A stretch of 64,000 bases of DNA from Synechococcus sp. CC9311. GTDB lineage: Bacteria > Cyanobacteriota > Cyanobacteriia > PCC-6307 > Cyanobiaceae. Position 1 is the first letter of the stretch. The number at the start of each line of letters is the position of its first letter. Below the pieces are notes generated by a model. It was not told where the DNA came from. It ran no database searches and was given only the letters and a program-made list of their open reading frames with translations. The stretch is taken from assembly GCF_000014585.1 (NCBI RefSeq), contig NC_008319.1, forward strand, positions 2,418,001 through 2,482,000. The letters are read 5' to 3'. This document shows, one piece after another, positions 1 through 64,000 of this stretch. A program made the position numbers and the translations under genes.

Positions 1-24
1 GTTATTTTACGGCAGGTAAAAAAT

Positions 25-1842
25 ATGAATTGGCGGCAAAGTTTGTTCGGCTTATTAGCAATTTCAGCACTGACCGTGCCTGCTGCTGCTGCACCATTTC
101 AAAACGCCAAGATCAAGAGAATCTTGGACGGGAAGGAAGTCTTTATTAACAAAGCACCCGCTCAAGTAAATCAAACTGCAGGTAATGGTCAGGAACTCAG
201 TACGGGGAAGAGTCGAGCGGAGCTGCTGTTTGATCGCCGTGCCCTGGGATTTCTTGGAAATAACAGTCTGATCAAACTCGGAGAAGAGTGCTTCCGGCTC
301 GACAAAGGCCAGGTTCTCATTAATGGGCCGCAAAACAGTTGCCTGGGAACCAAGGTGCTGGGAATTCGCGGCACAACTTATGTTCTGAGTGCCCTGGATG
401 AAGGTGGGTATCGCCTTTCTGTTTTGAGTGGCGAAGCAATCATCTCCGATCAAGGATTACAAGAAACCGATCAAAACAGCCCAGACATTCTTGAACAGTA
501 CCCCCGTCTCAACCCTGTGATCGGCTTTGGCTCAAGTGCCTGGGGCAGCAATGCCAGTGGGAGCACACTCGGGCAGGCGGCAGGTCTCATCCTTGGGGAA
601 GCCTCTTTCTTCTTACCTCTCCGTCAAAGCGAAGGCAGCAAACTTCTTTATAATTACTCCACAGCAAGCAGCAATTTCGATAGCTCCTGGGGAGCGAGCA
701 CTGAATTCGGATACAAGTGGTTCAACCCAAACAATCGCAGTATCAGCTCACTTCTTGTTGGCTACGACGCCTGGGAAACGTCTCAATGCGTTCATTCCCA
801 GCTCGCCCTCGGAGGGCAATGGCAGAAAAAACGCTGGCAATTTGGTGTCACAGGGGGGATTCCTATTGATGATTGCGAAAACAACCTCGGATTTGCAATC
901 GGTCAAATAGGAGTTCCCATCATCGATCTTGGTGAACAATCTGTTCTTCTCTCTCTATCTCCCTATGTGATGCATGGAATCGGCAACACCTATGGCGGAG
1001 GCAGAATCGGACTCAACGTTCCCGTCGGCGAGAGTGTCAGCCTCTCGGCTTATGGTCAATACGACGAGCTCCTTGACACCGTCATCGGCGGGCAGATCAG
1101 CTATCGCTTCGGCACCAACGGAGGATTCGTTAACGACCCCAACATTCAGCCCACGCGGACTACCCCAATTCCCTGGCAATCAGCTGAATTCAATGAATTC
1201 AAAACAGGTCGTCCAATACAGCTGGCGTTAGGGGGTGATGCGTCCATGGTCAGACCACTCATCACAACAGCGTCTGGCGCTCTGGCCAATGAGCCCTCGG
1301 ATCAGGAATCAGGCATTACCCTCCGATCCGGAGAAGAAGCTGTTTTTGATGCTGATGGAAATCTACTCAGCCGTAATGCAATGTCTCGAGAACAATTTGC
1401 CCAACTCGTGCTCGACAATATGAGCGGGCAAAACCTTTTGCCAGAAAGCCACGTCATCGGCTTGATCTATCAAGAGCTCTATGGCTTGCCGAATCAAGAG
1501 CTATTAGCGATTCTTGGATCAGATTGGCTTGTTGCAGCACGCAAACCTTATCCCCGCCTACGAGGCGCTAATAGCCTCGTCGTACCCGATAACAAGTTAC
1601 CGAAAGAAGAAGAAGAGGCAGAAGAAGAAGAAGAAGAAGACCAGGCTGTGACTACGACCTACGTTTGCCAAGCAACCGCTAACGGCTACTTCCCTGATTT
1701 CGTACCTTTAAGCGAAGCAACACGATTCGTAGTTACAGAACCTAGCGAACCCTCATGCCAAAACTTTCCCGTTGTTGATAGCAATGGCACAGCTATCAGT
1801 ACATCACCGGTAGTGATTTCCACCTCGTCTTCTGAAAGCTAA
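25..1842 (+). CDS. Exported FecR-domain protein with beta-barrel-like C-terminal part
   Basis: 605 aa. The first ~22 residues form a signal peptide (hydrophobic core, then AAAA-P), so the product is exported. Residues ~25-145 resemble a FecR domain: a GKSRAELLF-type stretch, then a turn-rich beta region ending VLGIRGTTYVLS and LSVLSGEAIIS. Residues ~165-365 are rich in alternating hydrophobic/Gly-Ser-Tyr strands (LLVGYDAWE, LALGGQW, GVTGGIPI, ISYRFG), which suggests a beta-barrel or outer-membrane domain. A Glu-rich run lies near residues 528-545, and the C-terminal tail is Ser/Thr-rich with two Cys. The ATG follows an AGGT-containing Shine-Dalgarno-like stretch. FecR domains normally sense or bind at the envelope. 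Fusion to a barrel-like domain suggests a surface protein of unknown role, and I see no adjacent sigma factor. The barrel reading is an inference from composition. Confidence 0.7.
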   Translation: MNWRQSLFGLLAISALTVPAAAAPFQNAKIKRILDGKEVFINKAPAQVNQTAGNGQELSTGKSRAELLFDRRALGFLGNNSLIKLGEECFRLDKGQVLINGPQNSCLGTKVLGIRGTTYVLSALDEGGYRLSVLSGEAIISDQGLQETDQNSPDILEQYPRLNPVIGFGSSAWGSNASGSTLGQAAGLILGEASFFLPLRQSEGSKLLYNYSTASSNFDSSWGASTEFGYKWFNPNNRSISSLLVGYDAWETSQCVHSQLALGGQWQKKRWQFGVTGGIPIDDCENNLGFAIGQIGVPIIDLGEQSVLLSLSPYVMHGIGNTYGGGRIGLNVPVGESVSLSAYGQYDELLDTVIGGQISYRFGTNGGFVNDPNIQPTRTTPIPWQSAEFNEFKTGRPIQLALGGDASMVRPLITTASGALANEPSDQESGITLRSGEEAVFDADGNLLSRNAMSREQFAQLVLDNMSGQNLLPESHVIGLIYQELYGLPNQELLAILGSDWLVAARKPYPRLRGANSLVVPDNKLPKEEEEAEEEEEEDQAVTTTYVCQATANGYFPDFVPLSEATRFVVTEPSEPSCQNFPVVDSNGTAISTSPVVISTSSSES

Positions 1843-1987
1843 TTCCCGTAAACCCCTAGCATGTCAAAGCCTTATGCAACAGAACAGGCAACTTAGAAAA
1901 AAGAGTAATCAGCCCATAAAATCCACTTCATCTATTTAGCGCCACTCGCAAGTATTAATCTTAAGGACAACAAGCATTAGAGACAAA

Positions 1988-2638
1988 TCATTCGCGCAAT
2001 GGCACCGCCGTGGCCCAAGTCTCTAGACCCCATGGTCTCCACTGGAGGATCCATCCCTGCGGCAAATCCACCACCAGGGATTGACTCCCTCTCTGTGAAA
2101 CAACAACAGGTGAACCTGGCAACCAAACGTGGCGCTCCACCTTGGGTTGATTGGGGCACAGCTTGAGTGTTTGAAAAAACGACACTCCTCGCAAGCCCCT
2201 GTCTTGGCCAGAAGCCAATTGAACGCTCCAGAACTGATGTCCCTTCGATTGCACACGAGCGTCAAGCTTAAGCCGACCTTTCGATCCAAATCGATTGCAA
2301 TTGTCTGTGGTTGTGATCCCAGCTCGAAGCTCAAGCGAACCCGGAGGAACAAAACCGGGTTGAGAAAGCGATTGGATTAAGTACCTCTGCTGATCCGGAT
2401 GCTCAGGCAAAAGCTTGTGCAATTCACACCGCACGATCTGCGAGCGAGGGCGTGGGTCATAAGGCAATCCGCCAACCACATTCATGATGGCTTTTCTCTG
2501 TTTGGACTTGGGACAGTCCAACGCAGCTCTCTTTGAAGACTGATCAACATGTCCTTCAGGGCTCTTAGCCGAATCAGCGGGGGCAGCTGATAAAGCCATC
2601 CCGACTATTCCTACGACGAAAGCGCAAGCAAGAAACAT
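1988..2638 (-). CDS. Ecotin-like periplasmic serine-protease inhibitor (probable)
   Basis: 216 aa with an N-terminal signal peptide (MFLACAFVVGIVGMALSAAPADSA). The C-terminal ~140 residues follow the ecotin pattern: LELRAG before a DNCN motif, a Gly-Lys-Arg-Leu segment, a TLKLCP motif, and a final strand ending ILQWRPW that matches the ecotin ...KYRVW end. Ecotin has a disulfide between these two Cys. Here they are 47 residues apart, against 37 in the E. coli protein. Ecotin is a dimeric periplasmic inhibitor of trypsin-fold proteases. Its P1 residue sits three before the second Cys, which here is Leu. The first ~70 residues of the mature part have no ecotin match. The gene is divergent from the exported protein at 2847, and a Crp-like palindrome lies between them. 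The family call rests on motif order read by eye. Confidence 0.55.
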   Translation of the reverse strand: MFLACAFVVGIVGMALSAAPADSAKSPEGHVDQSSKRAALDCPKSKQRKAIMNVVGGLPYDPRPRSQIVRCELHKLLPEHPDQQRYLIQSLSQPGFVPPGSLELRAGITTTDNCNRFGSKGRLKLDARVQSKGHQFWSVQLASGQDRGLRGVSFFQTLKLCPNQPKVERHVWLPGSPVVVSQRGSQSLVVDLPQGWILQWRPWGLETWATAVPLRE

Positions 2639-2715
2639 TTTTTTGCCTAAAGCATAGATTCATTAATCATCATTTGTTAACCAACAAATCCTGTCATAAC
2701 AAGTTTTCCGAACAC

Positions 2716-2731
2716 TGTGATCAACATCACA
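2716..2731. promoter_or_regulatory. Crp-type operator, site 1 (TGTGATCAACATCACA)
   Basis: Perfect TGTGA-N6-TCACA palindrome in the divergent intergenic region. It lies 77 bp upstream of the ecotin-like ATG (minus strand) and 115 bp upstream of the exported-protein ATG at 2847, so it could control either or both. It matches the E. coli CRP and cyanobacterial SyCRP1-type consensus. Confidence 0.75.
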
Positions 2732-2846
2732 GCTTCTCTTGACTGCTGTCATCGACTCCCTCCTCATCGCAGGCAATGCTGAACTCATCAACAGGAAATT
2801 CTTTCAAAATCTTTCCTCTCCAACACATCCTCACCTGCACAAATCC

Positions 2847-3230
2847 ATGAATAAGACACTCACTCTTTCTTTTTCCACCGCCGTAATCATGGCCTCGTTC
2901 CTGGTTGGCAATGAGGCCGTGCTAACAAAAAAAGCTCAAGCCGGTTTATTGAACGCTTTACTCAAACATAATTCTGTCCAAACAGGCCTCAGACCTAATG
3001 TAACTTGCATGGCACTTTTACCACAGTGCGGCTACAAACCAACTAACCAAAAAATTCGACCGGAACGAGTTCGTTATCCACGTCCAACAAACACAACACA
3101 TCCTGGCCATGACATTCCTGGTGGCCCTGTTTTCTGTATCACTTCTCCCTGCCCAAATCAAATCCCACAACCGACCCATGGTTACGGCGGTGGTGTTATT
3201 CCCATTTACCATCACAACACTACTTTTTGA
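2847..3230 (+). CDS. Small exported Pro/His-rich protein
   Basis: 127 aa from the ATG at 2847. An upstream TTG in the same frame (2739) would add 36 residues before the signal peptide and is less likely. Residues 1-32 form a signal peptide (basic MNK, hydrophobic core, cleavage near KAQAG). The mature part has four Cys (two in TCMALLPQCG, two in FCITSPCP) and a Pro-, Asn- and His-rich C-terminus ending in YHHNTTF. No family was recognised. The gene is preceded by Crp-type site 1 and followed by a strong terminator, so it is probably monocistronic. Confidence 0.65.
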   Translation: MNKTLTLSFSTAVIMASFLVGNEAVLTKKAQAGLLNALLKHNSVQTGLRPNVTCMALLPQCGYKPTNQKIRPERVRYPRPTNTTHPGHDIPGGPVFCITSPCPNQIPQPTHGYGGGVIPIYHHNTTF

Positions 3231-3250
3231 TCTCCAGCAAACGCCTCAAC

Positions 3251-3283
3251 AAAAACCCCAGCTCAACGCTGGGGTTTTTCTTT
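3251..3283 (+). terminator. Intrinsic terminator
   Basis: Perfect 12-bp arms AAAAACCCCAGC / GCTGGGGTTTTT with a 5-nt loop (TCAAC), 20 bp after the stop codon of the exported protein at 2847. The T-run lies in the right arm. Confidence 0.9.
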
Positions 3284-3532
3284 GCTCTTGATCCACAGTC
3301 AGAACGCTTCACCCTCTCCTTCACAATCAACAACAAACAGCCCCGTTGCTTCGCTGCAAAGCATCTCAACTAAAAAATCAGCATTCCTTTTACTCCGCAA
3401 TCCTATCCAACGCGATTAACGATTAACCAAAATCCACTTCGTCCATACCCACGACACTTAAAACACCACACGCTCTCTGCTTCTCATCCACTACAACCCA
3501 GCCCCAAACTCCAGTCATACCAGGATTTCCAA
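3284..3532. other. Intergenic region without a recognisable gene
   Basis: About 250 bp between the terminator and the first repeat unit. It is AT-leaning with no ORF of coding character and no RNA gene that I can recognise. Copy 2 of the downstream repeat does not carry this sequence. Confidence 0.6.
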
Positions 3533-3536
3533 ACAC

Positions 3537-3552
3537 TGTGACCAACATCACA
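3537..3552. promoter_or_regulatory. Crp-type operator, site 2 (TGTGACCAACATCACA)
   Basis: Perfect TGTGA-N6-TCACA palindrome 81 bp upstream of the gene B ATG (3634). A GATAGA hexamer at 3575-3580 would place the site centre near -42 from a start site around 3587, the geometry of a class II Crp-activated promoter. The start site itself is inferred. Confidence 0.75.
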
Positions 3553-3633
3553 GCACTACATGAGTGACATCACTGATAGATGATCAACATCTGGGTGATG
3601 GTATTGGGGTCTTCATATTTCAGGGCATCCTCC

Positions 3634-4038
3634 ATGAAACTTCTACTTGGCCTTCTCATCACCGGTCTCTCAATTCCTGCTCTTCCACAATCAGCAAAAG
3701 CTTGTTTCTTGTGCGATCCAGTCGCAGCGACTAAAGCTGCGATTAAAAGACCTCATAGGGTCATTGAATCCGTCGTAGACCCTCTCGCCATAATCCTGAA
3801 TACCGGCAGTGGCCAAATGGGAGGTCGCTCACCATCGCAAGGAGATGATTATGGTCATCAAAGCATTGGCGCGGAAGGAGGATATGAAGGATATGAAGGC
3901 GATGATGATTATGACGACGATGGTCTCATTCTTCCAAAACAAATTACTGGAAGCTACCTTCACAATCCTTCGTATCGCACCACACCTATGTGGCAAAGAG
4001 GCATAGATCAACACGATCCATATTTTGATAACTTTTAA
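3634..4038 (+). CDS. Small exported CxxC protein, array gene B copy 1
   Basis: 134 aa from the ATG at 3634. An in-frame ATG at 3580 would place 18 extra residues before the signal peptide. Signal peptide MKLLLGLLITGLSIPALPQSAKA, then a CFLC motif directly at the mature N-terminus. Residues ~28-70 (AAIKRPHRVIESVVDPLAIIL) could form an amphipathic helix. The middle is acidic and Gly/Tyr/Asp-rich (EGYEGDDDYDDD), followed by QHDPYFDNF at the C-terminus. No family was recognised. Copy 2 at 5868 has the same ends but a different middle. A terminator follows. Confidence 0.7.
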   Translation: MKLLLGLLITGLSIPALPQSAKACFLCDPVAATKAAIKRPHRVIESVVDPLAIILNTGSGQMGGRSPSQGDDYGHQSIGAEGGYEGYEGDDDYDDDGLILPKQITGSYLHNPSYRTTPMWQRGIDQHDPYFDNF

Positions 4039-4118
4039 ACAAATCACATAGACGCGTCATGCATCAATTCATCGAGTAAGGCGCTGATTGCAGAGGAATT
4101 AATGAAAAAAGTATCAAC

Positions 4119-4144
4119 AGCCCTCACTCCTGTGGGGGCTTTTT
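4119..4144 (+). terminator. Intrinsic terminator after gene B copy 1
   Basis: Arms AGCCCTCAC / GTGGGGGCT (one G-U pair), loop TCCT, then a T-run. It separates gene B from gene C, so each has its own promoter region. Confidence 0.85.
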
Positions 4145-4206
4145 GATGGCCGAGGCTCTCAGCTCCCAGATCTGAAAAGCATCCGTACTGCAATGGTTTT
4201 GATGCC

Positions 4207-4222
4207 TGTGAGCAAGATCACA
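4207..4222. promoter_or_regulatory. Crp-type operator, site 3 (TGTGAGCAAGATCACA)
   Basis: Perfect TGTGA-N6-TCACA palindrome, 94 bp upstream of the gene C ATG at 4317. The spacer differs from sites 1, 2 and 4 while the half-sites are the same. Confidence 0.75.
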
Positions 4223-4316
4223 GATCGCTGAGACCCTTGTCATCACAACAAACGTCTAACCGAGAGATCTTGAGTTCATGGCCGACAAGCCACTCCTCAC
4301 TCACAGCCCCAACACC

Positions 4317-4895
4317 ATGACCTCGCTCCGTCTCGCCGCTGCCTCCCTCGCTGCAGGTGCCTCCCTGCTCTCCCTCACCGCTCCTGCCGTTCGCGCCGAC
4401 GTCTATGACTCCTTCGGGAACCTTGGTGGTTGCGACTCCGGTTCCCTCGCCATTCACGATGGTGCCGCAGGCGTTCACGGCCGCCTGCGCGACTGCTCTG
4501 AACATCGCGACTGGGCAGGAAAAGAAGCCGCCCGCAATCGGCAACATGGCACCCAAACCCAACTCCTCAACCTCGGCGGCAACTTGCTCACCGGCCTGAT
4601 TTTCAACAGGCAAAAGCAACAGAAGCCTCAACCCAAGCCAGCGTCCATCAGCCTCAAGGCAGAACTCGCCCTGATGAAGCAACAGCAGCAAATTGAGCTG
4701 CTCAAGCTTCAACTCCAGCAGCAACAGGCCATGCAGTCCGGATACGCCAACCAGGGCGGTCAGCCTTACACGCTGATGCAACGCCAACAGATTCAACAAC
4801 CTGCACTTCACCCCGCCTACAGCCAGCCCTCTGCCGGTATGGCGCCTGCTGCTCAGGCCCCTGCCACCTACGCTCCTGCTCCCTATGCCTTCTGA
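4317..4895 (+). CDS. Exported Gln-rich protein, array gene C copy 1
   Basis: 192 aa from the ATG at 4317, chosen because an ideal signal peptide follows at once (TSLRLAAASLAAGASLLSL...AVRA-D). An in-frame ATG at 4278 would add 13 residues. The mature part has two Cys (GGCDSG, RDCSEH) and a charged segment. Next comes LLNLGGNLLTGLIFN, then a Gln/Leu-rich, probably helical or coiled-coil segment (LALMKQQQQIELLKLQLQQQQ, given here only as an indication of composition). The Pro/Ala/Tyr/Gln-rich tail ends APYAF. No family was recognised. Gene D follows after 21 bp, probably in the same operon. The protein is identical to the product at 7537. Confidence 0.72.
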   Translation: MTSLRLAAASLAAGASLLSLTAPAVRADVYDSFGNLGGCDSGSLAIHDGAAGVHGRLRDCSEHRDWAGKEAARNRQHGTQTQLLNLGGNLLTGLIFNRQKQQKPQPKPASISLKAELALMKQQQQIELLKLQLQQQQAMQSGYANQGGQPYTLMQRQQIQQPALHPAYSQPSAGMAPAAQAPATYAPAPYAF

Positions 4896-4916
4896 TACCT
4901 GATCTCACGATTTCCC

Positions 4917-5339
4917 ATGATCCGAAACACTGTCCTCGTCGCCCTCCTTGGCTTGGGAGGTTTCTCCTCCGATCTTTTCCTTCGATCGAGTTCTGCGCAG
5001 GCCTTCGCCCAGGCCCCTGCGATAACGCCCGCACCAGCCAGCGATCCACTGGCGGTCAAACGTGGTTTCAACCTCGCAAGGGGCACCGCCATTCGACTCA
5101 ACGGTGGACTCAATCAATACCGACCCGCACGCTGCATGTTTGACAGCTCAATCAACAACCGCTGCCTGGCTCAAAAGGATGCCTCAGGCATGGTTTTTCA
5201 CTTCCCTGGTGGTGCTCCTGGCTGGCAAGAATCAGGCACTCCTCCCACCATCGTCACCATCCTCAAGGTGGCACCAGATGGACGAGCCATTACGCAACAG
5301 ATTTACAACGGCCCTCCAGGAAATGGCCTCCCCCGCTGA
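4917..5339 (+). CDS. Small exported protein, array gene D copy 1
   Basis: 140 aa. The signal peptide covers residues 1-31 (MIRN, hydrophobic core, SSSAQA-FAQA). The mature part has two Cys (ARCMFDSS, NNRCLAQ) and reads as a compact globular domain with GMVFHFPGG, TIVTILKVAPDG and a Gly/Pro/Asn-rich end (YNGPPGNGLPR). No family was recognised. It follows gene C by 21 bp with no terminator between, so co-transcription from site 3 is likely. Copy 2 at 8137 is identical. Confidence 0.7.
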   Translation: MIRNTVLVALLGLGGFSSDLFLRSSSAQAFAQAPAITPAPASDPLAVKRGFNLARGTAIRLNGGLNQYRPARCMFDSSINNRCLAQKDASGMVFHFPGGAPGWQESGTPPTIVTILKVAPDGRAITQQIYNGPPGNGLPR

Positions 5340-5344
5340 TCGGC

Positions 5345-5766
5345 GAGGCTTAAAACTCATCTTTGTCCGCTGTGCACTCAGACTCTGACTGGCCACTGTG
5401 GAATTGGAATAATCACCGCGATTCCCACGCGTTAAACCACAAAGAAACCCTGCTCTCTGGGGTTTCCGCCGCCGCAACCTTCCGCCCATTCCGGGTGAAC
5501 AGCAAGAAACACGAAACGAATCACCTTCTTGATCTTGCCGTCACCAATCGACTGGATCATCTCTACAACCGATTCAGACAGAAAAGAGAACTGAACTGAA
5601 CGTAATTCTAGAAATTGCCATTCATCGAGATGGCTACCTCACCCATCATCCAGTTCGCGAAACGCTTGGCATCAACACAAGCTGCAACGACAGTTTCGGA
5701 ACGACTGCGCCATCGAAGGTTCGATTGATCAACGCTCACATCAATAGGACCAACATCCAGACCAAG
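5345..5766. other. Intergenic region between repeat units
   Basis: About 420 bp without a convincing gene. A hairpin with 7-bp arms (GAAACCC 5444-5450 / GGGTTTC 5460-5466) lies in it but lacks a T-run, so it is a weak terminator candidate for the C-D operon. A 78-codon open frame across it has no signal peptide or family match. Confidence 0.5.
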
Positions 5767-5770
5767 ACAC

Positions 5771-5786
5771 TGTGACCAACATCACA
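5771..5786. promoter_or_regulatory. Crp-type operator, site 4 (TGTGACCAACATCACA)
   Basis: Identical to site 2, with the same 81-bp distance to the gene B copy 2 ATG (5868). Confidence 0.75.
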
Positions 5787-5867
5787 GCACTACATGAGTG
5801 ACATCACTGATAGATGATCAACATCTGGGTGATGGTATTGGGGTCTTCACATTTCAGGGCATCCTCC

Positions 5868-6269
5868 ATGAAACTTTTACTTGGTCTTCTCATCACCGGT
5901 CTCTCAATTCCTGCTCTTCCACAATCAGCAAAAGCTTGTTTCTTGTGCGATCCAGTCGCAGCGACTAAAGCTGCGATTAAAAGACCTCATAGGGTCATTG
6001 AATCCGTCGTAGATCCTCTCGCCATAATCCTGAATACCGGCAGTGGCCAAATGGGAGGTCGCTCACCATCGCAAGGAGATGATTATGGTCATCAAAGCAT
6101 TGGCGCGGAAGGAGGATATGAAGATTTTGATGATGAGCAAGTTGCCCTTCCAAATCCTTGCGGAGTGAGAGGTTGCCCTCAGCCAATTCCAGACAACAGC
6201 ACACCTATTTGGCAACAAGAAATACAACAACAGATAGATCAACACGATCCATATTTTGATAACTTTTAA
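5868..6269 (+). CDS. Small exported CxxC protein, array gene B copy 2
   Basis: 133 aa. Signal peptide, CFLC motif, first ~80 residues and the terminal QHDPYFDNF match copy 1. The middle is replaced: instead of the Gly/Asp/Tyr run it has EDFDDEQVALPNPCGVRGCPQP, which adds two Cys (CGVRGC). This pattern of conserved ends and a variable middle suggests diversification of one segment after duplication. No family was recognised. Confidence 0.7.
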   Translation: MKLLLGLLITGLSIPALPQSAKACFLCDPVAATKAAIKRPHRVIESVVDPLAIILNTGSGQMGGRSPSQGDDYGHQSIGAEGGYEDFDDEQVALPNPCGVRGCPQPIPDNSTPIWQQEIQQQIDQHDPYFDNF

Positions 6270-6349
6270 ACAAATCACATAGACGCGTCATGCATCAATT
6301 CATCGAGTAAGGCGCTGATTGCAGAGGAATTAATGAAAAAGGTATCAAC

Positions 6350-6375
6350 AGCCCTCACTCCTGTGGGGGCTTTTT
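6350..6375 (+). terminator. Intrinsic terminator after gene B copy 2
   Basis: Same hairpin as at 4119 (AGCCCTCAC / GTGGGGGCT, TCCT loop, T-run). Confidence 0.85.
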
Positions 6376-6437
6376 GATGGCCGAGGCTCTCAGCTCCCAG
6401 ATCTGAAAAGCATCCGTACTGCAATGGTTTTGATGCC

Positions 6438-6453
6438 TGTGAGCAAGATCACA
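6438..6453. promoter_or_regulatory. Crp-type operator, site 5 (TGTGAGCAAGATCACA)
   Basis: Identical to site 3, 94 bp upstream of the gene C copy 2 ATG (6548). Confidence 0.75.
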
Positions 6454-6547
6454 GATCGCTGAGACCCTTGTCATCACAACAAACGTCTAACCGAGAGATC
6501 TTGAGTTCATGGCCGACAAGCCACTCCTCACTCACAGCCCCAACACC

Positions 6548-7075
6548 ATGACCTCGCTCCGTCTCGCCGCTGCCTCCCTCGCTGCAGGTGCCTCCCTGCT
6601 CTCCCTCACCGCTCCTGCCGTTCGCGCCGACGTCTATGACTCCTTCGGGAACCTTGGTGGTTGCGACTCCGGTTCCCTCGCCATTCACGATGGTGCCGCA
6701 GGCGTTCACGGCCGCCTGCGCGACTGCTCTGAACATCGCGACTGGGCAGGAAAAGAAGCCGCCCGCAATCGGCAACATGGCACCCAAACCCAACTCCTCA
6801 ACCTCGGCGGCAACTTGCTCACCGGCCTGATTTTCAACAGGCAAAAGCAACAGAAGCCTCAACCCAAGCCAGCATCCATCAGCCTCAAGGCAGAACTCGC
6901 CCTGATGAAGCAACAGCAGCAAATTGAGCTGCTCAAGCTTCAACTCCAGCAGCAACAGGCCATGCAGTCCGGATACGCCAACCAGGGGCAACTAGTCCAT
7001 TACGTCCAACAGGCACCCGCCTACCCCCAGGTCCGTCCGGCCTATCCGCAGCGCGGCTACGCCCCCTACCACTGA
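6548..7075 (+). CDS. Exported Gln-rich protein, array gene C copy 2 (different tail)
   Basis: 175 aa from the ATG at 6548. The first ~146 residues equal copy 1, through the Gln/Leu-rich segment. The C-terminus is then different and shorter: LVHYVQQAPAYPQVRPAYPQ and a Tyr/Pro-rich end (GYAPYH) instead of the Gln/Ala/Pro tail. The switch coincides with the end of the DNA repeat, so this is a recombinant or swapped tail, not a point-mutated one. Gene E follows. Confidence 0.7.
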   Translation: MTSLRLAAASLAAGASLLSLTAPAVRADVYDSFGNLGGCDSGSLAIHDGAAGVHGRLRDCSEHRDWAGKEAARNRQHGTQTQLLNLGGNLLTGLIFNRQKQQKPQPKPASISLKAELALMKQQQQIELLKLQLQQQQAMQSGYANQGQLVHYVQQAPAYPQVRPAYPQRGYAPYH

Positions 7076-7110
7076 CGGTGCGCCCCTCCCAACCCAAGAC
7101 GTCTGACGGA

Positions 7111-7362
7111 ATGCAAACCGTGATCACCAAGCTCTCCACCATCACCCTGGCAGCAGGCCTCCTGACCATCAGCCTCGTACCTGGCGCCCGGGCCCAGACC
7201 TTCCAGGCCACCCTGTCCGATGAAGGACAAGGTATCCAAGCCCGTATTTGCAACAGAGAGCAGTGCACCTCCTTCGGCATGCTGCTACCCAGGATCACCA
7301 CCAAAACCACAACAACCAGCGGCGAAAGGGAAGGTGCATCGATCCATCTGAACCTCAACTGA
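7111..7362 (+). CDS. Small exported protein, array gene E
   Basis: 83 aa from the ATG at 7111. A GTG at 7078 in the same frame would add 11 residues before the signal peptide. The signal peptide is MQTVITKLSTITLAAGLL...GARA-Q. The mature part is only ~55 residues, with a Cys pair (ICNREQC) and a Thr/Lys-rich stretch. It occupies the place that gene D has in the other two units. No family was recognised. A terminator follows. Confidence 0.6.
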   Translation: MQTVITKLSTITLAAGLLTISLVPGARAQTFQATLSDEGQGIQARICNREQCTSFGMLLPRITTKTTTTSGEREGASIHLNLN

Positions 7363-7384
7363 GCACAAGCCATCAGTGCGCTTC

Positions 7385-7410
7385 AGCCCTGGAAATAACA
7401 GGGCTTTTTT
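7385..7410 (+). terminator. Intrinsic terminator after gene E
   Basis: Arms AGCCCTG / CAGGGCT, loop GAAATAA, followed by TTTTT. It ends the C-E unit just before Crp-type site 6. Confidence 0.88.
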
Positions 7411-7426
7411 CATCCCCGTCCCAGCC

Positions 7427-7442
7427 TGTGAGCAAGATCACA
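7427..7442. promoter_or_regulatory. Crp-type operator, site 6 (TGTGAGCAAGATCACA)
   Basis: Identical to sites 3 and 5, 94 bp upstream of the gene C copy 3 ATG (7537). Confidence 0.75.
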
Positions 7443-7536
7443 GATCGCTGAGACCCTTGTCATCACAACAAACGTCTAACCGAGAGATCTTGAGTTCATG
7501 GCCGACAAGCCACTCCTCACTCACAGCCCCAACACC

Positions 7537-8115
7537 ATGACCTCGCTCCGTCTCGCCGCTGCCTCCCTCGCTGCAGGTGCCTCCCTGCTCTCCCTCACCG
7601 CTCCTGCCGTTCGCGCCGACGTCTATGACTCCTTCGGGAACCTTGGTGGTTGCGACTCCGGTTCCCTCGCCATTCACGATGGTGCCGCAGGCGTTCACGG
7701 CCGCCTGCGCGACTGCTCTGAACATCGCGACTGGGCAGGAAAAGAAGCCGCCCGCAATCGGCAACATGGCACCCAAACCCAACTCCTCAACCTCGGCGGC
7801 AACTTGCTCACCGGCCTGATTTTCAACAGGCAAAAGCAACAGAAGCCTCAACCCAAGCCAGCGTCCATCAGCCTCAAGGCAGAACTCGCCCTGATGAAGC
7901 AACAGCAGCAAATTGAGCTGCTCAAGCTTCAACTCCAGCAGCAACAGGCCATGCAGTCCGGATACGCCAACCAGGGCGGTCAGCCTTACACGCTGATGCA
8001 ACGCCAACAGATTCAACAACCTGCACTTCACCCCGCCTACAGCCAGCCCTCTGCCGGTATGGCGCCTGCTGCTCAGGCCCCTGCCACCTACGCTCCTGCT
8101 CCCTATGCCTTCTGA
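7537..8115 (+). CDS. Exported Gln-rich protein, array gene C copy 3
   Basis: 192 aa, identical in sequence to the product at 4317. It has the same signal peptide, two Cys, Gln/Leu-rich segment and Pro/Ala/Gln tail ending APYAF. Gene D copy 2 follows after 21 bp. The identity of copies 1 and 3, against the changed copy 2 between them, points to recent duplication or gene conversion. Confidence 0.72.
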   Translation: MTSLRLAAASLAAGASLLSLTAPAVRADVYDSFGNLGGCDSGSLAIHDGAAGVHGRLRDCSEHRDWAGKEAARNRQHGTQTQLLNLGGNLLTGLIFNRQKQQKPQPKPASISLKAELALMKQQQQIELLKLQLQQQQAMQSGYANQGGQPYTLMQRQQIQQPALHPAYSQPSAGMAPAAQAPATYAPAPYAF

Positions 8116-8136
8116 TACCTGATCTCACGATTTCCC

Positions 8137-8559
8137 ATGATCCGAAACACTGTCCTCGTCGCCCTCCTTGGCTTGGGAGGTTTCTCCTCCGATCTTTTCC
8201 TTCGATCGAGTTCTGCGCAGGCCTTCGCCCAGGCCCCTGCGATAACGCCCGCACCAGCCAGCGATCCACTGGCGGTCAAACGTGGTTTCAACCTCGCAAG
8301 GGGCACCGCCATTCGACTCAACGGTGGACTCAATCAATACCGACCCGCACGCTGCATGTTTGACAGCTCAATCAACAACCGCTGCCTGGCTCAAAAGGAT
8401 GCCTCAGGCATGGTTTTTCACTTCCCTGGTGGTGCTCCTGGCTGGCAAGAATCAGGCACTCCTCCCACCATCGTCACCATCCTCAAGGTGGCACCAGATG
8501 GACGAGCCATTACGCAACAGATTTACAACGGCCCTCCAGGAAATGGCCTCCCCCGCTGA
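8137..8559 (+). CDS. Small exported protein, array gene D copy 2
   Basis: 140 aa, identical to the product at 4917: signal peptide to about residue 31, two Cys, and a Gly/Pro-rich C-terminus. It is the last gene of the array. No terminator is visible in the ~230 bp before the convergent Crp-family gene. Confidence 0.7.
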   Translation: MIRNTVLVALLGLGGFSSDLFLRSSSAQAFAQAPAITPAPASDPLAVKRGFNLARGTAIRLNGGLNQYRPARCMFDSSINNRCLAQKDASGMVFHFPGGAPGWQESGTPPTIVTILKVAPDGRAITQQIYNGPPGNGLPR

Positions 8560-8787
8560 TCGGCATCGATTAATACTCATCGTCTTGAGCATTGAATCGA
8601 CTGATTTCGAAACGAAAAACAACATCAACCATCACTTAAAATTCACCTTAGCAAGAGATGAATACGCATTACGCGCAAGGATCTTTGAAACACAGATTTA
8701 AACACACAAAGGAAATCAACAGACAAACTTCATATCAGCCAAGAACAAAATGCTTGAGAAACATGACCGAATAACTAGCAGTAATTT

Positions 8788-9483
8788 CTAAACAGATGGC
8801 AATAATCCACGACGCACCAGTGGTTTAAGGTCAGCAATCGTGTACGCCCCGTCCTCCGCAGCGACAACAGTCCCGCGAGTGCGCAACTTACTCAGAGTGC
8901 GAGACGCTGTCTCTCGAGCCAACCCGGCGAGCAAGGCAATTTCTCGTTGCGCTAAAACAGGAATCGCTGCCTGTGGATCATTGGCAGCTGAACTCTTACG
9001 AGCCAAATAGGCCAGGGCGTCCAAGAGACGCGTCGTTGCGTCAGCACTCTGCAATACAAAGCGTTGATTGAGATCCCTCAGTCTTGAGGCTTCAAGCCTT
9101 GCCAAAGCCAAGGCAAATCCTGGCTGACTCGTCAGAAGGGCACTAAACGGTGCAGCGCGTAGCTTGACCAATCGAAGCGGCGTGAGAGCAACCACATCAG
9201 CCGAACGAGCGGCGCGATCAAGGGCAGCCATCTCACCAAAAATGTCACCCGCCCCCAGCAGCGACATCACCACCTCGTCTCCATCGACAGAGTAGGTCCG
9301 CACTTTGGCCAATCCTGTCCGGATCAAAAACAAAGACTCCCCCCAGTCCTGTTCCATCACAATGACTTGATCAGGCTGATGGGAAGTCTCCCGGTGCCTA
9401 TCGAGCAACTGTGATAGATGAATCTCTTCCAGGGAGTTAAACGTCGGCATTTCAGCCAATTCAGAGACAGAAAGTGGCAGCAT
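8788..9483 (-). CDS. Crp/Fnr-family transcriptional regulator
   Basis: 231 aa from the ATG at 9483. A TTG at 9519 in frame would add 12 residues that look non-native. The N-terminal half is a cyclic-nucleotide-binding domain with a phosphate-binding cassette (GDIFGEMAALDRAARSADV, residues ~79-97) that keeps the Glu and the Arg-Ser typical of cAMP binders. The C-terminal winged helix has recognition helix ARETASRTLSKL. Its Arg190, Glu191 and Arg195 align with Arg180, Glu181 and Arg185 of E. coli CRP, which read the TGTGA half-site. Six perfect TGTGA-N6-TCACA sites lie upstream of the adjacent array, so it is the obvious candidate regulator of those genes. That link is inference. I see no such site at its own promoter. 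Confidence 0.9.
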   Translation of the reverse strand: MLPLSVSELAEMPTFNSLEEIHLSQLLDRHRETSHQPDQVIVMEQDWGESLFLIRTGLAKVRTYSVDGDEVVMSLLGAGDIFGEMAALDRAARSADVVALTPLRLVKLRAAPFSALLTSQPGFALALARLEASRLRDLNQRFVLQSADATTRLLDALAYLARKSSAANDPQAAIPVLAQREIALLAGLARETASRTLSKLRTRGTVVAAEDGAYTIADLKPLVRRGLLPSV

Positions 9484-9697
9484 CACAAACGCAAAGCAAA
9501 AGAGACAACGGCCGTTCAACCAATCAATGATGACTCAGCGAAGACTCCAGCCTGTCACGCGATAGGAAAGTATTTAGAAAACAACGACAGGACCATGGCT
9601 AAAAAGTCGCAACATCAAGCACCAACAACATCTAAGCGGGTGCTATTAAGAAGCTGGTGTTCGTTTGCTTGCAGCGAGAGGCGCGCAAAGATCAATA

Positions 9698-12600
9698 TCA
9701 GTTTTCAGAAGTATCTGGCAAAGAGTGTTTAAACCAACGTGCTTCCAAACCTTTGATAAAAACATAGACAGAAGGGACCACACCTAAAGAAAGAATGGTT
9801 CCCACGAGAAGGCCGCCGAACACAACCGTGCCAATCGACTGCTGAGCATTTGCTCCTGCATTCCTTGCAACCACGAGGGGCAAGAAACCTGCCAAAGAAG
9901 CAATGGATGTCATTAGAATCGGGCGTAATCTAGATTTTGCAGCTTCGAGAGCTGCTTGAGCCGCCTCCAAGCCATTAGCCATACCCTGATCAGCAAATTC
10001 AACAACAAGAATGGCATTCTTTGCAGCAAGGCCAATCAGCATGAGCAAGCCCACCTGAGAAAATATATTAATATCCATAGACCTCATTTTAACAAAAACC
10101 AGACTTCCCAATATGGCAAGAGGAACAGTTAATAAAATCGTAGTAGACGTAATATAGCTTTCATACGTTGCAGACAAAATCAAAAACACTGCCAAACCAG
10201 CCAAGGCAAACAACATCAAAATCTGACCACCGGACTCAACCTGTGTTCGAGCTAGGCCATCAAATTCATAATCAAGATTCTTGAAATCACTTTCAGCAAA
10301 TATTTTCTCAAGGCGACTAATTACTTGGCCTTGCGAAAATCCAGCCTTAGGCTGAATCGAGAATCTAACTGAACGATTAAAACTGAAATGATCGATTGAT
10401 GGAGGAGCGCTAATTAATTCAGCTTCCGCAAATTGTCTTATTTTAACCATCTCACCGGTCGTCTCTGACTTCACGGAATAATTCAAAAGATCATCAATTT
10501 CGCGCCTCCCTCTTGAATCACTAATGATTTGAACGTCTTTAACACCACCACTGATTGATGTTTGATTCACTCTAGAACCGCCTGCTAGTTCAAGCAAAAC
10601 ACTCATCGCTTTATCAAAATCAACCCCAAGGGAAGAAAGCTTAGAACGATTAATCGTCAACTCATAAGCAGGAGAGTCCGGAGCAAATGTCGTAATAATA
10701 CTGGCAATCGAGGAATCTTTTTGAGCCGATTCTCGGAAGCGTTGGGCAAACTCATTTAATTCTTCAAACGTGTAGGACCTATTACTTCTATCAACAAGCA
10801 ACATATTAATCGAAGAATTTTGTGCAACATTAATCATGGGTGGCTGAAAAAGCTGTGGCGGGAAGGCAGTTGGCAAAGATGATAATTTTGCTCCAAGAGC
10901 TAGCTGCTGTGCATCTGCACCTTGCAATTTCAGAGGACGATCCTCAAGAGGTTTAAGAGAGGCAAAAACCGTAATACTTTCCGTGCTGCCTGAACCAGCT
11001 ATGACAACTGCATTGTCAATAGCAGAGTCTTTCGATTGCTGATCTTTTTGCAAAATAGACGCAGCCTGCTCAGCAACCTTTGCAGTTGCTGGGAGAGATG
11101 AACCTGAAGTTAACTGCATTGAACCAACCAAGATATTCGTATCTTCTTGAGGGATCAAACCTGTTGGAGTTGAGTTGAACAAGAAGAACGTGATCATGAA
11201 AGCGGGAACCAAGCACGCAGAGACAACAACATAATTTTGAATCAAATACTTCAAAACCACTGCAAACCTATTTTCAAGAGCGCTATACAAAGATTCAAAC
11301 GCCTGGAAAACCTTAGTTAAATAGAAGCCAGCAACTCCAAAGAAAGCAATCGCTATTGGTACAATCAGATCTCCAAAGTTTGCACGAGTGAACATGCCAA
11401 ATAGAGCACCAACTATTAATCCCCCTATTCCAGTCACCCATTTAGATGCAGTTTTTTGATCTCCAGGAAGCAGTATCAAACCCGCCATCATTGGCGAAAA
11501 TGTTAAAGCATTAAATGTAGATATTGCAATCGCAAAAATAATCGTAACGGCAAACTGCTGATAAATCTTTCCAACAGATGAAGCAACCAAAGTCACTGGC
11601 AGAAACAAAGTGATCAAGACCAGAGATGTAGAAACGACAGCACCAGAAAGCTCATTCATGGTGGAGATTGCGGCTTGTTTTGGAGACATACCTGCCTCCA
11701 TATTCTTGGCCACAGACTCAACCACCAAGATCGCATCATCCACCACCAAACCAGTGGCAAGAACAAGCCCCGTCAAGGTCAAAAAGTTCAAAGTAAAACC
11801 AAACAAACCTAGAAACAGAAAAGTGCCAACAATGGCCACTGGAATAGCCAAAGCAGGAATCAATACTGTTCGCCACTTTTTCAGAAACAATACAAGCGTT
11901 ACCAAGACCAAAATGACGGCCAACCCAAGGGCATCAGTTACATTTTCAATGGAATCTAAGATGAAAGATTTTTGGTTCTGCATCTGCACAACCTCAATGC
12001 CTGGAGGGGCTATTTTTTTAAAATCATCAACAACCCTCTCTATACCTCTAGCAACCTGTACAGCATTACTGCCAGATTTCTGATTTATATTGATATAGCT
12101 TGCAGGGTAACCATTTAAGGTCTTCAAGGAGAAAGTTGGGTCTGAAATGTATTCAACCTTACCGATGTCCTTCAAACGAATCAGTGCACCGGATGGAGAT
12201 GTTCTCACCGCAAGATTTTCAAATTCCTCTACTGTCTGAATATATCCACCGTCTTTAACCAGTACAGGATAAGAGTAGGAAGCATCATCACTCAAATAGG
12301 GTGCTCCGACACTACCGGCTGATGATGGGGAATTTTGTGATATTATTTTTTGCGAAACTTCTTTAGCTGTGAGATCATAGGATTTAAGCAAATCGGGGTC
12401 CAGAAACACCTGAAATCGAGAATCTGCTGGATAAATAGTGACCGTACCTACACCATTAATGAGTTGAATCTGCTTCTTCAAATTATCTTCGATCAAAGTC
12501 GCAAGATATGCTGAATCATATTGTCCTTGATCAGATGTAATCATATAACCGCTAAGGGTAGTGTCGGTAGATTGGCTAACACTCACACCTTGATCTTGCG

Positions 12601-12967
12601 TAACCTGTGGCAGGTTTTGCAACCCTTTTTGAATGCGATTTTGCGCATCCAACATGGCCGTATCCGCAGAGGTTTCCGGCGCCAAATACATCTGTATGGT
12701 ACTGGAATTTGAAGTTGAACTAGAGATTAAGTAATCAACACCAGGAGTATCGGAGAGTAAATCCTCTAATTGATCAGTGACTGATTTCTCGACAATGCTG
12801 GCATTTCCACCAGGATAATTAGCAGAAATTCGTATTTGAGATGGTGCAACATCTGGCACAAATTCAATTGGCAGCGTTTGAACAAAAACCAAGCCAGCAA
12901 TAAAAATTGCGATGCTACAAACACTCGTAAGAACGGGTCTTTTTATAAAAGGATCAGCAAATGACAT
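9698..12967 (-). CDS. RND-family (HAE1/AcrB-like) efflux transporter
   Basis: 1089 aa from ATG 12967 (MSFADPFIKRPVLTSV, the typical start of this family). A longer in-frame start at 13015 would overlap the upstream adaptor gene. Inner-membrane proton-driven pump: TM1 near residues 10-30, periplasmic domain with PNYPGG-like porter motif, TM4 segment GLVLATGLVVDDAILVVES with the two Asp of proton relay, and TM10 segment GLAAKNAILVVEFA with the conserved Lys. Length fits the family. It forms a two-gene operon with the membrane-fusion lipoprotein just upstream. No outer-membrane channel gene is present nearby, so it must use one encoded elsewhere. Codon use is AT-richer than alaS and its neighbours. 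Substrate unknown. Confidence 0.95.
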   Translation of the reverse strand: MSFADPFIKRPVLTSVCSIAIFIAGLVFVQTLPIEFVPDVAPSQIRISANYPGGNASIVEKSVTDQLEDLLSDTPGVDYLISSSTSNSSTIQMYLAPETSADTAMLDAQNRIQKGLQNLPQVTQDQGVSVSQSTDTTLSGYMITSDQGQYDSAYLATLIEDNLKKQIQLINGVGTVTIYPADSRFQVFLDPDLLKSYDLTAKEVSQKIISQNSPSSAGSVGAPYLSDDASYSYPVLVKDGGYIQTVEEFENLAVRTSPSGALIRLKDIGKVEYISDPTFSLKTLNGYPASYININQKSGSNAVQVARGIERVVDDFKKIAPPGIEVVQMQNQKSFILDSIENVTDALGLAVILVLVTLVLFLKKWRTVLIPALAIPVAIVGTFLFLGLFGFTLNFLTLTGLVLATGLVVDDAILVVESVAKNMEAGMSPKQAAISTMNELSGAVVSTSLVLITLFLPVTLVASSVGKIYQQFAVTIIFAIAISTFNALTFSPMMAGLILLPGDQKTASKWVTGIGGLIVGALFGMFTRANFGDLIVPIAIAFFGVAGFYLTKVFQAFESLYSALENRFAVVLKYLIQNYVVVSACLVPAFMITFFLFNSTPTGLIPQEDTNILVGSMQLTSGSSLPATAKVAEQAASILQKDQQSKDSAIDNAVVIAGSGSTESITVFASLKPLEDRPLKLQGADAQQLALGAKLSSLPTAFPPQLFQPPMINVAQNSSINMLLVDRSNRSYTFEELNEFAQRFRESAQKDSSIASIITTFAPDSPAYELTINRSKLSSLGVDFDKAMSVLLELAGGSRVNQTSISGGVKDVQIISDSRGRREIDDLLNYSVKSETTGEMVKIRQFAEAELISAPPSIDHFSFNRSVRFSIQPKAGFSQGQVISRLEKIFAESDFKNLDYEFDGLARTQVESGGQILMLFALAGLAVFLILSATYESYITSTTILLTVPLAILGSLVFVKMRSMDINIFSQVGLLMLIGLAAKNAILVVEFADQGMANGLEAAQAALEAAKSRLRPILMTSIASLAGFLPLVVARNAGANAQQSIGTVVFGGLLVGTILSLGVVPSVYVFIKGLEARWFKHSLPDTSEN

Positions 12968-12971
12968 CGGA

Positions 12972-14141
12972 TCACTTCCCTGGAAGATTTGAGAGAATTT
13001 TGACTGGCATTCCACTACTCAATATTTTGATCTGACTAGTTGCAACCTTGTCGCCAGCCACTAATCCCTTTAGTACAGGAAATTGGTTGTCCTGGAGCTC
13101 TCCTAAAGCAACAGGAGATTCAACAGCAATTAAAGAATTTGGAGGCAATGCCTTCAGCGGTTTACTTTGTTTTTCGTCAAGCTTATTCAAGCCAAGAAAA
13201 GTCTTAACAGGAATCAATTTAAACACAAAAGCTTGTTGTGCTTTCATTGAGATTGCCCCCGTAGGAATGGCAGGCAAGCTGCGTACTCCTGTTTGAATTT
13301 CTACTCGCGACAACTCACCAGGTTTAAGGCCAACCTGTACGTTTGAGAACGAAGCCTGAACTGTCAATGTATTCAATGGACTACCAGAATCACCTTCAAT
13401 TTTATAATCTAAAAAAGGAGCAACATAATCAACTTGCCCCTCAGCAAGAGCGAAATCCGACCCCGCCGAATAGATACGCGTGGCTTGGCCCAATTGAATA
13501 GATTTTGCCTGACCTGACGGCACATTCATAGACACAAAAAGCTCATCATTATTAACAAGGCTCATAATCTGATCTCCTTGATTTACATAAGTGCCAACAT
13601 TGACGATAAAGCCAGATCCAACAACGCCATCAAAGGGTGCTTTGATATATCGGTAGCTCAATTGAACCTCCTTTTCAATGGCCGTATTAGCCGCAGCAAT
13701 TGCGCCAACTTTTTTTTCTTCAGCATCTTCACGCGAAGCAGCACCTTGATCTGCTAACAATTTATATCGAGCAGATTCAATCTTTGCTTCCTGCGCTTTG
13801 GCCCTAGCAGTATCCAGAGCTGCAGCCTCTTTTTTATGATCTAAAACCAGCATAACCTGTCCCTTCTGGACCTTTTGACCAGCCTTAATCAATACTTGAG
13901 TAACGATTCCGCTTTCCGAGGGTTTGAATGGAACATAATTATTATCTCCTATAATTCCTTCAGCATTCACCACCTGTCTAAAGTTATTTTTCACAATCGT
14001 ATCCGCATAAAGAGGCAAGGGCTGAGGCGCTTTTGATTGAGCACCACAGCCAACGATTAAAAAACCAAATGAAAGACAAAGTAGGCGCAAAGGATATTGT
14101 TTGTTAGAAGCTTGTCTTGGCGATTGAAGCCGCAAAATCAT
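12972..14141 (-). CDS. RND efflux membrane-fusion protein, lipoprotein
   Basis: 389 aa from ATG 14141 (a GTG lies one codon upstream). The lipobox LIVGC places the lipidated Cys at residue 32, so this is a periplasmic adaptor anchored in the inner membrane. Family features include a biotinyl-lipoyl-like beta domain (GIVTQVLIKAGQKVQKGQVMLVLD), an alpha-helical hairpin rich in Ala/Glu/Lys (about residues 95-155), then FDGVVGSGFIVNVGTYV and a beta-barrel domain. It bridges the pump to an outer-membrane channel. It ends 4 bp before the RND pump start, so the two are co-transcribed. Confidence 0.93.
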   Translation of the reverse strand: MILRLQSPRQASNKQYPLRLLCLSFGFLIVGCGAQSKAPQPLPLYADTIVKNNFRQVVNAEGIIGDNNYVPFKPSESGIVTQVLIKAGQKVQKGQVMLVLDHKKEAAALDTARAKAQEAKIESARYKLLADQGAASREDAEEKKVGAIAAANTAIEKEVQLSYRYIKAPFDGVVGSGFIVNVGTYVNQGDQIMSLVNNDELFVSMNVPSGQAKSIQLGQATRIYSAGSDFALAEGQVDYVAPFLDYKIEGDSGSPLNTLTVQASFSNVQVGLKPGELSRVEIQTGVRSLPAIPTGAISMKAQQAFVFKLIPVKTFLGLNKLDEKQSKPLKALPPNSLIAVESPVALGELQDNQFPVLKGLVAGDKVATSQIKILSSGMPVKILSNLPGK

Positions 14142-14308
14142 CACATAGCAATTAATCGCAAAACTATAGGGCTCTCACCTGAAAGTTGCATTAGCAATGA
14201 CTGAGAAAGCAACCCCTGCAGAGTGCCTGAGGGTGTCAGGTGCTTTGCTGATCTGTCTTGTATGCAACAGGTAAATGTTTCCTTATTTTCAATCAAGCAA
14301 CACCGGCT

Positions 14309-16990
14309 TCATCCCAAAGTCTTCTTCAATTCAGCACGCGCCGTATTGAGTGCGGCATCCAAAGCCGCCCCGTCACGACCTCCGGCCTGAGCAAGGTTCG
14401 GACGGCCTCCTCCTCCTCCTCCGCAAAGCTTGGCGATCGCACCGATGAATTTGCCAGCTTGCTGGCCAGTAGCAATCACAGCCTTGCCGAACGCTGCCAC
14501 CAAAATCACTTTCCCTTGATCGCTCGGATCAGGCAAACCTCCCAACACGACAGCAGTGGCATCACCCAACTGATCCAACAATCCCAAAGCGGCTCCCTGT
14601 AAGCCGTCACCATTCACACCATCAAGACGGGCCACCAACAACTGGTGCTTCCCTACGGCTACGGCTTGGACTGCCAAGGCCGCTGACTTCGCAACAGCTA
14701 ATTCAGACCGTGCTGCAGTCAACGCTTTTTGGCTGTTCTTCAGTTCCTCCTGCAACGCCACAACGCGCTCAACAATCTCGCCAGGCTGCGCCTTAAAGCG
14801 GTCACCAAGCTGCTTCACCACAACCTCACGCTCATTGAGATAAGCCAACACGGAAGCACCGGCCACCGCTTCAATCCTGCGGATCCCAGCAGCAACGCCG
14901 CTCTCGCTCACGATCTTGAACAGACCAATCTCGGCCGTATTGCCCACATGCGTGCCACCACATAGCTCCATCGACACACCGGGAACGTCAACCACTCGCA
15001 CCACATCGGCATACTTCTCGCCAAACATCGCGACCGCACCAGCAGCCTTGGCTTGATCAATCGCCATCTCATTCACTTCAAGACTTTGCGCATCGCTAAT
15101 CCAGCCATTGATCAAGGTTTCGATCTGCTCAAGCTCCTCAGGCTTCACCGCCCGGGGACAGTGAAAGTCGAAGCGCAGCCGCTCGAAATTGACCAGGGAA
15201 CCAGCCTGCCCGATGCCTTCATCCACCACCTGTTTCAGTGCCGCTTGGAGCAAGTGGGTAGCCGTGTGATTCGCCTGAGCGCGACGGCGGCAGGCGCGAT
15301 CGACTTGACCATGCACCACATCACCTACTCCAAGGCGGCCAAGCTGAACTCTGCCGCTATGGACGAACACCCCGCGGTTGCGGCTAACGCCCTCAATGAC
15401 GACGATCAAACCGTTTCCATCAGGGCCATCGCCTACCAGAAGGCCGCGATCACCCACCTGACCACCGCCCTCGCCATAAAAAGGTGTGTTGTCCAGCACC
15501 ACCTGCACCACATCGCCATCCGAAGCTGATGCAGCTGCTTCACCGTTGACCAATAAGGCCTGCACGGTGCTACTGCTCTGCACTAACAGGTCATATCCCT
15601 CAAACGATGTGGCATTGAGATCAGCCGCAACTTGATCGATTGCATCCTGCAGCGTGAGATCAATACTCACCGCCGCGGCCTTGGCCCGCTGACGCTGTTG
15701 TTCCATCGCCTGCTCGAATCCGGCCAGATCAACATCAAGGCCATGCTCTTCGGCAATTTCCTGGGTGAGCTCAAGGGGAAATCCATAGGTGTCATATAGC
15801 TCAAATGCTTGGGCACCACTGATCTGCTTGGGCTTGCTCTCCAGCACGTCTGCCAGCAGCTTCTCCCCACGCTCCAAGGTTTCCAAAAAGCGCGACTCCT
15901 CCCTCTGAAGCTCGGCCAAGATCACCTCCTGCCTCTCAATCACCGACGGATAGGCGTCCTTTAGGAGTGCGATCGAAGCTTGTCCCATCGTGACAAGAAA
16001 AGGTTGGTGAATGCCCAACAAACGGCCATGACGCACCACCCGGCGTAAGAGACGGCGCAGAATGTATCCCCGCCCCAAGTTGCTTGCCGAAACGCCATCA
16101 CAAATCAGTTGCGTCACAGCACGGCTGTGGTCACCAATCACTTTGAGAGACGTTTGACCTGCATCGTCGAGCTGGTGGTAGTCGACCCCAGCAAGATCAG
16201 CCGCCGCCTGAATCAGCGGAAAGATCAGGTCGGTTTCATAGTTATTGGGAACCTTCTGCAGAATCTGAGCCATCCGCTCCAGTCCCAGGCCGGTGTCGAT
16301 GTTCCGGTTAGCAAGCGGCGTGAGGGTGCCCTCAGCGTCGCGGTTGTATTGCATAAACACCAAGTTGTAGAACTCGATGAAACGGTCGTCGTCCTCGAGA
16401 TCAATTCCTTCATCACCAAGTTCGGGGTTGAAGTCGTAGTAGATCTCCGAGCAGGGGCCGCAGGGGCCGGTCGGACCAGACGCCCAAAAGTTGTCGGCTT
16501 CGTCCATGCGAATGATCCGCTTCGGGTTGACCCCGACCACATCACGCCAAATCTGTTCAGCCTCATCGTCTTCACGGAAGACACTCACCACCAAATGCTT
16601 GGGATCGATACCAAAGAGATCCGTACTCAGCTCCCAGGCCCACTCAATCGCCTGCTGCTTGAAGTAGTCACCGAAGGAAAAGTTGCCGAGCATTTCAAAA
16701 AACGTGTGATGCCGTGCCGTACGGCCCACGTTCTCGATGTCGTTGGTGCGAATGCACTTTTGGCTACTGGTAGCCCGCGGCGCTGGCCGCTTCTGCTGCC
16801 CGAGAAAGACTGGCTTAAACGGCAACATTCCCGCAATGGTGAGCAAGACCGTGGGATCCTCAGGAATCAAGGAGGCGCTTGCCATCACCTTGTGGCCCCG
16901 CTCTTCGTAGAAGCTCAGGAATGCTGCCCGAATTTCAGCACCAGAGCGGGGGGTGGCAGCAGCGGATCGCGACGAACGTGCAACAGCCAT
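14309..16990 (-). CDS. alaS: Alanyl-tRNA synthetase
   Basis: 893 aa from ATG 16990 (MAVARSSRSAAATPRSG). Open frame continues upstream to 17107, but those residues look non-coding and would overlap the divergent gene. The catalytic class II domain starts at the EIRAAFLSFYEERGHKVM region and contains RTNDIENVGRTARHHTFFEMLGN. The editing domain has the zinc motifs HTATH and CGGTH. The C-terminal C-Ala domain ends with a Gly-rich CGGGGGGRPNLAQAGG. It charges tRNA-Ala and clears mischarged Ser and Gly. Length and motifs are complete. Confidence 0.98.
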   Translation of the reverse strand: MAVARSSRSAAATPRSGAEIRAAFLSFYEERGHKVMASASLIPEDPTVLLTIAGMLPFKPVFLGQQKRPAPRATSSQKCIRTNDIENVGRTARHHTFFEMLGNFSFGDYFKQQAIEWAWELSTDLFGIDPKHLVVSVFREDDEAEQIWRDVVGVNPKRIIRMDEADNFWASGPTGPCGPCSEIYYDFNPELGDEGIDLEDDDRFIEFYNLVFMQYNRDAEGTLTPLANRNIDTGLGLERMAQILQKVPNNYETDLIFPLIQAAADLAGVDYHQLDDAGQTSLKVIGDHSRAVTQLICDGVSASNLGRGYILRRLLRRVVRHGRLLGIHQPFLVTMGQASIALLKDAYPSVIERQEVILAELQREESRFLETLERGEKLLADVLESKPKQISGAQAFELYDTYGFPLELTQEIAEEHGLDVDLAGFEQAMEQQRQRAKAAAVSIDLTLQDAIDQVAADLNATSFEGYDLLVQSSSTVQALLVNGEAAASASDGDVVQVVLDNTPFYGEGGGQVGDRGLLVGDGPDGNGLIVVIEGVSRNRGVFVHSGRVQLGRLGVGDVVHGQVDRACRRRAQANHTATHLLQAALKQVVDEGIGQAGSLVNFERLRFDFHCPRAVKPEELEQIETLINGWISDAQSLEVNEMAIDQAKAAGAVAMFGEKYADVVRVVDVPGVSMELCGGTHVGNTAEIGLFKIVSESGVAAGIRRIEAVAGASVLAYLNEREVVVKQLGDRFKAQPGEIVERVVALQEELKNSQKALTAARSELAVAKSAALAVQAVAVGKHQLLVARLDGVNGDGLQGAALGLLDQLGDATAVVLGGLPDPSDQGKVILVAAFGKAVIATGQQAGKFIGAIAKLCGGGGGGRPNLAQAGGRDGAALDAALNTARAELKKTLG

Positions 16991-17024
16991 GGCGGATTCC
17001 GCGTCAACAACAGATCGAACGGCC

Positions 17025-17441
17025 ATGATCGCCCCTGAGCAGCCGCGCACCGTCGTCGCACCGTCTCCTGCCACCGACAGCCGCGATCGACTGCGCCGCC
17101 TTTCCATTGGCTGGGCCTGCCTTGCTGGACTTACAGCAGGCCTTTTCAGCCTTCCATTTGGACTCGAAATGGCGGTGCGATCCTGTGGCTGCGGATTGTT
17201 TTATGGCCTTCTGGCCTTTCACCTGGAGCGCGTTGACTCCAATGACTCTCACCTACGCGCAGGGCTCGTTGGAGCGGTCTGTGGGTTACGAAGCCTGGGG
17301 ATGTCGTTACCTTCCCCCTTGGCAGGGGCCGATGCCCTGGCAATAATGGTGTTGGATCTCCTCATTGGGTGGTTGCCGTTGATCGGCAGTGCACTCGTGC
17401 TTTACGGAACCCAACGCATGTTTTCTGCGTCGCGGCCATGA
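17025..17441 (+). CDS. Small integral membrane protein
   Basis: 138 aa from ATG 17025. An in-frame ATG at 16989 would overlap the alaS start codon region. Basic N-terminus, then hydrophobic segments around residues 27-45 (LSIGWACLAGLTAGLFSLPF), 50-65 and 105-130 (LAIMVLDLLIGWLPLIGSALVLYG), so two to four membrane spans. No family was recognised. The stop overlaps the next start as ATGA, which suggests translational coupling to the SNF2 helicase gene. It is divergent from alaS with 34 bp between starts. Confidence 0.7.
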   Translation: MIAPEQPRTVVAPSPATDSRDRLRRLSIGWACLAGLTAGLFSLPFGLEMAVRSCGCGLFYGLLAFHLERVDSNDSHLRAGLVGAVCGLRSLGMSLPSPLAGADALAIMVLDLLIGWLPLIGSALVLYGTQRMFSASRP

Positions 17442-20400
17442 GCCTGCTGCACGCCACCTGGCTTCCGGCCATTCGTACTCCTACCAGCTCTGGACGAGCT
17501 GCCCTTTTGGTGTGGGCCGACACCTGGCGCGTTGCCGAGCCTGCAGGCCCAAGTACAACCCCTGCGCTTCACCCGTTCACCCTCAGCCCAGACGATCTCC
17601 GGGCCTTGCTCACGGAACGGGATCTTTTACCCGACGGCATCATTGATGCCACGGCATGCCTCACCCTGCCGAGCCGCAGCGTGAAGCCCCGAAAAAAACG
17701 CGAAACAGAGACCAGCAGCACTGAACAGCCCAGCTGGACAGGCCTTCCCTTACAGGCTGGAGAACCGATCCCCAAACAAACAGAGTGGTGGCCTTGGCAG
17801 GTTCAGGGGCTCGCAATTGACCCCATGGCGGCCACCGCCTGGCTGTCCAAACTGCCTCTGTCAGGACGACATCCTGATTTGGCTGATGAGTTGCGCTGGT
17901 GGAGTCACATGCAGCGTTGGTCCCTCAGCCTCGTAGCCCGAAGTCGCTGGCTCCCCCAAGTGGAGCTGAGCAAGGGCGAGGGCTATCCCCATCGCGCCCG
18001 CTGGGTACCGCTTCTGAATCGGGAAGAAGACAGGCGCCGTCTAGAAGACTTGGCCGCAGGGCTCCCTCTCGTTGCCACCTGTGCCCTGCCTTGGCGAGAA
18101 CCAACGGGCAAACGCAGCAACCGAATCACCAGGCTCAGACCAGAAGCCATGCGCGCCGCGAATCCCGTGGCTTGCTGCAGGCCTCGCAGCGGACGACTAA
18201 GGGTTGCCACGTTATTGGCCGACCTGATGGACGCGCAGCTGCGCAAGGGCTTTACTCCTGACCCTGACGGCTTGGACCCCCTGCTACGCGCCTGGGAGGA
18301 GGCCTTGAGCTCGGATACAGGTGAAATCCAACTCAGCGATGAAGAAACCGAACGCCTAGCCACCGCCAGTAATCATTGGCGTGAAGGGGTCGCTGGAAAT
18401 GTTGCTGCAGCCCGCGCCTGCCTGGAGCTGGCAACACCAGCGGACGATGAGGACCTTTGGCCACTGCGCTTCTTTCTGCAGGCGGAAGCAGATCCAACCC
18501 TCAAGCTGCCCGCAGGAGCGGCATGGGCTGCAGGCCCCAGCGGCCTCCAACTTGGGGAAATCAAGGTGGAGCACCCCAGCGAGGTCTTGCTCGAGGGTAT
18601 GGGGCGAGCCCTGACCGTGTTCCAACCGATCGAGCGCGGACTGGACAGTGCCACGCCAGAGAGCATGCAGCTCACACCAGCTGAAGCGTTTGTTTTGGTG
18701 CGCACAGCAGTCCGACAACTGCGGGATGTGGGCGTTGGCGTTGACCTGCCACCAAGCCTGTCTGGAGGGCTGGCTAGCAGGCTTGGCCTCGCCATCAAGG
18801 CAGAACTCTCCGAGCGTTCGCGAGGCTTCACGCTCGGTGAAAACCTTGACTGGAGCTGGGAGCTGATGATCGGCGGGGTGACGCTGACCTTGCGAGAGCT
18901 TGAGCGATTGGCTGGTAAGCGCAGCCCTCTGGTGCGTCACAAAGGGGCTTGGATCGAACTACGGCCCAATGACCTCAAAAATGCCGAGCGCTTTTGCGCC
19001 GCCAATCCAGACCTGAGCCTCGACGACGCGCTTCGGCTCACCGCCACCGAAGGCGACACGATGATGCGCCTGCCCGTGCATCAATTTGATGCCGGTCCGC
19101 GGCTGCAAGCCGTGCTGGAGCAGTACCACCAGCAGAAAGCGCCAGACCCACTCCCCGCTCCCGAGGGCTTTTCGGGTCAACTCAGGCCCTATCAAGAGAG
19201 AGGACTCGGCTGGCTTGCCTTCCTGCATCGCTTCGACCAAGGCGCCTGCTTGGCCGATGACATGGGCCTTGGCAAAACCATCCAGCTGCTGGCTTTTCTG
19301 CAACACCTCAAGGCAGAAAACGAACTCAAGCGATCAGTGCTTTTAATTGCACCCACATCTGTCCTTACGAACTGGAAACGAGAGGCAACAGCGTTTACAC
19401 CCGAGCTCAAGGTGCATGAGCACTACGGTCCAAAACGCCCGAGCACCCCAGCAGCACTGAAAAAGGCGCTGAAAGACGTGGATCTCGTGCTCACCAGCTA
19501 TGGCCTGTTACAACGCGACAGTGAGCTCCTCGAAAGTCACGATTGGCAAGGCCTCGTGATCGATGAAGCGCAGGCGATAAAAAACCCCTCCGCGAAGCAA
19601 AGCCAAGCCGCCCGTGATCTGGCCCGCCCGAAAAAGAACAGCCGTTTTCGCATCGCACTCACCGGCACACCAGTTGAGAACCGCGTCAGCGAGCTCTGGG
19701 CCCTGATGGACTTCCTCAACCCTCGGGTACTGGGAGAGGAAGAATTTTTCCGACATCGCTATCGCATGCCGATTGAGCGTTACGGAGACCTGTCCTCGCT
19801 GCGCGACCTCAAAGCCCGAGTGGGACCTTTCATCCTCAGACGACTCAAAACAGACAAAGCGATCATCTCGGATCTACCCGAGAAGGTGGAATTGAGCGAG
19901 TGGGTTGGGCTGAGCAAAGAGCAGAAGTCGCTGTATGCCAAAACCGTTGAAGACACCTTGGATGCCATTGCCCGCGCGCCACGCGGCAAACGTCATGGTC
20001 AGGTGTTGGGTCTGCTCACCAAGCTCAAGCAGATTTGCAACCACCCTGCGCTTGCCCTCAAGGAGCAGGGCGCCAGCGAAGATTTCCTCAAACGGTCCGT
20101 GAAGCTGCAACGTCTCGAAGAAATTTTGGACGAGGTTGTAGAAGCTGGGGATCGAGCCTTGCTGTTTACCCAGTTCGCGGAATGGGGCAAGTTGCTCCAG
20201 GATTATTTGCAACGACGCTGGCGCAGCGAAGTTCCCTTCCTCAGCGGCAGCACCAGCAAAAGTGAACGGCAAGCCATGGTCGATCGCTTCCAGGAGGATC
20301 CGCGCGGGCCCCAGCTTTTCCTGTTATCACTCAAAGCTGGCGGAGTCGGCCTCAACCTCACGCGCGCCAGTCATGTCTTTCACATCGACCGTTGGTGGAA

Positions 20401-20632
20401 CCCCGCCGTTGAAAATCAAGCCACGGACCGTGCCTATCGCATCGGCCAAACGAACCGGGTCATGGTGCATAAGTTCATCACCAGCGGCTCCGTTGAGGAG
20501 AAAATTGACCGCATGATCCGCGAGAAGTCCAGACTGGCGGAAGACATCATTGGCTCCGGCGAAGACTGGCTTGGAGGCCTGGAAATGGGACAACTCAAAG
20601 AGCTAGTGAGCCTGGAGGACAACCAAGCATGA
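17438..20632 (+). CDS. SNF2/RapA-family helicase-like ATPase
   Basis: 1064 aa from ATG 17438, which lies in the ATGA overlap (an earlier in-frame start at 17369 lies inside the preceding gene). The N-terminal ~550 residues are the SNF2-associated bacterial region. The ATPase core follows: Walker A DDMGLGKTIQ near residue 610, DEAQAIKN near 708, LTGTPVENR, then helicase C with FTQFAEWG, LKAGGVGLNLTRA and ATDRAYRIGQ. These are the family's motifs I to VI. Such proteins are double-stranded DNA translocases acting on nucleoprotein, and the cellular role here is unknown. Coupled to the SWIM protein gene downstream by another ATGA overlap. Confidence 0.93.
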   Translation: MSLLHATWLPAIRTPTSSGRAALLVWADTWRVAEPAGPSTTPALHPFTLSPDDLRALLTERDLLPDGIIDATACLTLPSRSVKPRKKRETETSSTEQPSWTGLPLQAGEPIPKQTEWWPWQVQGLAIDPMAATAWLSKLPLSGRHPDLADELRWWSHMQRWSLSLVARSRWLPQVELSKGEGYPHRARWVPLLNREEDRRRLEDLAAGLPLVATCALPWREPTGKRSNRITRLRPEAMRAANPVACCRPRSGRLRVATLLADLMDAQLRKGFTPDPDGLDPLLRAWEEALSSDTGEIQLSDEETERLATASNHWREGVAGNVAAARACLELATPADDEDLWPLRFFLQAEADPTLKLPAGAAWAAGPSGLQLGEIKVEHPSEVLLEGMGRALTVFQPIERGLDSATPESMQLTPAEAFVLVRTAVRQLRDVGVGVDLPPSLSGGLASRLGLAIKAELSERSRGFTLGENLDWSWELMIGGVTLTLRELERLAGKRSPLVRHKGAWIELRPNDLKNAERFCAANPDLSLDDALRLTATEGDTMMRLPVHQFDAGPRLQAVLEQYHQQKAPDPLPAPEGFSGQLRPYQERGLGWLAFLHRFDQGACLADDMGLGKTIQLLAFLQHLKAENELKRSVLLIAPTSVLTNWKREATAFTPELKVHEHYGPKRPSTPAALKKALKDVDLVLTSYGLLQRDSELLESHDWQGLVIDEAQAIKNPSAKQSQAARDLARPKKNSRFRIALTGTPVENRVSELWALMDFLNPRVLGEEEFFRHRYRMPIERYGDLSSLRDLKARVGPFILRRLKTDKAIISDLPEKVELSEWVGLSKEQKSLYAKTVEDTLDAIARAPRGKRHGQVLGLLTKLKQICNHPALALKEQGASEDFLKRSVKLQRLEEILDEVVEAGDRALLFTQFAEWGKLLQDYLQRRWRSEVPFLSGSTSKSERQAMVDRFQEDPRGPQLFLLSLKAGGVGLNLTRASHVFHIDRWWNPAVENQATDRAYRIGQTNRVMVHKFITSGSVEEKIDRMIREKSRLAEDIIGSGEDWLGGLEMGQLKELVSLEDNQA

Positions 20633-21525
20633 GCATCACTCCACCAGGTGGCATCAACACATCGATCAGTGACGACGGTCTGTCCCAACAACCCTGGTGG
20701 GTTGAGCAATGGATGGAGCTCATCAATTCCTACCGCTTCAAAAAGCGCTTGGAACGGGCCTGGGCCTACGCGCGAGAAGGTCATGTGACCTCCATTCGCT
20801 TCGAAGGACGACGCGTGCATGCCCGCGTGCAAGGCACAGACAAAGACCCCTACAAAGTGAAGCTCTGGCTCGACGTTCTTAAAGATGAGGACTGGCGCTA
20901 CGTACTGGAGGCGCTCACGATGAAGGCCCGCTGGTCCGCTCAACTCTTGGCAGGGATCATGCCAGCCGATATCGAACGGGCCTTCGCTGCCAGTGGCCGC
21001 CGCCTGTTCCCCTTCAAGCTTCAAGAGGTGAGGAGCGAATGCAGCTGTCCAGACAAAGCCAACCCTTGTAAACACATCAGCGCCGTTTACTTCTTGATGG
21101 GAGAACGGTTCAGCGAAGATCCGTTTGTGCTGTTTCAGCTGCGTGGTCGCACGCGAGCCAAACTGCTGGAAGACCTGGCGGCGCATCGCCTAGAGGCATT
21201 ACAGGCCATCGCCGAGAGCGCAAACCAGAACGACAACGCAGAAGCGCTTGCGATTGACGTCAGTAGTAGCGAACTCAATCCTCCCCATCCCGCGGTTCTC
21301 GATCCAACGCTCTGGTGGCGCTATGACGCTGGCCTTGACGGAGACCTGGTGGTGATCACCCCGGCGATGGAAGGAGACACGGGACTGGACGCTGCAGGTG
21401 AACTACCACTAGCCGAAGAGCCCCGCTTCCCGGAGGCTCGGCCCCGTTTCTTGCAGCACCTGCGCGAACAAGGACAAGCCTTAGCGCAACAAGCCATGTT
21501 GGAAGCGATGGCAGCGGGGCAGTAA
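20629..21525 (+). CDS. SWIM zinc-finger protein
   Basis: 298 aa. A SWIM-type motif, CSCPDKANPCKHISAVYF (CxC...CxH), lies near residues 140-157 and is expected to bind zinc and mediate protein or DNA contacts. N-terminal residues ~15-100 have WWVEQWMELINSYRFKKRLERAWAYAREG and RVHARVQGT, the usual lead-in of bacterial SWIM proteins that accompany SNF2 enzymes. The start overlaps the SNF2 stop (ATGA), so the two are translationally coupled and probably work as partners. Confidence 0.88.
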   Translation: MSITPPGGINTSISDDGLSQQPWWVEQWMELINSYRFKKRLERAWAYAREGHVTSIRFEGRRVHARVQGTDKDPYKVKLWLDVLKDEDWRYVLEALTMKARWSAQLLAGIMPADIERAFAASGRRLFPFKLQEVRSECSCPDKANPCKHISAVYFLMGERFSEDPFVLFQLRGRTRAKLLEDLAAHRLEALQAIAESANQNDNAEALAIDVSSSELNPPHPAVLDPTLWWRYDAGLDGDLVVITPAMEGDTGLDAAGELPLAEEPRFPEARPRFLQHLREQGQALAQQAMLEAMAAGQ

Positions 21526-21528
21526 GCC

Positions 21529-22023
21529 ATGACGGGCATCATTTCAAGTACCACCGCTCCCTGGTTGAGACCTGATGCCCAGGCGCTAACCAACGGCTTG
21601 CTGATCTCCTATCAACGGGCCTTTGCTCAACCCCTACTGGTGTGTGATCAAAGCGGCTCGTTTCATCGCACAGCAGCGCAAGAGCTTTTCGCGAGCCCAA
21701 TTGCCGTGTTGGCTCATGATCACAGTGCTGACCCATTGCTGACCTATGCCAACGGCACAGCCCTGCGGATCTGGGGGCACAGTTGGCAGACCATGGTGGG
21801 CATGCCCTCCAGGCTGACTGCGGAGGAGAGTGAGCAACGCGAGCGTGCCAGCGCTCTTCAGCAAGCCCAACAAAGTGCCGGATTCAGAGGCTATGGCGGG
21901 ATCCGCATTAATCAAGAAGGTCGGCGTTTCATGATTCACAACGCTCGAATCTGGCCCCTGTGGGATGACAATAATGAGGTCTGCGGACAGGCCGCTGCTT
22001 TCTCCAGCTGGTGGTGGATTTAA
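21529..22023 (+). CDS. MEKHLA (PAS-like) domain protein
   Basis: 164 aa, beginning 3 bp after the SWIM protein stop. Residues ~70-160 match the MEKHLA/PAS-like pattern: DPLLTYANGTALRIWGHSW, MPSRLTAEESEQRER, GIRINQEGRRFMIHNARIWPLWD. It ends WWWI. The family is small and soluble and is known in cyanobacteria and plants, with a suspected sensory or ligand-binding role but no established reaction. Position makes it the third gene of the SNF2-SWIM operon. Confidence 0.8.
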   Translation: MTGIISSTTAPWLRPDAQALTNGLLISYQRAFAQPLLVCDQSGSFHRTAAQELFASPIAVLAHDHSADPLLTYANGTALRIWGHSWQTMVGMPSRLTAEESEQRERASALQQAQQSAGFRGYGGIRINQEGRRFMIHNARIWPLWDDNNEVCGQAAAFSSWWWI

Positions 22024-22052
22024 TCACTGAAGGGAACAGGATGACTGCCTGT

Positions 22053-23366
22053 TCAGGCACCCCAACCGAAAACCCACCAACCGAGGAAGAGCAAGCTGAA
22101 GCCTGTCAAAAAGGCCAGACCAAACCAAGTGAGCACTTGCATCGCTGGACCATCGCGATGCTCTACAGCCACCAAGTCACTGTTCATCGTGTCCATGGCC
22201 ATCCAGGCAAATAACGGAGCTGTCAGAAAGCTTCCTGTCATCGCACCGAAAACGAAATCTTTCACTCCAATCCCCCCACTGAACGCAAACAGCAGGGCCA
22301 CCAAGGCAGCCAATAAATGCAGCACTAACCACACGGACAAACGACGCTGCTGAGGAGCCGAGGCCAAATCCCCTCGATCAGACCCCTGCAGCAAACCTTG
22401 GATCGCTGAAATACTGCGTGGATACGCATCCAAACAGGTGAGCGTTGTACTAAACATCGCCGCAAAAGCCGCCGGAATAATCACCCAAGCGGCCCAGCCA
22501 CCCATGGCTTCGGTGTACAGGCGAATGAGATTCTGAGCAAAAGACACCCCACTGCCCGCAAACATTCCCTCACCGGTGCCATACATCGTGTAGGCACCCA
22601 AAATCACAAAAAAGACTGCTGTCACAACAGTGACCACATAGCCGAGGTTGAAATCAAATTCGGCCTCCTTCAAAGACGCCGAATGCTTGCTGTCTTGCGC
22701 GCGGGAGAACATCCACAACGACGGCCATACGCACATCTCCACCGGACCGGGCATCCAGCCCATCAAGGGGATTAGGAATGCCAAGTTTGCGGCTGTCCAG
22801 GGAGAAGGAGTTGTACCAACCCAGGTGGCTGCCACATCCCCAACAGAACCGCGCATCAACAGTGTCAACGCTGCCACTCCGGAAAGAAGGGTCAACAGAA
22901 CAACCAACACTTTCGAAAGACGATCCAGCGCCCGGTAGTGCCCCAGAAGAAGGATCAAGCCACTCACAGCCAGCACGGCGATGGCCAAGCCGAACGTATT
23001 GAAATTCGCCAAAAGCGGCACGTTGGTCAACAAGAGCCCAGCAACAAAGCTGACCGCCGCAATCGTGAGCGTTCCGGTGACAAGACTGACCAAGAGGTAA
23101 AGCGGGAGGTAGAAGCGATTGCGGCGCTGAAACCTCTCTAACAATGTCAATCCAGTGACTGCTGTAAAACGTGTGCCCACCCGCAGAAATGGATACTTCA
23201 CCAAATTGGTGAGCAGGATTAGGCCCAATAACGCAAAGCCAAACCTGGCCCCAGCCGTTGTGGACGACATCAAGTGAGACCCGCCAATACAGGCCCCAGC
23301 CATCAAAATCCCCGGCCCTAGGCTCTGCCTGAGACCCGATGCCGAACGTGAGGCGGAGGTAGCCAT
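22053..23366 (-). CDS. Divergent Nramp-family transporter
   Basis: 437 aa with about 11 hydrophobic segments. It starts with GPGILMAGACIGGSHLMSSTTAGARFG, the Nramp TM1 context. The metal-binding DPGN of classical Nramp proteins is replaced by IGGSH, and the TM6 MPH motif by MPGPVEMCVWP. Classical members import Mn2+ or Fe2+ with protons. Loss of the Asp, Asn and His ligands makes that substrate doubtful here. Convergent with the MEKHLA gene. Confidence 0.85.
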   Translation of the reverse strand: MATSASRSASGLRQSLGPGILMAGACIGGSHLMSSTTAGARFGFALLGLILLTNLVKYPFLRVGTRFTAVTGLTLLERFQRRNRFYLPLYLLVSLVTGTLTIAAVSFVAGLLLTNVPLLANFNTFGLAIAVLAVSGLILLLGHYRALDRLSKVLVVLLTLLSGVAALTLLMRGSVGDVAATWVGTTPSPWTAANLAFLIPLMGWMPGPVEMCVWPSLWMFSRAQDSKHSASLKEAEFDFNLGYVVTVVTAVFFVILGAYTMYGTGEGMFAGSGVSFAQNLIRLYTEAMGGWAAWVIIPAAFAAMFSTTLTCLDAYPRSISAIQGLLQGSDRGDLASAPQQRRLSVWLVLHLLAALVALLFAFSGGIGVKDFVFGAMTGSFLTAPLFAWMAMDTMNSDLVAVEHRDGPAMQVLTWFGLAFLTGFSLLFLGWWVFGWGA

Positions 23367-23779
23367 AGAGAGACGAATGGTTGGAGGCCATCCTCCTGCG
23401 AAGCCTCACGCAATGGAACATCCGTTCATCGGTCGAGATCAAGATGCTGCACGACTTGAACGCGAATCCACGGCGATCGAACACAAATGAAGCCGGGAAG
23501 CCAAGCTTGACTGATGAACAAGGGCTCAATCTTCTTACGCTGCGATGAGAGTCAATGAGTTTGCAAGCGAGAGCCTTCCCTCTTCGGCGAGAGGAGACTT
23601 GACCCAGACCTGTCAGCGTTCGGCTCTCACGACTTCTCAGTAGCAGCAACCGAACCTGGTGGTCTAGACCGAACCAAAACGGGCGGTTCTTACACTCCCA
23701 GTTGAGATCAATTCAGCGCAGATTGGCGTTGCGGGAAACACAAACTTCCTGAATTTCACAGCCAATTTGAGATTTACCC
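23367..23779. other. Divergent intergenic region (Nramp-like gene / hsp20)
   Basis: 413 bp. Long open frames here are extensions of shadow frames of the Nramp gene and lack coding character. No CIRCE inverted repeat (TTAGCACTC-N9-GAGTGCTAA) is present before hsp20. The closest text, TTACACTCCCAGTTGAG at about 23690, does not match it. Confidence 0.5.
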
Positions 23780-24214
23780 ATGATCACCCTTCGTACATCA
23801 CCCTTCGATTTGTTGGATCGCCTTGAGCAGCAAGTTTCACAAGCTGAACGCGTTCCCGCTGCTGAAGTGATCGAAACCAACGCCAGCTACACCGTGCGTC
23901 TGGAGCTACCAGGCGTTGACCATGACTCCATCGATATCAAAGCGACGGATCGTTCGCTTTTGATTAGCGCTGAACGGCAACCCACCATCCCCGTTGAAGA
24001 CAACACATCCCCAGCCGAAGCAGGCGCAGACTCAAATGCAAACGCGCAGCAGCTGCTCAGCGAGTTCCGGGCGGGAACATGGAGTCGCAGTTTTCGGTTC
24101 GCCAAGCCGCTCGATCGCGACCAATTAGAGGCCTCCTATCGCGACGGCATTCTTGAGATCAGGGCTGCCAAAAGCGACAACCGCACCACCGTGTCGGTGA
24201 AGGTGGAAAGCTGA
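23780..24214 (+). CDS. Small heat-shock protein (Hsp20/alpha-crystallin)
   Basis: 144 aa. The alpha-crystallin domain spans about residues 25-144. It begins PAAEVIETNASYTVRLELPGVD, includes WSRSFRFAKPLDRDQLEASYRDGILEI with the conserved G-I-L motif, and ends in a short C-terminus (TTVSVKVES). A ~20-residue insert (DNTSPAEAGADSNANAQQ) sits between the two halves. It acts as an ATP-independent holdase that keeps unfolding proteins soluble. Monocistronic with its own terminator. Confidence 0.95.
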   Translation: MITLRTSPFDLLDRLEQQVSQAERVPAAEVIETNASYTVRLELPGVDHDSIDIKATDRSLLISAERQPTIPVEDNTSPAEAGADSNANAQQLLSEFRAGTWSRSFRFAKPLDRDQLEASYRDGILEIRAAKSDNRTTVSVKVES

Positions 24215-24270
24215 AACACGCCTGTGAACTCCAGTTAAAGAAAGCAAGTGCAACGGAAAAGAGGTAAAGG

Positions 24271-24300
24271 GGCTCCTCGCCATGGCGGGGGGCCTTTTTT
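24271..24300 (+). terminator. Intrinsic terminator after hsp20
   Basis: GGCTCCTCGCC / GGCGGGGGGCC stem (two G-U pairs) followed by TTTTTT. Confidence 0.9.
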
Positions 24301-24340
24301 GTGGATGTGAAAGAACTGATCGATAAGATCCACTGTTGTT

Positions 24341-24358
24341 CCGTCGATTGATCGACGG
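24341..24358. promoter_or_regulatory. 18-bp palindrome upstream of dctP
   Basis: CCGTCGATTGATCGACGG has perfect 8-bp arms around TG and ends 20 bp before the dctP ATG. It could be an operator, or a hairpin in the leader that affects translation. A GGAGG Shine-Dalgarno sequence follows it. Confidence 0.45.
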
Positions 24359-24378
24359 GCCTCCGGAGGACGCCAGCC

Positions 24379-25515
24379 ATGCAAAGACGGCAGCTGCTTC
24401 GCAGCGGTGGTCAAGCGGCAGCGGCAGCGGCGGGCGCCGCAGCTTTGAGTGCCTGCACGATCCGCCGAGCGGAAGAAACGCGCGCCAGCGGCCTACCCCA
24501 AGTGCGCTGGCGCATGGCTACGAGTTGGCCCATCTCCCTCGACACCATTTATGGGGGTGCCGTCACCATCTGCCAACGCGTTGAGGAGATGAGTGGTGGA
24601 GCCTTCCGGATTGAGCCTTTTGCAGCGGGCGAAATCGTCCCCGGCCTGGAGGTGCTGGATGCCGTTCAAGCGCGTTCTGTTGAATGCGGCCACACCGCCA
24701 GCTACTACTACATCGGCAAGAACCCAGCCTTTGCCTTTGGAACGGCGGTGCCGTTTGGCTTGTCTGCCCAACAGCAAAACACCTGGCTGTATTACGGCGG
24801 CGGCAACGAGGACATGAATGCCCTGTTTGCCGATTTCGGAGCAGTAAGTTTCCCAGCCGGAAACACGGGAGGTCAACTGGGAGGGTGGTTTAAAAAACCG
24901 ATCCAAAACCTTGCATCCCTTCAGGGGTTGAAGATGCGCATCCCTGGTCTAGGTGGAAAGGTGATGGCCAAACTGGGCGTGAATGTCCAGGTTCTTCCTG
25001 GTGGAGAGATTTACCTCGCTTTAGAGCGGGGCACGATCGATGCAGCCGAATTCACTGGACCCTATGACGATGAAAAGCTTGGATTAGCCAAAGCCGCAAA
25101 GCACTATTACTACCCCGGTTGGTGGGAGCCAGGGCCAACACTGATGGCACTGGTCAACCGCAAAGCCTGGTCGGACCTCCCAAAGGAGTATCAAGCCATG
25201 TTCCGCACGGCCTGCTACGAAGCCAACCTGGGAATGTTGAGCAATTACGAATGGCGTAACAGCGAAGCATTGCAACGCATCACCCGCCAAGGCATCAAGC
25301 TCGAGCGCTATGGCGATGACATCCTCAAAGCTGCTCGTAGCGCTAGCGCGGAGATTTTTCAGGAGCTCGCGGATGCCGACGCAGGATTTAAAGCTCTGCT
25401 CGAGCGCTGGCGCTTGTTCCGCCGAGACACCAGAAGGTGGAACAACATCAATGAATTACCGCTCGCTGAATTTGATGAAAGCAGCGAAGGAGATCAACCA
25501 GGAGACCAGCGATGA
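24379..25515 (+). CDS. TRAP transporter solute-binding protein (DctP family)
   Basis: 378 aa. The N-terminus has twin Arg (RRQLLRSGG), an Ala-rich core and ALSAC (Cys26), so it is probably a Tat-exported protein and possibly a lipoprotein. Family features: WRMATSWPISLDTIYGGA at the mature start, GLKMRIPGLGGKVMAKLGVNVQVLPGGEIYLALERGTIDAAEFTGPYDD, with the conserved Arg of the carboxylate pocket in KMRIPG. This is the mannitol/chloroaromatic-type subgroup of DctP by pattern. The substrate is probably an organic acid, not determinable here. dctQ overlaps its stop (ATGA). Confidence 0.92.
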   Translation: MQRRQLLRSGGQAAAAAAGAAALSACTIRRAEETRASGLPQVRWRMATSWPISLDTIYGGAVTICQRVEEMSGGAFRIEPFAAGEIVPGLEVLDAVQARSVECGHTASYYYIGKNPAFAFGTAVPFGLSAQQQNTWLYYGGGNEDMNALFADFGAVSFPAGNTGGQLGGWFKKPIQNLASLQGLKMRIPGLGGKVMAKLGVNVQVLPGGEIYLALERGTIDAAEFTGPYDDEKLGLAKAAKHYYYPGWWEPGPTLMALVNRKAWSDLPKEYQAMFRTACYEANLGMLSNYEWRNSEALQRITRQGIKLERYGDDILKAARSASAEIFQELADADAGFKALLERWRLFRRDTRRWNNINELPLAEFDESSEGDQPGDQR

Positions 25516-26081
25516 ACGGTCGCTTTGCAGGTCTCGTACGCATGCTCGACGGGATGAATGCCGCTGCAGCCTGGCTAGCGCGCTGGTCGGTGTTGTTGAT
25601 GCTCGCCATCGGCTTCTGGAATGTGGTGGGCCGGTATGTGGGATCAGCAATCGGGATCAACCTCAGCAGCAATGGGCTGATCGAAGCCCAGTGGTATTTA
25701 TTTGCGCTGATTTTTCTGCTCGGACTGGGCTGGACGCTGCAAAAAGACGGCCATGTTCGTGTTGATGTCCTGCAAAGCCGCTGGAGCGCCCGCCGCCAGG
25801 CTCGCCAAGAACTCAGTTCATTGCTCTTGTTATTACTGCCATTCGCCTTTGGCGTCATGGCCCTATCGGTTGCACCGGCGCTGCGTTCTTGGAGTATTGG
25901 GGAGATGTCTCCCGATCCGGGTGGTTTACCTCGCACCTGGCTGAAGTCTCTGATTCCAGTGGGTTTTCTGTTACTAGGCCTCCAGGGAATTGCGGAATCC
26001 TTGCGGCTGCGCTGGAAGCTGATGCATGGGGATGAGCAGTCCGATGGTCAGCAACCTCCTCAGGAAGGAACCGGCCTGTGA
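25512..26081 (+). CDS. TRAP transporter small permease (DctQ)
   Basis: 189 aa with four membrane spans, including WSVLLMLAIGFWNVVGRYV near residues 25-45 and AQWYLFALIFLLGLGWTLQKDGHVRVDV, the DctQ hallmark with its conserved Asp/Arg. It supports the large permease in the cytoplasmic membrane. It overlaps dctP and dctM by 4 bp each. Confidence 0.92.
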   Translation: MNGRFAGLVRMLDGMNAAAAWLARWSVLLMLAIGFWNVVGRYVGSAIGINLSSNGLIEAQWYLFALIFLLGLGWTLQKDGHVRVDVLQSRWSARRQARQELSSLLLLLLPFAFGVMALSVAPALRSWSIGEMSPDPGGLPRTWLKSLIPVGFLLLGLQGIAESLRLRWKLMHGDEQSDGQQPPQEGTGL

Positions 26082-27469
26082 TTGAAATTGAATCCATGGG
26101 TTGGGTGCTGAGTTTCGACTCCTCAGCGGTCCTCGCACCCGGCATGTTTCTGACCTTGATCCTGGCCCTTCTCAGTGGATTCCCTGTGGCCTTCTGCTTG
26201 GGAGGCATCGGCGTGATTTTCGCGTTGCTGGGAATGCTGACCGGCGAAATCGAACCTCAATTCGTCACGGCGCTTCCCCAACGGATTTTGGGAATCATGG
26301 GCAACTTCACCTTGCTGGCGATCCCCGCTTTCGTATTCATGGGGTCGATGCTGGAGAGCTCAGGCATCGCCGAACGCTTGCTCGAGAGCATGGGTCGCCT
26401 GCTGGGACGCGTACGCGGCGGACTGGCTCTCGCCGTCGTGCTCGTTGGGTCACTACTTGCCGCCACCACCGGCGTGGTCGCCGCAACCGTCACCACCATG
26501 GGAATGATTTCCCTGCCGGCCATGTTGAAGGCTGGCTACGACAAAACTCTGGCCACGGGCGTGATCGTGGCTTCGGGAACACTGGGCCAGATCATCCCTC
26601 CAAGCATCGTGCTCGTCGTCCTCGGCGATCAGTTGGGAATCTCCGTTGGAGACCTGTTCATCGGCGCATTGCTTCCTGGACTCCTGATGGCTGCGGTGTT
26701 TGCGATCTATGTGCTGGTCATCAGTGCGATCAAACCTGAACTCGCACCTCAGCTCCCTCAAGCTGAACTGGGAGCCACCCAGCCTCTGCAGCTGGTGCAA
26801 TCGATGGTGCCGCCCTTGTCATTAATTCTGATTGTGCTGGGGAGCATCTTTTTCGGGATCGCGACCCCAACGGAAGCCGGCGTGATCGGCGCGGTGGGCG
26901 CGATGCTCCTGGCCGCTCTCAATGGAGGCTTCAGCCGCAAGCAACTGTCCAAGGTGTGCGAGAACACCATGACCACTACGGCCATGGTGATGGCAATCCT
27001 GCTGGGATCCACCGCCTTCAGCCTTGTCTTCCGAGGAGTCGGCGGGGATCAACTCATCGCTGACATCCTCCTCAACCTCCCCGGAGGTCGGGTTGGATTC
27101 CTGGTGTTCAGCATGCTGATCATCTTTTTGCTCGGATTCTTCATCGATTTCTTTGAAATCGCCTTCATCGCTGTGCCCTTGCTGTTGCCAGCAGCACGGC
27201 AGCTACTCGGTCCAGATGCCCTGATCTGGTTTGGCGTCATGATCGGGGCCAATCTGCAAACATCATTTCTCACTCCACCCTTCGGATTCGCTCTCTTCTA
27301 TCTCCGTGGCGTCGCGCCCAAGGAGGTGAAAACCCGGGATATTTATCGGGGGGCCTTGCCTTTCGTGGGTCTGCAGGTGGCTGTTTTGGCTTTGATTATT
27401 GCCGTGCCTGGCCTCGTGGGCTGGTTGCCGCGTTTTGCTGCTGCGATGGCACCCATGCCGCTGACTTGA
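26078..27469 (+). CDS. TRAP transporter large permease (DctM)
   Basis: 463 aa with about 12 spans, starting at a GTG inside the dctQ stop (GTGA). Typical motifs: FTLLAIPAFVFMGSMLESSGIAERLL, GVVAATVTTMGMISLPAMLKAGYD, SGTLGQIIPPSIVLVVLGD, ATPTEAGVIGAVGA, and LQTSFLTPPFGFALFYLRGV near the end. It carries out sodium- or proton-coupled uptake of the solute delivered by DctP. flv3 begins 36 bp later on the same strand. Confidence 0.94.
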   Translation: MIEIESMGWVLSFDSSAVLAPGMFLTLILALLSGFPVAFCLGGIGVIFALLGMLTGEIEPQFVTALPQRILGIMGNFTLLAIPAFVFMGSMLESSGIAERLLESMGRLLGRVRGGLALAVVLVGSLLAATTGVVAATVTTMGMISLPAMLKAGYDKTLATGVIVASGTLGQIIPPSIVLVVLGDQLGISVGDLFIGALLPGLLMAAVFAIYVLVISAIKPELAPQLPQAELGATQPLQLVQSMVPPLSLILIVLGSIFFGIATPTEAGVIGAVGAMLLAALNGGFSRKQLSKVCENTMTTTAMVMAILLGSTAFSLVFRGVGGDQLIADILLNLPGGRVGFLVFSMLIIFLLGFFIDFFEIAFIAVPLLLPAARQLLGPDALIWFGVMIGANLQTSFLTPPFGFALFYLRGVAPKEVKTRDIYRGALPFVGLQVAVLALIIAVPGLVGWLPRFAAAMAPMPLT

Positions 27470-27505
27470 TGTTCTCCGTAGAGTTCAGTTCAGCGAGTAA
27501 CTGCT

Positions 27506-29281
27506 ATGGCCACCTCCAGCTTGAAGCCATCAGTGACTGCGTCAAGCACCAGTCCGAGGCTCTCCCTTCAATCGGAAGTGATTGCTGCTGACAGCAGCAC
27601 GATTCGCTCCCTCGACTGGGAGAGAAGCCGTTTCGATATTGAATTTGGCCTGCGCAACGGCACCACCTACAACGCCTTTCTGGTGCGGGGTGAACGCACC
27701 GCCCTGATTGATACCAGTCACGCCAAATTCCGCGACACCTGGCTGCCGCTTTTGCAGGAGCAAATCGATCCGAAACAGATCGATTACCTGATCGTGAGCC
27801 ATACCGAACCGGACCACTCAGGACTAATTGGGGACCTGATTGACATGAACCCTGAGATCGAAATTATTGGGTCCAAGGTGGCGATTCAATTCCTGAAAGA
27901 CCAGGTTCATCGGCCGTTCAGCTCCCGAGCCGTAAAAAGCGGAGAAGAGCTCGACCTAGGCATCAATCCTGAGAGCGGCGTACAGCATCGCTTTGAGTTT
28001 TTAAGTGCACCCAACCTGCACTGGCCGGACACGATTTTTTCATTTGACCACGGCAGCGGAATCCTCTATACCTGCGATGCCTTTGGGCTGCACTACTGCT
28101 CGGAAGACGTCTTTGACAGCGATCCTGGCGCCATTGCCCCGGATTTCCGCTTCTACTACGACTGCTTGATGGGGCCCAATGCCCGCAGCGTGCTTCAAGC
28201 CCTTAAGCGTATGGATGGCCTGCCCGAGATCAACACCATCGCTGTAGGTCATGGCCCTTTGCTTCGCCATCACCTCAGCCACTGGATCAACGATTACCGC
28301 GAATGGAGCGGGAAACGCAATAAAGGCGAGAGTTACGCAGCCGTTTGTTATTTGAGTCAATACGGCTTCTGTGACCGCCTCAGCCAGGCGATCGCACATG
28401 GCATCGGCAAGACCGACGCTCAGGTTCAACTTGTTGATCTACGCGCCACCGATGCCCAAGAGCTCACAGCCCTGATTAGTGAAGCCAAGGCCGTGGTGGT
28501 TCCCACCTGGCCAGCGAACGCAGATGCTGAGCTGCAAAGCAGCATCGGAACCTTATTGGCTGCGTTGCATGGCAAACAACTCGTTGGCGTCTACGACGCT
28601 TTTGGTGGAGATGACGAGCCGATCGATTCTGTGGCCGGACAACTACGCAGCCAGGGACAGAAGGAAGCCTTTTCCCCCCTCCGCATTCGCCAGCTTCCTC
28701 AAGGTGGCGACTATCAGCGCTGCGAAGAATCAGGCACCGACCTTGGCCAGTTTTTAACGCGAGCCAAAACGATCGCAGCCATGAAAAGCCTGGACGGCGA
28801 TCTAGACAAAGCTCTAGGTCGTCTCAGCGGTGGGCTCTATGTAGTCACTGCCAGCCAAGGCGCAGGCGACAGCCTGCGCCGTAGCGCGATGGTGGCGAGC
28901 TGGGTCAGTCAGGCCAGTTTCACCCCACCAGGCATCACCGTGGCCGTTGCCAAAGACAGGGCAATCGAGGCTCTGATGCAGGTTGGCGACCAATTTGTGC
29001 TGAATATCCTCCGCGAGGACAACCATCAACAACTGCTCCGCCATTTTCTCAAGCGATTCCCACCCGGCGCCGACCGTTTCGCTGGCATCAACGTGCTGGA
29101 GTCAGAAGCGGAGGGCGGCCCCGTCCTCGGAGATGCACTGGCGTACTTGGGTTGCCGCGTGGAACAACGCATGGAAGGTCCCGATCACTGGGTGATTTAT
29201 GCCGTGGTGGAACAGGGGAACGTGGCTGACGCCAATGCCATGACCGCCGTGCATCACCGCAAAGTGGGGAACCACTACTAA
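27506..29281 (+). CDS. flv3: Flavodiiron protein, Flv3 type
   Basis: 591 aa. Domains: beta-lactamase-like diiron domain (~30-270), flavodoxin domain (~285-420), C-terminal flavin reductase domain (~440-591), as in cyanobacterial photosynthetic class C flavodiiron proteins. Diiron ligands are canonical: HTEPDH at residues 99-104, the His of APNLHWPD, the Asp of CDAFG and the His of VGHGP. In cyanobacteria Flv1 and Flv3 together reduce O2 to water with electrons from photosystem I. The flv1-type gene starts in its stop codon (TAATG). Confidence 0.93.
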   Translation: MATSSLKPSVTASSTSPRLSLQSEVIAADSSTIRSLDWERSRFDIEFGLRNGTTYNAFLVRGERTALIDTSHAKFRDTWLPLLQEQIDPKQIDYLIVSHTEPDHSGLIGDLIDMNPEIEIIGSKVAIQFLKDQVHRPFSSRAVKSGEELDLGINPESGVQHRFEFLSAPNLHWPDTIFSFDHGSGILYTCDAFGLHYCSEDVFDSDPGAIAPDFRFYYDCLMGPNARSVLQALKRMDGLPEINTIAVGHGPLLRHHLSHWINDYREWSGKRNKGESYAAVCYLSQYGFCDRLSQAIAHGIGKTDAQVQLVDLRATDAQELTALISEAKAVVVPTWPANADAELQSSIGTLLAALHGKQLVGVYDAFGGDDEPIDSVAGQLRSQGQKEAFSPLRIRQLPQGGDYQRCEESGTDLGQFLTRAKTIAAMKSLDGDLDKALGRLSGGLYVVTASQGAGDSLRRSAMVASWVSQASFTPPGITVAVAKDRAIEALMQVGDQFVLNILREDNHQQLLRHFLKRFPPGADRFAGINVLESEAEGGPVLGDALAYLGCRVEQRMEGPDHWVIYAVVEQGNVADANAMTAVHHRKVGNHY

Positions 29282-31110
29282 TGGCGACATCCAACCTCGA
29301 GGCCCCTGTAGCAGTGAGCCGACAAGTGATCAGCCTGCCCATCGATGAAGGACTCACTTGCCTGCGGGGGCTGAGTCCTCAACGGCTCCGATTCGAGTTG
29401 GAATATGCGCTGGAACGAGGCAGCACCGCCAATAGTTTTCTGTTTGATGCCGGCACAGATTGCGAGGGCCAGCATCAGACCGCGGTCCTTGTGCATCCTC
29501 CCGGCAAGGCCTACGACAAGGCCTTTCTCCCGGCTCTTGCAGGCTTACTCCCCGCCCAAACCATTGCGCTGAAGGTTGTGGTTGGGCACGTCAACCCCAA
29601 CAGGGTGGCGCTGCTCCGTGATCTGGCCAGCCTGTATCCCGAGCTCGAACTGATTGCCTCAAACGCTGGCGCCAAGCTCCTGGAGGAACTCTGGTCCCAA
29701 CGCAAACCCGCAGCCCCGGGACAGGCGAGCGAACAGCCTGCCATTCCCGAACTTCCAGCCATCCAGGTGATCCGCCACGAGCAAACCCTGCCTCTCAGCT
29801 ATCACCACAAGCTTCAACTCGTTCCCGCTCCAACGCCCCGATGGCCTGGGGGCCTGCTGGCGTTTGAACAGTCGCTCGGACTTCTGATGAGCGGCAAGCT
29901 GTTTTCGGCGCACATCTGCACCCATGAGTGGGCTGAGTCCGGTCGCAGTGCCACTGAAGAGGAGCGTCGTCACTTTTATGACTGCCTCATGGCACCGATG
30001 GCGGGCCAGGTGGACTCCCTGGTGGAGCGCCTAGAAGAGCTGGACATCACCACGGTGGCGCCGGGCCACGGTCCAGCCATCGACACAAGCTGGCGCAGTT
30101 TGTTCAATGACTATCGGCGCTGGGGGGAAAGCCAACAGCAAGCCAGCCTGTCGGTTGCACTGCTCTTTGCCAGTGCTTACGGAAACACGGCTGCCATCGC
30201 TGATGCCTTAGCTCAAGGTGTTGGTCGCACTGGGATTCGAATCACCAGTCTCAACTGTGAATTCACACCTCCGGACGAACTGATCAACACGATCAAACAA
30301 GCAGACGGCATTTTGATCGGCTCCCCAACGCTCGGGGGCCATGCGCCAACGCCGATCGTCTCCGCCTTGGGGACGCTCCTTGCCGAAGGAGACCGCAGTA
30401 AACCCGTAGGCGTATTTGGCAGCTTTGGCTGGAGCGGTGAAGCCATCGACCTGTTGGAAAACAAGCTTCGCGACGGCGGATTTCACTTTGCGTTCGACCC
30501 CATCCGGGTGAAGTTCAGCCCTGACGCAGCGATGATTCGAACCCTCGAAGAAACCGGCACCCGATTCGGTCGCGAGTTGCATCGAGAGCAACGCAAACAG
30601 CAACGCCGCAGCGGAGGCGGGCTCAGTGAAAGCCGCAGTGACCCTGCCGTGCTGGCCCTGGGTCGGGTCGTGGGATCTCTCTGCGTTCTCACCGCACGAA
30701 AGGGTGAACTCTCCGGCGCCATGATTGCGAGCTGGGTCACCCAAGCCAGTTTCACGCCACCGGGATTCACCGTGGCAGTTGCCAAGGATCGAGCCGTTGA
30801 GGCCCTTCTTCATATCGGCGACTGCTTTGCTTTAAACGTGCTTGCTGAAGGGCGCGAAAGCGGGCCCATGAAGCAATTCCTCCAACCGTTTGAGCCTGGA
30901 GCTGATCGCTTTGCCGGCCTGGAACTGAAAGCCAGTCCCCATGAACAGCCTTTGCTTCCGGAGGCCTTGGCCTGGATGGAAGCAACTGTGAAACAACGCA
31001 TGGAATGCGGGGATCACTGGCTGATTTACGCCGAGGTCTCCCATGGAGGCCTGCTCGATTCTGTAGGAGGTACGGCAGTGCATCAGCGGCGCAGCGGCGC
31101 GAACTACTAA
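29281..31110 (+). CDS. flv1: Flavodiiron protein, Flv1 type (altered diiron site)
   Basis: 609 aa with the same three domains as its neighbour. The diiron motif is GHVNPNR (His103, then Asn105, Asn107, Arg108) in place of HxExDH. Further ligands are also changed: PTPRWPG lacks the His, and SGKLFSAH lacks the Asp. This is the non-canonical pattern of Flv1-type partners, expected to act as a heteromer with Flv3. It overlaps flv3 by 1 bp. No other flavodiiron gene is in the window. Confidence 0.92.
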   Translation: MATSNLEAPVAVSRQVISLPIDEGLTCLRGLSPQRLRFELEYALERGSTANSFLFDAGTDCEGQHQTAVLVHPPGKAYDKAFLPALAGLLPAQTIALKVVVGHVNPNRVALLRDLASLYPELELIASNAGAKLLEELWSQRKPAAPGQASEQPAIPELPAIQVIRHEQTLPLSYHHKLQLVPAPTPRWPGGLLAFEQSLGLLMSGKLFSAHICTHEWAESGRSATEEERRHFYDCLMAPMAGQVDSLVERLEELDITTVAPGHGPAIDTSWRSLFNDYRRWGESQQQASLSVALLFASAYGNTAAIADALAQGVGRTGIRITSLNCEFTPPDELINTIKQADGILIGSPTLGGHAPTPIVSALGTLLAEGDRSKPVGVFGSFGWSGEAIDLLENKLRDGGFHFAFDPIRVKFSPDAAMIRTLEETGTRFGRELHREQRKQQRRSGGGLSESRSDPAVLALGRVVGSLCVLTARKGELSGAMIASWVTQASFTPPGFTVAVAKDRAVEALLHIGDCFALNVLAEGRESGPMKQFLQPFEPGADRFAGLELKASPHEQPLLPEALAWMEATVKQRMECGDHWLIYAEVSHGGLLDSVGGTAVHQRRSGANY

Positions 31111-31141
31111 GGGAATGCGCCATCCAGGCCCACCAACCCCG

Positions 31142-31174
31142 AGCGCTAACTCATAGCGAGTATGAGATAGCGCT
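31142..31174. promoter_or_regulatory. 33-bp inverted repeat upstream of rubrerythrin
   Basis: Arms of 14 bp (AGCGCTAACTCATA / TATGAGATAGCGCT, one mismatch) flank a GCGAG spacer. The inner core is a perfect CTCATA-N5-TATGAG. It ends 27 bp before the rubrerythrin ATG, where an operator would sit. It is also just after the flv1 stop, so it could act as a hairpin in that transcript. Confidence 0.6.
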
Positions 31175-31201
31175 AGTATCAAATGATCGGCAAGCAAACC
31201 T

Positions 31202-31915
31202 ATGGATCTTTCCAAGCCAGCTACCCAGGCCAACATCGAAGCGGCCTTTGGTGGCGAAAGCATGGCCAATCGCAAGTACCTTTTCTTTGCTGATGTCGCC
31301 AAGAAACTCGGCCGCACCGATCTCGCCAAGCTCTTCCGCGACACCGCCGCCCAAGAAACAGAGCACGCGTTTGCTCACTTCCGCCTGCTTCATCCGGAGC
31401 TCGTGTTCAGCGACCCCAGTGCGCTCAGCGACGACGACAAACAGGCCTTGCTCACACGCTGCCTTGAACTTGCCATCGAAGGCGAAACCTACGAATACAC
31501 CACGATGTATCCGGAGTTTGCTGAACAGGCCCGCAACGATCGCGATCACGGAGCTGAAGCGGAGTTCAACGAACAAACCAGCGAATCGAAAGATCACGCA
31601 GGCATCTTTAAAACAGCTGCCAAGAACTTCGGACTGCTCACGCCCATCGAACAGCACCATGCCGAGTCCTATGGCGTTGCCCTTGAAGCGCTACAAGGCA
31701 AAGGCCAAGCGGGACAGACCGATGAGCCGATAGCCGGCAAATGGATCTGCAAGGTCTGCTCGATGATTTACGACCCTGCAGAAGGCGATCCCGACTCCGG
31801 AATTGCGCCCGGCACACCTTTTGAAGCGATTCCAGATGATTGGTCTTGCCCTATTTGCGGTGTTCGCAAAGCCAGCTTCGTGCCTTATCGGGAAGCGGAA
31901 TTGAAGTCCGCCTGA
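31202..31915 (+). CDS. Rubrerythrin
   Basis: 237 aa. The N-terminal four-helix diiron domain has [27 protein letters not shown] (ExxH) and [22 protein letters not shown]. The central linker helix has [12 protein letters not shown]. The C-terminal rubredoxin domain (~180-225) has CKVC and CPIC. It reduces hydrogen peroxide in the cytoplasm. It follows flv1, so oxygen and peroxide reduction genes are adjacent, but the inverted repeat between them suggests separate control. Confidence 0.95.
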
Positions 31916-32142
31916 CGCTCGCCCCAGGCGTGCAGATCATCAAGCACTGGCAATAACTCACGACCGAGGTCCGTCAACGCGTATTCCACCCGTGGCGGCA
32001 CCTCGGGATAAATCGTTCGCACCACAACGCCAGTAGCCCTCAAACTCAACGCTGGAACCCACGCTCTCCGCACCTGAAGGCTCAGCAATAACGGATAGTT
32101 CTGCGACGCCAGCCATGTCCTGAAAACAAAGACATCAGGCAA
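31912..32142 (-). pseudogene. HxlR-family regulator remnant
   Basis: Only the C-terminal part of an HxlR winged-helix regulator is readable: RATGVVVRTIYPEVPPRVEYALTDLGRELLPVLDDLHAWGE. It follows ~35 residues that do not match the family, and the first possible start is TTG. Normal HxlR proteins are ~110-130 aa, with a GGKW helix and a recognition helix ahead of this part, both absent here. It is divergent from an FMN-reductase gene, the usual partner of such regulators. Read as decayed. I did not find the missing half in another frame nearby. Confidence 0.7.
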
Positions 32143-32172
32143 AATTCAGCGTGCATGGTGGAGATTCTGGAA

Positions 32173-32703
32173 ATGAACAAAGCAAAAGCAAACATGAGCG
32201 ATGTTTTGGTGATCAGCGCAAGCAACGGCGAAAACCTCAAGCTGGCCCAGCGCTTCGTTGAGACGGCAGCGACCCTGGGCCAGTCAGCCAACCTGCTCGA
32301 TCTCACGACCATCGACCTGCCCTTGTTCACCCCCAGAGCCCAAACACAAGGCACACCAAAGGCGATTGCTCCGCTCGAGGCCCAACTGATGGCCTCTCCC
32401 CGTTGGGTGATCTGTGCACCCGAATACAACGGCTCGATTCCGCCCTGCCTCACCAATGCCATTGCCTGGCTGTCTGTGCAAGGCGACGACTTCCGGGCGC
32501 TGTTCAACGGCAGGCCAGTCGTCATCGCCACCTTCTCAGGAGGCGGAGGCATGGAACTCCTTCTATCTCTTCGCATCCAGCTCACGCACCTCGGTGCCGA
32601 AGTTGTGGGTCGTCAATTACTCAGCAATCACTCCAAACCAGCGAAGGACGAGAGCATCCAGGACCTTCTGCAACGCCTAGGGCAAAAACACCCGATTCAA
32701 TGA
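32173..32703 (+). CDS. NADPH-dependent FMN reductase family protein
   Basis: 176 aa from ATG 32173, chosen for the GGAG 9 nt upstream. In-frame ATGs also lie at 32155 and 32194. The flavodoxin-like fold is seen in DVLVISASNGENLKLAQRF at the start, then WVICAPEYNGSIPPCLTNAIAWL (the family APEYNGSxP flavin-contact motif) and VVIATFSGGGGM. It reduces flavin or quinones with NAD(P)H in the cytosol. Its stop overlaps the pirin start (ATGA). Confidence 0.88.
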   Translation: MNKAKANMSDVLVISASNGENLKLAQRFVETAATLGQSANLLDLTTIDLPLFTPRAQTQGTPKAIAPLEAQLMASPRWVICAPEYNGSIPPCLTNAIAWLSVQGDDFRALFNGRPVVIATFSGGGGMELLLSLRIQLTHLGAEVVGRQLLSNHSKPAKDESIQDLLQRLGQKHPIQ

Positions 32704-33434
32704 CTACGTCCCAAAGCACAACCCATCCAGCACTGGTGTTCCGTCCAGCCCAAGAACGCTTTCACAGCGTTCTTGACTGGCTCGAGTCATGGCATAGCTT
32801 TTCCTTCGCGGGTCATCACGATCCCAACTGGATGAGCTTCGGACCTCTACGCGTCGTCAATGACGACACGATTTCTGCCGGTCGTGGGTTTGGCATGCAT
32901 TCCCATCGCGACATGGAGATCATCACGGTGATGGTCGAGGGGGAACTCCAACACCAGGATTCGGCCGGAAACCATGGCGTCATTCAGGCTGGAGATGTGC
33001 AGCGCATGAGCGCCGGAACCGGAATCATGCACAGCGAAATCAATCAAAGCGACCAAACCTGCCGGTTGCTGCAGATCTGGATCGAACCCAGCCAACAAGG
33101 ACTCGATCCCGCCTATGAGCAAAGAAAGATTGCCCTAACCGATCAGGAATGGATCCCAGTGCTGGATCCAAACAACAGCGAAGCCATGGCGATTGCGCGA
33201 CCGATTCAGCTCTGGCGCCTACGGCTTGCCCAAGGCGAAAGCATCCAACTTCCAGAACTCGCCTATCCACAGGCCTGGATTCAGATGATCAACGGAGCGA
33301 TCTCGATCTCAGGTGGAACCGCTGCAAATCTTTGCCAAGGCGATGGGCTTGGATTTCATCCAACCCAAGCAGAGATCAACCAAATCCACTCCTCGAGCAA
33401 TCAAACCGACTTACTCCTGTTTGGATTGATCTAA
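32700..33434 (+). CDS. Pirin-family protein (quercetinase-like)
   Basis: 244 aa from ATG 32700, in the ATGA overlap. Bicupin. The first cupin carries the metal ligands GMHSHRDMEIITVM, QHQDS and MHSEIN (two His in HSH, then His and Glu), as in pirin and YhhW quercetin dioxygenases. The N-terminal marker SWHSFSFAGHHDPNWMSFGPLRVVNDD is clear. Biological substrate unknown. Coupled to the FMN reductase, and probably once under the adjacent HxlR regulator. Confidence 0.92.
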   Translation: MTTSQSTTHPALVFRPAQERFHSVLDWLESWHSFSFAGHHDPNWMSFGPLRVVNDDTISAGRGFGMHSHRDMEIITVMVEGELQHQDSAGNHGVIQAGDVQRMSAGTGIMHSEINQSDQTCRLLQIWIEPSQQGLDPAYEQRKIALTDQEWIPVLDPNNSEAMAIARPIQLWRLRLAQGESIQLPELAYPQAWIQMINGAISISGGTAANLCQGDGLGFHPTQAEINQIHSSSNQTDLLLFGLI

Positions 33435-33658
33435 CCGAGTAAATATCGGTACAACAGGTCCAAACCATTTGCTGTATCAAATGCCATCAAATCAACTGTC
33501 ATTGCAGCTTTGGCAGGCCGAATATCTCGCCGAAAGATCAAAAGCAGGCAAACACTGACAATCAAAAAGCAAAATCTATAGAAAATCAGTTGCTAACGCT
33601 TAAATTTGCTTTTTCGCCTTGAAATAACATACATAACATTCCATTAACCCCAGCCTCC

Positions 33659-33865
33659 ATGGGATTTCTTGGCGAACCACAATTCGCAGTGCGCTATCGC
33701 GGATTCATCCTGCTGCAACAACCGAATCAGAGTTGGTTGGTTCGACCAGAACGGAGCCCCATGCAACTTCTACCTTTTAGAACATCAATCTGTTCGATCG
33801 ATGACGCAAAATCTCTAGTGGACTGGAAACTCAAGGCCAGCCATAACTTTATTGAAGCAGCCTAA
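33659..33865 (+). CDS. Small conserved-looking soluble protein
   Basis: 68 aa: FAVRYRGFILLQQPNQSWLVRPERSPMQLLPF and a helical C-terminus (DDAKSLVDWKLKA). Short basic/aromatic protein without signal peptide. I recognise it only as the kind of small hypothetical found in marine Synechococcus and give no function. It stands alone, with ~220 bp of AT-rich non-coding sequence upstream. Confidence 0.6.
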   Translation: MGFLGEPQFAVRYRGFILLQQPNQSWLVRPERSPMQLLPFRTSICSIDDAKSLVDWKLKASHNFIEAA

Positions 33866-33874
33866 GTAAATTTT

Positions 33875-34144
33875 TTAAGCCGCTTGTGGAGGCGTCGGTG
33901 ATCCCTGGGGCTGTAATGGCAACACCAGAGTTGCCCAACGCTCAGGGCGCTCGGGGCGTACTCGGCGGGAACGACGCACTCCGAAAGGAACGCGCACCAC
34001 ATTGGTGCCCTCAATGGCAAGAGTATGGCCACGTCCTAACGCTGCCTGCAGGCACTCTGGAAGGTCAGGCAACTCAAGAGAATCGCCTGCTGCAGCTGGA
34101 GTCAAGGTCCTTTGACCGTGAATGTTAAAAATGTCGCTGCTCAT
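33875..34144 (-). CDS. Small hypothetical protein
   Basis: 89 aa. A perfect AGGAGG Shine-Dalgarno sequence lies 5 nt before the ATG, which is strong support for a real gene. It reads LELPDLPECLQAALGRGHTLAIEGTNVVRVPFGVRRSRRVRPERPERWATLVLPLQPQG. No family was recognised. Convergent with the 68-aa gene. It lies about 95 bp downstream of the gcvP stop on the same strand. Confidence 0.65.
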   Translation of the reverse strand: MSSDIFNIHGQRTLTPAAAGDSLELPDLPECLQAALGRGHTLAIEGTNVVRVPFGVRRSRRVRPERPERWATLVLPLQPQGSPTPPQAA

Positions 34145-34238
34145 GTTGCCTCCTGAGACGGAGCAATTGCCGATCAGTGTGCAAACGGGTCAGCATGCGT
34201 GGTTGAAATCGAAACTTTTATTTCCGATTTCAGTGAAC

Positions 34239-37232
34239 TTACCGCATTGCAACGGGTTCGGCCATCTCTTCAACGCTTGGACACGTGCAAATTAGATTTC
34301 GATCGCCAAAGGCGTTGTCGATGCGTGCCACTGAAGGCCAAAACTTGTTGCTGGCTTGCTCAGGAAGCGGAAATGCAGCCTGCTGCCGGCTATAGGGACG
34401 ATCCCAGCTGTCAGCGGTGACCGCAGCCAAGGTGTGCGGTGCACGGCGCAGAGGGTTGTTCTCCCGATCACTGGATCCATCTTCGATTGCTGCAGCTTCA
34501 GCGCGGATCGCAATCATCGCGTCGCAGAAGCGATCCAGCTCTTCCAAACTCTCGCTTTCAGTGGGTTCCACCATCACCGTGCCCGCCACAGGCCAACTCA
34601 CCGTGGGGGCGTGAAAGCCAAAGTCCATCAAACGTTTCGCCAGATCATCCACTTCCAATCCTGCGGTTCGCTTCAGGCCCCGCAGGTCAAGGATGCATTC
34701 ATGGGCCACTAGCCCACTCTCCCCTCGAAACAGCACTGGGTAGTGCGCATCCAAGCGACTGGCTAAATAGTTGGCGGAGAGAAGTGCGATGGCAGTGGCC
34801 TGACGCAGACCATAAGGGCCCATCAAACGCAAATACATCCAACTAATTGGCAAGATGCCTGCACTTCCCCAAGGAGCAGCGGACACGGGCTGAGTTGCCT
34901 GCTCTCCACCACAATCCATGAAGGGATGTCCTGGCAAAAACGGCAGCAGATGCGATGCCACCCCAATCGGACCGACACCAGGCCCACCACCACCGTGAGG
35001 GATGCAGAAGGTCTTGTGCAAATTCAGGTGGCAGACATCAGCCCCAAACGAGCCAGGCCTGCAAAGACCCACCTGCGCATTCAGATTGGCTCCATCGAGA
35101 TACACCTGCCCACCGTGCTCATGCACAAGCGCACAGATTTCGCGAATACGCACCTCAAACACTCCGTGCGTTGAGGGGTAGGTGACCATCAAGGCCGCTA
35201 GGGATGCGCTGTGCTGCTCCGCTTTGGCGCGCAGATCTTCCACATCCACATTGCCTTCGTCATCGCAGGCCACCGGCACAACGCGCATGCCCGCCATCAC
35301 AGCGCTGGCTGGATTGGTGCCGTGGGCACTCGTTGGGATCAGGCAAACATTTCTGGAGGTCTCGCCACGGGAGTGATGCCAGGCACGAATCACGAGCAGC
35401 CCTGCATATTCCCCCTGCGATCCAGCATTGGGCTGGAGCGACACACCTGCAAAACCAGTGAGTGCAGCCAACCACGTTTCGAGGTCCTCAACCATTCGCT
35501 GAGACCCCCTCTGCTGATCCAAAGGAGCAAAGGGATGCATCCCAGCAAACTCGCGCCAACTCACAGGAACAAGTTCTGAAGCCGCATTGAGCTTCATCGT
35601 GCAACTCCCTAGGGGGATCATTCCGTGCACCAAAGAAAGATCCTTACTCACCAATCGCTGGATGTAGCGCATCAGCTCGGTTTCACTGCGGTATCGGTGA
35701 AACACCGACTGTTGAAGCCAGGACTCTCGGCGACAAGGAACAACATTCAAAAGTGGGTCGCTGCTCAGCTCACCGAGAGTCGAGGGGACAGGAGCATCAA
35801 CCGCTTGGGCCAAAACCGCAATGAGACGGGTGATCTCGTCCAAGTCCGAGAGTTCATCCAGGCTGATTCCAAATCCCTGAGCCGTCTCGACTGAGGCGCC
35901 ATCAGGCAAAACACGAAGATTGATGCCTTCAACTGCTGCCAGGCGATGGACCTGCGGAGCCATCGATCCATAGACATCAAAACTGTCAAAACGAGGCTTC
36001 GCCTCAAGCGAATAACCCAACTGACGCACCGCCTGTTCGAGCTGAAGTCGAAGCGCCACAAGCTTTTGAGCCATGGCCTCCAGCCCTTCTGGTCCGTGAT
36101 GGATGGCATAAAACGACGCCATCACAGCCAGCAGCACTTGGGCCGTACAAATGTTGCTCGTAGCTTTGTCGCGTCGGATGTGCTGCTCGCGCGTCTGCAA
36201 AGCCAGCCGAAACGCTGGCTGACCATCAGCATCGCGTGACTGGCCGACAATCCGGCCAGGAACCTGGCGGCGAAATGCATCGCGGGTGGCAAAAAACGCG
36301 GCATGGGGACCGCCCCCGCCCATCGGCACACCAAAACGCTGGGTGCTTCCAACAGCGATGTCGGCACCGAGCTCACCAACCGGTGCGAGCAGCACCTGGG
36401 CAAGGGGGTCCACCGCCACGGTGACAAGGGCACCGCTGTCATGGGCAGCAGAGATGCAGGCGGACGGATCCCAAAGGCGCCCACAACGGCCTGGTAGTTG
36501 GAGCAAAACCCCAAAGACATCGTCACCCCACCGGAACGCCTCCGGCTCCACCACCTCCAGCTCCACTCCAATAGGTAAGGCCCTGGTTTGCAAAACGGCC
36601 AATGTCTGGGGCAACACAGCGGCGTCCACCAAAAAGCGCTTGGCCTCCTGCCGGCGACAGGTGGACAAGCTCATGGCCATCGCTTCTGCTGCGGCAGTGC
36701 CTTCATCGAGCAGCGAGGCGTTAGCGATCGGTAAACCAGTGAGCTCGCTGATCAGGGTCTGAAAATTGAACAGAGCTTCCAGGCGACCCTGTGCGATCTC
36801 AGCTTGATAAGGCGTGTAAGCGGTGTACCAAGAGGGATTTTCCAGCACCTGACGCTGGATCACCGCTGGTGTCACCGTGTCGTAGTAACCCAAGCCAATC
36901 AGCGATCGTCGGACCTGATTGGCGTCAGCCAAGCCACGCAGTTCAGCTAGAGCACTGGCTTCAGTGCAACCACGGGGAAGAGCCTCAACAGGGGGCAATG
37001 CATCGAAAATATTTGCGGGGACAACCGCGCGCAAAAAGGAATCGAGATCTTTAAACCCAAGCGCTTTCAACATCCGCTGTTGCGCCTGCTCTCCCGGTCC
37101 GATATGCCTGCTTACGAAAGGAGACAGTGGCTCAGCCACCGACGCGTCAGACACACGCTGTTCAAGCAAGGTCAAAAGGCCGGTTGCGGTGACGGCGACT
37201 GTAAGGAAGTCCCCGCCGCATCGACGACCCAA
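34239..37232 (-). CDS. gcvP: Glycine dehydrogenase (decarboxylating), P-protein
   Basis: Up to 997 aa. It catalyses the PLP-dependent decarboxylation of glycine in the glycine cleavage system, important in photorespiration. The N-terminal marker is [17 protein letters not shown]. The PLP Lys lies in [18 protein letters not shown] (Lys740 in this numbering). The start is uncertain: no ATG is in frame. TTG 37232 has a GGAAG Shine-Dalgarno-like sequence 5 nt upstream but gives a 30-residue lead. TTG 37175 or a later GTG would give the usual ~15-20 residues before FVSRHIGP. It follows gcvH by 11 bp. Confidence 0.97.
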
Positions 37233-37243
37233 TCAAGCTTCCG

Positions 37244-37633
37244 TTATGCAGCCGCCACCTTGGCGGAGTAAGTCGCGGAATCCATCAACTCTTCAATCTG
37301 GGCAAGTTCTGACGGGCGAATGACCAGGAGCCAACCCTCCCCATGAGGATCGTTTTGAAGCTCCTCAGGATTGGCTAAGACTGCTTCATTGCGCTGAATC
37401 ACTTTGCCCGTGATTGGCGCGTACATCTCCTCAACGGCCTTCACCGATTCCACGGTTCCAAAGCTGGTTCCACGGCTGAGATCATCCCCCACCTCTGGCA
37501 GATCCACGAACACAATGTCACCGAGCTGATCAACGGCATAGGCGCTCAGTCCAACCCGCACAAGCTCCGCTTCCTGTCGGACATATTCATGACTGTCGGC
37601 GAACCGAAACTGGTCGGGGAAGTCGAAGGCCAT
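37244..37633 (-). CDS. gcvH: Glycine cleavage system H protein
   Basis: 129 aa. The lipoyl domain has FGTVESVKAVEEMYAPITGKV, with the lipoylated Lys at residue 65. It shuttles the aminomethyl group between P, T and L proteins. Complete length for the family. First gene of the gcvH-gcvP operon, and gcvT is not in the window. No glycine riboswitch can be placed in the 20 bp upstream. Confidence 0.97.
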   Translation of the reverse strand: MAFDFPDQFRFADSHEYVRQEAELVRVGLSAYAVDQLGDIVFVDLPEVGDDLSRGTSFGTVESVKAVEEMYAPITGKVIQRNEAVLANPEELQNDPHGEGWLLVIRPSELAQIEELMDSATYSAKVAAA

Positions 37634-37653
37634 CGGGCCAGGGGATGCGGTTG

Positions 37654-38958
37654 CTAACCAGTCTGCGCCAGATCAACCCAACCTGCCGTCATCAACGCGC
37701 AAAGAGCCCTGATCAGAGCCAGCTCGACATGGGAGCGATGGGTTCCTCCTTGCACATAGAGATTGAACGGCTCTCGCAGGGGAGCATCCGCAGAAAATTC
37801 ACTGGTGCTGCCATCGATGAAGGTGCCGCCGGCCATCACCAAATCACTGGCATATCCAGGCATCGGCGCAGGCACCGGGTCGAGATAGGAGCCCACGGGT
37901 GAGACCCCCTGAAAAGCCCGACAAATCAATTTCAAGGCGTCTGGGTTTCCGATCTGCACCGCCTGAATGAGATCACTACGGGGCTCCCCTGCAGAAGGCT
38001 GGACCGGATAGCCAAGATCAGCAAACACAGCCGCCACCAAATCAGCACCGATCAAGGCTTCCGCCACCATCTGCGGCGCAAGAAACAAGCCCTGCAACAG
38101 CAAGCGATGCAGGTCAAAACCGCTACCGCCCTCGCTCCCAATTCCTGGTGCTGTCAGCCTGCAGCAGGCCTGTTCCACCAAGGAAGCCCGACCTGCCACG
38201 TAGCCCCCTGCTGGAGCGATGGTGCCACCGAGATTCTTGATCAACGAACCAGCCACTAAGTCGGCACCGACCTCAGGAGGTTCCCGCTCTTCGACAAGCT
38301 CCCCATAACAGTTGTCCACGAAACAAACGCAATCGGGCTGGCGGGCATGAATACGCTCACAGAGGCGTTCGATCGTGTGGATGGAGAGCGATGGGCGCCA
38401 GCTGTAGCCACAGCTGCGCTGAATCAACACCAGCTTGCGAGGGGTCTCTAAAGCCGCATCCAAAGCCCCCTCATCGACCGCTCCAGAGTCGAGCAGGGGA
38501 AGTTCTTCGTACTGCACGCCGAAGTCACGGAGAGATCCCTGCCCCTCTCCCCTCAAGCCAATCACCTCTTCAAGGGTGTCGTAAGGACGGCCCGTAATCG
38601 AGAGCATCCGCTCCCCAGGGCGCAACACCCCGAATAGAGCTGCAGCAATCGCATGGGTGCCACTCACAAACTGAAGGCGCACAGCTGCAGCTTCAGCACC
38701 CAGCACCCTGGCAAAGACACGATCAAGCACCTCTCGCCCCTGATCGCCATGGCCATAGCCGCTCACAGACGCGAAATGCTGGGTCCCAACTCGCTCAGCA
38801 GCGAAGGCATTCAGCACCTTTTCCAAGCGAACCGAAACACCCGCCGTGCGTTGCTCTGCCATGGGCCTGAGCCGATCTCTCGCTTGCAAAATGCGCGCTC
38901 GCGCCCACTCCTCAACGGTCGCAGCAGCCATTGCGCCATCCACAGGATTTGAATCCAT
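37654..38958 (-). CDS. PLP-dependent methionine gamma-lyase family / aluminium-resistance protein
   Basis: 434 aa, fold type I PLP enzyme. Motifs: FASVSGYGHGDQGREVLDRVFARVLGAEAA, RLQFVSGTHAIAAALFG, CVCFVDNCYGELVE, and GSLIKNLGGTIAPAGGYVAG with the probable PLP Lys at residue 241. The family is annotated both as methionine gamma-lyase-like and as aluminium-resistance protein, and the true reaction is not settled. It lies 20 bp upstream of gcvH on the same strand, probably co-transcribed. Confidence 0.9.
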   Translation of the reverse strand: MDSNPVDGAMAAATVEEWARARILQARDRLRPMAEQRTAGVSVRLEKVLNAFAAERVGTQHFASVSGYGHGDQGREVLDRVFARVLGAEAAAVRLQFVSGTHAIAAALFGVLRPGERMLSITGRPYDTLEEVIGLRGEGQGSLRDFGVQYEELPLLDSGAVDEGALDAALETPRKLVLIQRSCGYSWRPSLSIHTIERLCERIHARQPDCVCFVDNCYGELVEEREPPEVGADLVAGSLIKNLGGTIAPAGGYVAGRASLVEQACCRLTAPGIGSEGGSGFDLHRLLLQGLFLAPQMVAEALIGADLVAAVFADLGYPVQPSAGEPRSDLIQAVQIGNPDALKLICRAFQGVSPVGSYLDPVPAPMPGYASDLVMAGGTFIDGSTSEFSADAPLREPFNLYVQGGTHRSHVELALIRALCALMTAGWVDLAQTG

Positions 38959-39074
38959 CTCTCCTTAGTTGCACTTTTTGTGCTGAATTCTTTTACATTC
39001 GCACTTTCCAACCGACTCAAGATTCGCCGGCTTCTCGTCGCCTGAATCTTCAGATCCGGTGCACGGAGACTCTT

Positions 39075-39986
39075 TTGGTCACATCCACCCCGGCTGACGC
39101 CAGCACCCAACGCGAGTTGCGCATTCGCGCAGCCGTGATGGCACCGCGTCAGATGCTTCCCTCACACCAGCGCCGCCTTAAAGGGGGGACCACCAGCTTC
39201 ATGGTTGTCATCCACGTGCTGGCAACGGTGGCCTTACTTCCACGCTTTTGGAGCTGGCAGGGTCTGGTTGCCTTCGGCGTTTTGTATTGGACGACCGTGC
39301 TGGGCGTAACCCTGGGTCTGCATCGGCTGGTGGCGCACCGCAGCTTTGAAGTGCCCGGCTGGCTTGAGCGGGTTCTCGTGGTGATGGGCACCCTGGCCTG
39401 CCAGAGCGGACCGATCGATTGGGTGGCGTTGCATCGCCACCATCACCGCTTTTCGGATCAACCCAATGATCACCACGATGCGGGACGGGGATTGTGGTGG
39501 AGTCACAGCGAGTGGATGCTCCACGACATCCCTGCGTTGAAAGAAAAGCATCGCTATGCGGGCGATCTGCTGAGTGATCGTTTCTATGTATGGCTTGACC
39601 GCTGGTTCCTTGTGCTCCAAATCCCACTGGGGTTAGCTCTGTATTGGTACGGAGAAACAGCAGGAGTACACGGTGGAGGAGTTGGTCTCGTTCTGTGGGC
39701 CATCCCCTTACGTCTCGCCGTTGTGTATCACGTGACTTGGTTGGTGAATTCCGCCACTCACGCCTTTGGCTACAGGAATTTCAACAGTCCTGATCTTTCA
39801 CGTAACTGCTGGTGGGTGGCCGTGCTGTCCTTTGGAGAGGGCTGGCATAACAACCACCATGCCTATCCAAATAGCGCCCGCCACGGGCTTCGTTGGTTCG
39901 AATTCGACATCACGTGGATGCACATTCGTCTGCTTCGCAGACTTGGACTCACGCGCAAAGTGCGACAAGCCCGCTACATCGGCTAA
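39075..39986 (+). CDS. Fatty-acid desaturase (delta-9 type), copy 1
   Basis: 303 aa from TTG 39075, chosen for GGAGA 6 nt upstream. ATG 39138 is the alternative. Membrane di-iron enzyme with three His boxes: HRLVAHRSF, HRHHHRFSD and HNNHHAYPNSARHG. Four hydrophobic segments flank them, and no cytochrome b5 domain is present. It introduces a double bond in acyl lipids, controlling membrane fluidity. The last 4 bp overlap the end of the convergent XRE-like gene. Confidence 0.93.
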   Translation: MVTSTPADASTQRELRIRAAVMAPRQMLPSHQRRLKGGTTSFMVVIHVLATVALLPRFWSWQGLVAFGVLYWTTVLGVTLGLHRLVAHRSFEVPGWLERVLVVMGTLACQSGPIDWVALHRHHHRFSDQPNDHHDAGRGLWWSHSEWMLHDIPALKEKHRYAGDLLSDRFYVWLDRWFLVLQIPLGLALYWYGETAGVHGGGVGLVLWAIPLRLAVVYHVTWLVNSATHAFGYRNFNSPDLSRNCWWVAVLSFGEGWHNNHHAYPNSARHGLRWFEFDITWMHIRLLRRLGLTRKVRQARYIG

Positions 39987-40726
39987 TTCTCTCGAGTTTC
40001 CATCAAGGGGAGACGACTGCGCAATTCCTCAAGGAAGGCTGCCGGCGTCTCCCCGTTTTGACCGCCCAGAGCGAGATAGGTGGCGTGAAGATCGAGAAAC
40101 TCCCCATCAAGTTCTTCGGCTGTGTAATCACGCAAACCCGCCATGACGGCGGTAAAGCGTTCACGGCGTTGCATTTTTCCTACTGGATAAGCGTTCATCA
40201 ACTGATCGCGACACTGACGCCACGACTGCCCTCGGCAGAGACAATCCGCGAGCGCTGCACTCAAGGGGGCCGCCTCCACGGGATCAATGCGCCAATCGAA
40301 ACCCGGTGGCAAAGGAGCGAGGCCTACAAAGATCTCCAATAACTGTCCTGCACCCAACGGTTTGCCATTAGCGCTGACAACAGGCACAGCGCTCACTTTG
40401 AGCACCTTGAGTAGATCGGGATGCACCTCAGCGAGATGCTCTTGGATCGGATCCAAGCCCGCATCGAGGATCGCATTGGCCTGCCCGAGAGCCAGGAACA
40501 CCTCGGGACCGGGAGAGGCAAGCTTGCCGTTGCGCAAGTTCGAAATTTGGGAGTTGTGGACACGACCGAGATCGAGGGCATCCGCGAGGGCAGGCAACAC
40601 CTTGTGAGACCAACCATTGCGCTCATGCCAGACATGGATCAAGTGCGCCATCGCTCGACGGCCCTCATCGAGCCGATCCCGGTAACCCTTGGTCACATGA
40701 TCAGAAACGGCTTCTTCCTTTGTCAC
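39983..40726 (-). CDS. XRE-like helix-turn-helix domain protein
   Basis: 247 aa from GTG 40726, with AGGA about 10 nt upstream. N-terminal residues ~35-85 look like an XRE-type helix-turn-helix (WSHKVLPALADALDLGRVHNSQISNLRNGKL). The rest (QLLEIFVGLAPLPPGFDWRIDP...) is a domain that I do not recognise. It sits between two desaturase genes, convergent with copy 1 and divergent from copy 2 with 51 bp between starts. A role in their control is possible but unproven. Confidence 0.7.
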   Translation of the reverse strand: MTKEEAVSDHVTKGYRDRLDEGRRAMAHLIHVWHERNGWSHKVLPALADALDLGRVHNSQISNLRNGKLASPGPEVFLALGQANAILDAGLDPIQEHLAEVHPDLLKVLKVSAVPVVSANGKPLGAGQLLEIFVGLAPLPPGFDWRIDPVEAAPLSAALADCLCRGQSWRQCRDQLMNAYPVGKMQRRERFTAVMAGLRDYTAEELDGEFLDLHATYLALGGQNGETPAAFLEELRSRLPLMETREN

Positions 40727-40777
40727 TTGATACGGATCCTTATTGGGTGTAAATTATGGACATCAAGCGGATTAGCC

Positions 40778-41710
40778 ATGGTTTCAAGCACGATCAGAAC
40801 TCCGTCGCCGCCCAGTCGGCCGGCAGCTTCGCACCTGGCAGTTGCTCAAGCAAGCCTTCTTCGTCGTCCACGCAAAGGCGAGCCTGCAACCAGCCCTAAA
40901 AATCACCAACATTCCGTCACGATTGGATTCATGATCGTGATCCACGCCCTTGCGGCTGTGGCTCTTCTGCCTGGTTTCTGGAGCTGGCCTGCTGTGACCA
41001 GCCTGCTGGTTCTGTACTGGGTTACAGCCTGCCTTGGAGTCACCCTTGGCTATCACCGCCTACTCACACACCGATCCTTCCGTCTACCCCTTTGGCTGGA
41101 ACGCTTTTTCGCAACCTGCGGGGCCCTGAGCTGCCAACACGGTCCGATCGACTGGGTGGGGCTGCATCGCCATCACCATAAGTTTTCCGATACGGATGCA
41201 GATCACCACAACAGCCATCGCGGGTTCTGGTGGAGCCACATGGGTTGGATGTTCCACCCGATCGAAGCCATGCCTGCAGTGCCTCGCCTCACCGGCGATC
41301 TCTTGAGCGATCCCTATTACCGCTGGCTAAATGCCCATTTCCTCTGGCTCCAGCTCCCCCTTGGCTTGCTGTTGTTCTGGATCGGCACGGCCACAGGTGC
41401 TGGCGGTTGGGCCTTGGTGATGTGGGGCATTCCTTTGCGCCTGGTGGTCGTCTATCACGTCACCTGGCTTGTGAACTCGGCCACTCATTGCTGGGGCAAC
41501 GTCGTCTATGACAGCGGTGACGCATCACGCAACAACAAATGGGTTGCGGCGCTCACCTTCGGCGAGGGCTGGCACAACAATCACCATGCCTTCCCCCACT
41601 CCGCACGCCACGGCATGCAGCCAGGTCAGATCGATCTCACCTGGGAACACATCCGCCTCTTGCGCGCGTTAGGGCTCGCAACCAAGGTCCGCCTACCGGT
41701 CGCGTCGTAA
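40778..41710 (+). CDS. Fatty-acid desaturase (delta-9 type), copy 2
   Basis: 310 aa from ATG 40778. Open frame upstream to 40421 overlaps the XRE-like gene and is not coding. His boxes: HRLLTHRSF, HRHHHKFSD and HNNHHAFPHSARHG. Clearly paralogous to the gene at 39075 through most of its length, but with a different N-terminus and C-terminus. Membrane acyl-lipid desaturase. A divergent promoter with an AT-rich -10-like TAAATT lies in the 51 bp before the XRE-like gene. Confidence 0.93.
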   Translation: MVSSTIRTPSPPSRPAASHLAVAQASLLRRPRKGEPATSPKNHQHSVTIGFMIVIHALAAVALLPGFWSWPAVTSLLVLYWVTACLGVTLGYHRLLTHRSFRLPLWLERFFATCGALSCQHGPIDWVGLHRHHHKFSDTDADHHNSHRGFWWSHMGWMFHPIEAMPAVPRLTGDLLSDPYYRWLNAHFLWLQLPLGLLLFWIGTATGAGGWALVMWGIPLRLVVVYHVTWLVNSATHCWGNVVYDSGDASRNNKWVAALTFGEGWHNNHHAFPHSARHGMQPGQIDLTWEHIRLLRALGLATKVRLPVAS

Positions 41711-41752
41711 ACTTCGCAATCGCTTCTCATCTTCAACCTCTTCTAAATCGCC

Positions 41753-42211
41753 ATGGCCAAGCGCGTACAAGTCGTACTCAATGAGGACATCCTCAGCCTG
41801 GGCCGCAATGGCGATCTAGTTGACGTTGCACCCGGATACGCCCGGAACTTCTTGCTTCCTTTCGGCAAAGCTGTTCCCGTCACCCCTGCGGTGATGAAAC
41901 AGGTAGAGCACCGCAGGGCCAAGGAAGCTGAGCGTCAAGCCACCCTCAAGCAGGATGCCGTAGCGTTCCGCACCGCTCTCGACACGATCGGACGGTTCAC
42001 CGTGAAGAAGCAAACAGGTGGAGACGACGTGCTGTTTGGCACCGTGACCAATGGCGATGTCGCCGAAGCGATCGAATCCGCCACTAAGAAAGAAGTAGAT
42101 CGCCGCGACATCACTGTTCCCGACATCCATCGCACGGGCTCCTACAAGGTGCAGGTAAAGCTGCACAGCGAAGTCACCGCAGAAATCAATCTCGAAGTCG
42201 TCAGTTATTGA
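41753..42211 (+). CDS. rplI: 50S ribosomal protein L9
   Basis: 152 aa. The N-terminal signature [40 protein letters not shown] is diagnostic. It is followed by the long connecting helix and C-terminal rRNA-binding domain. Complete. dnaB follows on the same strand. Confidence 0.98.
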
Positions 42212-42273
42212 TTCTTGGCATGGGCTTCACGGCCAGCCAGAGTGTGATGACTTAACGGCGCCAGTTCACTGCC

Positions 42274-43689
42274 ATGGTGAGTGTCTCCCAACCTGATCAC
42301 AGCGCGAGTGAAGGTGGGGGACAGCGGGGCTTCGGCAAGGGCCGTCAACGCGATGAGCCCAACTTCGAAGCCCTCCCCGACTCGCTTCCGCCCCAAAACT
42401 TGGAGGCGGAAGAAGCGGTTTTAGGTGGGATCTTGTTGGATCCCGACGCGATTGGCCGGGTTGCCGACGTGCTCCAACCCGAGGCGTTCTATCTGGGAGC
42501 CCACCGGGAGATCTTCCGCACCGCGGTGATGCTCCATAGCCAGGGCAAACCCACCGATCTCACCGCGATGTCCGCCTGGCTGGCGGATACGGGATCACTC
42601 GAGAAAGTTGGCGGCAGCGGCCGCTTGGTGGAGCTGGTGGAACGGGTGGCATCCACGGCCTCGATCGAACAGGTGGCCCGGCTGGTGATGGATAAGTTCC
42701 TGCGCCGTCAGCTGATCCGTTCCGGCAATGAGGTGATTCAGCTGGGCTTTGACCAAAGCCTGCCGATGGAGCAGGTGCTGGATCAGGCCGAACAGAAAAT
42801 TTTCGCCATCAGTCAGGAGAAACCGTCCAAAGGGCTCACACCCACCGCCGAAATCCTCACCAGCACGTTCAACGAGATCGAAAGCCGATCGCTTGGCACC
42901 TCGGTGGCGGGCATTCCGGTGAACTTCTACGACCTGGATGCGATGACCCAAGGCCTGCAGCGCAGTGATCTAATCATCGTGGCGGGCCGCCCAGCGATGG
43001 GCAAAACCTCAATCGTGCTCAACCTTGCCAAAAACGTGGCTCAATTGCACAACCTTCCGGTGTGCATGTTCAGCTTGGAGATGAGCAAAGAGCAACTCAC
43101 CTACCGCCTGCTGTCGATGGAGGTTGGAATCGAAGCGGGCCGCCTGCGCACCGGCCGGCTGCAACAGGAGGAATGGCCCTTGCTGGGCCAAGGCATCAAC
43201 ACCCTGGGGCAATTACCGATGTACATCGATGACAAGCCCAACTCAGGCGTCCTCGAGATGCGCTCGCTCTGCCGCCGACTGATGGCCGAACAAGGGAAAG
43301 AGCTTGGCCTCGTGGTGATTGATTACCTACAGCTGATGGAGGGATCCAGCCCCGACAATCGCGTGCAGGAAATCTCGCGGATCACAAGGGGGCTCAAGGG
43401 CATGGCCCGCGAGCTGAACGTGCCGGTGATCGCCCTTTCTCAGCTCAGCCGCGGGGTGGAATCGCGCACCAACAAACGCCCCATGCTCAGCGACCTGCGC
43501 GAATCAGGCTCAATTGAGCAAGACGCCGATCTGGTGTTGATGATCTACCGCGACGAGTACTACAACCCGGAGACCCCAGACCGAGGCATCACTGAAGTGA
43601 TCGTGACCAAGCACCGCAACGGTCCCGTTGGCACCGTGAAACTACTGTTTGAGCCGCAGTTCACTCGCTTCCGCAACCTGGCCGCCTGA
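42274..43689 (+). CDS. dnaB: Replicative DNA helicase DnaB
   Basis: 471 aa. The N-terminal domain starts PPQNLEAEEAVLGGILLDPDAI. The RecA-like core has Walker A GRPAMGKTS near residue 240, LGLVVIDYLQLMEG (Walker B) and ALSQLSRGVESR. It unwinds DNA at the replication fork as a hexamer. No intein interrupts it, although DnaB is a common intein host in cyanobacteria. Confidence 0.98.
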   Translation: MVSVSQPDHSASEGGGQRGFGKGRQRDEPNFEALPDSLPPQNLEAEEAVLGGILLDPDAIGRVADVLQPEAFYLGAHREIFRTAVMLHSQGKPTDLTAMSAWLADTGSLEKVGGSGRLVELVERVASTASIEQVARLVMDKFLRRQLIRSGNEVIQLGFDQSLPMEQVLDQAEQKIFAISQEKPSKGLTPTAEILTSTFNEIESRSLGTSVAGIPVNFYDLDAMTQGLQRSDLIIVAGRPAMGKTSIVLNLAKNVAQLHNLPVCMFSLEMSKEQLTYRLLSMEVGIEAGRLRTGRLQQEEWPLLGQGINTLGQLPMYIDDKPNSGVLEMRSLCRRLMAEQGKELGLVVIDYLQLMEGSSPDNRVQEISRITRGLKGMARELNVPVIALSQLSRGVESRTNKRPMLSDLRESGSIEQDADLVLMIYRDEYYNPETPDRGITEVIVTKHRNGPVGTVKLLFEPQFTRFRNLAA

Positions 43690-43725
43690 GCGAGGAGCCG
43701 GCATAGGAACTAAAACAATGAAGAT

Positions 43726-45675
43726 ATGAGCTTCAGCCCTCCCCCCACCGAAGTCTTCGACGTGATCGTCGTAGGGGGCGGTCATGCCGGTTGCGAGGCT
43801 GCAATCACGGCTGCTCGCTTGGGGCTAAGTACCGCCCTTTTTACTCTCAATCTCGACCGAATCGCCTGGCAGCCCTGCAATCCTGCCGTTGGTGGACCGG
43901 CCAAAAGCCAGCTCGTGCATGAGGTGGATGCCCTTGGTGGGGTGATCGGCCGCCTCGCCGATGCCACCGCCATTCAGAAACGGGTACTGAACGCCAGCCG
44001 CGGCCCTGCCGTGTGGGCCCTACGTGCCCAGACCGACAAACGCCATTACTCAAGAGAGATGCTGCAACTGCTGCATCACACCCCCAACCTGGCCCTGCGC
44101 GAAGCGATGGTGACCGGCCTCGAAGTGGATGGGGATCCAGAGCCAGCAGGACAGGCGCGAATCACAGGGGTTCGCACCTACTTCGGTAGCGTCTACGGCG
44201 CCCAGGCCGTAGTGCTTACCGCTGGCACCTTCCTTGGCGGTCGCATTTGGGTGGGCCATCAATCGATGTCTGCCGGGCGCGCTGGGGAACAGGCTGCAGA
44301 AGGACTCACCGACGCCTTGAAGCAGCTGGGCTTCCAAACCGATCGGCTCAAGACCGGCACCCCTGCCCGTGTTGATCGGCGCAGCATTGCGCTCGACCAA
44401 CTGGAAGCGCAACCGAGCGATGCCGCCGATCGATTCTTTTCATTTGACCCAACGGCCTGGGCCAGCGGCGAACAGATGAGCTGCCACATCACCCGCACCA
44501 CAGCGGCAACGCATCAGCTGATCAAAGACAACCTGCATCTCACCGCGATTTACGGCGGCATCATCGACAGCAAAGGACCGCGCTATTGCCCCTCGATCGA
44601 AGACAAAATCGTGCGCTTTGCCGACAAAGACTCCCACCAAATTTTCCTGGAACCAGAGGGACGTGACACCCCAGAGATTTACGTGCAGGGCTTTTCTACG
44701 GGGTTGCCAGAAACGATCCAATTGGAACTGCTGCGCACCCTCCCAGGCTTGGAGCAATGCGTGATGCTTCGGCCGGCCTATTCCGTTGATTACGACTACC
44801 TTCCCGCAACCCAACTCAAACCCTCTCTGGAGACCAAACGGGTGCGGGGGCTATTTAGTGCTGGGCAACTCAACGGCACTACTGGATATGAAGAAGCCGC
44901 GGCCCAAGGCCTTGTCGCTGGCCTCAACGCTGCCCGTCTCATCGGAGGGCAAGAGCCCGTGCACTTCCCAAGGGAAAACAGCTATATCGGCACAATGATC
45001 GATGATCTGGTGAGCCAAGACCTACGCGAGCCTTACCGGGTCTTGACCAGCCGCAGTGAATACCGCCTTGTGTTGCGTGGTGATAACGCCGACCGACGCC
45101 TCACCCCCCTGGGCCGTGAGCTTGGACTGATTGATGACCGCCGTTGGCAGCTGTTCAACGACAAGCTCCAGGCCATGGAAGAAGAAAAACAACGCCTTGA
45201 GACTGTTCGCCTCAAGGTCAGCGACCCTGTCGCATCAACCGTTGAGAAAGAAAGCGGAGCTCCGATTCGAGGCTCGATCACGCTCGCGGATCTCTTACGT
45301 CGATCAGGCGTCCACAGCTCTGATCTTGTGCGCCATCGCCTAGCCGATGCCGAACTTCCCCTAGCGGTGAGAGAGGGCGCAGAAATCGACATTAAATACA
45401 GCGGCTACCTGCAGCGCCAGCAACAACAGATCGATCAAGTCAAACGCCAAAGCCTGCGCAAACTCCCCGCCGATCTCGATTACGCCAGCATCGGCACCTT
45501 GTCGCGAGAAGCGCGCGAAAAGCTCACTGCCATTCAACCCACCACTTTGGGCCAGGCCACACACATTCCTGGGGTTAGCCAAGCAGATCTCACGGCCCTG
45601 TTGCTTTGGCTGGAACTACAAAAGCGCCGATCCCAAAAGAGTGAAAGTCTCGCCAGCAGCACCAACTCTCGATAA
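43726..45675 (+). CDS. mnmG: tRNA uridine 5-carboxymethylaminomethyl modification enzyme MnmG
   Basis: 649 aa. The FAD-binding motif [19 protein letters not shown] lies near residue 13. Signatures ACNPAVGG-like ([24 protein letters not shown]), [20 protein letters not shown] and [17 protein letters not shown] are all present. It works with MnmE to modify the wobble uridine of several tRNAs. It starts 36 bp after dnaB. Confidence 0.98.
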
Positions 45676-45699
45676 CTTTGCCTCAACCAAAGGTTTGCA

Positions 45700-46404
45700 G
45701 TGCCCTCTCGCCTCCCCACATCCACGGCGTATTGGAATCTGCGCGCTGAACAGGTCATGGATCAGGTGTTCCAAGAAGCGGAACCCTCCCTGAAGGCCGT
45801 TGAGATTCAAGTGGAACCGGCACCAGATCCAGCCAATCGCCCCGTTGCGGATCCTCTCCCAACAACGCCTCGCAGCACTCAGCCGTGGCAGCAGTTCACC
45901 CTGATCGGCGTGACGCTCGGAGCCCTGCTCTGTAGTGCTTGGTTGGCACGCAATTGGCAGCTCTCCGAGCAAGCCCTCTATCGCGAGCGCAATCTGGCTC
46001 TTACTGAGAAGCTCAAAGCAGGTGTCACCCCTACCTCCTCTGCCTCTGCATCTCCCAAACCAGAGCAAGCTGAGGTTTTGACCACCCTGCCCAGCCTTGA
46101 ACCGCTCACGCTGCCGCTCAGTACAGCGATTGCGCCTGTCAAAGCCTTATCCGACGCCTCTCCATCCAACTCAGATACAAGTGCTGTAGTGCCAGCTCCG
46201 ATGAGCAAGCCTGCTCTCGTGGGAGTTGTGCACGCTGAAGTGGGGGGATCGGCCATCTTCCAATTAGACAATCAATCGCTCTCTGCAACGCCTGGCGACA
46301 GCATCGGCAACAGTGGCTGGTCATTGGTGAGCATTTCCAGCACAGGTGCAGTGATTGAACGCAACGGTGAACGCCAATCCCTCTCGATCGGAGGTGCCTT
46401 CTAA
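45700..46404 (+). CDS. Single-span membrane protein with GspC/PilP-like C-terminus
   Basis: 234 aa from GTG 45700. One membrane span at about residues 64-83, followed by a Ser/Pro/Ala-rich linker. The C-terminal ~60 residues are a small beta domain (VGVVHAEVGGSAIFQLDNQSLSATPGDSIG...SLVSISSTGAVIERNGERQSLSIGGAF) whose layout recalls the HR domain of GspC or PilP of type II secretion and type IV pilus systems. The similarity is structural impression only, and no other secretion gene is nearby. It follows mnmG by 24 bp. Confidence 0.65.
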   Translation: MPSRLPTSTAYWNLRAEQVMDQVFQEAEPSLKAVEIQVEPAPDPANRPVADPLPTTPRSTQPWQQFTLIGVTLGALLCSAWLARNWQLSEQALYRERNLALTEKLKAGVTPTSSASASPKPEQAEVLTTLPSLEPLTLPLSTAIAPVKALSDASPSNSDTSAVVPAPMSKPALVGVVHAEVGGSAIFQLDNQSLSATPGDSIGNSGWSLVSISSTGAVIERNGERQSLSIGGAF

Positions 46405-46646
46405 ATAAAAGATCCAATCAACGATCTGCCAATCGTCCGGTTCACTCAAAACGAATCAGGTAGAGACCTACCAGTTCTCAATCGTTTTCAACTGAAAAGC
46501 AAATCCACTAAAAGAAAAAGCGATTCTAGAAAAAGTGTTTCTGAAAGGCACTGTTTGTTAGCCACTCATAAGTCCTTAGATCAACTGTTTTACAGAGTTG
46601 CATTCCCTCTCATGAGAGATAAAACGAGTGGATTGCGCATGCCGTC

Positions 46647-47243
46647 ATGCATCGACAGACATTCGCCGTATTGCTGATCGCCATTCTTGCCAGCACCCAG
46701 GCCGATGCCAAGCCTTCACGACCAAGGGATACGCCAATACTGACGAGCGTTTCCGACCTTGCACGTCTGGGGCCAAAAGTCAGACCGCTTCCTCAACACT
46801 TGTGGCCAATCAGACGTGGAGAGACGATCAGACTCCAATATCCACTTTCTTATGTTGCCCAGGAAGTGAGCCCTTACGGTTGGCGCTTTTCAGACCATCG
46901 AGATCAATGGCGCTTACATACAGGACATGATCTGATCGCGCCCTCTGGAACAGGAGTCTTGGCTGCACTCTCCGGGAAAGCATTAGTGGTGCAACCCATT
47001 TCTGGATACGGACTCACTGTCTTACTGGATCATGGCAATGGCTGGCAAACGCTTTACGCGCATTTACTTAGCGCTCGAATCAGGCCCGGCCAACTCATCC
47101 AAACCGGAGACCTACTAGGGAATGTAGGAAAAAGCGGCTATGCAACCACCGCTCATCTCCATTTTGAACTCCGTCGATTCAAGAATGGGCAGATCATGGC
47201 GATTGACCCTGCCCCACTTCTGAATCAAAACGCATTGCGTTGA
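46647..47243 (+). CDS. Exported M23-family peptidase (LytM-like)
   Basis: 198 aa. Signal peptide MHRQTFAVLLIAILASTQADA. The peptidase domain covers about residues 60-190, with intact zinc and catalytic residues: HTGHD (His91, Asp95), His139 in YAHL and HLHFE (His170, His172). It probably cleaves peptidoglycan cross-bridges in the periplasm. The window gives no sign of an EnvC/NlpD-type regulatory domain. About 240 bp of non-coding sequence precede it. Confidence 0.93.
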   Translation: MHRQTFAVLLIAILASTQADAKPSRPRDTPILTSVSDLARLGPKVRPLPQHLWPIRRGETIRLQYPLSYVAQEVSPYGWRFSDHRDQWRLHTGHDLIAPSGTGVLAALSGKALVVQPISGYGLTVLLDHGNGWQTLYAHLLSARIRPGQLIQTGDLLGNVGKSGYATTAHLHFELRRFKNGQIMAIDPAPLLNQNALR

Positions 47244-47462
47244 GTCACTTCCAACAATTGATGACTGGCTAGACGTAAGTCAATGTACTCAGAAAAAGAC
47301 AGTCAGTTGGCCTCTAATTAGACATTTATAAATTTAGATCGGTAAATCAAAGTGTAGAAACGTTGCCTTAAGCCTGAAAAAGCTGGGGGCCTGAGCCTTC
47401 CAGCCAAGAACTTCATGAAGTTGAGCGAAATCAGTGCCGCAAAGGCGCCTGATGATTGATTC

Positions 47463-47639
47463 ATGAAACACGTCTCAATATTGGAGCTCGAGATTCCATT
47501 TAGATTTTTTGGAGCGTTAGTCGTGGGTTCTGCCCTAATGATCATGGCTCGTTCTTTTAAAGAAGCTGCATTACTTGGCGGAACCTTCCTCTGCGGACTT
47601 GGCGCCCTTGAGCTAGCCCTTCGCTTCAGTGGTTACTGA
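47463..47639 (+). CDS. Small two-span membrane protein
   Basis: 58 aa starting MKHVSILELEIPFRFFGALV. Two hydrophobic segments (FRFFGALVVGSALMIMA and EAALLGGTFLCGLGALELAL) are separated by a charged turn (RSFK). No family was recognised. Supported by good coding character and by the lack of a better gene in this gap. No clear Shine-Dalgarno sequence is seen. Confidence 0.5.
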   Translation: MKHVSILELEIPFRFFGALVVGSALMIMARSFKEAALLGGTFLCGLGALELALRFSGY

Positions 47640-47827
47640 ACTGGTGTCCATCCAAACGCGACCCAAGCTGATCGCCTGCGGCTCTGGTGTTCTGCGCAAA
47701 AGGTAAGGCTCGTTAGGGTGCGCCAGATTTCACTGATGCAGCAGGGTTTGCAACGCAAAGCTTCCAATATCAATCTCCCATCCGTCTCGGTGGGAGGTGC
47801 TTTCTGACATCACCTTCAGAGCTGGAA

Positions 47828-48427
47828 TTGTCGTCTGGGCTAATACCTTCCCCCACCTGTGTATGGGAAGCACCTGCCGCAACGGTTGTGGCCGGGGATG
47901 ATCCAGGGGAATTACCCGGTCCCTGGAGACTGATGCTCCTCGGAGACGGCAGTCCAACCCGTCACCTGCGCCTCCTCACAGGACATCCTGTGGCCGTGGA
48001 ATTAATTGCCATGGCAGCAGAAGTAGGGGGACAGGCTTCCGCCGGCTGCCCACGCGAAGTGCAAGAACTCACGCCTCCCCTACTCCGCCGTCAAGTCTGG
48101 TTGAACTGTGGCGGGCAAACCCTGGCGTGGGCTGAAAGTTGGTGGAACCAGGACGAAGCCAACCAGCACTTACAAGACCGCAACCTGCCGATCTGGCTCA
48201 GCCTCACGCAAGGCCGATCTGAGCTCTTTCGCGAAGTGGATGGTTTAGCGCTCGTCCAAGAACCTTGGCTTGAAAAACGATTTGGCTGCTCAGGACCATT
48301 TTGGAGTCGCCACTATCGATTTTTTCGGCAAGGACGGGAGCTCACGGTGATTCGTGAAGCATTCAGCCCTGCCTTAGAAGAATGGCTAGGAGCCACTCCA
48401 CGCCATCCACTTCATCTTTCTATATGA
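47828..48427 (+). CDS. Chorismate lyase, DUF98 family
   Basis: 199 aa from TTG 47828 (start uncertain, no ATG in a suitable place). Family pattern: GPWRLMLLGDGSPTRHLRLLTGHPVAVELI, LLRRQVWLNCGGQTLAWAESWW, PIWLSLTQGRSELFREVDGL, and WSRHYRFFRQGRELTVIREAFSPALEEWLG. Cyanobacterial members convert chorismate to 4-hydroxybenzoate and pyruvate, the first step to the plastoquinone head group. Soluble. Alone between short non-coding gaps. Confidence 0.78.
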   Translation: MSSGLIPSPTCVWEAPAATVVAGDDPGELPGPWRLMLLGDGSPTRHLRLLTGHPVAVELIAMAAEVGGQASAGCPREVQELTPPLLRRQVWLNCGGQTLAWAESWWNQDEANQHLQDRNLPIWLSLTQGRSELFREVDGLALVQEPWLEKRFGCSGPFWSRHYRFFRQGRELTVIREAFSPALEEWLGATPRHPLHLSI

Positions 48428-48514
48428 AGAAAGCCAGCGTTTTTTCCACATTCGTGCATATGAACTTGCCGAAGCTCTTGCAATCGAGACCATTTCGCTA
48501 GTTGCGATGGTTTT

Positions 48515-48949
48515 ATGACAAGTTCCCAGTGGCTAACCCTGTCCAACCTCGGACACAGATTTGGGCTTTCAGCCAAACATTGCGGCCACGCTCTCGATCA
48601 CCAAGGATGGCGCGACCGCAACGGACATCCAACAGAAACTGCAATCACAGCCGGAGCTGCCCAGCGCCACAACAACCATCATCACAGCCCCTCCAACCGC
48701 TGGAACGCTGACATCTGCTCCACCATCATCTCCCCCCATGGCCATCACCCCATCAATCGCAGCGAACAGATTGCGCAGTGGGTGACATTGCTCGAAGCCA
48801 TGGAAGAAGGATCGGCCTCGGTCTCCACGAGCCTGGAGCAAATGGCCGAAGATCTGCCATTAGATCTGATCGAAGAGGTGAACCTTGAGCTCAGCAATCG
48901 AGGCTGTCGCTTTCAGGTCCAACGCCTCGAAGAGAGCTCCAGCCTCTAA
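48515..48949 (+). CDS. Hypothetical protein
   Basis: 144 aa. The N-terminus could be a short helix-turn-helix-like segment (WLTLSNLGHRFGLSAKHCGHALDHQGWRDRNGHPTETAITAGAA). It is followed by a His/Asn-rich linker and an acidic helical C-terminus (IAQWVTLLEAMEEG...LPLDLIEEVNLELSNRG). No family was assigned. Its stop abuts the convergent DUF1269 gene with no gap. Confidence 0.6.
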   Translation: MTSSQWLTLSNLGHRFGLSAKHCGHALDHQGWRDRNGHPTETAITAGAAQRHNNHHHSPSNRWNADICSTIISPHGHHPINRSEQIAQWVTLLEAMEEGSASVSTSLEQMAEDLPLDLIEEVNLELSNRGCRFQVQRLEESSSL

Positions 48950-49471
48950 TCAACCCAACCTGAGTGCTTCAGCCTGCCGCCGTGCCTTATCGAGTTGCTC
49001 CTTCAGTAGGTCTTCATCGGTATGGCTGAGGTTGGTATGGATCAACCGGGCATGAGGTGCATGGCGACGCAAGCGCTCGATGACACGATCGGGCGTGGCC
49101 TCCCTCACTAACAACGCCAAAGCAGCACTGCCCTCAGGAAGGGTTTCCGCGAGTTCTTTCAAAAAGTTGTCGTTAATGCCCATGTCATTAAGCGATCCAG
49201 AGGCAGCCCCTGCACCAGCGCCAACTGCGAGACCCAGCAAAGGGTTGGCAAAGACCAAACCGATCAACAACCCCCAGAAGCTGCCTCCCATCGCTCCAGC
49301 CGCCGTCATATTGATTGCCTGACGCAGGTGAACATGACCGTCTTCGCCGTGCTCCAGCACCACCGCGTCCTCAAGCGCAATCAAATGCTCTTGCTGAATT
49401 GTGACCAACTCGCGACGGACCTCCTCAGCTTCTTGGGCTTTTGGAAAGCCCACAACCACCAAATTGCTCAT
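48950..49471 (-). CDS. DUF1269-family membrane protein
   Basis: 173 aa. It begins MSNLVVVGFPKAQEAEEVRRELV and has a central Gly/Ala-rich hydrophobic hairpin (AAGAMGGSFWGLLIGLVFANPLLGLAVGAGAGAASG). It then reads FLKELAETLPEGSAALALLVREATPDRVIERL, the typical DUF1269 layout. The function of the family is unknown, and it is often stress-associated. Single gene, convergent with the 144-aa gene. Confidence 0.88.
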   Translation of the reverse strand: MSNLVVVGFPKAQEAEEVRRELVTIQQEHLIALEDAVVLEHGEDGHVHLRQAINMTAAGAMGGSFWGLLIGLVFANPLLGLAVGAGAGAASGSLNDMGINDNFLKELAETLPEGSAALALLVREATPDRVIERLRRHAPHARLIHTNLSHTDEDLLKEQLDKARRQAEALRLG

Positions 49472-49529
49472 ACAAACAAACTGTTTTTAGAAGGTTAGAG
49501 ATCAATCGTTCCAGCGATCAGCCTCCTGA

Positions 49530-50048
49530 TCATTCCCGTCGTCTACTGGAGCGAGGCAATGGGCGCCTGGATGGGCCAGGGCCACGGGACGCAGGCTGGG
49601 ACGCTGCTGCTGTTGATGGAGGGCTTGCAGAACGGGTCCAACGCTCCACACGGAAACTTTCGTCATCAGGCCAGCTGTTGTCACCCCCCCCATAGGTGGA
49701 CTCGGGCTCAGGCACCGGCGCAACTAACTGCCGGCGTGAGATCGCATCGAGAGGGCGCTTACGACTTGATATCGCAATCGATTCAGCCCGCAGAGGCGGT
49801 TTCACAGGATCCCTCCAGTCCTCTTCTTCGTCCATCAGCCAATCGATCTTGTCACCAACCCAGCGGCCCACTGATTCGAGATCCATTGAAGGACGCGCAC
49901 CTCCGGAAGAGCGTCGACCAGGTCGCGTGCCAGCAACACCATCCACAAGTTGGCGACCGGTTTCAATCCACTGATCAAATCGCCGATCACCAACGTCCTG
50001 ACTGCGCTGCCCCTGACTGCGCTGCCGCGGTTGAAAACGTCCATCCAT
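49530..50048 (-). CDS. Hypothetical Arg/Ser-rich protein
   Basis: 172 aa. Basic and low in hydrophobics. Readable core: RFDQWIETGRQLVDGVAGTRPGRR and SVGRWVGDKIDWLMDEEEDWRDP. The tail is rich in Pro, Arg and Ser, ending RRPLPRSSRRRE. No family was assigned. Third gene of a minus-strand set after the SprT-like gene and a 31-aa open frame. Confidence 0.6.
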   Translation of the reverse strand: MDGRFQPRQRSQGQRSQDVGDRRFDQWIETGRQLVDGVAGTRPGRRSSGGARPSMDLESVGRWVGDKIDWLMDEEEDWRDPVKPPLRAESIAISSRKRPLDAISRRQLVAPVPEPESTYGGGDNSWPDDESFRVERWTRSASPPSTAAASQPASRGPGPSRRPLPRSSRRRE

Positions 50049-50057
50049 CTCTTGACC

Positions 50058-50153
50058 TTAACGACGACGCTGCTGCAGCCAACGCTCCCTTTGCCAACCG
50101 ATTAACGCGATCGACACCCCACCAGCTTCTAGGACCCAAAGAAACAAATCCAT
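50058..50153 (-). CDS. Tiny single-span membrane peptide (31 aa)
   Basis: Reads MDLFLWVLEAGGVSIALIGW then QRERWLQQRRR: one hydrophobic span followed by a strongly basic end. AGGA lies 6 nt before the ATG, and the ATG begins 1 nt after the stop of the SprT-like gene, so translation would be coupled. It lies just ahead of the 172-aa gene. Too short for family assignment. Confidence 0.45.
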   Translation of the reverse strand: MDLFLWVLEAGGVSIALIGWQRERWLQQRRR

Positions 50154-50154
50154 C

Positions 50155-50703
50155 TCAATCCTGAGCGGGGGCAGGTACATAGCTGAGTAGACAACTCACA
50201 TGCCAGTGACCGTCATGATGCCGATCACAGCACAACCTGCAAGCCGCTTGCCTGACCCGGCGCCGATACGGGGTCCGCTGTCCACACGTGGGGCAGATAG
50301 CAATCCAGCGGGGGGAACTCTGCTGAACCGGAAATTGATGACGAATGCTCACCTTGAACCGTGTTTGTGAGGCATTAATCGCCTCCATCTGGGCCCGAAA
50401 GCAAGGGCCATGACTCTCCCGTTGACCCAACACAAGATCCACCCAGGCGTGGATCATTTCATGACAAAGGGTGCTCTCAGTCGCGCAGCGAGGCAAAGGA
50501 TCGAGCAAGGGTTTTGAGAGCACAATCTCCCGGCCAAGGGGCGGAGCCACCGCCGGGCCGCGGCGATAAAAGCCGGCCGTCTTTCGCATCCGTCCATCAC
50601 TCCAGCGCAAAGCAACCAGCGGGACAGTGCCCCTTACCAGACAGCCTTCAAAGTGTTCTCGATTGAGCCTGTGAAACAGCGGCAGCAGTGGCTCGAGGGG
50701 CAT
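50155..50703 (-). CDS. SprT-like zinc metallopeptidase domain protein
   Basis: 182 aa from ATG 50703 (open frame continues upstream to 50784 without a likely start). The active-site motif is CHEMIHAWVD (HExxH), preceded by GREIVLSKPLLDPLP and LFHRLNREHFEG. The C-terminal zinc ribbon has CPTCGQ and CRLCC. Bacterial SprT-like proteins resemble Spartan and are suspected to act on proteins bound to DNA, which is not proven here. Confidence 0.88.
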   Translation of the reverse strand: MPLEPLLPLFHRLNREHFEGCLVRGTVPLVALRWSDGRMRKTAGFYRRGPAVAPPLGREIVLSKPLLDPLPRCATESTLCHEMIHAWVDLVLGQRESHGPCFRAQMEAINASQTRFKVSIRHQFPVQQSSPRWIAICPTCGQRTPYRRRVRQAACRLCCDRHHDGHWHVSCLLSYVPAPAQD

Positions 50704-50792
50704 GGGGACTGCGAAAAAAGCCAAACAGGACGAAAGCCGGCCCAGTCTGCCTCGTTCCTGCATCCAGTCAGTCAGAATCTGCACTCATTCGG

Positions 50793-53325
<2,533 letters not shown>

Positions 53326-53340
53326 AAATCTCAGCCAGGC

Positions 53341-54456
53341 ATGCCAATCCCTCTTCAGAATCTGCTTGGGAGCCTTTCTGGTGAGTGGCAGCTAAACCTT
53401 GAGACCCAAGTCCCCCGAAACGACCTCTACAAAAGTCGCATTGCCTCTTCGCGGCCGACACTGGGCTTTTTTTTGCTGCTGATCTGTTCCGCAGTCATTG
53501 CAACGCTCGGATTGATCTCCAACAGCACCGCAGTAGTGATCGGCGCCATGATCGTTGCCCCGTTGATGGATCCAATCCTTAGCTTGGCCTTTGGCCTCGC
53601 CATTTCTGACAACAGATTGGTGAAACGCTCTGCCATCACGGTGATTATTGGCGTCCTCACGGTGATTGGCACGGCAACGCTGTTTGGCTGGATCCTCGAT
53701 GCCAGTGAGGTGAATCGAGAGATTTACAGCCGAACCGCACCCAACCTGATCGACCTCGGCATTGCAGTTGCCGCAGCCATCGCCGGATCGTTCACATTGA
53801 CCAGGGATCGATTGTCCAATTCGATCGCAGGGGTGGCCATAGCGGTGGCCCTTGTGCCGCCGCTATGCGTCTGCGGAATCGGGCTCAGCATGGGCTCGGA
53901 AGTTATTGCTGTGTTCGGCCGGGGCAGCGTTGCTGGACTCAGCAATCAGATCTCCGAAGGATCATTTTTACTCTTCCTAGCCAACTTAATTGGCATCACA
54001 GTTGCCAGCTTGATGGTGTTTTTGCTGCAGCGCTATGGCTCGATTCGTCGCAGCTGGCGCAACCTACTTGTTTGGCTAGGGCTACTAGGCCTGCTGTGCA
54101 TCCCCTTGGCATCGTCACTCCAAGACTTCAGTATTCGCCAAAACATTGACGCCAAATTTGCCACCTTTAAAGCGGGACGCGTCAAGCAATTCAAGATGAC
54201 CGAAAAGAATCCATATCTCTGGAAAAAAGTAAAATTGCTCTACAGCAATGTTCGTGTTTCTCAGAACAATGCCACCATTGAGCTTGTCCTTAATGCCCAA
54301 GAAGGGCTCATCACGCAAAAGGTCATTGATGAGCTCCATCAACGGATCATCACGAAAGCAAGAAAGGATTACGGGATCAACGAAATCAGCGTTAATATCA
54401 GCGTAATTCCCAACCAAATCTTCAAATACAACTTCACTGAAGGCAAACAATCATGA
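53341..54456 (+). CDS. DUF389-family membrane protein
   Basis: 371 aa. Two blocks of membrane spans contain the family patterns STAVVIGAMIVAPLMDPILSLAFGLA and GVAIAVALVPPLCVCGIGL. The C-terminal ~110 residues are soluble. DUF389 proteins (the TIGR00341 group) have no settled function. It follows ligA by 15 bp and overlaps a possible 52-aa gene at its stop. Confidence 0.9.
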   Translation: MPIPLQNLLGSLSGEWQLNLETQVPRNDLYKSRIASSRPTLGFFLLLICSAVIATLGLISNSTAVVIGAMIVAPLMDPILSLAFGLAISDNRLVKRSAITVIIGVLTVIGTATLFGWILDASEVNREIYSRTAPNLIDLGIAVAAAIAGSFTLTRDRLSNSIAGVAIAVALVPPLCVCGIGLSMGSEVIAVFGRGSVAGLSNQISEGSFLLFLANLIGITVASLMVFLLQRYGSIRRSWRNLLVWLGLLGLLCIPLASSLQDFSIRQNIDAKFATFKAGRVKQFKMTEKNPYLWKKVKLLYSNVRVSQNNATIELVLNAQEGLITQKVIDELHQRIITKARKDYGINEISVNISVIPNQIFKYNFTEGKQS

Positions 54457-54611
54457 GCCCCCCCCAAGCCTTCCGTTGGATCAAAACAGAATGTGGTCGG
54501 GCTAAGTATGTTGATTTGGCCTCTCGCAACGGCATTGCGGCAAAACTTCGCCTGGGATGGTTTGTAGTGATTGCTGCTGCACGTGACCTTCAAGTCCCGA
54601 ACCCAGACTGA
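54453..54611 (+). CDS. Small ORF overlapping the DUF389 stop
   Basis: 52 aa (MSPPQAFRWIKTECGRAKYV...). ATG overlaps the DUF389 stop as ATGA, the same coupling used by true gene pairs in this window. It holds one weakly hydrophobic stretch (LRLGWFVVIAAA). No family and no confirmed start signal. It includes a run of eight C close to its start, where slippage or sequencing error could matter. Confidence 0.35.
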   Translation: MSPPQAFRWIKTECGRAKYVDLASRNGIAAKLRLGWFVVIAAARDLQVPNPD

Positions 54612-54784
54612 ACCACTCACCACGCAATCACAATCAATCCCAAAGAGATTGAAACCGTAGAAGAAGTAGCAAACTCGGCAGTTTCAACGATTAAAAAAGG
54701 ATTTATTCAAAACAAAAGCCGCTCGCAATCTATTTCCATAACATCGAAAAGCGATCATCAAAGCGTTATTTTCAAGAGCTTTTA

Positions 54785-55405
54785 TTAAAATTCGCTCTTT
54801 TCAACCGTCAACGCACGCTGCGCGGCACGCCCGACCAACCAAACCACTCCAACCGTGGCTAAGACGCCCACCACACGCAGAATCCAGGCCTGTGCTGAGG
54901 CTTCTCCAGCAAGCACTTCACCAAAACGAGCAGCATCACCTGCCAGTGCGCCCAATGCACAAAACAAAACGGTGCCGGGCAGAATTCCAATCAGTCCAAT
55001 GCTGTAATCACGCAAACTCACCTCACTAAGGCCATAAACCAAATTCAGCAACGAGAAGGGAAATGCTGGAGATAAACGCGTTAAAAGCACAAGCTTGAGC
55101 CCCTCTCGGCTGACAGCCCGCTCCACAGCCTGAAGCTTTGGATAGTGAGTCAAACGCTGGCTCGTCCAATCACGCAACCAATATCGGCCGAGCAAGAACG
55201 CTGCCTCCGCGCCGAGACAGGCCCCCACAAACACAATCAGGCTTCCCCACCAAGTGCCATAAAGAGCTCCAGCCAACATCGAAGCCCATACACCTGGAAG
55301 CAGCAGTGTCACCCAAACCGCATAAAGCGGGATGAACACCAATCCACCCAGAGGAGAGCGCAGCCACAGCGTTAAAGGCTCAAACCAGGACATCCCCTCA
55401 ATCAT
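54785..55405 (-). CDS. VTT-domain membrane protein (TVP38/TMEM64 type)
   Basis: 206 aa from ATG 55405 (ATG 55393 or GTG 55429 also possible). Family pattern: LYAVWVTLLLPGVWASMLAGALYGTWWGSLIVFVGACLGAEAAFLLGRYWLRDW, then LLTRLSPAFPFSLLNLVYGLSEVSLRDY with its re-entrant loop, GILPGTVLFCALGALA. About five spans. VTT proteins act on lipid or ion transport across membranes, and the substrate here is unknown. About 170 bp of non-coding sequence lie between it and the 52-aa ORF. Confidence 0.9.
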   Translation of the reverse strand: MIEGMSWFEPLTLWLRSPLGGLVFIPLYAVWVTLLLPGVWASMLAGALYGTWWGSLIVFVGACLGAEAAFLLGRYWLRDWTSQRLTHYPKLQAVERAVSREGLKLVLLTRLSPAFPFSLLNLVYGLSEVSLRDYSIGLIGILPGTVLFCALGALAGDAARFGEVLAGEASAQAWILRVVGVLATVGVVWLVGRAAQRALTVEKSEF

Positions 55406-55514
55406 TGGTACAAGCCCATCCGAAGCCACGTTTCCATGCTGACCATTTAGTGGAGAAACGGAGTCATGACCTCTTTTAAGCTAATGATTGGACAACCATC
55501 GAAGAGGTAATGCT

Positions 55515-56777
55515 GTGCAAAGCCTTTTTGCCCTGATCAAAAGCAACAGGTGTCGCATCACTGCCTTTCTGAGCATGTCCTTGCTCGGAAGCTGCGCAAG
55601 CACTGATCGCCAAGATGCAATCGTCTTGCAAGTGGCTCAGGCCAGCAATGAGAATGAACAACAATCCGCCAGTCGATTTCATTCGGAACGGAAGATCAGC
55701 AAGGATTTTCAACAGCAATTAAAAGAAATGCAGCCTGCTATCAAGCTGCATCCCTCGATCTACGCCGCAGAATCACTGGAACAGGAGCTAAAGGTTCGAA
55801 CCAATAGCGGACTGGGTCCAGATCTTGTGATCACAGATAGCAATCAGGCCTTGACCCTTCTTGCGGAAGGCACCACCATCCCGATCCAACTGACGGAAGA
55901 AAAGCGATTATTAATATCCCCCTCAGCTCTGGAGCGCGTTAAAACCGCCAACGGAACTCTTGCCGGGCAACCAGTCTCTCAATATTTGCAGCTGGCATGC
56001 TTTGACAAACGCAAGCTGAAAGAGCCGCCAAAAACGCTGACGGAATTGTCGGCAGCCAGTGGCAGGGGAAAAGTTTTTGGAATGGTCACCAATCTCCAGG
56101 ATCTCTACTGGAGCCTGGGCAGCTTTGGTGCCGGAGAGGCCTTAGCCACCTCGTTAGCAGGCAAAAAAGCCACCGTTGCAGCCCATGAACGACTCACCCA
56201 ATGGATGCGATGGCTCAAGGCATCCAGCTATCAGCAAAATATTGTGTTTTTGAGAAATCAAGCCGCGCTTCGAAAAGCACTCATCGAAGGAGAGATGAGT
56301 TGGATCAGCTGTTGGAGCTCCCAACTACCTCAACTGCGTGAAGCGCTCAAAGATCATCTCGGAGTCGCGCCATTGCCCAGTGGAGACTTTGGACGAGCCA
56401 CACCAATCACTCGCTTGCAGGTCTGGGCTCTTGGTAAAAATTCAAGCAAACGTCAACGAGCAGAAAGTCTGAGATTGCTCAATTTCATAGCGCAGCCCTG
56501 GGCTCAGAAAACCTTTGCTCTCAAATACAAAACGGGCTATCCAGTCAATCCTGCAGCGGCACTGATCGTCAGAAAACAATTATCTGCCGAGTTTGAAAAG
56601 TTCAATGAAGAAGAAAACGAGCGTGTGAGCCGCGGTGACGCCATTATCTCCGCAATCGACACCAGGCCGATACTAGAAAAAGATATTCAGTCAACACTTA
56701 ACCAGTTGATTTTCGATGGATTATCTCCCGAGAAAGCAGCCACTGAACTCCAAACCCAGATCAAAGACAAGCGATGA
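55515..56777 (+). CDS. Solute-binding lipoprotein paired with MscS channel, cassette 1
   Basis: 420 aa from GTG 55515 (GAGG 7 nt upstream). Lipobox LLGSC with Cys27, so lipid-anchored and periplasm-facing. The body follows the extracellular solute-binding protein pattern (LGPDLVITDSNQALTLLAEG, PPKTLTELSAASG, GVAPLPSGDFGRATPITRLQVWALG, ALKYKTGYPVNPAAA). Cys162 and Cys266 have counterparts at nearly the same spacing in the paralogue at 62037, suggesting a disulfide. No ABC permease or ATPase is adjacent. The stop overlaps the MscS gene start (ATGA). Confidence 0.82.
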   Translation: MQSLFALIKSNRCRITAFLSMSLLGSCASTDRQDAIVLQVAQASNENEQQSASRFHSERKISKDFQQQLKEMQPAIKLHPSIYAAESLEQELKVRTNSGLGPDLVITDSNQALTLLAEGTTIPIQLTEEKRLLISPSALERVKTANGTLAGQPVSQYLQLACFDKRKLKEPPKTLTELSAASGRGKVFGMVTNLQDLYWSLGSFGAGEALATSLAGKKATVAAHERLTQWMRWLKASSYQQNIVFLRNQAALRKALIEGEMSWISCWSSQLPQLREALKDHLGVAPLPSGDFGRATPITRLQVWALGKNSSKRQRAESLRLLNFIAQPWAQKTFALKYKTGYPVNPAAALIVRKQLSAEFEKFNEEENERVSRGDAIISAIDTRPILEKDIQSTLNQLIFDGLSPEKAATELQTQIKDKR

Positions 56778-58144
56778 CTTTGCCTATCTCCTACCTCATC
56801 ACCATCGGCCCTGGGCCCATTTTTAACGAGCTACTGAGCTGGTTGGTCTATCTCAACCGGGGCACTGTTCTTCTTCAATTAGTTTTGGTTGGCGTTGTGA
56901 TGGTCGCGGAACAACGCGGTGCACTTCGAAGGGGCGTGAGACACAGGCTGGTTCCTGAATACATCCGAGTGCTGATCGGCCCTCTACTCCTCTTAATCAG
57001 TTCAGCACTATTTCTCCTGGTGGGCTTGCCATGGGGATTACTGCGTTACTTCGGCCTACTCTGGCTGGGTTGGATGTCATTTACACCTCTAAAAACGTTA
57101 CTTCTAAGCATCAACAAAAAATTTCCAGTTGATGAATTAGAAAGCACATTCCTAAGACCCATTTACGTTATCGTAGCCTCCCTGTCTTTTGTCAGGTTGA
57201 TGGGAAGTACGGAAAATCTGTCGCAAACTCCTATCGCCAATCTGTTTGGAGTAGAGCTTACTCTTGGCAGAATTTACCTCGCTGTAATCGCGATTTACGT
57301 CATAATCACCCTGGCGTCTAGGCCTGCAACCTTTTTAGCTTGGCTCAGCGGGGTTTTGTTTGGAGTCCGACCTCGCAATAGAAGAGGTCTAGAGCTGTTA
57401 TTCCGCTATAGCGTGATCATCGTTGGGGTCATCGCAGTTGCTTACTACATCGGTATCGACGGCACAGCCTTTATCGCCATTGCTGGCGGACTCTCTGTAG
57501 GAATCGGCTTCGGCATCAAGGAAATCGTCTCAAACTTCATTAGCGGCATCTGGCTGTTGTTTGAGGGTTCAGTGCGGCCGGGTGAAATTTTAATGATCAA
57601 TGGTGACCCTTGCACAGTGCGAAATCTTAGGCTGAGAGCCACGCAACTCAGACGAGGACGCGATGGAGCCGAGCTGTTAATTCCCAATCAAACTTTCTTC
57701 ACAACAGAAGCAACATCCTTCACTCAAACCGAAACATCAAGACGCGAGAGTGTACTTGTTGGCGCCGCCTACGAGCACGACCCAGACATTGTCATTGAAA
57801 TATTAGAAGAGATCGCTAAGTCTCACAAAAAGGTTCTCGATTATCCAGACGTGAGAGCATTCATGATCGATTTTGCTGATTCTTCGATCAACTACAAAGT
57901 AGCGTTCTGGGTTGCCAATCCTCTTGATTCATATGATGTAGCCAGTGATATACGTAGAACAATCTGGAAGCGATTCGAGAAGGAGGGAATCACCATTCCG
58001 TTCCCACAACGTCAGGTGTATCCAATGGAATGGCCACCAAGCCTTCAACAAAGCCTGCACTCAGCTGGAGACGGAGGTGTAGTGCCGCAAGGCATACAAC
58101 CAGAACTGACGGGCAGCGAAGAAAAACCCAACAGCGAGACCTAA
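56774..58144 (+). CDS. MscS-family channel, cassette 1
   Basis: 456 aa with several N-terminal spans, then the MscS core. The pore helix and following segment read IAIAGGLSVGIGFGIKEIVSNFISGIWLLFEGSVRPGEIL. The beta domain has LRATQLRRGRDGAELLIPNQTFFT. The alpha-beta domain ends KRFEKEGITIPFPQRQVYP. MscS proteins open under membrane tension or ligands. Coupling to a solute-binding lipoprotein by ATGA overlap suggests that binding could influence gating. That is inference. The longer N-terminal region (residues ~1-200) is beyond the MscS core. Confidence 0.92.
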   Translation: MTLPISYLITIGPGPIFNELLSWLVYLNRGTVLLQLVLVGVVMVAEQRGALRRGVRHRLVPEYIRVLIGPLLLLISSALFLLVGLPWGLLRYFGLLWLGWMSFTPLKTLLLSINKKFPVDELESTFLRPIYVIVASLSFVRLMGSTENLSQTPIANLFGVELTLGRIYLAVIAIYVIITLASRPATFLAWLSGVLFGVRPRNRRGLELLFRYSVIIVGVIAVAYYIGIDGTAFIAIAGGLSVGIGFGIKEIVSNFISGIWLLFEGSVRPGEILMINGDPCTVRNLRLRATQLRRGRDGAELLIPNQTFFTTEATSFTQTETSRRESVLVGAAYEHDPDIVIEILEEIAKSHKKVLDYPDVRAFMIDFADSSINYKVAFWVANPLDSYDVASDIRRTIWKRFEKEGITIPFPQRQVYPMEWPPSLQQSLHSAGDGGVVPQGIQPELTGSEEKPNSET

Positions 58145-58849
58145 CCCTAGCCAGAGCATGGGGGCGCTAGCCCGCCCCAGCACGACTTCAGCCGGAACAG
58201 TCGTAAGAAATGCCACTGGAATTACCAAAGTGAAGAGCAAGCGCAAGGGAGCTGGATAGGCCGCTACGGGATAGCGACCAGATGCCAACACAGCCCGCAA
58301 AACTTCTGTGGCATTCCAGGTTTTCACAAACCAAATACTGGTCGCGGCAATTAAAAACCAAAGTGAATACAGGATCAATCCACCAGCCAAGAGCATCACC
58401 AACACCACCGCAATGCCTCCGGGTGTCAAAGAAGCACCAGCCTGATGCCCGCCCCAAATCACCAATAAAAAGCCAAGAACAATCTCAGGTAACCCTGCTG
58501 GCGAGATGGTCCGCAATGACAACCAGAACTGACTATCAATCGGCTTCAGCAGTACAAAATCAAGCGTTCCTTCACGCACATGGGTCACGATCGAAGACAG
58601 GTTGGGGCGTAACCAGGTGCTGGCCACCCCATCGAGAACCGTATAAAAGCCCTGAACAATCAAGGCTTCGTGCCAACTCCACCCACCCAACTCACGGCCT
58701 GGTCCAAAAAAGAGAGAGAGCATGAACAGGCTGCCTAGCAAGCTCAAGCCAACCGCAATCAACTCAATCACAACATTGAATTGATACTCCAACTGTGAGG
58801 CCACGGCTGTTCCCCAAAATCGCCGGAGACTTTTGAAATAACGCCCCAT
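58061..58849 (-). CDS. ABC-2 type exporter permease (DUF990-like)
   Basis: 262 aa with six hydrophobic segments. It begins MGRYFKSLRRFWGTAVASQLEYQFNV and carries LIVQGFYTVLDGVASTWLRPNLSSIVTHVREGTLDFVLLKPIDSQF, a strong marker of the ABC-2 permease pair encoded with the ATPase below. Its 3' end overlaps the end of the convergent MscS gene by 84 bp, which is a long overlap. Substrate unknown. Confidence 0.9.
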   Translation of the reverse strand: MGRYFKSLRRFWGTAVASQLEYQFNVVIELIAVGLSLLGSLFMLSLFFGPGRELGGWSWHEALIVQGFYTVLDGVASTWLRPNLSSIVTHVREGTLDFVLLKPIDSQFWLSLRTISPAGLPEIVLGFLLVIWGGHQAGASLTPGGIAVVLVMLLAGGLILYSLWFLIAATSIWFVKTWNATEVLRAVLASGRYPVAAYPAPLRLLFTLVIPVAFLTTVPAEVVLGRASAPMLWLGLGLAVGFFFAARQFWLYALRHYTSVSS

Positions 58850-59647
58850 TTAGGCCCCCATTGCGCTGTAACGCCGAACCCCAGCGCGCCAAAGCAGAAG
58901 GACAAGCGGCAAAAGCAGCACAATCCAGGCCAACTGGATTGCGAATCCAGCCAACAAGTCAACAGGTTGTTCCGCTAAAACACGCGCCGGAAAGTCAATC
59001 AGATAGGGGAAGGGCGTCCACTGAGCCAACGCACGAACGAGGGGTGGGAATGCCGTGAGAGGAGCAAGCAGCCCAGACAGAAAAAGGAAGGGAATGAACA
59101 ACAACCTCTCCAGAGCACTGGCCTTCTCACTCCAAAAGCAAAGAGAAGCAATCAGGCTTTGCAACAGAAAAGCAATCGAGAAGGCCATCCATGTGGCCAA
59201 CCAAGCCAGCACAAAGTGACCCAACGATGGCAACCAAAAGGCCTTGGGCTGAATCAGAAAGAAAATCGCGGTGATGGCCGCAGCAAAAGGCAAACGCGTG
59301 AGCTGCTCGCCGAGATGACTGGCGACATAACGCCAGAGCGGGTGGAGTGGCTGAAGAAGATATGGAGACAATCTGCCAGTAAGAGCATCCTCTTCAAAGG
59401 CGTAAACCATCCAAACAACAGAAAACTGACGCACCAAAAAGGCACTCAAAAAATAACGATCAAGCCCTACACCATCCATCCCCAACACACCGCGAGCATC
59501 ACTACCATTCCAAAGGCTGAGCATGATGAAAGGGAGAACACCCGAAAGAGCCCAAAGGGCAATTTCGGCTCGATATTCCAACATATGGGCGTATTCCGTG
59601 CCCAATAAAACTCGAACAATCTTGCGATTCAATCCAAAAATCCGCAT
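58850..59647 (-). CDS. ABC-2 type exporter permease, second subunit
   Basis: 265 aa, six spans: YAHMLEYRAEIALWALSGVLPFIMLSLW and QFSVVWMVYAFEEDALTGRLSPYLLQPLHPLWRYVASHLGEQLTRLPF. Paired with the subunit at 58061 and the ATPase at 59647, the usual three-gene order of these exporters. It overlaps the ATPase stop by 1 bp. Confidence 0.9.
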   Translation of the reverse strand: MRIFGLNRKIVRVLLGTEYAHMLEYRAEIALWALSGVLPFIMLSLWNGSDARGVLGMDGVGLDRYFLSAFLVRQFSVVWMVYAFEEDALTGRLSPYLLQPLHPLWRYVASHLGEQLTRLPFAAAITAIFFLIQPKAFWLPSLGHFVLAWLATWMAFSIAFLLQSLIASLCFWSEKASALERLLFIPFLFLSGLLAPLTAFPPLVRALAQWTPFPYLIDFPARVLAEQPVDLLAGFAIQLAWIVLLLPLVLLLWRAGVRRYSAMGA

Positions 59648-60621
59648 TAAAAACTTCCCTGGCGAAACAGATCACCGATCAGCTGGTCAATCGGGGGATC
59701 ATTCACCTCCAGATCACGCACTTCAAAGCGTTCCAACAGTTGTGCCACCACGGCAGTGAGCTCACCAGGCTGTACTCGCAAGTTCACCTCGCAGTCGCAA
59801 CAACTGTCGAGCTGGCCAAGGCCAGCAAACGCCTCAGCCCCAACGGGTACAGCAAGTTCGAGGCGAACATGGCGCTCGGGAGCAAGCCGACTTGCCAAGC
59901 GATCAAGCGGGCCATCATGGAACAAATGTCCCTGATGAATCAACAACACACGCGGACATAAGGCCGTGATATCAGCCATGTAATGACTCGTGAGCAACAC
60001 GGTCGCACCGGTTCGTCGGTTGTAGTCCGCTAAAAACTCCCGCACTTTGGCCTGAGCATTCACATCCAATCCAAGGGTGGGCTCATCAAGGAACAACACC
60101 TCAGGCTGATGAAGCAAAGCCGCGAGCAGCTCGGCTTTCATGCGCTGGCCCAACGACAACTTGCGAACAGGACGCGTGAGCTCTTCTCCCAACTCCAACA
60201 AATCCGACAGCTCGGAAATACGGCGATTGGCATCCCGATCTTTAATGCCGTACACCGCAGCATTCACCCTCAAGGAATCCATCGGTGGCAGATCCCACAG
60301 CAACTGCTGCTTCTGCCCCATCACTAACGTGATCCGACGCAAAAAATCTGGATGACGCTTTTGCGGTTGATGACCTGCAACGACAACCTGACCCGCACTG
60401 GGATAGATCAAGCCACACAACATTTTCAAGGTGGTGGTTTTCCCGGCGCCATTGGCACCAAGAAATCCAACCATCTCCCCCGGTTCAATGGCAAAGGAAA
60501 CGTCTCGTACCGCGGACACATCGCGATAACGACGATTCACAAAATGCTGAAGGGTGCCAGACAGGCCAGGCTGCTTATCAGCAACCCGATAGATCTTGCT
60601 CAGCTGTTCAACCGTGATCAG
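59647..60621 (-). CDS. ABC exporter ATPase (start codon unusual)
   Basis: Complete nucleotide-binding domain: Walker A GANGAGKTT, Q-loop, signature LSLGQRMKAELLAALLHQPEVLFLDEPTLGLD, switch His in LLTSHY. The family N-terminus ITVEQLSKIYRVADKQPGLSGTLQHF lies upstream of the first GTG (60540). In frame with it there is no ATG, GTG or TTG before an upstream stop. The CTG at 60621 would give MITVEQLSKIY. An ATG at 60643 in another frame would need a 1-nt shift to reach it. So this is a CTG start or a small frameshift. The protein energises export with the two permeases. Confidence 0.85.
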   Translation of the reverse strand: MITVEQLSKIYRVADKQPGLSGTLQHFVNRRYRDVSAVRDVSFAIEPGEMVGFLGANGAGKTTTLKMLCGLIYPSAGQVVVAGHQPQKRHPDFLRRITLVMGQKQQLLWDLPPMDSLRVNAAVYGIKDRDANRRISELSDLLELGEELTRPVRKLSLGQRMKAELLAALLHQPEVLFLDEPTLGLDVNAQAKVREFLADYNRRTGATVLLTSHYMADITALCPRVLLIHQGHLFHDGPLDRLASRLAPERHVRLELAVPVGAEAFAGLGQLDSCCDCEVNLRVQPGELTAVVAQLLERFEVRDLEVNDPPIDQLIGDLFRQGSF

Positions 60622-60643
60622 TGAAGATGAAGGGTTCAGCCAT

Positions 60644-60984
60644 CACACCAGACTCTATGAGAAGAGTAGAAGGTTCAAACCTATATCCGCAAAATCTGAA
60701 ATTGATTCCAGTCAAGATGGAATCTGCACGACTAAGCTCAGGCATTACAAACATCGTTCCATGGTGGCAAAAAGAGGCTGATACAGAACAATCCGAGAGA
60801 ACAAGGCCTAAAGCATTAAACAACCATTGGCAGCCCATCCATATGTCAAAACAAACAAATCAATGCCATAAACTGTATCCAAATAGCGCAGACAAGACCA
60901 ATGAATTGCCCCAAGGTTGACCCCATAAGTACAAGATAATTTAGAATCCTAAAATTCAGAGAACCGAAGTCCTAGTCAACCAAG
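60644..60984. other. Intergenic region between ABC exporter and kinase-like gene
   Basis: About 340 bp, no gene that I can support. It contains a perfect inverted repeat GATTCCA-N7-TGGAATC at 60704-60724, without a T-run. AT-rich, as is the kinase-like gene that follows. Confidence 0.45.
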
Positions 60985-61944
60985 ATGACAAGCCAACCAA
61001 TCAACAAAGAGCTTCTCAAGTTTATTCATGAGCAAACTGGGAGGACCATGATCTATGAGCAGGAACCCACACCCTTACTAGGCGGAATAGATGCGGCTAC
61101 TTATAGATTTAAACTTAGAGGGATGGACACGATGGTCCTCCGCCTCCTTGGAAAAGACAGAAGCGCGGAGGAGGTGAAACGATTCCGAATTCATAGCCGA
61201 GTTCTCATTCACGCAAACATCAAAGCACCAAAGGTGTACTGGGTCGGCGAAGACAAATTAGTCCTAGGAGGGGTTTTTATAATTATGGAATTCTTCCCAG
61301 ACCCACTTCTAGCAGAACAGCCAAAAGACATACAGCTCAAAACCCTGGGGGAATCTCATGCAGAGATGCACAATCTGTCAACGACACAAATCATCAGCGA
61401 ATTAAAAAAACAAGGGCTGAATGAAAAGCATTTCATGGCCACTCTATCTATTCCAATTATTCTAGACACAGCGCACAGAGATCATCCCTGGCTAAGCAAT
61501 ATATTCAATTGGCTACAAAATAACTTACCAATCAATTCAGCCCATGCATCCATCAATCACGGCGACTATCATCCCAAAAACATTATGTACGCTTCAGAGC
61601 ATGTTACAGGCATCATTGACTGGAATTTCTTTATAGGTGATCCAGCATTTGATGTCGGGCATACAATCACACTCATCATGGACATTGGACCCAATATTGG
61701 GGATGGGTATACGTTGGACATAGCCTCACAATGCAACGAGCAGTATCAAGATGCGTATCAATCAACAAGATCAATTAATGAGAATGCAGTTAGTGCTTGC
61801 AGGGTCTCGGAATGCACGAGATTTCTTCTTCATTGCCTCTCAGGTAAAAAAGATATCATTGCTTCCTCTCCCACCATGATCAAAAGCCTCGCAACCACTA
61901 TCGAAAACATCACCAACTTGGAAATAGCATTTCCTGACCAGTAA
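60985..61944 (+). CDS. APH-fold phosphotransferase (aminoglycoside/choline kinase-like)
   Basis: 319 aa. Kinase-like fold with catalytic loop INHGDYHPKNIMY (His and Asp near residue 192, Asn downstream) and metal-binding IIDWNFFIGDPAFDVGH. The N-terminal lobe has FRIHSRVLIHANIKAPKVYW and a hinge GGVFIIMEFF. Members phosphorylate aminoglycosides, macrolides, choline or other small molecules. The substrate is not determinable, and antibiotic resistance is not implied. It is AT-rich compared with the core genes, hinting at acquisition. No coupled neighbour. Confidence 0.85.
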   Translation: MTSQPINKELLKFIHEQTGRTMIYEQEPTPLLGGIDAATYRFKLRGMDTMVLRLLGKDRSAEEVKRFRIHSRVLIHANIKAPKVYWVGEDKLVLGGVFIIMEFFPDPLLAEQPKDIQLKTLGESHAEMHNLSTTQIISELKKQGLNEKHFMATLSIPIILDTAHRDHPWLSNIFNWLQNNLPINSAHASINHGDYHPKNIMYASEHVTGIIDWNFFIGDPAFDVGHTITLIMDIGPNIGDGYTLDIASQCNEQYQDAYQSTRSINENAVSACRVSECTRFLLHCLSGKKDIIASSPTMIKSLATTIENITNLEIAFPDQ

Positions 61945-62036
61945 AAAGCAAAATCGCCATGCAACAGAACTGCACACTCATGCGACAAACTAAACTCCCG
62001 TCTACAACGACAAGCATCATCAAATACGATTAGCCA

Positions 62037-63305
62037 ATGCTACACAAAATCCCTGGCATGCCAACAAGAGCTGGATTAATCAACACCATCACAACCGCAA
62101 CAACGTTGCTGACGATGTTGCTCTCCGGTTGCTCATCAGCTAACAAGCCAGCTCATACCCTCTATATCGCCTATCCAATTCCAGACAACGAATTCACACA
62201 GTCCTCAATAGAACAAAGAGAAAAGCTGATAAGCCTTTTTAATCAGCTATTCCTCAAAACAAATCCCAACACGCGTGTTGTCACTGTTGCCTACAAATCC
62301 AATACAATGATACGTCAGATCAAGGAAGACAGCAAGCTAAACCTTGGCCCAGACTTAATCATAAGCACAAATTCACATCTACGATATTTTAATCAAGACT
62401 CGCTGTTGAGTACCTTTCCCAACAACTCTCAGTGGACGCAACAGTACGACGATGTCATCAAAAACATGTCCATTGTCGACAACAAACTTCTCTTAGCTCC
62501 CGCTATAATCTTCCCTCAAGTTTCCTGTTACAACAACAAGACCGTAAAACAGTCACCAAAAACGATCCAAGAACTGGTGAAGCTTGGTGCAAGCGGAGTT
62601 CGCATTGGCTTAGCAACGAATCCCTCTCAGATCTTCTGGACGGCTGGATCGACCGGTGCAATCACAGAAATCAGCTCACTGGTAAACAAGAAAAATCAGA
62701 ATAAACCAAAGCCAAAAATCAAAGAATGGATCACATGGCTACGCCAAGCGGCTTACTACCAAAACATTTCCTTTTACAGCCAGCAATCTGAACTTATCAA
62801 TGAATTGGCCGCCAATAATCTTGACTGGATCACCTGCGATTCTTTCCAAGCCTCTGCCATAAAAGAGAAAATGGGAGAACAGCTCAGCATTGCCACCCTT
62901 CCAGATGGAGTTGAAACAAAAGCTTTTGCATGGCCATTAGTCTTTGGTTTTGGACTAGGCACTGATTCAAGCCCCACACAAAGGGCGCTCGCACTGAGTT
63001 ATGTGAAAACAAACACCAATGTTGTAGGACAAAGGCAAGTGATGCTGCGCACTGAAGGATTCCTTCCTACGAACCAGGCTGTTGATATTCCGAATCGAAG
63101 CTCACAAACTCTCAAAGCCTACAACCATTCTTGGCACACACAATCACGAAGCTATCTCAAGGAGTGGCCCATGATCATTCAATACTTAGCAACATCCAAG
63201 AACTACCTAGCAATCGATCAAATATTAACCGAACTCACCAGTGGAAATATCAGCGTTGACGGCGCAGTGCAGGCCTTAACCAACTTGAGAAAAAAAGGAA
63301 AGTAA
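62037..63305 (+). CDS. Solute-binding lipoprotein paired with MscS channel, cassette 2
   Basis: 422 aa. Signal with a strong lipobox LLSGC (Cys32). Paralogue of the lipoprotein at 55515: shared LGPDLII, SPKTIQEL, YYQNISF and WITC patterns, and Cys164 and Cys267 at nearly the same spacing as Cys162 and Cys266 there. Lys/Asn-rich composition and low GC compared with cassette 1. Its stop (TAA) overlaps the next ATG by 1 bp (TAATG). No ABC transporter partner is nearby. Confidence 0.82.
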   Translation: MLHKIPGMPTRAGLINTITTATTLLTMLLSGCSSANKPAHTLYIAYPIPDNEFTQSSIEQREKLISLFNQLFLKTNPNTRVVTVAYKSNTMIRQIKEDSKLNLGPDLIISTNSHLRYFNQDSLLSTFPNNSQWTQQYDDVIKNMSIVDNKLLLAPAIIFPQVSCYNNKTVKQSPKTIQELVKLGASGVRIGLATNPSQIFWTAGSTGAITEISSLVNKKNQNKPKPKIKEWITWLRQAAYYQNISFYSQQSELINELAANNLDWITCDSFQASAIKEKMGEQLSIATLPDGVETKAFAWPLVFGFGLGTDSSPTQRALALSYVKTNTNVVGQRQVMLRTEGFLPTNQAVDIPNRSSQTLKAYNHSWHTQSRSYLKEWPMIIQYLATSKNYLAIDQILTELTSGNISVDGAVQALTNLRKKGK

Positions 63306-64000
63306 TGAACAATCTTCTCTTCGAGGTTTCATCCTGGACTGGATACATTGGTCGAGCAGCAGTTAGTTGGCAGTTGATCTTGATTGCCTGCACACTAATC
63401 ACTGATGCATTCATTCGCAAAAAGCTGGGAACAAAAAATGTTTCACTCTTAACATCTCAGACCGTAAGTCCTCTTGCGCTACTTGGCATCAGCATTGTGC
63501 TTTGGGTAGCCTCCATTCCCACAGGAATCGCGATCCGCTTTGGATTGATCTGGGCAGCATGGAACATTCTTTTATGGATCGAACAGAAACTGATCCAACG
63601 CAACCCGAAGGATCGAAGAGCGCTCTGGCTCAGGCGCCTAGTGCGTCCTGCCATCCTTGTTTTTGCACTGCTTTACTGCATCGAGCGACTCAGCAGTCTC
63701 TCATCCATTGGTCTGATTAATGTGGGCACATTGCTGAATACCCAACTGGCGCTAGGCAAACTTTTTTACTCCGTAATCGGCCTCTATCTAATTCTGATTG
63801 CCAGCGCCCCGATCGCATTCCTCATCTCATGGATCTCAAAAGAAGGCCTGAAAATCAGCAATCAAAGTCGTCATGCGATTGAAATCATCGTTCGTTATTT
63901 AATCATCAGTTTTGGCCTCCTGGCTGTAGCCCTTCAGGCTGGTTTTAACGCAACAGCGTTACTGACCATTTCAGCAGGTTTGTCCGTTGGTCTTGGTTTT
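63305..64000 (+). CDS. MscS-family channel, cassette 2 (partial, runs off window)
   Basis: First 232 aa. Begins MNNLLFEVSSWTGYIGRAAV, several hydrophobic spans, and at the window edge reaches LLTISAGLSVGLGF, matching the pore region AIAGGLSVGIGF of the channel at 56774. That places the MscS pore at the same relative position (about 225 of ~450). The C-terminal half is beyond the window. Overlaps the lipoprotein stop as TAATG. Confidence 0.88.
   Translation, partial: MNNLLFEVSSWTGYIGRAAVSWQLILIACTLITDAFIRKKLGTKNVSLLTSQTVSPLALLGISIVLWVASIPTGIAIRFGLIWAAWNILLWIEQKLIQRNPKDRRALWLRRLVRPAILVFALLYCIERLSSLSSIGLINVGTLLNTQLALGKLFYSVIGLYLILIASAPIAFLISWISKEGLKISNQSRHAIEIIVRYLIISFGLLAVALQAGFNATALLTISAGLSVGLGF

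Follow-up and report, generated by a model that had tools for sequence, protein, structure and literature searches.

Why should a solute-binding protein be encoded in overlap with the gene for a mechanosensitive channel? MscS channels are mostly viewed as passive safety valves, and the question arises twice within the window, by which we mean the whole stretch of 64,000 nucleotides from Synechococcus sp. CC9311 that was analyzed. A preliminary description of this DNA had pointed to two paralogous pairs, each joining a solute-binding lipoprotein (SBP) to an MscS-type channel through ATGA and TAATG overlaps, and both the coordinates and the junctions proved to be as claimed:

SBP1, 55515..56777, plus strand, a MalE-fold solute-binding lipoprotein with lipobox LGSC and Cys171/Cys275 (in the 429-aa frame numbered from TTG 55488)
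MscS1, 56774..58144, plus strand, an MscS-family channel of 456 aa whose start lies within the SBP1 stop (ATGA)
SBP2, 62037..63305, plus strand, a solute-binding lipoprotein paralogous to SBP1 with lipobox LSGC and Cys164/Cys267
MscS2, 63305..64000 (window end), plus strand, an MscS-family channel whose start overlaps the SBP2 stop (TAATG)

For SBP1, GTG 55515 is a possible start, with an in-frame TTG upstream at 55488, and the TGA stop at 56775-56777 forms the ATGA junction with the MscS1 start codon, ATG 56774; SBP2 ends in TAA, and the MscS2 start at ATG 63305 gives TAATG. MscS2 is truncated by the window end, its whole gene in the genome encoding 424 aa (L006:9306-10580). The interval between the two pairs contains three minus-strand ABC genes (58061-60540), which look like an ABC-2 exporter when judged by reading their translations rather than by a Pfam scan, and a gene of the APH family (60985-61944; Pfam). 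A permease and an ATPase alongside would mark the SBP of an ABC importer; as previously described, no importer gene of either kind adjoins either pair in the 64-kb window. The 2.6-Mb host genome holds five PF00924 matches and two family SBP genes, so two of its channels are paired and three are unpaired.

Co-occurrence of the two genes in other cyanobacterial genomes had been set beforehand as a test of the idea, and it holds in both directions. First, we queried 60 genomes (the strain's own and 59 relatives) with SBP1, MscS1, and SBP2. SBP1 found matches in 32 of them, namely its own genome, 28 of 30 from the same genus, 3 of 6 from the same family, and 0 of 23 from other families, and the 61 matches represent 60 genes, one gene being broken in two (G030). 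An MscS gene lies directly 3' on the same strand in 59 of these 60, while the remaining SBP gene (L075) has about 280 bp left to the contig end, such that the assessable genes are paired in 59 cases out of 59. The gap between partners in these 59 pairs is -4 bp in 52, -1 bp in 2, +5 bp in 3, +8 bp in 1, and 208 bp in 1, the last being the broken gene. Second, an SBP profile was run across the phylum (386 genomes, with up to four candidates scored per genome, so that further members may exist), giving matches at E<=0.001 in 167 genomes, mostly to ordinary SBPs. The family was split from these by score and by a Cys pair discussed below, with the lowest intact member at 182.6 bits and the highest nonmember at 113.8. 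This left 56 family rows, now including cyanobacterial families beyond Cyanobiaceae, with three fragments of one broken SBP gene counted once, and an MscS gene stands behind every one of the 56 (17 already in the 60-genome set, 38 intact, and one broken); two loci (L138 and L139), in which the called MscS frame begins inside the SBP gene, were counted as paired by eye. Outside Cyanobiaceae, the partners are often separated (for example, by 12 bp in L113, 13 bp in L114, and 138 bp in L117), and translational coupling is therefore not general.

Third, a search for named cyanobacterial loci, using patterns from the non-Cyanobiaceae subset (it returned no Cyanobiaceae and is not exhaustive), found 24 of 25 paired, the exception (L170, Leptolyngbyaceae) being cut by a contig end. 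The paired named hosts include Microcystis, Chroococcus, Geminocystis, Snowella, Planktothrix, Crocosphaera, Xenococcus, and a member of the Pseudanabaenales; some of these loci belong to genomes of the 386-genome scan, so the counts are not additive. Ten noncyanobacterial matches from the same search were weak (83 bits or less) and had no MscS in their stretches. Many cyanobacteria lack the family, among them the near-complete same-genus genomes G023 and G027, as well as all 11 listed genomes of genus g31 in the 386-genome scan, and in two genomes (L072 and L130) a broken SBP gene precedes an open MscS frame.

The linkage can also be read from the channel side. We built a channel profile from 21 diverse paired channels and applied it to 292 genomes of the phylum, scoring up to five candidates in each, so that an unpaired channel may have escaped notice. 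Among the best 40 matches (at least 316 bits, from 32 genomes), a family SBP lies directly upstream in all 40, and the next match drops to 234 bits and covers only residues 168-436, the pore region. Hence, among the candidates scored, no member of this channel subfamily, for which the N-terminal half is diagnostic, was seen without its SBP. These observations bear on a model of release and recapture, in which the SBP would collect solute leaving via the channel for an ABC importer whose genes lie elsewhere (one of the Ggt type, for instance) and would exert no control over the gate. The fold of SBP1 is that of sugar ABC-importer SBPs, and a Ggt-like importer is reported to be ubiquitous among picocyanobacteria of marine and brackish waters (PMC9361551), both of which would suit recapture. 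However, the family is linked to MscS throughout the 56 rows, the window pairs adjoin no importer gene, and recapture leaves unexplained why the channel subfamily was not seen without an SBP. On this evidence, we consider it rather unlikely.

Distances were compared for 57 pairs from 30 genomes, two of the 59 pairs being dropped (L072, broken, and L049, with the channel cut). The correlation between SBP and MscS distances is 0.94, whereas 2000 trials in which partners were shuffled within the 19 multi-pair genomes averaged 0.19 and never exceeded 0.498. The SBP and MscS clusterings agree exactly at three, four, and six groups and at 0.974 for five, yet SBP and MscS point to the same pair as nearest relative in only 43 of the 57 cases. 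Both partners are under purifying selection, with dN/dS of 0.06-0.34 in eight comparisons. Block duplication alone could yield most of the tree congruence, and it might be argued that the genes are neighbors that do no joint work and hitchhike in an inherited block, since block inheritance and duplication do account for part of the signal. Nevertheless, the pairing is kept at about 20-40% SBP identity while the other neighboring genes vary between loci, and the linkage is exclusive in both directions, which makes hitchhiking highly improbable. The two-way linkage, the evolution of the partners as fixed pairs, and the purifying selection instead support one functional unit. We regard it as confirmed that this is a robust unit of two genes, spread over several families of cyanobacteria and, as far as our searches of the open-licence literature show, undescribed.

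SBP1 belongs to PF13416 (6.4e-21, 75.8 bits against a cut-off of 27), while the sole Pfam match of SBP2, to PF01547 (3e-5, 24.6 bits), is slightly below its cut-off of 26; SBP2 is recovered by the SBP1 query at 7.9e-33. Structures were predicted for single chains of SBP1 and MscS1. With the SBP1 model (pLDDT 85.8), Foldseek found MalX (1.6e-17), and VIA gave a Z of 36.0 to 6dtq_A (T. maritima MalE3; rmsd 3.4, 361 residues aligned, 17% identity), the rows after it being tied within 1. A solute-binding fold together with solute-binding Pfam matches, that of SBP2 just under its cut-off, identifies a MalE-type solute-binding protein.

The family is set apart by its Cys pair. The near-equal spacing that had been remarked upon in the two lipoproteins is borne out, at 104 residues in SBP1 (C171/C275) and 103 in SBP2 (C164/C267). 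The pair occurs in 55/55 Cyanobiaceae SBPs and in 21/21 diverse SBPs (three rows are common to both sets). Further, it is present in all 64 family members, a number that includes some genomes twice, as against none of 16 ordinary SBPs, where the two positions are filled by Y/F and D/N/S/I; L138, L139, and L170 had fallen among 19 SBPs classed as unpaired by a distance rule and were reassigned to the members by inspection. Exactly three Cys occur in 15 of the 21 diverse members, the third, besides the pair, being in most cases that of the lipobox. The two positions align to two C-lobe strands of MalE, where we take their equivalents, placed via the SBP1-MalE alignment, to be I116 and N227. The pair may have a disulfide or redox role.

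Whether the protein still binds a ligand is a separate matter. The MalE N-lobe sugar contacts are not preserved in the SBP1-MalE alignment, and the nine invariant residues of the diverse set, apart from Met1, all fall within 161-306, the range taken as the C-lobe. Both features could be accommodated if the protein now served the channel as a subunit for structure or assembly, keeping its fold but no longer binding a ligand. We think this unlikely, given that Trp208 and Trp239, both invariant in the C-lobe, and the Cys pair suggest a retained pocket, and that the SBP paralogues of the strain's genome have diverged more (26% identity) than the channels (45%), in a manner fitting changing ligands.

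The second partner is an MscS channel by its domains. Both proteins contain the MscS beta-domain and C-terminal domain, scoring 41.9 and 58.7 bits (MscS1) and 34.3 and 49.5 bits (MscS2) to PF00924 and PF21082, for which the cut-offs are 20.2 and 21. Among solved sequences, MscK comes closest (205.6 bits with profile A4). Against the NCBIfam MscK model, the window channels score 133.7 and 146.6 bits over the C-terminal ~250 residues only, and the channels overall reach 134-173 bits, where the equivalog cut-off is 991. In the alignment of 54 channels, Lys+Arg counts per sequence are 4.1 to 5.3 in stretches 44-67, 98-130, and 186-212 but 1.2 to 1.3 in stretches 1-31 and 137-162, and the diverse channel set points the same way, though more weakly. 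From hydropathy, charge, and model, MscS1 is read as having about seven transmembrane segments with its N terminus outside. Its predicted structure is of low confidence (pLDDT 73.8, pTM 0.47), and a structure search with it left MscS and MscK rows tied (Z of 16.2 and 15.6) at an rmsd of 9 to 13 A, so that search supports the family only. We also considered fusions of SBP and MscS, using 12 stretches with long cyanobacterial MscS proteins: none of the ten scanned with Pfam has an SBP domain, five carry a DEP domain, and the two compared with our own profiles only (L194 and L195) gave no SBP match.

With a putatively tethered binding protein next to it, and with its N terminus and one loop apparently periplasmic, the channel may be docked by the SBP and have its tension gating controlled by ligand state. 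The likeliest mechanism is thus a ligand-sensing channel, and we hold it to be somewhat probable that the two-gene unit is an SBP-regulated MscS channel, with the SBP as a separate regulatory subunit. Specifically, the lipoprotein would be a periplasmic SBP anchored on the outer side of the inner membrane, where it would serve the adjacent MscS-type channel. The SBP would bind or release a ligand, which is probably small and sugar-like, and the redox state of the Cys pair would perhaps act together with the ligand. Docking of the SBP on the channel's periplasmic face, at the MscS1 N-terminal stretch 1-31 and loop 137-162, would thereby be altered, and the tension threshold for channel opening would shift. 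The sugar-binding fold makes an osmolyte our guess for the ligand. The most detailed form of the proposal, a ligand- and redox-modulated mechanosensitive channel in which a tethered maltose-type SBP controls an MscS pore from outside, is put forward tentatively, as a possibility that we doubt more than we credit.

MscS-type pores are wide, weakly selective, and without energy coupling; osmolyte uptake, which the preliminary description had entertained, is therefore unlikely. The same properties preclude uphill uptake by an SBP-dependent passive conduit, in which the SBP would confer substrate preference and create a facilitated pathway for one solute. Although the exclusive partnership of SBP and channel would fit such a conduit, we view it as decidedly unlikely. 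If the regulated channel is instead the true function, then some cells, through a dedicated sensor subunit on the outside, would adjust the release of solutes to their surroundings, and solute-binding proteins would gain a channel as partner, which would be a new class for them. Given that the unit is present in picocyanobacteria related to this strain and in bloom formers such as Microcystis and Planktothrix, it may affect survival of osmotic shifts and the solutes released by abundant phototrophs.

How does this unit compare with what has been described? The preliminary description knew of no system of this type, and we found no description of an SBP-MscS gene pair in the open-licence PMC literature. 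One study counts 24 types of MscS in picocyanobacteria, distributed in relation to salinity, and does not mention the pairing in that section (PMC9361551). Similarly, an SBP partner of MscS is unmentioned in the accessible portions of PMC9948718, PMC7522525, PMC2874817, PMC12903740, PMC3170327, and PMC4560390. With the MalE-type SBPs of ABC importers, the window lipoproteins share the fold, the Pfam families, and the lipobox, but they are linked to MscS rather than to permeases and have the Cys pair in place of Y/F and D/N/S/I. With the MscK-like channels of the MscS superfamily, the window channels share PF00924 and PF21082; however, MscK has 1120 aa against about 450, and the similarity does not extend over its full length, such that its large N-terminal part is absent here, its place taken by linkage to an SBP gene of its own.

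Two further systems combine a channel with a ligand sensor. In bCNG channels, the sensor, a cytoplasmic domain for cyclic nucleotides, is part of the channel chain itself. Like the proposed unit, they pair an MscS-family pore with a ligand sensor. They are named in PMC4560390, according to which some subfamilies of the MscS superfamily have acquired ligand-binding domains. Unlike them, neither MscS1 nor MscS2 has a match to a cyclic-nucleotide-binding domain (Pfam, E up to 0.1). In GluR0 and the ionotropic glutamate receptors, the binding domain is fused to a pore of the K+-channel type. There, a periplasmic or extracellular binding-protein fold is coupled to a channel, as we propose here. The cyanobacterial GluR0, the nearest working precedent, acts in cell volume control under KCl stress (PMC13099474). 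The window differs in that the binding protein is a separate lipoprotein gene, with no binding domain in the channel chain, and in that the pore is of the MscS family. By analogy, the best reading of the SBP-MscS unit is as a counterpart in trans of GluR0. If this is true, the glutamate-receptor principle of a binding domain set upon a channel would have been built in trans on an unrelated pore.

Among the MalE-fold solute-binding proteins encoded directly upstream of an MscS-family channel gene, the following have no lipobox cysteine near the N-terminal hydrophobic stretch:

L118:4567-5820, family binding protein without lipobox cysteine
L128:4533-5783, the same
L129:4401-5735, the same

Because this cysteine is missing there, these proteins are presumably anchored by a membrane helix rather than by lipid. 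In two further genomes, an open MscS frame lies behind a damaged gene for the binding protein, reflecting either an early loss of the putative sensor or an assembly error:

L072:1820-3104, broken binding-protein gene
L130:4100-5345, broken binding-protein gene

On the channel side, MscS1 and the last ABC exporter-like gene are convergent, with their 3' ends overlapping by 84 bp (58061-58144). A third MscS gene is directly preceded, in CC9311 (L006) and one other genome (L066), by short valyl-tRNA-synthetase-like frames that may have arisen by partial duplication of the synthetase gene close by:

L006:14889-15200, 89% identity
L066:13803-14207, 70% identity
L066:14254-14568, 95% identity

A C-terminal DEP domain, another unusual cytoplasmic addition to MscS proteins, was found with Pfam in five of the ten long cyanobacterial MscS proteins scanned (L187, L189, L190, L191, and L193).

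Past the window end, at about 65.0-68.3 kb in window numbering, lie two overlapping genes:

L006:11000-11899, PhnD-like lipoprotein (PF12974, 3.7e-39)
L006:11896-14280, GGDEF-EAL protein, 4-bp overlap with the former

The lipoprotein is present in 4 of 60 genomes (CC9311 and 59 relatives), and its GGDEF-EAL neighbor was looked at in CC9311 and the relative G014 only. This arrangement is a further case in which the gene linked to a binding protein does not encode a transporter.
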